Source: Verrucomicrobiota bacterium (lineage in GTDB: Bacteria; Verrucomicrobiota; Verrucomicrobiia; Verrucomicrobiales; DEV007). Taken from it: a stretch of DNA of 43,427 nt. The notes beneath the pieces were generated by a model. That model worked only from the letters and a program-made list of their open reading frames with translations, was not told the DNA's origin and did not search any database. How positions within the stretch are numbered: the first letter of the stretch is position 1; every line of letters starts with the position of its first letter. The translations under genes and the position numbers were made by a program. The stretch is from NCBI GenBank assembly GCA_002862135.1, contig PKCI01000063.1, positions 1-43,427 of the forward strand, read 5' to 3'. Of the stretch, positions 1 through 43,427 are shown piece after piece.

Positions 1-136
1 TTTCTGAAAACAATATTTCGGCCCGAATCAGTCAATCATGCTCAAGCTCGGTCGGGCGCAAACCACAACCTCTCGCACAGTCAGCGCGAAGAGCAAGTAT
101 TCCCGCAAAATCAGCAAAATCAGGTGCAAACGAGCA

Positions 137-682
137 TTAAGCGGCCTTCATTACGGCCGAGAGAGCGACCAATGTCACGGCCGCAAGAATGGCCACGACA
201 CCGACGATCACTGCGATCTGTCCCAGGGTATCCTTCTTCTCCACCTTCTCGATAGGAGAAAGGTTCTTGAAGCCGACAGGCACACTGGAGACATCCGCAA
301 CCGCAGGAGGATCACCGTGAGTAAATGATTCGCCGCCACCAGCTTCCGCCGGCACACCCGTGTCCGCATCAAGAGCCCCGGAAGCAGCTTCGGCTCCTTC
401 GGAAAAGACCGCCTGGACGCTCCCGAAAGCGATCTGTAGGCCTTCGGACAAAGTGACCTCGGTGACTTGCTCTCCATTGGCGAAAGTACCGTTGGTAGAG
501 CCCAGATCAGTCACTTGGTAGACACCGTCGTTGTTCTGAATCACAGCATGGGAACCGGACAGAGAAATGTGGTCGAGAACGACATCGTTTTCGGGGCCGC
601 GGCCCACGGAAAGCTGTTCGATACCAGCCAGATCGACTGCAAAAGGTTCCTGATCCGGGACGTAGATGGAGAGTGTTGCCAT
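137..682 (-). CDS. FHA-domain protein with C-terminal membrane anchor
   Basis: The 181-residue product has an N-terminal forkhead-associated (FHA) domain at about residues 5-95. The hallmark residues are visible: GR at 27-28, the SGSH motif at 42-45 and DLGSTNGT at 59-66. These normally bind a phosphothreonine peptide. An Ala/Gly/Glu-rich linker follows (about 96-150), then one hydrophobic segment at about 153-176 and a very short tail, so it looks like a tail-anchored cytosolic FHA module. It starts 27 bases after the carA stop on the same strand and may be co-transcribed with it. No kinase gene is in view, so the phosphoprotein partner is unknown. The domain call is firm and the cellular role is not. 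Confidence 0.85.
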   Translation of the reverse strand: MATLSIYVPDQEPFAVDLAGIEQLSVGRGPENDVVLDHISLSGSHAVIQNNDGVYQVTDLGSTNGTFANGEQVTEVTLSEGLQIAFGSVQAVFSEGAEAASGALDADTGVPAEAGGGESFTHGDPPAVADVSSVPVGFKNLSPIEKVEKKDTLGQIAVIVGVVAILAAVTLVALSAVMKAA

Positions 683-709
683 GATTTAATTGGAGCGTTT
701 TACACTGAC

Positions 710-1897
710 TCAGCGTGATTGATCAATCAGATTAGCAAATTCTTCGAAGAAATAGGAAGCATCGTTCGGGCCGGGAGCGGCCTCGGGGTGATACTGAACG
801 GAGAACACCGGATAGTCCCGGTGGCGCATGCCCTCGACGGTATCGTCGTTCAAGTTAATGTGAGTCACCTCGATGTGGGACGGCAGCGAATCCCCGTCCG
901 CCGCGAAACCGTGGTTCTGCGAAGTGATCGCAATCTTATCAGTCCGAAGGTCTTTGACCGGGTGGTTACCGCCGCGGTGCCCAAATTTAAGTTTAAAGGT
1001 CTTTCCGCCGAAAGCGTGGGCAAGAACCTGGTGACCGAGGCAGATGCCGAAGACCGGCCTCTTGTCGATGATCTGCTTCACTTCATCGTGAACGTAATCG
1101 AGAGCCGCAGGGTCACCGGGGCCGTTGGAGAGGAAAACACCGTCCGGATTCATCGCCAGCACTTCGGAAGCCGGGGTGCGGGAGTTCACCACTTCCACTT
1201 CGAATCCTTTTTGACGGAGGCTACGGAGGATGTTGCGCTTGATACCGAAGTCGTAGGCCACGATGCGGTATTTCGGATCAATGAGCGGGCGGTACATTTC
1301 GCCGTCGGTCTCTTCGAGTAATTCGCCAGAGGTCTCGTTCACGATTGTCCACTCACGGCTGAGCTTGCTCTCCGGATCCCACTGGTAACCTTTCTTGGTG
1401 GTGACTTCCTTCACAAAGTCGGAGCCCTCCATCGGGGGCGCGTCTTTCGCCGCAGCCACCGCGCCGTCGGCATCGAGGCTACCGTCGGTGCAAAGAGTTG
1501 CTCTCATTGCACCAACCACGCGCAGGCGCTTAGTCAGAGCGCGAGTGTCGATGCCTTCGATTCCGGGCACGCCGGAATCCGCCAAGTAGTGGTGCAACGA
1601 TTTTTCAGAGCGCCAGTTGCTGGGGATATCGCAGAGTTCCTCGATAACGAATCCGCGCACATGGACCTGACAACTTTCGGAGTCCACCTCGGTGGTACCG
1701 TAGTTACCGATCAGGGGACAGGTCATCGTCACGATCTGACCGCGGTAGGAAGGATCCGTGAGGATCTCCTGGTAGCCCGTCATCGACGTGTTAAAACAAA
1801 TTTCTCCGGTCTGGGTAACTTCCGCTCCAAAACCGATCCCCTCGAAGACCGTTCCGTCTTCGAGAGCCAGCACTGCCCTTTTCCGTTCTCTTCCCAT
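710..1897 (-). CDS. carA: Carbamoyl-phosphate synthase small subunit (glutaminase)
   Basis: This is the small, glutamine-hydrolysing subunit of carbamoyl-phosphate synthase. It supplies ammonia to CarB for arginine and pyrimidine synthesis. The 395-residue length is normal. The N-terminal CarA domain opens with a typical ALEDGTVFEG stretch. The C-terminal class I glutamine amidotransferase domain has the nucleophile in GICLGHQ (Cys at about 286) and the His/Glu pair in QYHPEAAPGP. The ATG at 1897 has AAGGAG upstream at a rather long spacing. carB is not in the window. The FHA gene follows 27 bases downstream. Confidence 0.97.
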   Translation of the reverse strand: MGRERKRAVLALEDGTVFEGIGFGAEVTQTGEICFNTSMTGYQEILTDPSYRGQIVTMTCPLIGNYGTTEVDSESCQVHVRGFVIEELCDIPSNWRSEKSLHHYLADSGVPGIEGIDTRALTKRLRVVGAMRATLCTDGSLDADGAVAAAKDAPPMEGSDFVKEVTTKKGYQWDPESKLSREWTIVNETSGELLEETDGEMYRPLIDPKYRIVAYDFGIKRNILRSLRQKGFEVEVVNSRTPASEVLAMNPDGVFLSNGPGDPAALDYVHDEVKQIIDKRPVFGICLGHQVLAHAFGGKTFKLKFGHRGGNHPVKDLRTDKIAITSQNHGFAADGDSLPSHIEVTHINLNDDTVEGMRHRDYPVFSVQYHPEAAPGPNDASYFFEEFANLIDQSR

Positions 1898-2008
1898 AGG
1901 GTTAAGGCTCCTTGGTAAGAAGGCCTTCGGAGATTGACAGAAAAGCAGTGTCTTTCAAGTGGTTTTCCCACCTCAAGATTCGCTTTTCGCGAAGCGGGCT
2001 GCCAGACA

Positions 2009-2520
2009 TTACTCCCAAACGGGCAAACTCTTCAACTCATCCGAAACACTATCGCTCAACGGTAGCCCCCATGTGGACCTGAAAGGCTCGAGATTCATGC
2101 CGCAGGCTTTGGACAAACGAATGACCCACTGGTCATTTCTTTCCCGCTGATCCGTGGGGCGCTCATCCTTTTCGAGGTTGTTCTATTCGACAAACACCTT
2201 GGTGAGAGGTTCCCACCCGAATTTCTCCTGCACCATCAGGTAGGTCTCGAGCGCCGTCCAGACACCCCATTCCTCAAAGTCCGGTCCACCCTAAAAATAG
2301 GCATTGATCCGCTGGCGACGATCGAGTGGTCGAATCGCACGATGGGTTTCATCCCGGTGCTTGCCGATGTATTCCTCGTAGACATAAACCGACCACAGGT
2401 TGCAGGTGGTTTCCACGGTTCGGGGAAGCGACCAGAGATTGTGCTGATGGTTGTGCCCATACCCCATGAAAGAATCCCCACGACCCCTCGCTATTGAGCC
2501 GGTTGAAGTACGTGAAAAGC
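2009..2520 (-). pseudogene. Decayed M60-like (enhancin-type) metallopeptidase, C-terminal remnant
   Basis: Read on the minus strand, two frames together give the C-terminal part of a peptidase M60 domain. One frame has NSEGSWGFFHG. After a frameshift a second frame continues with GYGHNHQHNLWSLPRTVET and then LWSVYVYEEYIG. Further on come GGPDFEEWGVWTALETYL, FGWEPLTKVF, RNDQWVIRLSKACGMNLEPF and a final LPVWE before a TAA at 2009-2011. The family's HExxH zinc site (normally HELGHNHQ) is broken exactly at the frameshift. Two in-frame TAG codons interrupt the rest, after INAYF and after KVFVE. Nothing recognisable remains upstream of about 2520, so the N-terminal half is gone. M60 enzymes act on O-glycosylated, mucin-like proteins. 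The family call rests on my recollection of its motifs. Confidence 0.72.
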
Positions 2521-2680
2521 CGAAGAAGTAACCTTCGTCCGACCAGCCCCCTCCGACCTGCCCAAATCCTGCTATTTTCCTCTGTCCCTCGCGGCTTTGC
2601 CTTTGACCCGAGGCCAGGAATGGCGTATCGCGAAATGCTCTCAGTTATCGGATTTTCGAATTCGGTGGCAGGGTTCTTAA

Positions 2681-4921
<2,241 letters not shown>

Positions 4922-4948
4922 TTCCCGCAACCAGCAACGCTCTTACGA

Positions 4949-4985
4949 AAAAGGCCGGGTTCGCTGCACCCGGCCTTTTTGTTTT
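4949..4985. terminator. Bidirectional rho-independent terminator
   Basis: The arms AAAGGCCGGGT and ACCCGGCCTTT flank a TCGCTGC loop. There is an A-run on the left and a T-run on the right, so it can work for both icd (from the left) and the sulfatase gene (from the right). Confidence 0.9.
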
Positions 4986-5003
4986 CTAAAACATTCAGGG
5001 TGA

Positions 5004-6482
5004 TCAGAGCAGATCCTGCAAGACCTTCCGGGTGTGCGGATTCTTGATCTTGGCATCATGGTATTTCTCGCCGTAGCGCTTCAGCTGCTTCGCCATCTTC
5101 TTGAGAACCGGCCCCTGCTCGGGATCTTTGGCAAAGTTCTGCAACTCATCAGGATCTTTGTCGAGATCGTGCAACCACACTTCGTCTTCGTCCGAAAGAA
5201 TAAGTTTGTGAGTAGGTGTCACCGCCGCGATCCAGCCCTTGGTATCTTCGGAGGAGCTGTTAGTTCCGCGCATAAAGGTAATGTCAGGTCCTTTAAGTTG
5301 CTCTCCCTGGAAAACTCCACTGAGGTCACGTCCCTCTTCCACACCGGAATGCTGGGCCCCCATCATTGAAAGAATAGAAGGCATAAAATCGGTGGTATTC
5401 ATCGCGTGATCAATCCGCAATCCAGCTTCAATGTTTTCCGGCCAGCGGATAACGAACGGAACTTTCGCTGAAGCCTCCATCGGCTTACCCTTGTTTTGCA
5501 GGCCGTGTTCGCCACGAAGGTCTCCATGGTCCGCGGTGAAGATGACGATGGTATTGTCGTAAAGCCCCCGCTTCTTTAACGCTTCGATGAGCTTACCCAT
5601 ATTGTCGTCGATGCACTTCATCATTCCGTGATACTGCGCCATGGGATACCTGGTATTCTTCGCCGGCTTGGCCCAACTGGGTGCTTTGTCAGGGTCTTTA
5701 CTATGGGTGCGGGGCGCTTCGATCTTCTCGTCGCTGAACATGGTATTGTAGGGAGCGCGCACAGTGTCCGGACCATGGGGATCCGGAATGCTGACCATGT
5801 AGGCGAAGGGGCTGTCCTTGTGCTCGTCGATGAAATCAATCGTGCGATTCATAAGCCAGTCCGTAGCAAAGGACTCTTCGTCGGCACCATCCACGCTGTA
5901 AGAAGGCTTTCCACTCCTGTCGCGAGCCTTCACCCGTGGCCCCTCATCCGTTAGCTCAAACTGTTTCCAGTGCCCCCGGTTAAACATGTATCGATTGTCG
6001 TCGAAACCAAATTTGCGCTCTGGTCCCCACTGCGGCTTGCCATTACCGTCGAGGTGCCACTTTCCGGCGTAGCCAGTCGCGTAGCCGGCCTCGCCGAGCT
6101 TGTGACCAAAAGTCACGATATCATCGTTGAGATGCACGTTGTTGTTCGTCACCGGCGTGTTTTGGGGATAACGCCCCGAGACAAAGGAAGAGCGCGAGGG
6201 TGAGCAAACCGGCGTCGCGGCATAGAACTTCGTGCACAAGGCTCCCTCCGAAGCGAGCTTATCGATGTGCGGCGTGTCGCAAACCGCGTGCGGCCCCCAC
6301 ATAAATGCCTGCTCAGAAGGCAAGGTGTCACGATAGGCGCCAATCGTTCGGAAGTTCAGCTCATCGCAGTGAACAACAATAAGGTTGGGCTTACTATCGA
6401 CTGCGGCCCGTGTCACACCCGCACTAACCGCCGCCGCAGAAGTCGCAGCTCCGGCCTTTTTAATAAATTCTCGTCTTTTCAT
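5004..6482 (-). CDS. Tat-exported S1-family sulfatase
   Basis: This is an arylsulfatase-type hydrolase of the alkaline phosphatase superfamily that releases sulfate from an organic sulfate ester. From the ATG at 6482 (492 residues) the N-terminus MKRREFIKKAG is a twin-arginine leader followed by an Ala-rich segment. The frame is open further upstream, but the leader fixes this start. The active-site motif is CSPSR at about 93-97. Its Cys would be converted to formylglycine, so a formylglycine-generating enzyme elsewhere is required. Metal ligands are expected in HCDELN (about 38-43) and TADHGD. The substrate cannot be told from sequence; marine Verrucomicrobia carry many such enzymes for sulfated polysaccharides. 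It is divergent from the sigma-factor gene, with 159 bases between the two starts. Confidence 0.93.
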   Translation of the reverse strand: MKRREFIKKAGAATSAAAVSAGVTRAAVDSKPNLIVVHCDELNFRTIGAYRDTLPSEQAFMWGPHAVCDTPHIDKLASEGALCTKFYAATPVCSPSRSSFVSGRYPQNTPVTNNNVHLNDDIVTFGHKLGEAGYATGYAGKWHLDGNGKPQWGPERKFGFDDNRYMFNRGHWKQFELTDEGPRVKARDRSGKPSYSVDGADEESFATDWLMNRTIDFIDEHKDSPFAYMVSIPDPHGPDTVRAPYNTMFSDEKIEAPRTHSKDPDKAPSWAKPAKNTRYPMAQYHGMMKCIDDNMGKLIEALKKRGLYDNTIVIFTADHGDLRGEHGLQNKGKPMEASAKVPFVIRWPENIEAGLRIDHAMNTTDFMPSILSMMGAQHSGVEEGRDLSGVFQGEQLKGPDITFMRGTNSSSEDTKGWIAAVTPTHKLILSDEDEVWLHDLDKDPDELQNFAKDPEQGPVLKKMAKQLKRYGEKYHDAKIKNPHTRKVLQDLL

Positions 6483-6641
6483 CTCAGTAAAGGGATTGCT
6501 AACCGTTGATTCAGGCCTGTCAGAGTGAGGGTATGTCGAAATTTCGTCAAAGCCGCAATGCCGCCCTGATTTGGCAACAAACATGCCGGTTCGGGAAATT
6601 CCGTGAGATTCCCCGTCTTGAAGCGGTATCTTGGAGATTTA

Positions 6642-7163
6642 ATGAAACGCGACACAGAAGAATTCATCGAGCTGCTTACTGGTGCCCAGAGCGCCGTGTT
6701 CGGCTACATCATGTCCCTGGTCCACGATCCGACCAAGGCTCAGGATGTCCTTCAGGAGACCAACATCACTCTCTGGAGAAAGGCCGAAGACTTTGAACTG
6801 GGCACCAACTTCACTGCCTGGGCATGCCGCACCGCCTACTTTCACGTGCTCAATCACCGCCGTAAGGCAAGCCGTGAACAACTCGTCTTTGAAGATGACA
6901 TCCTCGACTACCTCGCCGAGCGGCAGCAGGAGCGCGCCGAGGAAACCAATCCCCGCATAACGGCTCTTCGGAGTTGCCTCAAGAACCTTCCCGAGAAACA
7001 ACGATTCCTCATTGAGCATCGCTACCGTCCGGGGGCTTCCGTCCAGGGAATGGCGGCTGACTCCGGCAAATCCGAAGGAGCCATTTCCCAATCGCTTTAC
7101 CGAATTCGCGCTGCTCTGCAGCAGTGCGTTGAAAAGAACCTCGCCAGGGAGGGTATCGCATGA
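6642..7163 (+). CDS. ECF-like sigma-70 factor, Rhodopirellula/Verrucomicrobium family
   Basis: This is a 173-residue alternative sigma factor. Region 2 (about 6-75) includes DPTKAQDVLQETNITLWRKA and TNFTAWACRTAYF. The region 4 helix-turn-helix is at about 128-158 (GMAADSGKSEGAISQSLYRI). I chose the ATG at 6642 because GGAG sits five bases before it and family members usually start here; an in-frame ATG at 6603 would add 13 residues. It overlaps the next gene by four bases (ATGA), so the two are translationally coupled. In this phylum such sigma factors usually pair with a FecR-type membrane partner, as here. The divergent sulfatase is a plausible target, but that is inference. Confidence 0.93.
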   Translation: MKRDTEEFIELLTGAQSAVFGYIMSLVHDPTKAQDVLQETNITLWRKAEDFELGTNFTAWACRTAYFHVLNHRRKASREQLVFEDDILDYLAERQQERAEETNPRITALRSCLKNLPEKQRFLIEHRYRPGASVQGMAADSGKSEGAISQSLYRIRAALQQCVEKNLAREGIA

Positions 7164-8749
7164 AACAACGAGACCGACTCAACCGCGTCACCGAGCTCAC
7201 TTCCAGGCTCATCGACGACCTCGCGACTCCCGAAGAGCAGCAGGAACTCAATGACCTGCTCACGGGTGATCCCGACGCGTGCGAACGCTACCTCGACGTC
7301 ACCGAGACCCATGCCGTGCTGACTCATGAGCACCTCGCCGACGACCTTGCTTCCGCAGCACAGGCCATCCCCGACAAGCACGACGGCGGACGAAATTCTC
7401 GCGTCATTCCTTTTCCCCGATCCACTCGTGGATGGGCCGGCCTCGCAGCGGTGGCTGCCATTGCTTTGCTATTGAACGCCGTCGTGATCCGATCCCTCAC
7501 CTCGCAATGGACCGCCGAGCCCACCGCAAACGATGAATGGGTGGCCGTTCTTAGTCACCTTGTCGAACCGGTCTGGGAAGACAAGGATAACCGCCGCGAA
7601 CAGGGAACGCCGCTCGCCTCCGGCACCTTCAAGCTGAAAAGCGGTCTCGCGCAGATCGAGTTTTTCAGCGGTGCCTCCGTTATTGTGGAGGGACCAGCAG
7701 AGCTTGAACTGGTATCCCCCTGGCTCATTGAATGCCGGAGCGGTCGACTTCGCACTTCCGTACCCGATCCGGCCCAGGGATTCACCATTGAAACACCCGA
7801 CTACAAAGCCGTTGATCTCGGTACTGAATTTTCTCTTAGCGTTACACCGGATGGCCAGAGTGAACTTCACGTGGTTGAAGGCAAAGTCCGCCTTGATGAC
7901 AAAGCCGGCAACGAGTTAAAGAATCTCGTTACCGGAAACGGCATCCGCGCCACAAACGGCACCTTCGAATCCGTCAACGGTGGCGGCACCGATTTCGTCG
8001 ACCGTAAAACCCTGCTGAATCTGTCCCACGTCGACCGGGCCGGGCGCTACCGCGAATGGCTCGCCAGCCGCGACGCTCTGCTGAATGATCCTGACACGCT
8101 AATTCTCTTCGACTTCGAAAGCCAGAATGCTTGGGACCGCCAACTGCTCAGCAAGCGGGGTGGCTCTCCTAACGGAGCCATCATTGGCGCCCAGTGGGCT
8201 CGGGGCCGCTGGCCTGGCAAGGGGGCGCTTAACTTCAAACGCGTCACCGACCGAGTCCGCCTCGATATCCCCGGCAGCTACGAGTCCCTCACCATGTCGG
8301 CCTGGATCAAGGTGGAAAGCCTGGACCGCTGGTACAGTTCCATTATTCTCACCGATGGCTTCGAAGAAGGAGAACCTCACTGGCAAATCACCGGCGAAGG
8401 AAAACTGATCCTCGGCATCGGAGGAACTCGACCTCCCAACACCGAGTCGGAGCGAGTCATCCACCCCGGCGACCTGGGACGCTGGATTCACCTCGCCGTC
8501 ACGATCGACCGGCCATCGAACACAGTGATTCACTATGTTGACGGAGAGATCATCGAGAAACACGAGCGAACCAAAATTCCCAAACTCCGCTTTGGTGGCT
8601 CCGAAATCGGCAACTGGCGAATCCCGAAACAGATCGGCAATCCGATCCGCAGCCTCAACGGTCGTCTCGATGAATTCGTGATCCTGCAGCGCACCCTGAC
8701 TCCGGAGGAGATCAAGGCACACTACCTCGCCGGAAAGCCGACGGGGTGA
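7160..8749 (+). CDS. FecR-domain transmembrane protein with C-terminal LamG domain
   Basis: This 529-residue protein is the likely partner of the sigma factor just upstream, whose stop it overlaps by four bases. Residues 1-70 look like a cytoplasmic anti-sigma segment with helices rich in E, D and L. A membrane segment lies at about 91-112. A FecR domain spans about 145-250 (EFFSGASVIVEGPAELELVS, then TPDYKAVDLGTEFSL and VVEGKVRL). The C-terminal part, about 305-520, is a LamG/concanavalin-like module (YESLTMSAWIKVESLDRWYS, LNGRLDEFVILQRTLTPEEI) of a kind that often binds glycans. This layout suggests that an outside ligand controls the sigma factor, which is inference. It ends two bases from the convergent pyrophosphatase gene. 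Confidence 0.88.
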   Translation: MKQRDRLNRVTELTSRLIDDLATPEEQQELNDLLTGDPDACERYLDVTETHAVLTHEHLADDLASAAQAIPDKHDGGRNSRVIPFPRSTRGWAGLAAVAAIALLLNAVVIRSLTSQWTAEPTANDEWVAVLSHLVEPVWEDKDNRREQGTPLASGTFKLKSGLAQIEFFSGASVIVEGPAELELVSPWLIECRSGRLRTSVPDPAQGFTIETPDYKAVDLGTEFSLSVTPDGQSELHVVEGKVRLDDKAGNELKNLVTGNGIRATNGTFESVNGGGTDFVDRKTLLNLSHVDRAGRYREWLASRDALLNDPDTLILFDFESQNAWDRQLLSKRGGSPNGAIIGAQWARGRWPGKGALNFKRVTDRVRLDIPGSYESLTMSAWIKVESLDRWYSSIILTDGFEEGEPHWQITGEGKLILGIGGTRPPNTESERVIHPGDLGRWIHLAVTIDRPSNTVIHYVDGEIIEKHERTKIPKLRFGGSEIGNWRIPKQIGNPIRSLNGRLDEFVILQRTLTPEEIKAHYLAGKPTG

Positions 8750-8751
8750 CC

Positions 8752-10929
8752 TTAGATCATCGAAGCAATCACCAGCGCCACCACGCTCATCAACTTGAGC
8801 AGGATGTTGAGGGAGGGGCCGGACGTGTCCTTGAACGGATCACCCACCGTGTCGCCAACGACGGCGGCTTTGTGGGCTTCAGAACCCTTGGCCAGCTTCT
8901 CGCCGTTCACTTCGAACCCTTCCTCGATCATTTTCTTGGCGTTGTCCCAGGCACCACCGGCGTTGGACTGAAAGAGAGCTAACAAAACACCCGTCGCGGT
9001 GACTCCAGCGAGGAGACCGCCCAGCATTTCGGCTCCGCCAAGAAATCCGACGGCTACCGGTGCCGCCACAGCGAGCAGACCCGGCTTCACCATTTCCTTG
9101 ATCGCCGCCTTGGTGGAGATCTCCACGCACTTGCCATACTCGGCCTGCCCCTGGGCTTCCTCGTAAATCTTCTGGTCCTCTTCTGACCACTCCGCGACTG
9201 GATTGCCTTCATTGCGATTCATTACATCGAGTCCGGCCTTGAGCCCGGGGATCTCCCGGAACTGTCGACGCACTTCTTCAATCATCGACATGGCTGCCCG
9301 ACCCACGGCCTCCATCGACAGAGCCGAGAAAAGGAAGGGCAGCATTCCCCCAACAAAGAGCGACGCCACCACCTTAGGGTCGGTCACTTCGATGGAAAGT
9401 TTTGCGCCATGCGTCGCTTCCCAGGTCGTTTTGAAGGCAGCGAACAAGGCAAGTGCTGTCAGTGCGGCCGAACCAATCGCAAAGCCTTTACCAATGGCAG
9501 CCGTAGTATTACCGACTGCGTCGAGCTTGTCAGTACGCTGTCGCACTTCCGGTGGAAGTTCGCTCATTTCTGCAATACCGCCGGCGTTATCAGAAATCGG
9601 CCCATAGGCATCGACCGCCAGTTGGATACCTGTATTGGAAAGCATCCCCACGGCCGCAATGGCAATGCCGTAGAGTCCGGCCAGTTCATAGGAACCGAGG
9701 ATCGCTACCGCTAGTACGATAATCGGCAAGGCGGTCGATTTCATCCCCACTCCCAGTCCGGAAATAATGTTTGTCGCCGATCCCGTCACCGACTGACGGA
9801 CAATTCCGATGACCGGCTTCTTGCCGGTGCCGGTGTAGTGCTCCGTGATGTAGCCAATCGCAAGACCGGCCACCAGGCCAAGTGCGATTGAGCCGAACAC
9901 GCCGAGGCCGGAGTATTCATTTCCATCAAGCGTCCACTTCCCGGGAAGAAGCTGGCCGATGAGAATATAGGTTCCTACGAGAAGAATACCCCCCGCGACC
10001 AACTCGCCGGTATTCAGTGCTTTCTGCGGATTACCGCCTTCTTTCACCTTCACCAGGAATGTACCAATAATGGAGGCTACGATGCCTAGTCCTGCCAGCA
10101 TCAGCGGCAGTAGAACTCCGCCCAGCGGCAGACCGGAAAACTCCGGCAGGACCATGAACACCGAACCCAGGACCATGGTGCCGATGATCGAGCCGACATA
10201 AGATTCAAAAAGGTCAGCGCCCATACCGGCCACGTCTCCCACGTTGTCTCCCACATTATCAGCAATCGTCGCTGGATTGAGCGGATGGTCTTCGGGAATC
10301 CCTGCCTCCACCTTACCAACAAGGTCAGCACCAACATCGGCTGCTTTTGTATAGATGCCTCCGCCGACACGAGCAAACAGGGCAATCGAAGAGGCCCCGA
10401 AGGAAAAACCGGTGATGATGGTCATCACCTTGCCGATCGACTCAGCTCCGGTCCCAATCGCACTGCCAAAAATCAAAAGGAGCAAACCCAGCCCCAAGAG
10501 TCCAAGGCCAACCACTCCCAACCCCATCACTGAACCTCCCGCGAACGCGATGCGAAGGCCCTCACCCAGGCTGGTTCGGGCAGCATGGGTCGTGCGTGCG
10601 TTTGCCTTCGTCGCGACCTTCATCCCGATGAAGCCAGCGAGGGCAGAGCAGACCGCACCAACGACGAAAGAGACCGCCACGAACGGCGAACTGTTTGCAG
10701 GATCACTAAACCCACCGAGCAACAGCAACAGGGCAACACAACCTACGAAGATGGCGAGCACCTTATACTCCGCTCGCAGAAATGCCATCGCTCCGACAGC
10801 AATGTTATTGGCGATTTTTTTCATCGTGTCGGTCCCGGGATTCTGCTTCGCGACCCAGGCAGATCGCCAGAACGTGAAACCAAGGGCCAGAAGGCCGAAC
10901 AGTGGAATAATGATTAAGATGGTATTCAT
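8752..10929 (-). CDS. hppA: Membrane-bound ion-pumping pyrophosphatase
   Basis: This integral membrane enzyme couples pyrophosphate hydrolysis to cation export. It has 725 residues and about 16 membrane segments, the normal size. The catalytic block [18 protein letters not shown] (about 189-206) and the [18 protein letters not shown] segment (about 223-240) are intact. Two positions bear on class. Ala at 477 and Gly at 480 in [10 protein letters not shown] fit the potassium-dependent class; the independent class has Lys at the first of these. Glu at 242 in DLFESYVGS sits at the position typical of sodium-pumping or sodium/proton-pumping members. I chose the ATG at 10929 over an upstream in-frame start at 10980 because the protein then begins with the first membrane helix. 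Confidence 0.96.
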
Positions 10930-11141
10930 AGTGAGGTGAGGTTGTGAGAAACCGGGGGGTAGGGCTTGAACTCGGTTCAAGAAGGCTCAGTGATTAGCCA
11001 AATGTTTCCGTGGCTCCGGCCGCGAATGGCCGGGCTTTTCAAAACAAGTGGGGTTTATTACGATGGGGGAGAGATTGGAGCATACCCTTTCGGGTCACTC
11101 TTTACTCAGGGTCAAAAGCTTCGGTTTCGAATGAGCAGGGC

Positions 11142-11516
11142 TTATCTTTTTAAGGAGTCAATGAGTGCCTGATACGCAATCGTTTCTTCCGTTTCGATCA
11201 GAGGAACGAAATAGGAGTGTGCTTCGGTAGAGTCGATATGTTTTTTCCAATTCTCGGGAACGGGCAGGAAGGTTTCCCATTTGGGTGTAACGAGGAGTTG
11301 TCGAGCGTTTTGCCTCCTCATCAGATTCTCAATGAGCTTACTCTTGGCTTCATTGGTCTTGGCTCTATTCTCGCGAGTATTACCGACGGATGGCTTCGCC
11401 TGTTCGCCATCAACCAAAACTGCTGCCACCTTTTCCCCCCCGAAAGAGTCACCAGGGAATGCTGGAAAAGCAATCATCAGAGACGCCAACGCAGTCACGA
11501 CCAAAGTTCGAATCAT
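11142..11516 (-). CDS. Small secreted protein of unknown function
   Basis: I do not recognise this 124-residue protein. It begins with MIRTLVVTALASLMIAFPAF, a good signal peptide, then a polar stretch rich in K, E, N and R (about 40-75). It ends with a more ordered part that contains PKWETFLPVPENWKKHID and SYFVPLIETEETIAYQALID. The open frame continues upstream to 11669, but the signal peptide favours the ATG at 11516. It has no cysteine pair or lipobox. It lies between mutS and the pyrophosphatase gene, with 199 bases to mutS, so co-transcription is possible. Codon use looks like coding sequence. Existence is likely and function unknown. Confidence 0.6.
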   Translation of the reverse strand: MIRTLVVTALASLMIAFPAFPGDSFGGEKVAAVLVDGEQAKPSVGNTRENRAKTNEAKSKLIENLMRRQNARQLLVTPKWETFLPVPENWKKHIDSTEAHSYFVPLIETEETIAYQALIDSLKR

Positions 11517-11715
11517 TATGCGAAAAATACCGAATTGATCACTCCATGGAAAGCCATCTTTCTGGCAAATCACGATGATGTTTTCATTGGAAACCCATAC
11601 AGCTAAACGTGTTTGAGCAAAAAATCGAAGGTTGTGATCACTTTCGCAATACCTGAGCTTCGAGAGCACTTTCTGCCACCCTGCCCGCGTGAATCTTCTA
11701 GCGGGAATTAGGTAA

Positions 11716-14211
11716 CTAACCGAAGAGGGTCATCTGGGGATCGTCTTCAACAGGCTCTTCCTTGACCTCGGAAGGTTTCTTCTTCGGTGGTGGAGATACT
11801 TTTTCTTCGACGTCTTCGCTGCCTTCAAGCCCCGTCAAAATCTGTTTAGCACGGTCAATAATGGAAACCGGCAGCCCGGCCAACCTCGCCACCTGGATGC
11901 CGTAACTCTTATCAGCAGCTCCCGGCAGAATCTGGCGAAGAAAGATGATCTGATCATTCCATTCGCGGACAGCGATATAGTAATTGTTCACCGCCTGGCG
12001 TGACACCGCGAGTTGAGTCAATTCATGATAGTGTGTCGCAAAGAGTGTGCGACATCCGACTTCATCGTGAAGGTGCTCAACAACGCTCCAGGCGATGGAT
12101 AAACCATCATAGGTGGCTGTGCCACGCCCGATCTCGTCGAGGATCACAAGGCTGTTTTCCGTCGCATGATTGGCAATCAAAGCGGTCTCGGTCATTTCGA
12201 CCATAAAAGTTGATTGCCCCTTGGCCAAATCATCACTGGCTCCTACCCGTGTAAAGATTCGATCAACCAGCCCCACTTCGGCGCTTTCGGCCGGAACGAA
12301 GCTGCCAATTTGAGCCATCAAGGTGATCAACGCCACCTGTCGAATATAGGTCGACTTACCGGCCATATTCGGCCCAGTGATGAGCATGAACCGGTTGGAG
12401 TCCGGATTCATCTCCGTATCGTTGGGCACAAACTTCTCTTCACCAATATTCTGATCAAGCACAGGGTGACGACCGTGCTTGATAACCAAATTTTGAGAGT
12501 CGTTCAGGAATGGCCGGCAATAATCAAAAAGACGCGCTGTTTCTGCGAAGCCTGCCAACACATCAATCTCGGCGAGAGCCGCAGCGGTTTGCTGAATGGC
12601 TTCGATATGCTCGAGCACGGTTTCTCGAAGATTGAGAAATTCTTCATATTCGAGCGTTTTGAGTCTCTCGTCTGCACCGAGAATCTTATTCTCCACTTCC
12701 TTGAGTTCAGGCGTAATAAAACGCTCCGCGTTAGCCATCGTCTGCTTGCGGGTATACTCCGGGGGTGCCTTATCAAGATGGGTCTTGGTGATTTCAATGA
12801 AGTAGCCAAAGACGGCGTTATACTTGATCTTAAGGGAGGGAATCCCGGTTCGCTCCTGCTCTTTCGATTGGAGTTCAGCAACCCATTGCTTGCCTTCGCT
12901 GGCAGCACGACGCAACTCGTCGATCGCGTCACTGTAACCATCAGCAAAGATGCCACCCTCCTTGAGAGCCGCAGGAGGCTCCCCGGCGATGGCACCTTCT
13001 AACAAATTTACTAAATCCGTAAAATCCCCAAGGCGGCGAATCAGTTCATCGGCCAGCGACCCTCCCCCGAGAGCGGAAAGGTGTTCGCGAATGTCCGGTA
13101 CCTTGCGAAGAGAACTTTCCAGGGCCTTGAGGTCGCGGGCGTTGCCGGATCCCTGGCTGAGACGACTGATGGTTCGCTCCACGTCGCGGACATCAGAAAA
13201 AGCTTCCCGAATTTCGTGCAGGAGAAACGATTCCCGCATATGGGCTTCGACCAGATCCTGACGGGCCACCAGGGTTTCCAGATTGCGGATCGGATGCAAC
13301 ACCCAGTTGCGAAGTTTACGGGCACCCATTGGAGTCGTGGTCCGGTCGATCGCTCCGAGCAACGAAGTTTTGACCCCGCCCGAGCGGCTCGTGACTAGAT
13401 CGAGATTTGCCTGACTGGACGAATCGATCAACACATAGGTGTCGGTCTGGTAGGCCTGAATAGATCGCAAATGCTGCATGCTGCGCCGTAGCTGCGTTTC
13501 CACATAGTGAATAATTGCACCGGCAGCCCCGATCGCCGGCACCATTCCTTCGCAGCCAAAGCCATCAAGCGACTGGACGTTAAAGTGCTGCTTTAACGCA
13601 TACTCCGCCTGATCGATCAGGAAGGTATAACCATCGTATTCTTGGGCATTGGTCAACAGGTCGAAATCGGCAGCCTGCTCTTCAGAATAGAGAACCTCGC
13701 TGGGGTGGAGGCGAGCGAGTTCGTCTTCTAGCGAAGAGCGATCATGAAATTCGGTCACACGGAATTCGCCCGTGGTATGCTCAATATAGGCGAGGCCAAG
13801 ACGACCCTTAGCCTGAAACACGGCTGCGAGATAGTTTGACCGCGCGGAGTCGAGCAGATTGAGATCATCGATCGTTCCCGCACTGATGATCTGGCTAATC
13901 TCGCGCTCGACGATCTTGCCCGGTTGAGGCTCGGTCGTCTGCTCAGCAAGGGCCACCCGCTTCCCTGCTTTGATAAGCTTGGCCATGTAGCCTTCGGCGG
14001 CGTGATGCGGCACCCCACACATGGGCATGCCGTTGCGCTTCGTCAGCGCGACGTTAAGAAGCGGGGCCGCAACCTTGGCATCTTCGAAAAAGAGCTCGTA
14101 GAAATCCCCGAGGCGGAAGAGCAGCAGGACGTCATCCGGCAGTTCGCGTCGCATCGACTGGTACTGCTGCATCATCGGCGTTAGTTTGCCGCTGGATTTC
14201 TTACTGGCCAT
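11716..14211 (-). CDS. mutS: DNA mismatch repair protein MutS
   Basis: This is the mismatch-recognition ATPase of methyl-independent or methyl-directed repair. The 831 residues are close to the usual 850. The mismatch-contacting Phe-x-Glu is present in FRLGDFYELFFED (F37, E39). The connector and lever domains follow. The Walker A motif GPNMAGKST is at about 613-621, then STFMVEMTETA and the Walker B stretch LVILDEIGRGTATYDG. The dimerisation and processivity tail is short, ending in DDPQMTLFG, a beta-clamp-binding-like motif (QMTLF). mutL is not in the window. It appears to be transcribed alone or with the small secreted protein downstream. Confidence 0.98.
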   Translation of the reverse strand: MASKKSSGKLTPMMQQYQSMRRELPDDVLLLFRLGDFYELFFEDAKVAAPLLNVALTKRNGMPMCGVPHHAAEGYMAKLIKAGKRVALAEQTTEPQPGKIVEREISQIISAGTIDDLNLLDSARSNYLAAVFQAKGRLGLAYIEHTTGEFRVTEFHDRSSLEDELARLHPSEVLYSEEQAADFDLLTNAQEYDGYTFLIDQAEYALKQHFNVQSLDGFGCEGMVPAIGAAGAIIHYVETQLRRSMQHLRSIQAYQTDTYVLIDSSSQANLDLVTSRSGGVKTSLLGAIDRTTTPMGARKLRNWVLHPIRNLETLVARQDLVEAHMRESFLLHEIREAFSDVRDVERTISRLSQGSGNARDLKALESSLRKVPDIREHLSALGGGSLADELIRRLGDFTDLVNLLEGAIAGEPPAALKEGGIFADGYSDAIDELRRAASEGKQWVAELQSKEQERTGIPSLKIKYNAVFGYFIEITKTHLDKAPPEYTRKQTMANAERFITPELKEVENKILGADERLKTLEYEEFLNLRETVLEHIEAIQQTAAALAEIDVLAGFAETARLFDYCRPFLNDSQNLVIKHGRHPVLDQNIGEEKFVPNDTEMNPDSNRFMLITGPNMAGKSTYIRQVALITLMAQIGSFVPAESAEVGLVDRIFTRVGASDDLAKGQSTFMVEMTETALIANHATENSLVILDEIGRGTATYDGLSIAWSVVEHLHDEVGCRTLFATHYHELTQLAVSRQAVNNYYIAVREWNDQIIFLRQILPGAADKSYGIQVARLAGLPVSIIDRAKQILTGLEGSEDVEEKVSPPPKKKPSEVKEEPVEDDPQMTLFG

Positions 14212-14331
14212 GGATGAAAACGGAGAACCCCTACCTTAGATAATCAGTGGTGACGGGCAAGGGAGAAACAGTGGGGCGCGCTAAATCCGACTTGCCGGTC
14301 GCACGAGAGCACGACTCTCTTTTTTCGTGGC

Positions 14332-14952
14332 TCACTCCTCCAACCCGTTTTTCCATTTCCGAAAAGCTTTCACCCTCGGGGCCATGTAATCGGCCACTTC
14401 CTCGAAACTGAGCGGACGGTAATCCGTCACGTCCACCCCCACATCGCGGGCCAGGAGCCTCGGGTTGGCGGCATCCTCCTCCTGAAGACGGCCGTGAACA
14501 TGACCATAGAGATGCCAAGCCCCGTGGAACGACTTGTCCCAACTACGCATCGGGTAGTGGTTCAACCAGATCTTTTGCCCCTGGTGCTTGATCATCCCCT
14601 GCTCCATCGTCCGCTGGAAAATATCTTTGTAGGACGGCAGGTCATGATTTCCCCAGACCAAGTTTACCTCTCGGCAACGAATCCGATCCCGATAGGCCGT
14701 GGCCTGCTCAAGTGGTGCGAGCGAAAAATCACCCACCACCCAGAGCACATCCGTCTCCGCGACCTGTTCATTGATGGCGTCGATCAGAGCGTCGTCATGA
14801 CTATGCACGGTTTCGCTCGAAACACTCCATCCGCCGCACCGATCATGCATCGCCTGCTCTCTCTCCGAATCCGATAAGAAGGGCCGATTGCAATACTTGA
14901 TGATATTGCCGTGCCCAAGATGAAGATCAGCTGTGAACCATATTTGTGACAT
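14332..14952 (-). CDS. Calcineurin-like metallophosphoesterase
   Basis: This 206-residue protein has the full set of binuclear-metal motifs: ADLHLGH at about 8-14, GDFS, GNHD and the final GHVHG. This fold hydrolyses phosphomono- or diesters; the natural substrate is not predictable from sequence. There is no signal peptide, so it is cytosolic. The ATG at 14952 starts two residues before the first beta strand and is preferred over an in-frame start at 14973. The C-terminus is basic (APRVKAFRKWKNGLEE). It is the gene upstream of mutS on the same strand, with 120 bases between them. Confidence 0.88.
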   Translation of the reverse strand: MSQIWFTADLHLGHGNIIKYCNRPFLSDSEREQAMHDRCGGWSVSSETVHSHDDALIDAINEQVAETDVLWVVGDFSLAPLEQATAYRDRIRCREVNLVWGNHDLPSYKDIFQRTMEQGMIKHQGQKIWLNHYPMRSWDKSFHGAWHLYGHVHGRLQEEDAANPRLLARDVGVDVTDYRPLSFEEVADYMAPRVKAFRKWKNGLEE

Positions 14953-15207
14953 TGTCAGGATTATGGGAAGCACTTTTCTAATTAGAAAAATTAATGCTTG
15001 GCCTCCGCAGAATTAAAAAATAGAGCAACGAACAAGATCAGATTGCAAGAACGGATCGAATCGATTTCTCTGGATATCCCAATACCCCGTTCTGCTTGCG
15101 ATGCATCGGCGTGGCGTCGACTCGATCTGGGAGTCATTTCAAGTAGATTTTCGACTCGCCCAGGCCCCGCTCGACCACCACCGAGCAATGATGTCATCAT
15201 CAATTCA

Positions 15208-17034
15208 CTAGCCTAACATCAAGCGATCAATCATCGCATTGACCTTTTCGGATGAGAGACCCGGCACAGCTTCGAGGTCGTCAAAAGTTTCAAACGGACG
15301 ATACTCAATGATGGCTTCGGCCAGTTTTGGACCAATACCCGGCAGCGTCTGCAACTCCTCTGCGGTAGCGTGATTCATGTCAATCACCGGACCAGAGGGA
15401 GCACAGGCTTCGTCATCGTGAAAACCATCATCATAGTCATCATGGGCCGCTGGTGCTCCATCGGATTTATCCGCTTCAGCAGACTCCCCTTCACGATCTG
15501 TGGAATCTTCGTCCACAGGCTCGAGGTCTTCTTTTTCGACATGATCACTTTCGAACCCTTCGTCTTCGCGATTCGACCGGTCCTGATTTGACTTTGAATC
15601 GTCGCCTTCGCCGTGGTGATGGTCATCGTAGTGACCGTCGTGGTCGTCTTCGTGCCAACTTTCGTCGAACTCAGCATGATCCGCATCAAAGTCGTAATGC
15701 TCATCGTGTTCCTGACCAAGGTAGCTATCACGCGCTACAGTCTCATCGTTGCCGTGGTCGGCACGATCACTATGATCGTCGTCATAGAGATGGGCGTGCT
15801 CCTTCTCATACTGTTCGATCTCCGCTTTGTGGATCTCGGACTTTTCCACCTCGCTCAGGTCGTCAGGATTCTTGGAATAGAGCTGCTCCAGGCGGGTCAT
15901 TTTAGCCTGTTCTTCGGCCAGCATCTTTTTCTCACGACCTCGCTCAATGAAGGAGGCAATGATGATACAGATTTCGTATAGCAGGATCATCGGCCCAGCG
16001 AGGAGACCCAGGGTCATTAGGTCAGGCGGCGTCAATATGGCCGCCGCAACCATAATGATAATCCACGCGTAAGTCCGGGTCGCCCGCATCACACGAGCGG
16101 TGAGCAGTTCAAGCTTCACCAAAATCGAAACCACCACCGGAAGCTGGAAACTGATGCCGAAGACGAGGACTAGTCGCGAAATAAACGCAATATATTCGCC
16201 GATGCGGTAGAGACTTCTTCCGCCTTTGGATTCGACCAGGACAAGCATGTCTCGAGAATCATCGTAGCGCAGGGCGAAATTGGAACTTTGCATGGTCGCG
16301 AACGAATTCTTGATCGCTTCGCGAACTTCCTCACGCATCTCATTGGTCAGCTCGCTCGGGGCGTCCGTATCTTCTTCGGCCTTCGGCTTATCGCCGTCTT
16401 CACCGACAGGCTCGTAAATTTTGCCATCCGCTCCCAGCAGAGAGAAATCCGCAATTGGTTTCTCCATGGCATCGCGAGTGGGATCGATCGAGGCAATTCG
16501 CTCATTTTCGAAGATGTAAAAAAACTTCAACGCGACCGGCGCTGCCATGAAAAATGCGAAACATACACCGACCAGAAAGAGGATGAACCCCACCAGTGCT
16601 CCCGGAATGATGGCTTTCTTTTCGACCTGTCGCAGACCGGGCAGGATGAATTGAAAGCCAAAATAGAGAAGAAAGGGGAAAGAAATGATCACACCGCTGA
16701 AGAACGATAGTTTCAACATCAGGACGATGAATTCTGGCGGACTCAGCGTAATAAGGTCGAGCCGGTCCCACAGCGACACACCATCGGAAATGTTGGCAAT
16801 TGGCATCTTTGCCGGGAGCTGGATCAATTCGAAGATTTTCTTATGAAAAGCAAAACAGGCCACGGTCGCGATTGCGAGTGTCGCGCCGATCTTCATCAGC
16901 GTGTGCCGAAGATCCTCCAGGTGATCTAGAAACGGCTTCTCGTGCGCATCGAAGCCGTCATCAGCCCCCGGGCGTGCTTTGCCCGCGGATTCACGAATGT
17001 GGAATAGTTTTTCGAACGCTGTCTTCAGTATCAT
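15208..17034 (-). CDS. tatC: TatC translocase with long His/Asp-rich tail and C-terminal helix-hairpin-helix domain
   Basis: This is the core membrane subunit of twin-arginine translocation, but at 608 residues it is over twice the usual 250. The TatC part is clear: FLDHLEDLRHTL at about 35-46, SPPEFIVLMLKLSFFSG near 98-114, ILPGLRQVEKK, and YAWIIIMVAAAILTPPDLM before the last helix. An insert of about 100 residues (175-278) sits between helices 3 and 4, in the second periplasmic loop. After helix 6 comes a charged coiled-coil-like stretch, then a His/Asp/Glu-rich linker (about 408-550) and a ComEA-like helix-hairpin-helix (550-607: MNHATAEELQTLPGIGPKLA). Both termini should be cytoplasmic. 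A GTG at 17064 with GAGG upstream could add ten residues. tatA and tatB are not in view. Confidence 0.93.
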   Translation of the reverse strand: MILKTAFEKLFHIRESAGKARPGADDGFDAHEKPFLDHLEDLRHTLMKIGATLAIATVACFAFHKKIFELIQLPAKMPIANISDGVSLWDRLDLITLSPPEFIVLMLKLSFFSGVIISFPFLLYFGFQFILPGLRQVEKKAIIPGALVGFILFLVGVCFAFFMAAPVALKFFYIFENERIASIDPTRDAMEKPIADFSLLGADGKIYEPVGEDGDKPKAEEDTDAPSELTNEMREEVREAIKNSFATMQSSNFALRYDDSRDMLVLVESKGGRSLYRIGEYIAFISRLVLVFGISFQLPVVVSILVKLELLTARVMRATRTYAWIIIMVAAAILTPPDLMTLGLLAGPMILLYEICIIIASFIERGREKKMLAEEQAKMTRLEQLYSKNPDDLSEVEKSEIHKAEIEQYEKEHAHLYDDDHSDRADHGNDETVARDSYLGQEHDEHYDFDADHAEFDESWHEDDHDGHYDDHHHGEGDDSKSNQDRSNREDEGFESDHVEKEDLEPVDEDSTDREGESAEADKSDGAPAAHDDYDDGFHDDEACAPSGPVIDMNHATAEELQTLPGIGPKLAEAIIEYRPFETFDDLEAVPGLSSEKVNAMIDRLMLG

Positions 17035-17274
17035 GAAAAGATTCAATTTTTGAAGGGTTGCCACCTTAGCCTCTTTTTAAAAAACGGCAAAGAGACGCAA
17101 CAGGAGGTCAGTAAATGCGTGATGTTTTGCCTGAATTTTCCAAAAAATCTGGCGTTATCCTCCCCTCTCGACTTGCAAACGGGCCCCCAAATGATAGGTA
17201 GATTTGCTCGGAACTGCAGTTTGGTGGCCTATTTCGGCCCCCGGAAGGAACCCATAGGAGGACAGACAAGACAG

Positions 17275-17517
17275 ATGATCGGTTACGATGAGGATAAGCG
17301 TGGCTCGCAGAATAATCATGCAATTCACACGGAGAAGGTGGTCGCGGACCGGAAGATTTTCTTCCTCGACCTAAAAGAAAATGACCGCGGTCAATTCGTG
17401 AAAATCACCGAAGACGTGCGCGGACGCCGTGATACCATCATGGTGCCAGCCGAGGTCCTTGGCGATTTCATCGATGCGCTCCAAGCCGTCGAAGAAGCTG
17501 CCGAAGGCGAAGAATAA
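17275..17517 (+). CDS. Small PUR-domain (DUF3276-type) nucleic-acid-binding protein
   Basis: This 80-residue protein looks like a single PUR repeat of the PUR-alpha/DUF3276 family known from Bacteroidetes and spirochaetes (for example Borrelia BpuR). The core is VVADRKIFFLDLKENDRGQF followed by VKITEDVRGRRDTIMVPAEV. Such proteins form dimers and bind single-stranded DNA or RNA. The start is fixed by the only in-frame ATG at 17275; an AGGAGG lies upstream at a long spacing of about 14 bases. The acidic tail ends in EEAAEGEE. It is divergent from tatC and 61 bases upstream of yicC, so it may lead that operon. The family call is from memory of the motif pattern. Confidence 0.82.
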   Translation: MIGYDEDKRGSQNNHAIHTEKVVADRKIFFLDLKENDRGQFVKITEDVRGRRDTIMVPAEVLGDFIDALQAVEEAAEGEE

Positions 17518-17578
17518 ACCCGATCACGACCGGGGCCTACCCATTTAAATCCCGGTTTAACCCCCAATTCTTTATATC

Positions 17579-18454
17579 ATGCGCAGCATGACCGGATTCG
17601 GTCGTGGTGAAACCACGACTGGCGGATGGAAAATTGAAGTGGAGCTCTCCGGTGTCAACCGGAAGCAGGTCGACATCTCAGTCAATCTCCCCAACTCCCT
17701 CCTCGAATTTGAGGCTGAAGCGCGGAAACTGCTTTCCGATGCAATCTCACGTGGACGAGTTGGTGCCAAGGTTACCCTCACTCACAGTGGTGGCACTGAG
17801 AATCGCCTCGCTTTCGACCAGAAAATGGCGGCGCATTACGTCGAAGCCGCAAAGTCTCTCTCTCGAAGCACCGGTATCGAGACTCGACTCACTGCCGCTG
17901 ACTTGCTCCGCGCCCCGGGACTTTTCAAAGTCGAGGAGACTATCGCCGATCCCTCTGATATCAAGCCAGCACTCTTTGAGGCCCTTGAGCAAGCTCTCGA
18001 ACAACTCCTCGCCATGCAGCAGCAAGAAGGCGAACATCTCCGCAGCGACCTGCTCGCTCGCATCGAAACCATTGTTGCGGAGGTCAGTAAGATTGAAGAA
18101 CTCGCGCCGACCGTGAAGGAAAGTTACCGCGACAGCCTCCACACCCGCCTCGCTGAAGCTGGGCTCGATGTTGATCTCAACGACGAGCGCCTCCTTCGCG
18201 AAATCGGAATCTTCGCTGAGCGCTGCGATATCTCCGAGGAAATAACCCGCATCGAAAGCCACGTGACTCAGTTCCGTTCCTACATCGAAAGCGACGACCC
18301 TGCGGGGCGCCCTCTCGATTTCCTATGTCAGGAATTTAATCGCGAGCTCAACACCATCGGTAGCAAGGCCAACGACGCCGCCATTGCCCAAGGAGTCGTG
18401 AATTCCAAGACGGAACTCGAGAAAATCCGCGAGCAGGTCCAGAACATACAGTAA
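17579..18454 (+). CDS. yicC: YicC family endoribonuclease
   Basis: This 291-residue protein has the family N-terminus MRSMTGFGRGE and the C-terminal DUF1732 block RPLDFLCQEFNRELNTIGSK, followed by TELEKIREQVQNIQ. The family (YicC in E. coli, YloC in Bacillus) has been reported as a metal-dependent endoribonuclease. The ATG at 17579 has no Shine-Dalgarno sequence and follows CTTTATATC directly. As in many bacteria it lies close upstream of gmk, here with one small gene between. Length is normal and no residue is obviously missing. Confidence 0.95.
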   Translation: MRSMTGFGRGETTTGGWKIEVELSGVNRKQVDISVNLPNSLLEFEAEARKLLSDAISRGRVGAKVTLTHSGGTENRLAFDQKMAAHYVEAAKSLSRSTGIETRLTAADLLRAPGLFKVEETIADPSDIKPALFEALEQALEQLLAMQQQEGEHLRSDLLARIETIVAEVSKIEELAPTVKESYRDSLHTRLAEAGLDVDLNDERLLREIGIFAERCDISEEITRIESHVTQFRSYIESDDPAGRPLDFLCQEFNRELNTIGSKANDAAIAQGVVNSKTELEKIREQVQNIQ

Positions 18455-18496
18455 TTGATCAGGGTTAAGCCGGTCACCCGAACCTGTTAAATCATT

Positions 18497-18976
18497 ATGA
18501 ACCGAACCCTACTCATCCTGACTGGGTTAGTGTTGTTCCTTTCAATCAATTTGGTGCTGATAACGCGCTATCGAATCGTCGCGAATGAAGGTTACCCTAC
18601 CTGGGAGGCCACCAGGAATTTTCTTCTCCGAAGCGGTGAAATCAAAGTCGACCTTCCCAACACCGTCGAAATCGTGAAGGCGCACTGCGACGACCCACGA
18701 GGAAAAGTTCACATTGATGGGAACACGGTGATCACCAAAATCCCAAACTCCTGGTGCGTGATCGAAATTCAGGCGCGGTCGAGGGACGGTATGCACACCT
18801 ATTTCATCAATCCCCAGAAGCTGGAAAACTGGAACCGGATCCACTTTTTCCCGGCCGAAGCTGAGAATCCCCGTACCAGGTTCATCAAGGTCGAGAACGG
18901 TATCACGAAAGCTCACGCCGATATCATTCGAGAGTCGATTCCCATAAAATCGGAAGTTCAGAATGTAAGATCCTAG
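18497..18976 (+). CDS. Membrane-anchored protein of unknown function
   Basis: I do not recognise this 159-residue protein. It begins MNRTLLILTGLVLFLSINLV, a signal anchor at about 4-23, and the rest should be outside the cytoplasm. The soluble part has beta-strand-like stretches such as VHIDGNTVITKIPNSWCVIE and MHTYFINPQKLENWNRIHFF. Two cysteines (in AHCDDP and SWCVIE) could pair. It sits between yicC and gmk, 42 bases from each, in what looks like one transcript. The ATG at 18497 follows TTAAATCATT with no Shine-Dalgarno sequence. Confidence 0.72.
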   Translation: MNRTLLILTGLVLFLSINLVLITRYRIVANEGYPTWEATRNFLLRSGEIKVDLPNTVEIVKAHCDDPRGKVHIDGNTVITKIPNSWCVIEIQARSRDGMHTYFINPQKLENWNRIHFFPAEAENPRTRFIKVENGITKAHADIIRESIPIKSEVQNVRS

Positions 18977-19017
18977 AATCGCGCTAACGTTTCATTTACT
19001 GCATAATTTCTTTACTG

Positions 19018-19671
19018 ATGAGTGACCAGAATCTCAAAAGACGCGGCCTCCTATGCGTGGTCTCCGGCCCGTCTGGTTCGGGCAAGACGACCCTCTGCCG
19101 TCGTTTCTCAGAGGAAGATTCGGACGCGGTCTATGCGGTTTCGGCAACAACGCGCGCTCCGCGCGATGGCGAACAGGACGGTATCGACTACTTTTTCCTA
19201 ACACAGAAAGAATTTGAAGCCCGCACCACTCGCGGTGAGTTTCTCGAGTATGCTGAAGTTCACGGCAATTACTACGGCACCCTCAAGTCAGAGGTCCTCA
19301 ATCATATCGAAGCTGGACGAGACGTGCTGATGGATATCGACGTCCAAGGTGCTGCACTGGTTCGCGGCCAGGACGATCCCGCCATTCAAAAAGCACTCGT
19401 CGACATTTTTATTCTCCTTCCCAGCGAGGAAGAACTGATCAAGCGCCTCAACTTTCGTGGCACTGAGACTCAGAACCAGATCGACCTGCGCCTCAAGAAT
19501 GCCCACGAGGAGATGAGACATTGGCAGCTTTATCTTTACACAGTTGTCAGTGCCGACAAGGAAACTGACTTTTCAAGTTTCAGCGCCATCCTTGCAGGAG
19601 AGCGCTGCCGCTCCAGTCGCCTCATCCCGAGAGCCGAATCGTCCAGCGACCACCCGGAACTAGACTTGTAG
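19018..19671 (+). CDS. gmk: Guanylate kinase
   Basis: Guanylate kinase phosphorylates GMP to GDP with ATP in purine nucleotide synthesis. The P-loop GPSGSGKTT is at 17-25, followed by VSATTRAPRDGEQDGIDYFF, the GMP-binding stretch FLEYAEVHGNYYGT and the DIDVQGA motif. At 217 residues it is about ten longer than usual, because of a polar C-terminal tail (SSRLIPRAESSSDHPELDL) that looks disordered. The ATG at 19018 follows ATTTCTTTACTG. Gene order yicC to gmk to the coenzyme A genes is the common bacterial one, but rpoZ, which often follows gmk, is absent. Confidence 0.97.
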   Translation: MSDQNLKRRGLLCVVSGPSGSGKTTLCRRFSEEDSDAVYAVSATTRAPRDGEQDGIDYFFLTQKEFEARTTRGEFLEYAEVHGNYYGTLKSEVLNHIEAGRDVLMDIDVQGAALVRGQDDPAIQKALVDIFILLPSEEELIKRLNFRGTETQNQIDLRLKNAHEEMRHWQLYLYTVVSADKETDFSSFSAILAGERCRSSRLIPRAESSSDHPELDL

Positions 19672-19729
19672 GACGCAGTGCCGTCCGAAGGGAGTTGCGC
19701 AATCTGCCCGCTGGCCTGATCTTTAAATC

Positions 19730-20290
19730 GTGTCTGACCAACCCACAGGAAAAAACATCGTCATTGGTGTTACCGGATCGATTGCCGCCTATAAGGCGGC
19801 CGATCTCGTGAGCCAATTGGCCAAAAGTGGTCACGAGATTCATGTGGTTATGACCGATGACGCGCAGGAGTTCATCACCCCCTTGACCCTGCAGACTCTT
19901 TCCCGGCAACCCGTTACGACTAATCTCTACGACGAGAAACAAAACTGGCATCCCGGTCACATTGAACTGGCTGACAACGCCGACCTGCTCGTTGTGGCGC
20001 CCGCCACGGCTAACACCATCGCCAAGTTTGCCCAAGGTATAGCTGACGACACGCTCGGAGCCATCCACCTCGCGACCCTGGCACCTGTGCTCATTGCCCC
20101 GGCTATGAACGGGAAGATGTGGGAACATCCTGCTACGAAAGCCAACGTCGATATTCTCAAAGATCGTGGTGTTCACTTCATCGGACCCGAGGAGGGCCTG
20201 CTTGCCTGCGGCTACGAAGGCATCGGACGCCTCTGGCCGGTCGAGGGTATCGAAAAAAAGATCGAGGCCGTTCTGGCCGAAGCTTCCTGA
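19730..20290 (+). CDS. coaC: Phosphopantothenoylcysteine decarboxylase (flavoprotein)
   Basis: This FMN enzyme decarboxylates phosphopantothenoylcysteine to phosphopantetheine in coenzyme A synthesis. The 186 residues match the N-terminal half of the usual CoaBC fusion. Visible motifs are GVTGSIAAYKAADL at 13-26, the active-site His in HIELADNADLLVVAPATANT (His77), PAMNGKMW (Asn127) and the lid Cys in ACGYEGIGR (Cys160). It starts with GTG at 19730 right after TCTTTAAATC. It ends in TGA followed by C, and coaB resumes six bases later in the same reading frame. Confidence 0.94.
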   Translation: MSDQPTGKNIVIGVTGSIAAYKAADLVSQLAKSGHEIHVVMTDDAQEFITPLTLQTLSRQPVTTNLYDEKQNWHPGHIELADNADLLVVAPATANTIAKFAQGIADDTLGAIHLATLAPVLIAPAMNGKMWEHPATKANVDILKDRGVHFIGPEEGLLACGYEGIGRLWPVEGIEKKIEAVLAEAS

Positions 20291-20296
20291 CGCGCC

Positions 20297-20935
20297 ATGC
20301 GCTTTCTCATCACAGCCGGCCCCACTCGTGAGCCGATCGATCCGGTTCGCTATCTCACGAACCGTTCTTCGGGCAAGATGGGCTATGCGGTTGCCAGCGC
20401 TGCCCTGGCTGCAGGCCACGAGGTTTGCCTGATCAGTGGCCCGGTCTCTCTCGCCGCGCCGGAAGGCGCCGAGGTGCACTTCGTAGAGTCGGCCCGCGAG
20501 ATGTACAATACTGTGCAGGAAAAGATCAATGCCGCCGACGTCGCTGTGTTTTCTGCCGCTGTCGCCGACTACCGCGTTGCTGAGGAGGCTGACCAAAAAA
20601 TTAAGAAGTCAGATGACTTACTCACCCTGACATTGGTAAAGAATCCCGATATTCTTGGAAATACGCGCTCGGAATTTGGGTTCGAAGGTATTCTGGTCGG
20701 CTTCGCCGCTGAGACCAACGACCTTGAGAAACACGCCGCCAGCAAGCTGACTCGCAAGGAATGCGATCTGCTCGTCGCCAACGACGTCAGTCGCAAAGGT
20801 ATCGGGTTTGAATGTGACGAGAACGAAGTCATACTGTTCTACAAAAGCGGTGAATCGAAGATGTTGTCGCTGAGTTCAAAGACTGATATCGCGATTGAGT
20901 TGGTCAGCGAAATTGACCAACTGGCAACCCGCTAG
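20297..20935 (+). CDS. coaB: Phosphopantothenate-cysteine ligase
   Basis: This ligase joins cysteine to 4'-phosphopantothenate, the step before CoaC. The 212 residues match the C-terminal half of CoaBC. Motifs are ITAGPTREPIDPVRYLTNRS and SSGKMGYA, SAAVADYR, VKNPDIL, VGFAAETND and LLVANDVSRKGIGF. The ATG at 20297 comes immediately before the first beta strand (MRFLITAGPT). It lies in the same frame as coaC, separated by TGA and two codons, so the pair is either a natural split or a fusion with an in-frame stop. No Shine-Dalgarno sequence is visible before it, so its translation probably depends on coaC. Confidence 0.94.
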   Translation: MRFLITAGPTREPIDPVRYLTNRSSGKMGYAVASAALAAGHEVCLISGPVSLAAPEGAEVHFVESAREMYNTVQEKINAADVAVFSAAVADYRVAEEADQKIKKSDDLLTLTLVKNPDILGNTRSEFGFEGILVGFAAETNDLEKHAASKLTRKECDLLVANDVSRKGIGFECDENEVILFYKSGESKMLSLSSKTDIAIELVSEIDQLATR

Positions 20936-21019
20936 CATCATACCGCATTCTAACACGGCACCCCGCGGAGGGCCGTTCCCTGACCTGCAATCTTATCGGT
21001 CTATGCGGCGATAACCAGA

Positions 21020-21076
21020 ATGCTCCCCAACACTCAAGCCATACTCATGGCTGCGGGTCTTTCTATTCGTTTCGGG
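21020..21076 (+). pseudogene. Possible N-terminal fragment of a MobA/GlmU-like nucleotidyltransferase
   Basis: An ATG at 21020 opens MLPNTQAILMAAGLSIRFG. This matches the start of sugar- or molybdopterin-nucleotidyltransferases, whose signature is an AAGxSxRxG loop after a short beta strand. The similarity stops there and the frame closes about 13 codons later. The rest of the gene is missing, as if a deletion had joined it to unrelated sequence near 21076. Nineteen residues are thin evidence. Confidence 0.35.
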
Positions 21077-21407
21077 CTACCGGAACGGCCCGAACCGTTC
21101 GCGGTGCCGGATTGACCCGCTCGCGATCAGGACGAATCATCTGCGCCGGATTTGCATTGGAGGCCACTGCCGTAGCAACCGGCTCGAGACCGGGGTCCAA
21201 CTGATTCGGCGGAAGCGAAGGCACCGTTTCGTTGCGCACCTGGTTGAGCCGCTCCAGCTCCTGCGATTGAAGCGATGTCGCCGAAGTATCGGTTTCGAAA
21301 GGTGGCCCCAGAGTTAGGCGTGGCCTAAGGTCTGTCCCATACTTGCCGTTAATTGGACATCGAGAACTGTCGCGTTTCCGACTGATCTCTAACCGTCGTT
21401 TGAACAC
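21063..21407 (-). pseudogene. Unidentified ORF, probably a C-terminal gene fragment
   Basis: A 114-codon frame on the minus strand lies 73 bases downstream of ftsK. The last 75 codons have coding-like third-base use and a Pro/Asn/Arg-rich, low-complexity composition (SLPPNQLDPGLEPVATAVAS, then RPDRERVNPAPRTVRAVPVA). The first 35 codons look like noise. An adjacent frame just upstream reads RVQTTVRDQSETRQFSMSN before a stop, which hints at a frameshift. I do not recognise the protein. It may be the tail of a lost gene, or a small real one. The whole 20936-21479 gap contains nothing else I can support. Confidence 0.3.
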
Positions 21408-21479
21408 GTACCCTTTTCCACAAACTGGACGCAGAAATCGGCTGAATATGCCGGAATTACGCTAAAAAGCGGGGGTATA

Positions 21480-24110
21480 TCAGGCAAAATCGTCGGAAAG
21501 ATCGACCAGAATTTCCCGAGGCTTGGCTCCGTCCCCGGGGCCAATAATACCGCGGCTTTCGAGGATATCAATCATGCGCGCGGCCCGGGTATATCCTAGG
21601 CGCAATCGCCTCTGCAGCAGCGAAGTGGAAGCTTTTTTCTCGGTGTAGATCACCTCGAGGCACTTTTCGAGGATTTCCTCGTCTGCGTCTGAAATCTCTT
21701 CATCACTATCGTCTATTCCACCGGAATCGATGGCTTCCTGGGCTTCCGCTTCAAATTTTGGAGTTCCCTGGGCGGCACAGGCACTGACAAGATCCTGCGC
21801 TTCATCATCGGTAATCAGCGCTCCCTGGGCCCTCACCAGCGTGGCACTTCCGGGAGGAAGGTAGAGCATATCCCCCTTACCAACCAAGTTTTCCGCTCCG
21901 TTCGCGTCGAGAATGATTCGACTGTCGGTCTTAGAAGAAACCTGGAAAGCAATGCGGGACGGAACGTTAGCCTTGATGATACCCGTGACAACATCGGCAC
22001 GCGGCGTCTGAGTGGCAACAATAAGGTGGATTCCTGCAGCACGGGCCTTCTGAGCGATTCGCGCAATACCAGTTTCCACATCGGCTGGAGCCGTCTGCAT
22101 GAGGTCGGCAAGCTCGTCAATGATCACGACAATGTAGGGCAGGCTGTCAGGAAGATCTTCATCACCTGGCGCCGGCTGATTTTGACGGCCGGCCAGCATC
22201 TCAACATTGAGTTCTTCCTCGGGGAAACCACCTTCCGCTTCAAACTCATCGCTCAAATTCACATGATGGGCGAGCTTAAGTTCCAGCTCTTCCTCGACTA
22301 CCACATCGACTTCATTCTCCTCCCGTTCGCGTTCCTTGGCGCGCATGGCATTGAACCCTTCGAAGTTCCGGGTGCCAACCTTTGCAAAGAGAGCGTAACG
22401 GCGCTCCATCTCATTAATGACCCAGCGAAGGGCCAGCAGCACTTTTTTTGGGTCAGTCACTACCGGCACCACCATGTGGGGCAGATCATTGTATAGCTGC
22501 ATCTCAACAACCTTCGGGTCAATCATGATGAAGCGCAGCTCATCCGGGGTGAAGCGATAAAGCAGGCTTGCAATGATTCCATTGATGCAAACACTTTTAC
22601 CGGAACCGGTCGCACCGGCCACAAGCAGGTGGGGCATCCGGGCTAGGTCGCCGACAATAGTGCGGCCATAAACGTCCTTACCAAGCGCGAGCGGCAACTT
22701 GGCCTTGGAGTTTCGGAAAGCGTCGTCCTCAAAGAGTTCGCGAAGAGCTACGGGGACTTTGTCAGAGTTCGCGATCTCAATACCAACCGTGTCCTTACCC
22801 GGAACTGGTGCCAGGATATTGATGCGCTCGGCACGGGTGGCACGGGCAATATCAGCCTCAAGAGCAGTGATTTTGTTCACTCGCAAACCGGGCTTGGGGT
22901 AAAGCTCGTAGCGAGTAATCGTCGGACCACGAGTGATGTCGCCGGGCTCCACATCCACTCCGAAGGTGCCTAACGTATTCACAATATTGTTCTGCTGCTT
23001 CATCAGCTTGACTTCATCAGTCGGCTCAACACCGCTGTCATCGGCGTATTGCAGAATGCTGAGGGAAGGAAGTTCATAGTCCTTGAACTGCCCGCCGGAA
23101 AGGACGGTGCTTTCCTTCTCTGACTTGTCGAATAATGAACCCGCCGCCTCTTCGGGGGTGAGCTTCTTGCGTCCACGGGAAGAGGAATCGATGATTTTCG
23201 GCTCCGGGGTTTTCGCCGCCGGTTCGGGCTGAGCAAAAAGATCGGGCTGCTTTTCCTCTCTCTGCTTCTTCTCGCGCTTGGGCTTCTCCCCTGCCTTGGG
23301 TGACTTGCTGCGGCGCTTATTCGCAGCGGGCTCGGTTTCGAACCTGGAGAACTTCGGCAGGCTGAGGGGCTCCCAGAACGGCTCGCGCTGGCCCCAGTCG
23401 GCCATGAACTCCGACGCTCTTCGGCGCACCATCATAGCAAACTGGAAGGGATGAATCCCGGTAATCACGATCATGGTGATCGTGTAGATGATCAGCATCA
23501 CGATAACTGAACCAACCGAACCGAGAAGTTGCTCAACGACCTTGTGACCGAATCCATAGCCAACAAACCCACCGGCACTCTTCGGGAGATTGTAGCGACT
23601 CGCCCAGTCTTCGAAAAACCAGGTCTGAAATTCAACGAGACAGGCTGCCGATAATGTCAGCGCAATAAACGAAGTGATATTCCGCGTATGAAACGGGCGG
23701 GCACCAGTCAATACCTGGATGGCCCACCAAGCAAAAACGGCAGGAATAAAATAACTCGCTGCTCCGAAAAAGAAGTAGGCGTATCCGGCGGTGACGGCGC
23801 CAACTGGTCCGATAAAATTACCCACCGCATCATTTTGACCTGCTTGGCTACTGAAAGGCACCCAGCTTGGAAGATCCGCCGGCGAATAGGAAACCAGCGA
23901 GAGGAGAAACATCACACAAAGGCCAAAGAGTGCGACCGCGAAGACCTCGTGGAAGGGATAGGGTTCGTCGATCGGCACTCGCTTCTTGCGGGCCGGCTTC
24001 TTGACCGGCTTTTTAGCCCGGGGGGCCTTGGGCTTTTTTCCCGCACGAGCGTTCACCTTTCCGCGAGTGGCAGGTTTCCGTTTAGTCGTGCTGGTTTTGC
24101 ATGCGGCCAT
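21480..24110 (-). CDS. ftsK: DNA translocase FtsK/SpoIIIE
   Basis: This septum-located DNA pump clears and resolves chromosomes at division. From the ATG at 24110 it has 876 residues. There is a Lys/Ala/Pro-rich cytosolic N-terminus, four membrane helices (about 50-205), a charged linker with many K and E, and then the motor. Walker A AGATGSGKS is at about 500 and Walker B YIVVIIDELADL at about 660. The C-terminal gamma winged helix (LEVIYTEKKASTSLLQRRLR) is present, so DNA-sequence orientation should work. The motor carries an acidic insert (EREREENEVDVVVEEELELK and following) between the two Walker motifs, which is longer than I would expect. The frame is open to 24218, but the Lys-rich start is the more usual form. 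Confidence 0.96.
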   Translation of the reverse strand: MAACKTSTTKRKPATRGKVNARAGKKPKAPRAKKPVKKPARKKRVPIDEPYPFHEVFAVALFGLCVMFLLSLVSYSPADLPSWVPFSSQAGQNDAVGNFIGPVGAVTAGYAYFFFGAASYFIPAVFAWWAIQVLTGARPFHTRNITSFIALTLSAACLVEFQTWFFEDWASRYNLPKSAGGFVGYGFGHKVVEQLLGSVGSVIVMLIIYTITMIVITGIHPFQFAMMVRRRASEFMADWGQREPFWEPLSLPKFSRFETEPAANKRRSKSPKAGEKPKREKKQREEKQPDLFAQPEPAAKTPEPKIIDSSSRGRKKLTPEEAAGSLFDKSEKESTVLSGGQFKDYELPSLSILQYADDSGVEPTDEVKLMKQQNNIVNTLGTFGVDVEPGDITRGPTITRYELYPKPGLRVNKITALEADIARATRAERINILAPVPGKDTVGIEIANSDKVPVALRELFEDDAFRNSKAKLPLALGKDVYGRTIVGDLARMPHLLVAGATGSGKSVCINGIIASLLYRFTPDELRFIMIDPKVVEMQLYNDLPHMVVPVVTDPKKVLLALRWVINEMERRYALFAKVGTRNFEGFNAMRAKEREREENEVDVVVEEELELKLAHHVNLSDEFEAEGGFPEEELNVEMLAGRQNQPAPGDEDLPDSLPYIVVIIDELADLMQTAPADVETGIARIAQKARAAGIHLIVATQTPRADVVTGIIKANVPSRIAFQVSSKTDSRIILDANGAENLVGKGDMLYLPPGSATLVRAQGALITDDEAQDLVSACAAQGTPKFEAEAQEAIDSGGIDDSDEEISDADEEILEKCLEVIYTEKKASTSLLQRRLRLGYTRAARMIDILESRGIIGPGDGAKPREILVDLSDDFA

Positions 24111-24318
24111 AAATTTCCCGTTTCGTAAGCGATCAAGCGGTTTCTTCTGAAAATTATTAAAAACCTCCCGAAGACAAAATTTAGCTATAAATATGGAGTA
24201 AGCGGGGGTAAAGAGCAACGCATATCTTAGTTTTATTAAATAATTTTACCCACCAAATGCCTCGCGGTTGAATTGACAGGAAAAGCTCCCGAATCGTAGT
24301 CTCAGCCTAGTGAAACCC

Positions 24319-24756
24319 ATGCGCCCGCTCCTCCAATTTGCCGCCCTTATCGCCCTCTCCCTCATCCTGACAGGCTGTGGGAAGGACTGGATCGTCGGGA
24401 AATGGGAGTTCGACAAGGAACGCACCCTCGAAGCGATGACTCCTCCAAAAGATCCTCAACAGGGTCAGGGGCTGCTTTCCGAAGTTGTTTCAGGCCTACA
24501 GAAAGGATTATCCCAGCTACTTTTCACCCAATTCAACGGAGTCATTATTGAGTATACCGGCAATGAAATGCGCCGGACCAAGGATGGTGCTGGCGAAGCA
24601 ATCGGTTACAAAGTCATCGAAAAACCCAATGCCGATAGGCGGATGATCCAGTATGCCGACGGTGACATTGTCACGATTGAACGGGTCGAGGGAGGAATCC
24701 GGACGCTGAGGTCGGGAGACGACAAAGTCTGGGTGTATTTCAGGGCGGTGGAGTAG
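24319..24756 (+). CDS. Putative lipoprotein of unknown function
   Basis: The 145-residue product starts MRPLLQFAALIALSLILTGC, a type II signal peptide with lipobox LTGC (lipidated Cys at 20). A GTG nine bases upstream (24310) is an alternative start and would leave the signal intact. The mature part opens KDWIVGKWEFDKERT, which resembles the start of small lipocalin-like or beta-barrel domains, and ends in short beta strands (DGDIVTIERVEGGIRTL, KVWVYFRAVE). I do not recognise a family. It stands alone between divergent ftsK and convergent ilvC and shares a terminator with ilvC. Confidence 0.78.
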   Translation: MRPLLQFAALIALSLILTGCGKDWIVGKWEFDKERTLEAMTPPKDPQQGQGLLSEVVSGLQKGLSQLLFTQFNGVIIEYTGNEMRRTKDGAGEAIGYKVIEKPNADRRMIQYADGDIVTIERVEGGIRTLRSGDDKVWVYFRAVE

Positions 24757-24800
24757 TCAGGAAGTTCCGAGCGGCCGCCTCGCCTGCCCCATGGGCACAA

Positions 24801-24830
24801 AAAAGCCGGAGCTCTCACTCCGGCCTTTTT
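24801..24830. terminator. Bidirectional rho-independent terminator
   Basis: AAAAGCCGGAG pairs with CTCCGGCCTTTTT around a short CTCTCA loop. There is an A-run on one side and a T-run on the other. It lies between the convergent lipoprotein and ilvC genes and can serve both. Confidence 0.9.
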
Positions 24831-24871
24831 AAATTAGTTGTTCAACTGATACCTCGTTAAGAGGAACTTGC

Positions 24872-25900
24872 TCAATGGTAGGAAGCCTGGCTGCCTTTAA
24901 TGTCGCGCTTCTTAAGCCACGGCATCAGATTGCGGAGGCGCTTACCAACCTTTTCGATCTGGTGCTGGGCACCTTCTTTGCGGAGTTGCTTAAAATTCGG
25001 ACAGCCTTCGTCGGACTCTTTGATCCACTCCCCGGCGAACTTGCCGGACTGGATGTTCTTGAGAGCGCGCTGCATCTTCTTCTTCACAGAAGCGTCGATG
25101 ATGGTCGGGCCAGTCTTCACGTCACCCCACTCGGCGGTGTCGGAGATGGAGAAACGCATACCGGAAATACCGGACTCGTTGATGAGGTCGACGGTAAGCT
25201 TGAGCTCGTGGAGACACTCGAAGTAGGCCATTTCAGGCTGGTAACCTGCTTCGACGAGAGTTTCGAAACCGGCGGTAATAAGCTGGCTGACGCCGCCGCA
25301 AAGCACGGTCTGCTCACCGAAGAGATCAGTCTCGGTCTCTTCTTTGAAAGTGGTCTGGAAAGTACCGGCGCGCGTACCACCAACACCCTTGGCCCAGGCG
25401 AGGGCGATCTTCTTGGCGTCGCGGCCGGGGTTCTGCTCAATAGCAATGAGGGCCGGAACACCTTTTCCTTCGACGAACTGGCGACGAACGATGTGACCTG
25501 GTCCCTTAGGAGCCACCATGATCACGTTGACGAAATCGGGAAGCTCAATGGTCTTGAAGTGAACGGCGAAACCGTGACTGAATAGAAGGGTCTGGCCTTT
25601 CTTGAGGTGGGGTGCGATGTCCTTATTGTAGATTGAAGCAATCTTAGTGTCAGGAGTCGCGATAAAAATCACGTCAGCAGTCTGGACGGCGTCAGCCGTA
25701 TCCATAACTTTGAAGCCATATTCTTCGGCGACTGCGCGAGACTTACTCTTGGCGTAGAGGCCGATGATGACCTTGACGCCGCTGTCCTTGAGGTTAAGGG
25801 CGTGTGCGTGCCCCTGTGAACCGAAACCAATTACGGCACAGGTCTTGCCTTTTAGCACACCCAGGTCCGCGTCTTTATCCGTGTAGATTTTTGCTGCCAT
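24872..25900 (-). CDS. ilvC: Ketol-acid reductoisomerase (class I)
   Basis: This is the second enzyme of valine and isoleucine synthesis. It rearranges and reduces acetolactate or acetohydroxybutyrate with magnesium and NAD(P)H. The 342 residues are the class I length. The nucleotide site reads [17 protein letters not shown] at about 25-41. The following loop [15 protein letters not shown] has Ser and Lys residues that fit NADPH use. The metal and substrate residues lie in [13 protein letters not shown] and [10 protein letters not shown]. The start [13 protein letters not shown] is typical. No ilvB or ilvN gene is in view. The start has GCAGAG upstream and no stronger Shine-Dalgarno sequence. 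Confidence 0.98.
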
Positions 25901-25989
25901 CTGTTTTTTCTCTGCGTTTTCGAGGAGGCGCGTAGGTTCCGCCCAAACAGGTGAATGGTCAAACGGTATTCTGTATCGGAAAAAACCGC

Positions 25990-27168
25990 CTATTTCCCGC
26001 CCGAACCGCCTACCACCCGACCGCCTCCGGCGGGAAGCATGACCTGCAACTTTCCGACTGCCGTTCCAATGGCGGACACGGCCACAGTGACCTCTTCGGC
26101 GGTGGTGTGATGAGACAGCGAAAATCGTACGCTGCTGCGAGCGCGGGACGAGCTTTTCCCCATCGCACTGAGAATCCGGCTCGGCCTCACCGCTCCGCTA
26201 CTGCAGGCAGATCCGGGAGAACAACAAATCCCTGCCTCATCCAACAAAATCAGCAACCCCTCCCCGTCGACACCGGGAAAGAAAAGATTGGTTGTGTTGG
26301 GGAGGCGGCGGTCGGAGTCTCCGTTCACCGCCGATCCTTCAACGGTTTCAAGAACACCTTTTTCAAACTGGTCGCGCAACGCGGCCGCCGATTCGCGGGC
26401 GTCCAGTCGCGCCGCAGCCAGTTCCGCAGCAATACCCATGCCGACGATGCCGGCTACGTTTTCGGTACCGGAGCGTCGTTTCTCCTCCTGTCCCCCACCG
26501 AGCATGAGGGATTGGAATCGGGCATTCCGATCCTGATAGAGCGCACCGACTCCCTTTGGACCGTGGAACTTGTGCGCCGACATTGAGAGGGCATGAATCG
26601 GAAGGTCAGCGACGGAAAGCGGAACCTTGCCCACCGCCTGAACCGCGTCGGTGTGAAAATAGACATCATACTCAGCAGCGATTGCGGCGGCCGCTTCAAC
26701 TGGACTTAGCACTCCGGTCTCATTATTCGCCCAGATCAAACTGGCCACGGCCACTTCGTGATCGGCAATCGCATTCTTCCAGGCATCAAGATCGAGATGT
26801 CCTTCTGCATCCACTCCGACCAATCGGGCATCGTAACCGGTCTCACCATAGAACTTGGCCACCTCATACACCGCGCTGTGCTCGACCGTTGAGGTCAAAA
26901 TGGCTTTCCGCTCCGGCCGCAGACTCAGCGAGGAACGCAGGGCCGTATTGTTCGACTCGGTACCGCAACTGGTGAAAATCATCTCCTCCCTTTCCGCCCC
27001 GATCAAGGCTGCCACTTTCTCGCGCGATTCTTCGATCGCTTGGCGCGCCTGACGGCCGAATCGATAACCTCCTGAAGGATTACCGTAAAACTTCCCCAAC
27101 CAGGGCAGCATGGCTTCGCAAACTTCAGGGGCGACGGCAGTGGTCGCATTGTTATCGAGGTAGATCAT
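25990..27168 (-). CDS. Cysteine desulfurase (NifS/IscS-type)
   Basis: This pyridoxal-phosphate enzyme takes sulfur from cysteine for iron-sulfur clusters or thiolation. From the ATG at 27168 it has 392 residues. Motifs are YLDNNATT at the start, VEHSA (His98, cofactor stacking), [12 protein letters not shown] (Lys200, Schiff base) and [12 protein letters not shown] (Cys322, persulfide). An upstream in-frame TTG at 27186 is less likely. The C-terminus ends in a Gly-rich tail ([15 protein letters not shown]), which is unusual for the family. No scaffold (iscU, sufU) or thiolation (mnmA) gene is adjacent, so the acceptor is unknown. It is 62 bases downstream of folC on the same strand. Confidence 0.95.
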
Positions 27169-27230
27169 TTCCAATCCGTTAGTCAAAAACTATACGGTTC
27201 CAAAAGGCTGACGTCCACGCTACTGTCGCT

Positions 27231-28448
27231 TTACTGGAGGCTCACTTCGTAGTCTCCACCTTCCACGATCGCTCTCACCTCCCCCACAAGGAAGAGTGAA
27301 CCGGCCACCAGCACCCTGCCTTGACCGATAGTGAGTGCTTCGCTCAGATTTTCGGCAGACTTCACTTTCTCCAATTCTCCTCCCGCTGTGACAAACGCTT
27401 CGGTCATCTCCCCTGCTGAGATGCGACGCTCGGACTGAATCGGAACGAAAGTGATGCTCCCGATGACAGGCAGGATTGCTTTGAAAATCGCAACTAAGTC
27501 TTTAGACTCGGCCGCCCCAAAAATCAGTTTGGCCAACTCGCCTGGGAATGCTTCCCGCCACGCCGCACAAAGTGCCTCGGCAGCTGCTTCGTTATGCGCA
27601 CCATCGAGAACGAGCCTGTCACCGATCACTTCAAAACGCCCTGGCCACGACGCTTCGGACAACGAATGCTGAATGCCCTCCTGCGAAAGCCGATCGCCTT
27701 CAACACGACAGGCAGCTTCGACAGCGAGCGCAGCATTTTCCCGCTGGTGAGGTCCCTTGAGCCCAAGTGGCCATTCCTCAGGTAAAGGATGCGCTTCAAT
27801 GCAGGGAACTCCAAGGGTTAAAGCCCGCCGGCCCACCATGTCGCGAGCATCAGGGTGCAGATCCGCAACGATCACCGGCGTGTTAGGCTTGATAATGCCC
27901 GCTTTCTCCATCGCGATCTCACGGATGGTCTCACCGAGCCACTGTTGATGATCAAGACTGATTGAGGTAATCACGCTGACATCGGCATTGACCGCATTCG
28001 TCGCATCCAGTCGGCCTCCCATTCCGGTTTCAAGAAGAATGACTTCGCAGCCTTCATCGCAGAAATAGCGAAGCGCCAGCACGAAGCTGATTTCAAAAAA
28101 GGTCGGATGGGGATCCCAGTCTTTCACCCGATCACGAATGTCCGTCAAGCCCCACGCAATTCTCTCTTCCGAGATCATTTCCCCGTTGATCTGGATGCGC
28201 TCAGAGTATGCCACAAGATGTGGCGAGGTAAAAAGACCGGTTTTGAGGCCTGCGTCGCGCAGAATGCGTTCGGTGAACGCGCACACTGACCCCTTACCGT
28301 TGGTCCCGGCAACGTGAACGATCTTCCGCCCCTCCTGATCCTGGGTCACGGAAGTTTCCTTCAGCAAACGGGTCACATTTTCCAGCCCTAGCTTGATGCC
28401 TAAAAGTTGCGTGCCGTAAAGCCAATCTATAGATTCCTGGTAGTCCAA
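27231..28448 (-). CDS. folC: Bifunctional folylpolyglutamate synthase/dihydrofolate synthase
   Basis: FolC adds glutamate to dihydropteroate and to folates. The 405 residues include the P-loop HVAGTNGKGSVCAFTERILR at about 45-64, TSPHLVAYSERI, ETGMGGRLDATN and DGAHNEAAA. The start is a TTG at 28448. There is no ATG until residue 90, yet the sequence right after the TTG (DYQESIDWLYGTQLLGIKLG) already matches the family N-terminus, so TTG initiation is well supported. A hairpin with a T-run lies only 25 bases upstream, so the gene needs its own promoter or is attenuated. Confidence 0.95.
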   Translation of the reverse strand: MDYQESIDWLYGTQLLGIKLGLENVTRLLKETSVTQDQEGRKIVHVAGTNGKGSVCAFTERILRDAGLKTGLFTSPHLVAYSERIQINGEMISEERIAWGLTDIRDRVKDWDPHPTFFEISFVLALRYFCDEGCEVILLETGMGGRLDATNAVNADVSVITSISLDHQQWLGETIREIAMEKAGIIKPNTPVIVADLHPDARDMVGRRALTLGVPCIEAHPLPEEWPLGLKGPHQRENAALAVEAACRVEGDRLSQEGIQHSLSEASWPGRFEVIGDRLVLDGAHNEAAAEALCAAWREAFPGELAKLIFGAAESKDLVAIFKAILPVIGSITFVPIQSERRISAGEMTEAFVTAGGELEKVKSAENLSEALTIGQGRVLVAGSLFLVGEVRAIVEGGDYEVSLQ

Positions 28449-28472
28449 TGGTCGTGTTTGTGGTTGGACACG

Positions 28473-28512
28473 AAAAAAGCCCTGACCACCGGAAAAGTCC
28501 AGCGAACAGGGC
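28473..28512 (-). terminator. Rho-independent terminator or attenuator upstream of folC
   Basis: On the minus strand GCCCTG pairs with CAGGGC around an inner GGA/TCC stem, followed by six T. It would end transcripts coming from arsC before folC. No + strand gene ends here. Confidence 0.6.
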
Positions 28513-28881
28513 CCAAAGCCAAATTATTGAACAGTTCTCGATCCTTCGGAGTGCCTTGTCGATGGTGTTGAACCCTAAGCCGTTGAGTTTCGAACGGTAA
28601 GTCAGCTCATGCAGCATGCGGTATCGATACTGAGTGAAGAGCGCCCAGCGATAGTTGATCTGGACATCAGCACTGGCTGCTCCACCGGAAATCACATCAT
28701 CGAACGATCCGGTCGCTCCAACGCCGCTCCTGAATGAGAGGCCACCATAGCCGCAGAAGTATCCGCGAAGGGGCTTCTCCGGATCCATCACGGCGGTCTC
28801 GGGTGGATTCGGAAAACCCATTCGGGAGGGTCGCTCTCTTCCCACCTTGGAGTTGTAATTTCAGGCCAACCCGGCCTGAGA
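28513..28881 (-). other. Unassigned stretch between arsC and folC, possibly gene remnant
   Basis: About 370 bases on the transcribed side have no convincing gene. One minus-strand frame from 28788 reads MDPEKPLRGYFCGYGGLSFR, then VQINYRWALFTQYRYRMLHE. It has a beta-barrel-like flavour but runs straight through the terminator into the wrong frame of folC, so it cannot be an intact gene. Either it is a decayed gene or a 3' untranslated region. I do not recognise any family. Confidence 0.25.
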
Positions 28882-29328
28882 TCAAGAAATCGAGTCCTTC
28901 CGACCTCTTCCATAGGCCGAAAACACCGCATCGATCTCATCGCGGACCCGGCGAAACATCCCCATTTGCTCTTCTTCGGAGCCCTCTGCCTCCGCCGGGT
29001 CATCGAAAGGCCAGTGATAGCGGCGCTTTTGTCCGGGAAATTCAGGGCAAGCTTGATCCGCATTGCCACACACTGTGATCACAGTCTCGACCTCCTGATC
29101 GAGGAATTCCTCAAGGGACTTGGAACGGGCCTCGGTCAGATCTAGGCCCATTTCGGCGACCGCCTTGACCGAAAGCGGGTGAACATAGCCGCTGGGCGTG
29201 GAGCCGGCGCTCTCCACTCTCAACGAATCCCCCGCTGCCTGCCGCAAAAGAACCTCAGCCATCTGCGAACGGCAGGAATTGCCGGTGCACAGAATCAGGA
29301 CGAGAGGGGAATTCTCGAGGGCGCTCAT
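28882..29328 (-). CDS. arsC: Arsenate reductase, thioredoxin-coupled (LMW-phosphatase fold)
   Basis: The 148-residue protein has the low-molecular-weight phosphatase P-loop CTGNSCR (Cys14 to Arg20) plus the redox pair in VCGNADQACPEFPG (Cys87 and Cys94). The three-cysteine layout matches the thioredoxin-dependent ArsC of Staphylococcus plasmid pI258, so arsenate reduction to arsenite is the likely role. No arsR, arsB or acr3 is next to it, so it is an orphan. The neighbours are folC and the divergent rlmN. A few relatives act as tyrosine phosphatases, but those lack the second Cys pair. Confidence 0.9.
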   Translation of the reverse strand: MSALENSPLVLILCTGNSCRSQMAEVLLRQAAGDSLRVESAGSTPSGYVHPLSVKAVAEMGLDLTEARSKSLEEFLDQEVETVITVCGNADQACPEFPGQKRRYHWPFDDPAEAEGSEEEQMGMFRRVRDEIDAVFSAYGRGRKDSIS

Positions 29329-29405
29329 ATATACCAGAGGAAAAAGCCGACTGCCAAAATTGTCAATCCGTGGTTTGTTAACCTCAATTCGCCCCTGTCA
29401 CATAA

Positions 29406-30509
29406 ATGGAGACAACTCAACCAACCACAGCTTTCCTGCCCTCGGCGCTCGGCCTGACCCTCGACGACTGGGTCAGGTGGGCGGAGGCCAACGGGCAGCC
29501 AAAATTCCGGGCGAGGCAGATCGTTGAGTGGCTCTACCAGAAACGGGTCACGTCCTTCGACGACATGACCAACCTGAGCCGTGACCTTCGTGACCGGCTC
29601 AAAAGACAGTTCGTTCCAGGACTTCTTCCCGTCGTGCGTGCCGCCGGTTCCAATGACACCACCCGCAAGTTTCTCTTTCGCCTCGACGACGGCCGCCTCA
29701 TCGAAACCGTGCGCATTCCCGCAAATGCCAACTTCGATGGCGACCGCAGTGGCCGCATCACCCTCTGCGTCTCCAGCCAGGTCGGCTGCGCTTATGCCTG
29801 CAAGTTCTGCGCCTCAGGTCTCGCCGGCTTCACCCGGAATCTAGAAGTTGGCGAAATCGTCGGACAGGTCATGAGCGTGGAACACGAGACCGGCGAGTCG
29901 ATCAGGAATATCGTATTCATGGGCATGGGCGAACCGCTCGCTAATCTCACCCGCCTGACCAAGGCGCTGGAAATTCTCAATTCCGACTGGGGCATGAACA
30001 TCGGCGCACGCCACATGACGGTATCCACCAGCGGCCTCGCTCCACAAATCGAAAAACTGGCTGCCATCCCCCGCCAGATCCGGCTGGCAATTTCTCTTCA
30101 CGGAGCCACCGACAAGGTTCGCGACCAGATCATGCCGGTGAACAAGAAGTATCCGATTGATCGACTTTTCGAAGCGTTGGACACCTGGGGCCGTCACAAA
30201 AAGCAGATGATCACCTTCGAATACATTCTCATCGAAGGAGTCAACGACAGCCTCGAAGACGCTGCCGAACTGGCCCTCCGGGCAAAGAAACTTCACGCCA
30301 AAGTGAACCTGATTCCCTATAACACTGTTGAAGGTCTCCAGTGGAAACGTCCCGAAAAAGATCAGCAGGAGGCTTTCCTAGCCATACTTTCGAATGCCAA
30401 CATTACGGCCACCCTGCGACGCGAGAAGGGCCACGACATTGACGCCGCTTGCGGTCAGCTTCGCCTGCAGGAGGAAACGGCGGAAGGAATCATAGAAAAG
30501 GCGGTTTAA
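29406..30509 (+). CDS. rlmN: Dual-specificity 23S rRNA/tRNA adenine C2-methyltransferase
   Basis: This radical-SAM enzyme methylates C2 of A2503 in 23S rRNA and A37 in several tRNAs. It has 367 residues. The iron-sulfur motif CAYACKFC gives Cys128, Cys132 and Cys135. The GMGEPLAN motif at 173-180 and the methyl-carrying Cys349 in IDAACGQL are present. The N-terminal helical domain includes FRARQIVEWLYQKRV. The ATG at 29406 follows CACATAA without a Shine-Dalgarno sequence. It is divergent from arsC and convergent with the pnt operon. Confidence 0.97.
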   Translation: METTQPTTAFLPSALGLTLDDWVRWAEANGQPKFRARQIVEWLYQKRVTSFDDMTNLSRDLRDRLKRQFVPGLLPVVRAAGSNDTTRKFLFRLDDGRLIETVRIPANANFDGDRSGRITLCVSSQVGCAYACKFCASGLAGFTRNLEVGEIVGQVMSVEHETGESIRNIVFMGMGEPLANLTRLTKALEILNSDWGMNIGARHMTVSTSGLAPQIEKLAAIPRQIRLAISLHGATDKVRDQIMPVNKKYPIDRLFEALDTWGRHKKQMITFEYILIEGVNDSLEDAAELALRAKKLHAKVNLIPYNTVEGLQWKRPEKDQQEAFLAILSNANITATLRREKGHDIDAACGQLRLQEETAEGIIEKAV

Positions 30510-30520
30510 GTGACCGCCTT
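30493..30520 (-). terminator. Terminator of the pnt operon, overlapping the rlmN stop
   Basis: AAGGCGGT (30498-30505) pairs with ACCGCCTT (30513-30520). On the minus strand the hairpin is followed by TTTTC, which fits the end of the pnt transcript 33 bases after pntB. The rlmN stop codon lies in the loop. Confidence 0.6.
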
Positions 30521-30552
30521 CCCGTTGGGTGTTCCATAAAAAGCGTTAAAGA

Positions 30553-31941
30553 TCAGTCCTTAAACTGCGCCACCAGCCCGGTGATCGTCTCCTTGGCGTC
30601 CCCATATATCATGCGCGTGTTCTCTCGGAAAAAGAGCGTGTTCACAAGACCGGAGAAACCAGCGCCCTGACCACGCTTAAGAGCGAAGACACTCTTGGCC
30701 TGATGCACATTGATAATGGGCATGCCGTAGATCGGGCTGCTTTCGTCCTCAGCAGCAGCAGGATTGACAACGTCATTCGCCCCAATCACAATGGCAACAT
30801 CCACGGTCTCCATGACCGCATTGACATCGTCCATCTCGCAAAGCTGCTCATAAGGGACATCCGCTTCAGCCAGGAGCACGTTCATATGACCGGGCATACG
30901 ACCCGCCACCGGGTGAATCGCATGGCGCACTTCGCAGCCATTATCTTCAAGGATTTCAGCAAGCTCCTTCACCGCATGTTGTGCCTGAGCCACCGCCATG
31001 CCATATCCGGGAACGAAAATGACAGACTGAGCTGCTTCGAGCACGTAAAAGGCGTCCTCGACTGAGAGCGCTTTCATCTCCCCCTCAACTTCCTGCGCTT
31101 TGCTGCTGCTGGAACCAAAGCCCCCAAACAGCACGTCGGCGAGTGTTCGGTTCATCGCCTTACACATGATCACTGTGAGAATAATTCCCGAGGCGCCAAC
31201 CAGGCAGCCAGCAACGATCAACACGTTATTCAGAATCACGAAACCGGCCGCAGAAGCCGCGATTCCCGAGAAACTGTTGAGGAAAGAAATGACCACTGGC
31301 ATATCGCCGCCACCGATCGGAATGACTCCAAGCACACCAAGGAGCAGTGATAATGCGATCACGATATAGAGCGCCCAAGCTGCTCCCGTCAACACGAAGA
31401 CCACGCCGAAGGCAAGCAAAGCGAGGAAGACCATCGCATTGAGCGCTTTCTGCCCGGGGAAGACCGTCGCCGATCCACCCATTCTGCCGGAAAGCTTCAA
31501 GTAGGCAACCAAACTACCAGTGAAAGTGATACCACCGACTAAAACCGCAAAGACCACGGCAGCAGCCGTGAATACCGGATACTCGGATTTGTCAAAATTG
31601 CCCTCCTTGGCAAACTCCGCCCAACCCACCAGGAGCGAGGCGAGACCACCGAAACCGTTAAAAAGTGCGACTAGCTCGGGCATGCCCGTCATCTGGACTT
31701 TTTTCGCAGCAAAAACACCAACGCCGGCACCAATGAGGAGGCCGACGGCAATGAGCCCGAATGACAGTGAGTCGCCGTCGTTGACGTCACGAGTCAGCAG
31801 GGTCACGACCACCGCGATCAGCATACCGATCGAGGAGATCATATTGCCACGGCGCGCTGTGTCGGCAGAGCCCAGCATCTTGATACCGAAAATAAACAGC
31901 GCCGAAGCGACGATGTAGGAAATGTTAATGAAGTATTCCAT
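30553..31941 (-). CDS. pntB: NAD(P) transhydrogenase subunit beta
   Basis: The beta subunit of proton-translocating transhydrogenase holds the membrane domain and the NADP-binding domain III. It has 462 residues, with eight to nine membrane helices in the first 280. The soluble domain includes FVPGYGMAVAQAQHAVKELA, HPVAGRMPGHMNVLLAEADV, VAIVIGANDVVNPAA and the Lys-rich VFALKRGQGAGFSGL. It is the last gene of a three-gene operon, 29 bases after the pntAB stop. Confidence 0.97.
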   Translation of the reverse strand: MEYFINISYIVASALFIFGIKMLGSADTARRGNMISSIGMLIAVVVTLLTRDVNDGDSLSFGLIAVGLLIGAGVGVFAAKKVQMTGMPELVALFNGFGGLASLLVGWAEFAKEGNFDKSEYPVFTAAAVVFAVLVGGITFTGSLVAYLKLSGRMGGSATVFPGQKALNAMVFLALLAFGVVFVLTGAAWALYIVIALSLLLGVLGVIPIGGGDMPVVISFLNSFSGIAASAAGFVILNNVLIVAGCLVGASGIILTVIMCKAMNRTLADVLFGGFGSSSSKAQEVEGEMKALSVEDAFYVLEAAQSVIFVPGYGMAVAQAQHAVKELAEILEDNGCEVRHAIHPVAGRMPGHMNVLLAEADVPYEQLCEMDDVNAVMETVDVAIVIGANDVVNPAAAEDESSPIYGMPIINVHQAKSVFALKRGQGAGFSGLVNTLFFRENTRMIYGDAKETITGLVAQFKD

Positions 31942-31970
31942 GAACTTGTGTGTGTCTTCTGGTTACCGGC

Positions 31971-32252
31971 TTACTTCCCCTTCTTCTTGAACATGCCAAG
32001 CATGCGGTCTGTCACCATGTAGCCGCCGACCACGTTGATCGTTGCAAGGATGAGAGCCGCAAAGCCGAGCCATTTTCCAAGTGAGCCTTCCACCACTCCG
32101 GCAGCGAGCAGCGCACCAACGATGGTGATTCCGGAGATTGCGTTGGAGCCGGACATCAGCGGAGTGTGCAACTGGCTGGGCACCTTCTGGATCAATTCAA
32201 AGCCGAGGAACACGGCCATGACAAAAACGAATATGAGCAGAATGAGTTCCAT
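31971..32252 (-). CDS. pntAB: NAD(P) transhydrogenase subunit alpha, membrane part
   Basis: This 93-residue protein corresponds to the membrane C-terminus of the fused alpha subunit. It has three to four membrane segments, with TPLMSGSNAISGITIVGAL as the family stretch. The ATG at 32252 is preferred to an in-frame start at 32285, because the protein then opens with MELILLIFVFVMAVF. The C-terminus is basic (MFKKKGK). As in Rhodospirillum, the alpha chain is split into two genes. Confidence 0.95.
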   Translation of the reverse strand: MELILLIFVFVMAVFLGFELIQKVPSQLHTPLMSGSNAISGITIVGALLAAGVVEGSLGKWLGFAALILATINVVGGYMVTDRMLGMFKKKGK

Positions 32253-32343
32253 ATTAAAAAAGCGGTTTAGGGTTTTACCCTTCAATCATTGTTAAGTTTT
32301 TAAGTGAGTGCTGCACTTTTGGCATGTGCCGGCTGCCTCATGC

Positions 32344-33474
32344 CTATTCTCCTTTGAATCTTTCGTGAACCACCGCGCCGCCGTGAGTGATCACGCAGCC
32401 CTGCTGGATTTCATCTTCGAGATCGATTTTGAATATCTTGTTTTCCTCGTCCCAGAAGTGCTCGATCATGTTGGCGAAGTTCGCAGCCAGTACCTGAGAG
32501 GCGTGCTTGGAAACCTGGCCTTCGAAGTTGGCCAGCCCAACCAGTTTGACGCCATTTTCGGTCACTGTTTCTTCACCAGGCGTAACGCCTTCAACATTGC
32601 CGCCGGTCTCTGCAGCGAGGTCGACAATCACGGAGCCATTCTGCATCGAATTGACCACGTCCTTCTTGATCAGGATCGGTGGTTTGCGCCCGAACACCTT
32701 GGCTGTCGTTATGACGACATCGCTTTGAGCACAAACCTTAGCCTGGGCTTCCTGCTGTTTCTGCAATTGCTCAGGAGTTAGTTCCCGGGCGTAGCCTTGG
32801 TCCGTCCCGCCGGTATCACCAAGATCGATGCGGAGAGCCTTGGCACCGAGGGACTCGGCCTGCTCCAAAGCTTCTTCGCGAACATCAAACGCTGTAACTC
32901 GCGCTCCCAGTCGTTTGGCTGTGGCAATGGCCTGGAGTCCGGCCACACCGATCCCAAGCACAAACACCTTGGCAGGAGAAATTGTTCCCGCTGGCGTCAT
33001 CATCATAGGGAAGATCGCATTCATCCGATTGGCCGCTGTGATGACAGACACGTAGCCAGCAAGGTTGGCCTGCGAACTGATCGCATCCATTTTCTGGGCA
33101 AGCGTGCTCCTTGGAACCATTTCGAGACTGATAGCCGTCGACTTGGCCGCAGCAAATTTTCCAAGTAATTCAGTTTCGTTGAAAGGATCGAGGAAGCTGA
33201 TGTGAATGGCTCCTTCCTTGAGCTGAGCGGCCTCCTCATCGGAGGGCTTGCGAATGCGGGTTACGATATCAGCAGAGCCAAGAAGTCCGGCTCGGTCAGA
33301 AGTCACAGAGGCTCCAGCTTCTTCGTAAGAGGCGTCCGGGTGGTCACACTGTTTGCCAATTCCGGATTCCACCACCACTTCAGCGCCCAGGCCGACAAGC
33401 TTTTTCACAGCAGCCGGGTCCAGCGACGCGCGGGTTTCGATAGGGTCGTTTTCTTTCGGGGCAAAAATCTTCAT
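32344..33474 (-). CDS. pntAA: NAD(P) transhydrogenase subunit alpha, NAD-binding part
   Basis: This is soluble domain I of transhydrogenase, which binds NADH and passes hydride to NADP on PntB. It has 376 residues. It resembles alanine dehydrogenase: MKIFAPKENDPIETRASLDP at the start, VSVITAANRMNAIFPMMMTP, and the nucleotide fold VFVLGIGVAGLQAIATAKRL near 170-189. VTAFDVREEALEQAESLGA follows. It is the first gene of pntAA-pntAB-pntB, with 91 bases before pntAB. The complex uses the ion gradient to make NADPH, complementing the NADP-linked icd in this window. Confidence 0.97.
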   Translation of the reverse strand: MKIFAPKENDPIETRASLDPAAVKKLVGLGAEVVVESGIGKQCDHPDASYEEAGASVTSDRAGLLGSADIVTRIRKPSDEEAAQLKEGAIHISFLDPFNETELLGKFAAAKSTAISLEMVPRSTLAQKMDAISSQANLAGYVSVITAANRMNAIFPMMMTPAGTISPAKVFVLGIGVAGLQAIATAKRLGARVTAFDVREEALEQAESLGAKALRIDLGDTGGTDQGYARELTPEQLQKQQEAQAKVCAQSDVVITTAKVFGRKPPILIKKDVVNSMQNGSVIVDLAAETGGNVEGVTPGEETVTENGVKLVGLANFEGQVSKHASQVLAANFANMIEHFWDEENKIFKIDLEDEIQQGCVITHGGAVVHERFKGE

Positions 33475-33623
33475 GCCTGGTTAGTCCGTGTCTCGAGGCC
33501 GGACAAATTGCCTCATTGTTTCATACAGTTCCCAAAAAGCGGGCCGTTAACTTAGCAATTCAGCCCACCGCGTCCACTTGAATTCTTTACCTAAAAAACG
33601 TGAGATATTCGATCGAGCGGCTA

Positions 33624-34679
33624 TCAGAGCTCGAAATTGATGAGGTTAATGAGCAATTCCTGATACGAAATTGCCGCCCTCACGATCATCCACGCCACCA
33701 CGATGAGGATGCACCAGTAGAATAGCTTCGGAGTCCAGTTCCCCAGCTGCTCCATCGAATCACGCGCTTCGCCAGCATAGAAGCGGCTCCATTCGGCGAG
33801 TTCTTTGTCGAGTGCCCCAGCTTCCTCGGCAGACCCAATTCCGCGGACGAAATCATCAGGAAACGCCGACGGCGCAGCATACAGGGCTGAAGCCAGCAAA
33901 TCGCCTCCTGCGACAATCTTTTCACCGTTGAGGCTTGCTTCGTAGACCAACCCACTACCGGAGGCTCTGCCGGCTCCCGCGAGGCAGTCGCTCATCTTTT
34001 TGCCTGCGAGCAGGAAAATTTCGAAGACCTGGGAAAAGCGTTCCATCGCTACCGCGCGCCGGGCCCGTCCGATCATGGGAATACGCCGGAGCACCGCATC
34101 CACGGCTCCATTGCGCCTTGCTGATCTATGCAGGATCAACGTGACCACAATAAAGATTGCGATAAGGAGATAAGCCGACATCATCGCCAACCCCATTTCC
34201 GAAAAGGCCGATCGAAACGGGCTACCGGTATCATCGCCCGTCCAGGTGGCGGAACCTTTTTGCATCACTGCCACAACCAGGGTGCAAAGCGGCACTGCCA
34301 CATGGAGAAGGATCAACGGATAGATCAGCCCCTTAATAACCCGCCCCCGGGTCAGGTCCATTCGACGGAAGTACTCGGCGAGATGACTGAATCCTTCCTC
34401 CAGCATGCCTCCCTGCTCGGCGGCAGAAACAATTTCGATTTCCAGCGGAGTAGCGACATCAGAAGCGCCACCGATGGCCGCCCCGATGCTTTCTCCCTGG
34501 CGGAGCCCGCCAAGCATAGCCAGATAAACTTCATTCTCCGCCTGGTTCAGTCGCGGCTGCTCAAGAAGCGAAGAGCAGGCTTTCTCCATCCCCATGCCGG
34601 AGCGAGCATATTTCTCCAGGTTGGAATAGAGGCGGCTTTTGGCCCTGGCCGAAAGTCGAGGCATGCCAGACTGTGGCAT
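33624..34679 (-). CDS. GspF/PilC-like type II secretion F-domain membrane protein
   Basis: The 351-residue product has two F-domains separated by membrane helices. Stretches such as GMGMEKACSSLLEQPRLNQA, IEIVSAAEQGGMLEEGFSHL and a second EIFLLAGKKMSDCLAGAGRA match the GspF/PilC inner-membrane platform. Membrane segments lie at about 118-142, 170-195 and 325-345. The frame is open to 34814, but that start would overlap folE2, so the ATG at 34679 (or 34664) is preferred. No ATPase, pilin or secretin gene is nearby, so its partners must be elsewhere or it works alone. Confidence 0.85.
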   Translation of the reverse strand: MPQSGMPRLSARAKSRLYSNLEKYARSGMGMEKACSSLLEQPRLNQAENEVYLAMLGGLRQGESIGAAIGGASDVATPLEIEIVSAAEQGGMLEEGFSHLAEYFRRMDLTRGRVIKGLIYPLILLHVAVPLCTLVVAVMQKGSATWTGDDTGSPFRSAFSEMGLAMMSAYLLIAIFIVVTLILHRSARRNGAVDAVLRRIPMIGRARRAVAMERFSQVFEIFLLAGKKMSDCLAGAGRASGSGLVYEASLNGEKIVAGGDLLASALYAAPSAFPDDFVRGIGSAEEAGALDKELAEWSRFYAGEARDSMEQLGNWTPKLFYWCILIVVAWMIVRAAISYQELLINLINFEL

Positions 34680-34812
34680 CGTCGGCAATATTTTGGAAAG
34701 AGAAAAGGTCAATGCGCCTCCCGCAAAACCAACTTGAATCCGCTTCCCCTTCACGGACTGTAGCCCCTTATGTGCCATCAAGGCACTTGGGGCCCACCTG
34801 GAGCCAAACGGC

Positions 34813-35595
34813 ATGGAAACATTAACCGATATTCAGAATCAGCCTGACTCACGCAACCTTGACATCGATCGGGTTGGCGTGAAAGAGCTCAAGTATCCCA
34901 TCCGAATTCGCGACAAGGAGCACGCCGAGCAAAGCACCGTAGCCACTTTCTCCATGGCTGTCGACCTGCCGCGCGAATACAAGGGCACCCACATGAGCCG
35001 CTTTGTCGAGGTCTTGAACTCTCACGGCCCGGTTCTCGATGTGCACTCCATCACCCAGCTCCCGGCGGAAATGCTAGAACGCCTCGACGCCCAACAGGCT
35101 CATATCGAACTAAGATTCCCCTACTTCATGGAAAAGCCAGCCCCCGTCACCGCAAAGGTCGGCATGATGGATTATGAAGTCATCTTCGACATCGACGGCT
35201 CCCGCAATGAAAAGGATTTCATCGCCACCGTGAAGGTCCCCGTCACAACTCTTTGCCCCTGCTCTAAGGCGATCAGCGCGCGCGGAGCCCACAACCAGCG
35301 CGGCATCGTGACCTACTCTGTTCGCTTCTCCAGTGAACCGATCTGGATCGAAGATCTCATTCGCCTCGTCGAAAGCTGCGCCAGCTCGGAACTCTACAGT
35401 CTACTCAAGCGCCCCGACGAGAAACACGTCACCGAAGAAGCTTACGACAACCCAGTCTTCGTCGAAGACCTCGTCCGCAACGTAGCGGCCGCTTCCGAAG
35501 AACAGCCCGGCATCGCCTGGTATCGCGTCGAAGCCGAGAACTTCGAGTCGATTCACAATCACAATGCCTATGCCGTGATTGAGAAAAACAGCTGA
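34813..35595 (+). CDS. folE2: GTP cyclohydrolase IB (FolE2 type)
   Basis: This metal enzyme makes dihydroneopterin triphosphate from GTP, the first step toward folate and queuosine. It has 260 residues. The active-site stretch TLCPCSKAISARGAHNQRG (Cys148, Cys150, His160) is intact. RFVEVLNSHGPVLDVHSI and ENFESIHNHNAYAVIE are further family blocks. It is the zinc-sparing class, not FolE1. No other folate or queuosine gene adjoins it; folC is 6 kb away on the other strand. The 133-base gap to the divergent F-domain gene must hold both promoters. Confidence 0.97.
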   Translation: METLTDIQNQPDSRNLDIDRVGVKELKYPIRIRDKEHAEQSTVATFSMAVDLPREYKGTHMSRFVEVLNSHGPVLDVHSITQLPAEMLERLDAQQAHIELRFPYFMEKPAPVTAKVGMMDYEVIFDIDGSRNEKDFIATVKVPVTTLCPCSKAISARGAHNQRGIVTYSVRFSSEPIWIEDLIRLVESCASSELYSLLKRPDEKHVTEEAYDNPVFVEDLVRNVAAASEEQPGIAWYRVEAENFESIHNHNAYAVIEKNS

Positions 35596-35611
35596 TCCCC
35601 CAACGAAGTCA

Positions 35612-35637
35612 GCCACTCGTCCTTAAGGACGAGTGGC
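35612..35637. repeat. Perfect 26-base palindrome after folE2
   Basis: Two 11-base arms (GCCACTCGTCC and its complement) flank a TTAA centre, giving full two-fold symmetry. It lies 16 bases past the folE2 stop. There is no T-run on either side, so it is either a weak terminator or a protein-binding site. Confidence 0.6.
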
Positions 35638-35664
35638 CGTTCTCAAGTTGAGTTTCTACAGTGG

Positions 35665-36021
35665 CTACGGTGTTGGAATCGGCGGAACATTCGGGCCCGG
35701 GGTATTGCTTTTATCAAGCACCTTAGCCAGGCCTGCCACCATTCCGCCAAGGTCGGAGAGATTGTTCGGAATAATGAGCGTGTTGTTAGTCTTGGCTAGA
35801 TTGCCAAACTAATTCACATATTGCTCCGCGATGCTCAGGTTCACTGCCTGGCTGCAGCCCGGACTTTCGATCGCTTCAGCGATACGACGGATACGTTCAG
35901 CCTCTTTGACCTGCTTATCACGAATCCCCTCGGACTTCTTGAGCACTTCCTACTTTTCACATTCGGCCACGTTGATCTTGGCCTCGCGCTCACCTTCTAA
36001 TTCAGCAATCACGGGCCGGCG
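35665..36021 (-). pseudogene. SPFH/band-7 (stomatin/prohibitin-like) C-terminal remnant
   Basis: On the minus strand, directly after the DUF1501 stop and in the same frame, the sequence reads RRPVIAELEGEREAKINVAE, then a TAG, then EVLKKSEGIRDKQVKEAERI and SIAEQYVN. A second TAG follows, then FGNLAKTNNTLIIPNNLSDL and GGMVAGLAKVL, to a stop at 35665-35667. This is the coiled-coil and C-terminal region of a QmcA/YbbK-type SPFH protein. The N-terminal membrane helix and band-7 core are missing. Both internal TAG codons stand where the family usually has Gln (CAG), consistent with C-to-T decay. The remnant was probably cut when the DUF1501 gene came to lie beside it. Confidence 0.78.
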
Positions 36022-37452
36022 CTAGGCCAGGATCTCCTTAATTAGATGGCCGTGAACATCAGTCAGTCTCATGTCCCGGCCACCGAATCGGAAAGTGCTG
36101 CGAGTGTGATCGACTCCCAGCAAGTGCAGCATAGTCGCGTGAAGATCGTGCATCTCGAAGCGATCGATCACGGCACGGTAACCCCATTCATCGGTTTCTC
36201 CGACTGACACACCACCCTTTACACCGCCGCCTGCCATCCAGGTGGTGAATCCAAAGGGATTGTGATCGCGGCCGTCAGTGCCCTGAGCAAACGGCGTGCG
36301 CCCGAACTCACCGGACCACACGACCAGCGTGGAATCGAGCAGCCCACGGCTTTTCAAGTCTTTAATCAGCGCAGCAATCGGCTGATCGACCGTTTTGCAA
36401 TTCTTGGTATGCCCATCGTGCAATTTCTTATGCTGATCCCAGCGGTCCCCGTTGCCGCCTGGGCATGTCAGTTCAATAAACCGGACCCCGCGCTCAACAA
36501 GGCGCCTCGCAAGCAGGCACTGCAAACCAAAGGTCTGCGTATTCTTGAAATTAGCGTCCAGCCCATAAAGTTTCTTCACTGCATCGGATTCGCCGGAAAG
36601 ATCCATCAGGTCCGGCACAGCGGTTTGCATGCGATAAGCCGTTTCATAATTCTGAATCGCAGTTTCCACGGCCGGGTCAAAACCAACCTCACTTCCTCTC
36701 GCTTGATCCAAGTCACGAATCAAGTCGAGCTTGCGGCGCTGAATCCCCGGAACCTTCTCAATGGATTCGATGTTGGCGATCGGTTTCTCGCGAGGAAGGA
36801 AGACAGAGCCTTGATAGGACGCTGGCAAGAAACCGGAACCAAAGCAGTCCAGCCCACCCGGTGGGATCAATCCACCATTCAGCACCACAAAACCGGGCAG
36901 GTTTTTATTTTCGGAACCAAGGCCATAACCCAACCATGCTCCCATGCTGGGGCGCCCCTGCAAACCACTTCCCGTATGGAGAAAGTAGTTGGCGAACGTG
37001 TGCTCGGAAAAATTCGAAGTCATTGACTTCACGAATGCGATTTCGTCGACAACTTCCTTCTCGGCGAGGAAGGGAAACAGATCACTGACCCAGGCTCCAC
37101 TCTCGCCGCGCTGTTTGAACTCCCACTGGGATTTGAGCACCTTACCAATGGTATCGAACTGAGTTGGCGCCAACTCTCCGATCACTTCTTTAGGATCGCG
37201 GCCGTGGTATTTATCGAGCATTGGCTTGTAGTCGAAAGTATCGACCTGCGACGGCCCGCCATCCATGTAGAGAAAAATCACGTTCTTCGCTTTAGCCGCG
37301 TAATGAGGCGTCTTCGGTGCCAGGGGATTGGCAGAGGCTTTTGCCTCGTCCGCCATTATCGCCTGCAAGGCAACGCCACCAAAACCCATGGCACACCCCT
37401 TGAGCATCTCCCGTCGAGAGCCCGGTCCTTTCATGAAATTCCCACAGTGCAT
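36022..37452 (-). CDS. DUF1501 (sulfatase-fold-like) Tat-exported protein
   Basis: The 476-residue protein has a twin-arginine leader (GSRREMLKGCAMGFGGVAL at 11-29) and the DUF1501 fold related to sulfatases and alkaline phosphatase. Family blocks are NVIFLYMDGGPSQVDTFDYK, SEHTFANYFLHTGSGLQGRP and STLVVWSGEFGRTPFAQGTD. It is common in Planctomycetes and Verrucomicrobia, nearly always beside a DUF1549/DUF1553 gene, as here with a gap of 12 bases. Function is not firmly known; a role in polysaccharide breakdown is usually assumed. The ATG at 37452 has AGGGAG eight bases before it. Its TAG stop directly abuts the SPFH remnant in frame. Confidence 0.92.
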   Translation of the reverse strand: MHCGNFMKGPGSRREMLKGCAMGFGGVALQAIMADEAKASANPLAPKTPHYAAKAKNVIFLYMDGGPSQVDTFDYKPMLDKYHGRDPKEVIGELAPTQFDTIGKVLKSQWEFKQRGESGAWVSDLFPFLAEKEVVDEIAFVKSMTSNFSEHTFANYFLHTGSGLQGRPSMGAWLGYGLGSENKNLPGFVVLNGGLIPPGGLDCFGSGFLPASYQGSVFLPREKPIANIESIEKVPGIQRRKLDLIRDLDQARGSEVGFDPAVETAIQNYETAYRMQTAVPDLMDLSGESDAVKKLYGLDANFKNTQTFGLQCLLARRLVERGVRFIELTCPGGNGDRWDQHKKLHDGHTKNCKTVDQPIAALIKDLKSRGLLDSTLVVWSGEFGRTPFAQGTDGRDHNPFGFTTWMAGGGVKGGVSVGETDEWGYRAVIDRFEMHDLHATMLHLLGVDHTRSTFRFGGRDMRLTDVHGHLIKEILA

Positions 37453-37464
37453 TTCCGCTTCTCC

Positions 37465-40293
37465 CTAATGAATGAAGATAAACTCTTTCATATTTACGAC
37501 GACATGGCCGACATTGGCCCAGGCCGCTTTTGGCTCGGTCCCGGCTGCCGTCTCCGATTCGAAAAATGACAGGACGCTTTCCATCTCTGATTCACATGGC
37601 TCGCGACCCAGCGCCCTAAGATACATATAACTGATTTTCTCCCGAGGAGACTTCTCCATAACGGCGATCGACTCTCCCCACTTTTCACTCTGCTGCACGA
37701 CGAAGGGGTCATTCATCATCACCAGCGCTTGGGCCGGAACATTGGAAACACTGCGGCGCCCCTTGGGCCCAAATGGATTAGGGGCATCAAATGTCAGCAT
37801 GAACGGAGAGAGGAAATTCCGATAAACCGCTCCGTAAATACTCCGGCGCCCGGCGCCATCAAGAGGTCCGCTCTTGCGTCCGCCGCGGCCTGTCATGAAA
37901 TCAGTTCGATGCGTCGCAATCGATGGCCCATACAAATTCTTATCGAGTTGCCCGGATACTGCGAGAATCGAATCACGAATCGCTTCACCCGTCAGTCGCT
38001 TCACCGGCATGCGATGGAGCAAATGATTTGCCTCATCAGCATGGGCAATCGTGTCAGGGTCAAGTTGAGGATTGGCCTCGGACGACTGGCGATAAGTGGA
38101 GGAAAGCACAATCTCGCGAAGCATCGCTTTGACCGACCAGTCCTTTTCCACGAGTTCAGACGCCAGCCAATCCAGAAGTTCAGGATGCGATGGTAGCTGC
38201 CCCATTGGGCCAAAGTCATCCACTGAAGCTACGATACCTCGACCGAACAAATGATGCCAAAGGCGATTAACCAGGACGCGGGAGGTCAGAGGGTTATCAG
38301 CGCTCGCAACTTCATTCGCCAAAGTGAGGCGGTCGCCTTCTTTCCCCCCAAGAGCAGTGAGAAAACGACGCGGGACTCTTTCACCAAGTGACCGATGACT
38401 TCCACGGATATAAACTGCCGCTCCTTCCGGTGTCCCCTCTGCCATCGCCAGGGCAAACCTTGGGTTCGGGAGTTGATTCGCCATCGCCTCGCCTTGCTTC
38501 ACCAAGGACAGAACTTCAGCACTCAACGCCGGTGCAGGCGATCCACTTGTTTTGTTTGGCGGAACCACTCCACCAACACGCACCTCGTCCAAAATAATAT
38601 CGCCGCCACCCTCGTCGGAAAACTCCAGATAGACCTTGTGGCCGATATACTTATCGAGATTGCCTTTCAGAGCCAGCCACCTGAACTGGCCCTTGGTGTC
38701 GATGTCCTTGATTACCGAACCTCTGAAGAGCAGTGGCTGATAACGGGCCATCTGGTAGTTATCGATAATCAGTCTGACGGCCACCTTGGATCCCTTTGCC
38801 CGGACATAGATGGCGTCACCATCCAGATTAAAGGTTGGTGACCTGAGAACACCGACTTGAGAACGACCGTAAACCCCGGAATCAATGGTGCCCGGAACGG
38901 TTAGAGGATTACCGGTATCGAATCTTATTCCCTGCTGTTTTCCAGCGCCGGCAAACGCAACGCCTGTCACACTCCAACCCTCTGGAATGACTCCTTCCGA
39001 GAAATCTTCGAATGCTCCATCGTCACCGGTCGTCGACACCACCTCAGAGGCAGGCAGTTGGGCATCAGCCTTCAGTTTCAACTCCTCCAGCTTCATCCGC
39101 GTTTCTTCCCGCTCGCGATGCGGGTCGATTGGGTATTCTTGCCGGGCGCTGCTGTGGATATAGGCCGTCATGGCATAGTAATCAGCGGCGGAAATCGCAT
39201 CGAACTTGTGATCGTGACAGCGAGCGCACGAAATCGTTAGTCCAAGAAAGCTCTTCCCGAATACATCCAGTTGATTGTCCATGATCTCGCTCTCATTGGC
39301 GAGCACATCGGTGGGAGCATGTGTGGCGTCGTGAAAATACCAGAATCCGGTTCCAATCACCGACTCGTTGAAATCGTCCGAAGGATTTCGACGAGGTTCT
39401 TTCAGTAAATCCCCTGCGATATGTTCACGAACAAACTGGTCATAGGGTAAGTCCTCGTTGAATGCCCTGATAAGATAATCCCGATATTCGAAGGCATGAG
39501 GGATGGTGTAATCAAACTCATGACCATAGCTTTCCGCATAGCGGATCAGGTCCATCCAGTGACGGGCCCACCTCTCGCCGTAGTGAGGAGAGGCGAGCAG
39601 CCGATCAACCAGCTTCTCGTAGGCGTCTGATGATTTATCCGCCTCAAAGGCTTGGATTTCTTCCGGACTCGGAGGCAAACCGGTCAGGTCAAAATGGACC
39701 CGGCGAAGCCAGACCAGCTTTGCCGCTTCCTCTGCGGGATGGAGACCGCTCTTCTCAAGACGGTCGAGAATGAAATGATCCATACCACTCCTCGGCCAAT
39801 CTGTTACTTTGACCGACGGCTCCTCAGGGCGCTCTACCGGGCGCCAGCTCCAGTGTTTCGCCCGGCGTTTCTCCAGATCAAACCCCTCTCCCTTGCCTTC
39901 CCTCTGGGGGACAGGCTCATCCGGCCAAACCGCGCCATCAGCAATCCACTGTTCAAAATCCCGAACAATCTCCTCGCTAAGTTTTTCTTTCGGCGGCATC
40001 TGCAGATCAACATTGCCATATCGGATCGACTCGATCAGGAGACTCTCTTCAACTTTTCCGGGAACGATAGCAGCACCGGTCTCACCTCCTTCAAGCAGAT
40101 GGTCACGATGATCCAAGAGGAGCCTCCCCTTCAACTTCTCGGAGTCGGCAGAGTGACATTTGTAACACTTCTCTGCCAGCACCGGACGGATACGCTTTTC
40201 GAAGAACTGCAACGGCTCCGTAGCAGCATCTCTGGCTGATACAGAACCAGCAAAAAAGCAGGGGAATGTCAGAATCGGAAGGAGGAGTTTCAT
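37465..40293 (-). CDS. Exported PSCyt1/DUF1549/DUF1553 protein
   Basis: This 942-residue exported protein has a signal peptide (MKLLLPILTFPCFFAGSVSA). A planctomycete-type cytochrome c domain with haem motif CYKCH is at 43-47. DUF1549 follows at about 168-380, with a second CxxCH (CARCH, 356-360). An insert of about 200 residues (395-600) looks like a beta-sandwich: FNLDGDAIYVRAKGSKVAVR, then VYLEFSDEGGGDIILDEVRV. DUF1553 is at about 640-905. It forms an operon with the DUF1501 gene. The pair is typical of the PVC group and is thought, not shown, to act on polymers with redox help from the haem. I chose the ATG at 40293 over an in-frame TTG at 40335. Confidence 0.92.
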   Translation of the reverse strand: MKLLLPILTFPCFFAGSVSARDAATEPLQFFEKRIRPVLAEKCYKCHSADSEKLKGRLLLDHRDHLLEGGETGAAIVPGKVEESLLIESIRYGNVDLQMPPKEKLSEEIVRDFEQWIADGAVWPDEPVPQREGKGEGFDLEKRRAKHWSWRPVERPEEPSVKVTDWPRSGMDHFILDRLEKSGLHPAEEAAKLVWLRRVHFDLTGLPPSPEEIQAFEADKSSDAYEKLVDRLLASPHYGERWARHWMDLIRYAESYGHEFDYTIPHAFEYRDYLIRAFNEDLPYDQFVREHIAGDLLKEPRRNPSDDFNESVIGTGFWYFHDATHAPTDVLANESEIMDNQLDVFGKSFLGLTISCARCHDHKFDAISAADYYAMTAYIHSSARQEYPIDPHREREETRMKLEELKLKADAQLPASEVVSTTGDDGAFEDFSEGVIPEGWSVTGVAFAGAGKQQGIRFDTGNPLTVPGTIDSGVYGRSQVGVLRSPTFNLDGDAIYVRAKGSKVAVRLIIDNYQMARYQPLLFRGSVIKDIDTKGQFRWLALKGNLDKYIGHKVYLEFSDEGGGDIILDEVRVGGVVPPNKTSGSPAPALSAEVLSLVKQGEAMANQLPNPRFALAMAEGTPEGAAVYIRGSHRSLGERVPRRFLTALGGKEGDRLTLANEVASADNPLTSRVLVNRLWHHLFGRGIVASVDDFGPMGQLPSHPELLDWLASELVEKDWSVKAMLREIVLSSTYRQSSEANPQLDPDTIAHADEANHLLHRMPVKRLTGEAIRDSILAVSGQLDKNLYGPSIATHRTDFMTGRGGRKSGPLDGAGRRSIYGAVYRNFLSPFMLTFDAPNPFGPKGRRSVSNVPAQALVMMNDPFVVQQSEKWGESIAVMEKSPREKISYMYLRALGREPCESEMESVLSFFESETAAGTEPKAAWANVGHVVVNMKEFIFIH

Positions 40294-40438
40294 TGCAGTC
40301 ACGAATTTATACGAAATCTCCTTAGTGATGGGCAATATGACAAACTATATTGGGACACATTCCGATACTGTCTTCGCATCTAATCTCCTTATTTGCGCTA
40401 TGAAGTGGAAAACTTTGGTCTGGTTCACGTGATTTCAC

Positions 40439-41088
40439 CATGGCCCGCCCCCAACTGGAATTCATCCCCACCGGCCCGTCTAAGGCCCTCGTCTTCAAAA
40501 TCGATCGTTATATTATATCTGGCCAGTCTACCACTACCATCCGGAATTCGATATCCTGCTGTCACTAAAAGGCCGCGCCGGATAATTCATCTCCGGAGAT
40601 CACATCGGTGCCCTGGGTGAAGGGACCCTGTTCATGAACGGTCCTAACATTCCGCACGCCCTTCATTCCAGCCAGCCTGACGATGAAGACTGGGAACGCC
40701 CCTCGATCGCCGTATTTCAGTTTTCCCGTGAGTCCCCTGGTATTGAGCTGCTTCAAAAAACGAACTGCACACTATCCGCGGATTTCTCGAAGAAGCAGCC
40801 TCAATCGCCAAGATGAGTCCAAAGTCTTTCTGCCGCTTCTTCAAAGCTAATACCGGGAAAACTCTAGAGGTATACCTGCATGAGCTTCGCATTGGAGGAG
40901 CCTGCCGCTTTCTCATCGAGACCAACGTTCCGATTTCCGAAATCGCCCTCGACTGCGGCTACAACAATCTCTCCAACTTTAACAGGCGCTTCCGCTCCAT
41001 CAAAGAGACAACCCCGAGGGAATATCGTCAGCAGTTCCGAATCAACCCTGAACAGCAGAGCCACCCACTTCCGGAAATCTTAACGTGA
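40439..41088 (+). pseudogene. Broken AraC-family regulator
   Basis: Three frames together give an AraC-type regulator. It starts MARPQLEFIPTGPSKALVFK. A frameshift near 40517 is followed by VYHYHPEFDILLSLKGRAG, a TAA, then FISGDHIGALGEGTLFMNGP and NIPHALHSSQPDDEDWERPS, the cupin sensor. After a second frameshift near 40760 comes the DNA-binding part: SIAKMSPKSFCRFFKANTGK, EIALDCGYNNLSNFNRRFRS and TTPREYRQQF. The middle linker (roughly 80 residues in relatives, by my recollection) is missing. It is divergent from the DUF1549 gene and may once have controlled it. Confidence 0.8.
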
Positions 41089-41185
41089 GAAAGTTCACTT
41101 CATCGGGAACCTTTCGAACCCAGAGGAATTCTGCCGAAGCTTGCTCTTATCATACCCCTTAACATGGCACAAGCCTTACACCTGC

Positions 41186-43324
41186 CTAAAACAGCGCGTT
41201 CTTAAGGTAGGTAAACTCTAACGCAATTCTCTTGGCACGCTCAATCTGGTTCGCAGCAGCCGAGTGTCCTCCGTCGATATTCTCATAATAGAAGAACGGC
41301 AGAGCCGCTTCCTCGAACCTCCGCGCCATCTTCCGCGCGTGCCCTGGGTGAACCCGGTCATCTTTGGTTGAGGTAACAAAAAAAGGAACTGGGTATTCTT
41401 TCAACGGGTCAAAATTGTGGTAGGGGGAAATTTTTCCAAGAAACTCCCGTTCCCCGGACACCTCGGGAGATCCATACTCATCAACCCACGATGCCCCAGC
41501 AAGCAACAGGTGGTAGCGAAGCATGTCGAGAAGTGGAACCTGAACGACCACCGCGTTCCAAAGATCGGGACGCTGATTCAACATCACACCCATGAGAAGG
41601 CCTCCGTTTGATCCCCCCATAATACCAAGGTGTCTTGGACTGGTGATACCGCGCTCAATTAACTCTTCCGCAACAGAGATAAAATCATCGTAAATCCGCT
41701 GGCGATTCAATTTCAATCCCGCTTGGTGCCACTCTGGCCCATACTCACCGCCACCTCTTATGTTCGCCAGCACATACACTCCTCCCTTTTCAAGCCAGAG
41801 ACGCCCAATGGTGCTCCGATAGGACGGATTGAGCGAAATTTGGAAGCCGCCATACGCGTAGAGCAACGTCGGATTCATCCCGTCAAAATCCACTTCCTCG
41901 TGACGAATCACAAAATAAGGCACGCGGGTTCCATCGGTTGACCTGGCAAAGAACTGCTCCGCCACCAATCCCATGGAATCAAACTTTTCGGGTAATGATA
42001 ACAATCCTGACAAATCCCTTGAAACCGGATCGTATTGAAACAGCGTCGTTGGAGTGAGGAAGTCCTCATAACTGATGAACATCAGGCTCTCGTCAATGCT
42101 CGAGAAGGCGACATCGGCCTGTCCCTCGCCGGGCAACTCTACCGGATCGATCGACCAACTATCGCCGTCGCGCTCCAGTCGCAGGATTCTTCCAACGACA
42201 TCCTCGTTAATCGAAATGAGGGCGGTCTCTTTCCCAATCGACACCCCCGTCAGGGCCTGGTTTTTCTGAGGACGAAACACGAGAGAAACCTCCGGAAGTT
42301 CACGGGTGGAAAGGAATTCATCCAGATCAAAGGAAACCAGGTCTCCGCTTATGAACGACTGATCTCCAGCCAATTCCCAGTCCTGCTGCAGGGATACCAG
42401 CATCCGCCCGCGATAGGCACCTGAGAGATAAGACTTCGGCGGGATGGCGACCTTGACCGGCTCTTCACCCTCGCCAGGAAGCCACCAGGTCGTATCCGTA
42501 AAAAAGGTATCAGCTTCCGAAGCGAAGGAGAGAAGGGTCCCATCCGCCCGCTTGATCGTAAATGCACTCACTGAAACATCGGTCAAATCGCCCTCGATGA
42601 CAGTCTCTGCCCCTGACATCGGGGTGCCCCGCTTCCAGCGTTTTACGATGCGGGGGTAGCCCGACTCGGTAAGCGAGCCTTCACCCCAGTCCGTTCCGAT
42701 CAGGATGGTATTCGCGTCCTCCCAGGCCATTCCCTGCTTGGCCTCCGGGGTCTCAAATCCACCCTCCACAAAGCTCTTCAAATCGATATCAAACTCCCGG
42801 CGAACAACGGCGTCTTTTCCTCCGTCAGAGAGAGCTACCAGACAAAAGTATTTACCACTCTCCTGATCATGAAAAGTATGTGCCCCCTTGAAGACCCAGT
42901 TCTTTTCCTCCTCTTCGGCGAGCTGGTCAAAGTCGAGGATGGTCTCCCACTCCGGATCATCAGTGCCATATTGTTCCAGCGGGGTTCTCCGCCAGATACC
43001 CCGGACGTGGTCCTCGTCCTGCCAGAAATTATAGAAATAGTCTCCACGAACTTTGCCGTAGGGAATGCGCTCCTTTGAAGTCAACACTTCGAGAGCATCA
43101 GCGAGGTCTGCTTCGAAGTCCCCATCGGCCTGAAGCTCACTCAAAGAGCGCTCATTCTGTTCCCGCACCCAGGTCAGCGCCTCTTCACCTTCCACTTCCT
43201 CCAGCCAGAGATGCTGCGAAGGGTCAAACTTGCTCATTTTTTCGTCCTGTTCGCTCCGGACTTCCTGACAAAAGACCAGATCTAATCCAAATACCAAACA
43301 CAAAGATCCGATCCAAAGCTTCAT
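41186..43324 (-). CDS. Exported prolyl oligopeptidase (S9A family)
   Basis: This is a serine peptidase that cuts small peptides, usually after proline. It has 712 residues, with an N-terminal signal peptide (MKLWIGSLCLVFGLDLVFCQ). A seven-bladed propeller occupies roughly residues 100-440, followed by the alpha/beta hydrolase domain. The catalytic Ser is in GIMGGSNGGLLMG (about 572), the Asp in TSTKDDRVHP (about 656) and the His in DGGHSAAANQ (about 688). The stretch NIRGGGEYGPEWHQAGLK is typical. The first open codon is a TTG at 43327; I prefer the ATG at 43324. The residue before the mature part could be a Cys of a degenerate lipobox, which I cannot decide. Confidence 0.93.
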   Translation of the reverse strand: MKLWIGSLCLVFGLDLVFCQEVRSEQDEKMSKFDPSQHLWLEEVEGEEALTWVREQNERSLSELQADGDFEADLADALEVLTSKERIPYGKVRGDYFYNFWQDEDHVRGIWRRTPLEQYGTDDPEWETILDFDQLAEEEEKNWVFKGAHTFHDQESGKYFCLVALSDGGKDAVVRREFDIDLKSFVEGGFETPEAKQGMAWEDANTILIGTDWGEGSLTESGYPRIVKRWKRGTPMSGAETVIEGDLTDVSVSAFTIKRADGTLLSFASEADTFFTDTTWWLPGEGEEPVKVAIPPKSYLSGAYRGRMLVSLQQDWELAGDQSFISGDLVSFDLDEFLSTRELPEVSLVFRPQKNQALTGVSIGKETALISINEDVVGRILRLERDGDSWSIDPVELPGEGQADVAFSSIDESLMFISYEDFLTPTTLFQYDPVSRDLSGLLSLPEKFDSMGLVAEQFFARSTDGTRVPYFVIRHEEVDFDGMNPTLLYAYGGFQISLNPSYRSTIGRLWLEKGGVYVLANIRGGGEYGPEWHQAGLKLNRQRIYDDFISVAEELIERGITSPRHLGIMGGSNGGLLMGVMLNQRPDLWNAVVVQVPLLDMLRYHLLLAGASWVDEYGSPEVSGEREFLGKISPYHNFDPLKEYPVPFFVTSTKDDRVHPGHARKMARRFEEAALPFFYYENIDGGHSAAANQIERAKRIALEFTYLKNALF

Positions 43325-43344
43325 CAAAGGAGGAATTAATCAGA

Positions 43345-43427
43345 TCAGGAATCCTCGCCGTCTTCGATGATCCGGCCGTGCAGATCCGGGATCATCAGTA
43401 TCTCTCCACAGTCGCGGAACGGACAGG
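43345..43427 (-). CDS. C-terminal end of an unidentified protein (partial)
   Basis: The last 83 bases encode a minus-strand C-terminus. It contains CPFRDCGEILMIPDLHGRII and ends EDGEDS at a TGA (43345-43347). CPFRDCG could be half of a zinc ribbon. The gene continues beyond the window. It stops 20 bases before the prolyl oligopeptidase start on the same strand, so the two may share a transcript. Too little is visible to name it. Confidence 0.55.
   Translation of the reverse strand, partial: CPFRDCGEILMIPDLHGRIIEDGEDS

Follow-up and report, generated by a model that had tools for sequence, protein, structure and literature searches.

The window, a stretch of 43,427 nucleotides from a Verrucomicrobiota bacterium, contains a tatC gene whose product joins an ordinary TatC core to an unusual appendage that is fixed in its lineage; the appendage is real and conserved. 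TatC is the core component of the Tat machinery, by which folded proteins are exported. Beyond the transmembrane helices TM4-TM6, which end at about residue 368, the protein continues as a tail of about 240 residues that closes with a helix-hairpin-helix (HHH) domain of the type found in ComEA. The gene, its parts and its neighbors lie as follows.

15208..17034, minus strand: tatC-HHH gene, with its ATG at 17034 and an uninterrupted frame of 608 amino acids plus stop.
16507..17034, minus strand: residues 1-176, N-terminal segment and TM1-TM3 (Pfam TatC match at residues 37-175; alignment to A. aeolicus 4b4a).
16216..16506, minus strand: residues 177-273, insert in the second periplasmic (P2) loop (alignment, AlphaFold2).
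15931..16215, minus strand: residues 274-368, TM4-TM6 (the second stretches of the PDB and NCBIfam alignments start at residues 273-278).
15781..15930, minus strand: residues 369-418, charged cytoplasmic helices (AlphaFold2, 339-387 and 395-412; genus alignment).
15784..15822, minus strand: residues 405-417, the EIEQYEKEHAHLY motif, echoed as Y-x-REHAHLF/Y in the tails of family f3.
15415..15780, minus strand: residues 419-540, disordered linker rich in Asp, Glu and His (composition; pLDDT).
15211..15414, minus strand: residues 541-608, ComEA-type (HhH)2 domain with a Cys arm (C544) (Pfam, PDB profile search, AlphaFold2, Foldseek).
17050..17517, plus strand: gene for a PurA-type ssDNA/RNA-binding protein, divergent from tatC (PF04845, E = 7.2e-10); its true start is probably inside this interval.
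17579..18454, plus strand: yicC-like endoribonuclease gene (domain search, locus comparison).

A Pfam scan of the 608-residue protein matched TatC in two parts (E = 2.6e-53, above the cut-off; PF00902 score 181.4 bits against a cut-off of 25.1), and the NCBIfam tatC model TIGR00945 scored 154.7 against a cut-off of 132.7. HHH_3 was matched at residues 550-603 (E = 6.8e-15, above the Pfam cut-off). No second TatC was found in the window's genome, and the HHH of TatC is the sole above-cut-off HHH_3 match there. The AlphaFold2 model of the full protein, made from a genus alignment of 29 rows, had a mean pLDDT of 62.9 and a pTM of 0.43. It contains six TatC helices, the last of them a long helix (residues 339-387), and a separate helix at 395-412; these helices and the two-part alignment support six transmembrane helices. 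D41 and E138 pair with conserved Glu residues of A. aeolicus TatC in the 4b4a alignment and are invariant in 29 of the 29 genus TatC sequences; we take them to be the signal-peptide-binding sites known as E15 and E103 in E. coli. Canonical TatC (PF00902/TIGR00945; E. coli, A. aeolicus 4b4a) shares the six-helix core and the acidic residues conserved in it, and the window's core is probably a working one that transports Tat substrates. Canonical TatC has only a short C-terminal tail, however, with no P2 insert and no HHH. In known TatC proteins TM6 leads into the cytosol (C-in topology), and the HHH, placed after TM6, is by analogy probably cytosolic.

A sequence-only reading of this DNA had claimed that a single frame holds a complete six-helix TatC and a long tail, made of a charged helix, an Asp/Glu/His-rich stretch and a ComEA-like helix-hairpin-helix. 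The Pfam parts and the AlphaFold2 model bear out the frame and its six helices, and Pfam, composition and AlphaFold2 agree on the make-up of the tail. Structure prediction of the tail and the loop insert, which that reading had proposed, gave a folded HHH, a disordered linker and a poorly modeled insert (AlphaFold2). An assembly error, or absence of the tail from all close relatives, had been named beforehand as what would refute the fusion; the tail is kept, as the following counts show.

Our same-genus sample comprised 33 genomes including the window's own; 29 of these have TatC, with the HHH in the TatC frame in all 29, and the four without TatC are 63-86% complete. This shared frame rules out an assembly or frameshift error that joined two genes. 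Three named MAG records carry tatC-HHH in the same frame as well, and since the dN/dS of the HHH is also low (0-0.14, see below), the architecture is neither chance nor misassembly. In the family we searched 74 genomes, of which 66 have a TatC match and 8 do not (rows read by hand). HHH-TatC is present in 44 of the 66 TatC-bearing genomes, in one frame in 42 of them and inferred across contig ends in two (G075, where two contig-end pieces share an identical 47-residue overlap, and G079, where there is no overlap). Among the 22 family genomes without HHH, a local scan of 15 loci found none (0/15; one locus, L083, runs off its contig), and the other seven have no HHH among the matches listed. 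Five other families of the order yielded no HHH in 28 loci (29 TatC frames). The idea that the HHH tail is general in the phylum was rejected: in a sample of 87 genomes, which included one genome of the window's family (f1) and 11 without any match, only the window's own genome has HHH in a TatC frame. A scan of contigs returned four loci, three from close relatives and one a gammaproteobacterial TatC of 276 codons. A 3035-base contig of family f5 (L040) carries two neighboring TatC frames, of which one is truncated where the contig stops. No TatC with an HHH tail is reported in the titles and abstract beginnings of the open-access papers listed by our searches, and the accessible portion of PMC3827258 does not mention the architecture; TatCt, followed as a lead, led to nothing. 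As far as open-access literature searches go, HHH-TatC is undescribed.

We made a TatC tree of 69 rows from the 284 columns in which 90% or more of the rows have a residue, a filter that excludes the HHH columns. The tree omits 15 of the genus's 29 rows, duplicates of fetched loci (L030-L033, L055), one cut sequence (L062), and three members of families f2 and f5 (L037, L040, L048). The HHH-bearing rows form one clade (support 99/94), on which the HHH label changes once; the root of the tree is unsure because the outgroup branch is very long (5.0). The clade spans eight sampled genera (g1, g18, g19, g20, g21, g24, g26 and g29), all of which keep the HHH, and one gain suffices. A tree of the HHH domain itself was rejected as proof of a single origin, because with 68 columns its split between TatC and free domains is supported only 28/52, and the claim therefore rests on the TatC tree. 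Within the genus, mean pairwise identity is 68% in TM1-3, 78% in TM4-6, 66% in the helix at 369-418 and 63% in the HHH, as against 46% in the P2 insert and 43% in the linker, which is least conserved. The dN/dS of the HHH is 0-0.14 in the 7 pairs, out of 11, whose dS could be computed, though several dS values approach saturation. The computable ratios of the other parts are 0.00-0.15 (core), 0.05-0.30 (P2 insert) and 0.05-0.42 (linker). The HHH is under purifying selection.

The HHH is folded in the AlphaFold2 model, with a pLDDT of 82-88 per ten-residue block over residues 551-600 and 66 over the last eight residues of the full-length model, as against values below 50 over nearly all of 421-545. 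A separate AlphaFold2 model of the domain (44 rows) had a mean pLDDT of 82.5 and the compact (HhH)2 fold of ComEA. The best Foldseek match of this model was Geobacillus ComEA (8dss; 0.9 A over 62 columns, E = 1.5e-3), followed by Thermus 2duy and then PsbU. No Foldseek match of this small domain is better than E = 0.001, so the fold assignment leans on sequence too. In a sequence search of PDB the best match was 9yi2, an endonuclease/exonuclease/phosphatase family protein, followed by 2duy and ComEA chains, with PsbU and DNA polymerase X as further matches. Four positions (N, L, G and R) are invariant among the 44 TatC-HHH domains, and a Cys stands just ahead of the HHH in 40 of them. The domain thus resembles ComEA (8dss, 8dfk, 2duy) in fold and in sequence, but differs from it in being fused to TatC, probably cytosolic and acidic on average, in lacking the DNA-contact Lys, and in falling below the cut-offs of the full comEA models (39.9 against 152.35 for TIGR01259; 42.8 against 53.1 for TIGR00426).

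According to the accessible text of PMC9747964 and PMC3879209, ComEA depends on a Lys that immediately precedes the Ala in its first hairpin; this residue is K164 in B. subtilis and K63 in V. cholerae. At the equivalent position the 44 TatC-HHH domains have L (26), M (15), D (2) or I (1), and never K or R (0/44); the window's residue is L571. For comparison we hand-picked from the search lists 20 free HHH proteins (11 from the window's genus, 6 from other genera of the family and 3 from family f4), which have T in 16 cases and M, K, R and I once each. With K/R in just 2 of 20 free domains, this site sets both groups apart from true ComEA and not from each other. The third residue of the GxG hairpin is not Gly in 9 of the 44 TatC-HHH domains, compared to 1 of the 20 free ones. 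Net charge over the whole domain is -16 to -1 in TatC-HHH (mean -7.4) against -1 to +8 in free HHH (mean +2.4). Restricted to a 48-residue core, the net charge is -10 to +3 (mean -2.3; 28 negative, 6 zero and 10 positive) against -1 to +6 (mean +2.4), so the charge contrast is strong on the whole domain and weaker on the core.

These properties bear on what the module does. Our preferred reading, which we hold at about even odds, is a working TatC that carries a ComEA-type (HhH)2 protein-docking module on a long, disordered, acidic cytosolic arm. Because the ComEA Lys is absent throughout, GxG is lost in nine domains and the domain is on average acidic, we infer that the HHH binds protein rather than DNA. 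The conservation of the HHH well above the linker, the single label change and the low dN/dS also speak for docking, and the maintenance of the domain by selection on the TatC arm is suggestive of an additional docking role within the cell. PsbU of photosystem II, which has the same fold and comes next after ComEA in the fold search, offers a parallel: it is a separate extrinsic lumenal subunit that docks in a membrane protein complex and does not sit on DNA. Should the core of the translocase be a trimer of TatC, as the accessible text of PMC13323110 describes for E. coli, Nitratifractor salsuginis and Myxococcus xanthus, each complex would carry three HHH modules. These would lie within reach of the substrate entry face, where they might recruit or orient a cytosolic partner, be it a client, a chaperone, TatA or another TatC tail.

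The sequence-only reading had left open whether the tail tethers DNA or a protein; the protein option is the one favored by the data above, and the DNA option is disfavored. A DNA or RNA tether, by which the HHH would keep the translocase close to the nucleoid or to client mRNA, strikes us as distinctly unlikely, for all that several observations point its way and count against docking. The nearest solved folds are ComEA proteins, a nuclease-family protein is the best PDB sequence match with ComEA and DNA polymerase X further down, 35 of 44 domains keep GxG, the free HHH proteins mostly lack the K164-equivalent as well, and the contrast in core charge is the smaller one. HhH domains contact phosphate mainly through the backbone, as stated in the accessible part of PMC9747964, and the divergent neighbor of tatC in 26 of 29 genus loci is the PurA-type nucleic-acid-binding gene (it adjoins tatC in both g19 loci too). 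Against a tether stand the Lys and GxG losses and the placing of an acidic domain on a very acidic arm.

We think it unlikely that the acidic tail alone matters, as an electrostatic arm that attracts basic twin-arginine regions or crowds the cytosolic face, with interchangeable caps or oligomerizers at its tip. Acidic tails whose tip modules differ do occur over most of the tree, but the HHH is conserved beyond its linker and kept in every sampled genus of the clade, and genus g4 of family f2 manages with roughly 25 tail residues in L044; the tails of L037 and L048 are of comparable length. Acidic tails are therefore common in the order but not universal. Very improbable in our view is a metal buffer, in which the linker would bind Zn, Ni or Cu for metalloprotein clients or metal sensing and the HHH would be an end cap. 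The linker is 14% His (and 37% Asp/Glu) over the genus, some family f2 tails reach 13-15% His, and the Cys ahead of the HHH is frequent; yet the tree's nine tails from f4 and f6 have 0-4% His while staying acidic, and no part of the protein is less conserved than the linker. Across tree rows, post-TM6 tails are 16-47% Asp/Glu and 0-15% His (L064, mis-cut by the alignment though its tail is acidic too, was excluded, and the tails of L067, L069 and L083 are shortened by contig ends), so that acidity is steadier than His content and metal binding is unlikely as a shared function. We likewise give little credence to the view that the fused domain is an inherited ornament on which selection acts solely through folding and stability. 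The four invariant positions of the HHH look structural, as it would predict, but one stop codon could remove a dispensable tip, and the HHH is present in the sampled TatC-bearing genomes of the clade.

Tip modules differ among the acidic tails of the order. A search of the window's own genome with the linker returned itself alone, and the idea of a linker common to other proteins of that genome was rejected. In L075, L076, L078, L080 and L084-L087 the tail ends in an ELKA-repeat (E-L-K-A-like) helix in place of the HHH; by eye, such tails occur in family genera g15, g17, g23, g25, g27 and g28. The TatC of genus g2 (L035:895-2424) ends in a weakly SAP-like stretch that is below the Pfam cut-off (E = 0.011) and is a hint, and nothing was recognized at the tips of other family tails (tips read by eye; Pfam covered 10 proteins of the family and order). 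A family f2 TatC (L096:1005-2888) has a tail of tandem repeats like HDEHGHPIDYD. Sequences near Y-x-R/K-EHAHL-Y/F, matching the motif at residues 405-417, occur in most g1 rows and in g19 (EHADL), g20 (EHEHL), g21 and g26, and reappear in 5 of 6 family f3 rows. Similar motifs were seen in the tails of L038, L050, L052, L054 and L095, from distant families of the order. Their position relative to the His-rich stretch varies between tails; despite this, homology across families appears likely, and the recurring motif could be a shared linear binding motif.

The HHH is associated with the number of TatA/B genes, which we regard as a lead and not a result. Among 72 family genomes surveyed, 61 have TatA/B matches. 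Genera with HHH have one TatA/B gene in 33 of 42 genomes and two in 9, whereas genera without it have two in 18 of 19 (adjacent, on the same contig) and one in a single genome (G033). Seven of the nine HHH genomes with two genes have adjacent pairs (g19, g26, g29 and one g21), and the remaining two, both g1, have them on different contigs. Fisher's test gives p = 5e-8 but ignores ancestry; since the HHH arose once, the independent evidence is the repeated change in TatA/B number (counted as 7 across 39 rows, with G033 and the two g1 genomes among them). Genera g19, g26 and g29 keep both genes despite having HHH. The TatA of the window's genome is an ordinary protein of 84 residues encoded on another contig (match at G000:C46:8753-8905). 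In one scenario, which we consider quite improbable, the tail of TatC serves the Verrucomicrobiales as an exchangeable receptor platform in the cytosol, tipped once with HHH and elsewhere with the ELKA-repeat helix. Within the HHH clade this platform would have assumed some of the tasks of the second TatA/B paralog, which was then lost in several genera. If true, cytosolic recruitment in such a Tat system would be provided by TatC itself.

TatC is usually viewed as a bare six-helix receptor partnered by TatA and TatB. A lineage with a fixed, folded and probably cytosolic module on TatC, and often a single TatA/B gene, is a natural experiment on how Tat clients are recruited and on the need for TatB. 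The docking question can be tested directly, since arm and module can be produced on their own to serve as bait. As for clients, twin-arginine leaders had been noted on two proteins in the window, and they are visible by eye in the sulfatase (...KRREFIKKAG...) and the DUF1501 protein (...SRREMLKG...), but none of the 26 genome-wide Pfam TAT_signal matches at E <= 0.1 lies in the window.

The other extra, the P2 insert, is 97 residues long and lies between TM3 and TM4. An acidic insert of about 100 residues had been claimed here, and in the genus it is indeed acidic on average (net charge -15 to +2). AlphaFold2 models it poorly (pLDDT 38-63). The insert profile, built on 28 of 29 sequences of the genus, had as its best PDB chain a VirG-like protein at E = 0.16; in this sequence comparison no PDB chain matched at E < 0.1, so a kinship to solved structures, including the inserts of N. 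salsuginis and M. xanthus, was rejected. In the accessible text of PMC13323110, the TatC proteins of these two species, within the (TatBC)3 complex, likewise have large periplasmic-loop inserts (disordered in N. salsuginis, and a homotrimer in M. xanthus), which makes the loop insert a known kind of variation; that text mentions no C-terminal domain, in contrast to the window's TatC. The statement that normal TatC has neither extra goes too far as regards the loop insert and acidic tails as such. Periplasmic loops vary even inside the HHH clade: most members have the P2 insert, g24 has none, and g29 has an insert in P1.
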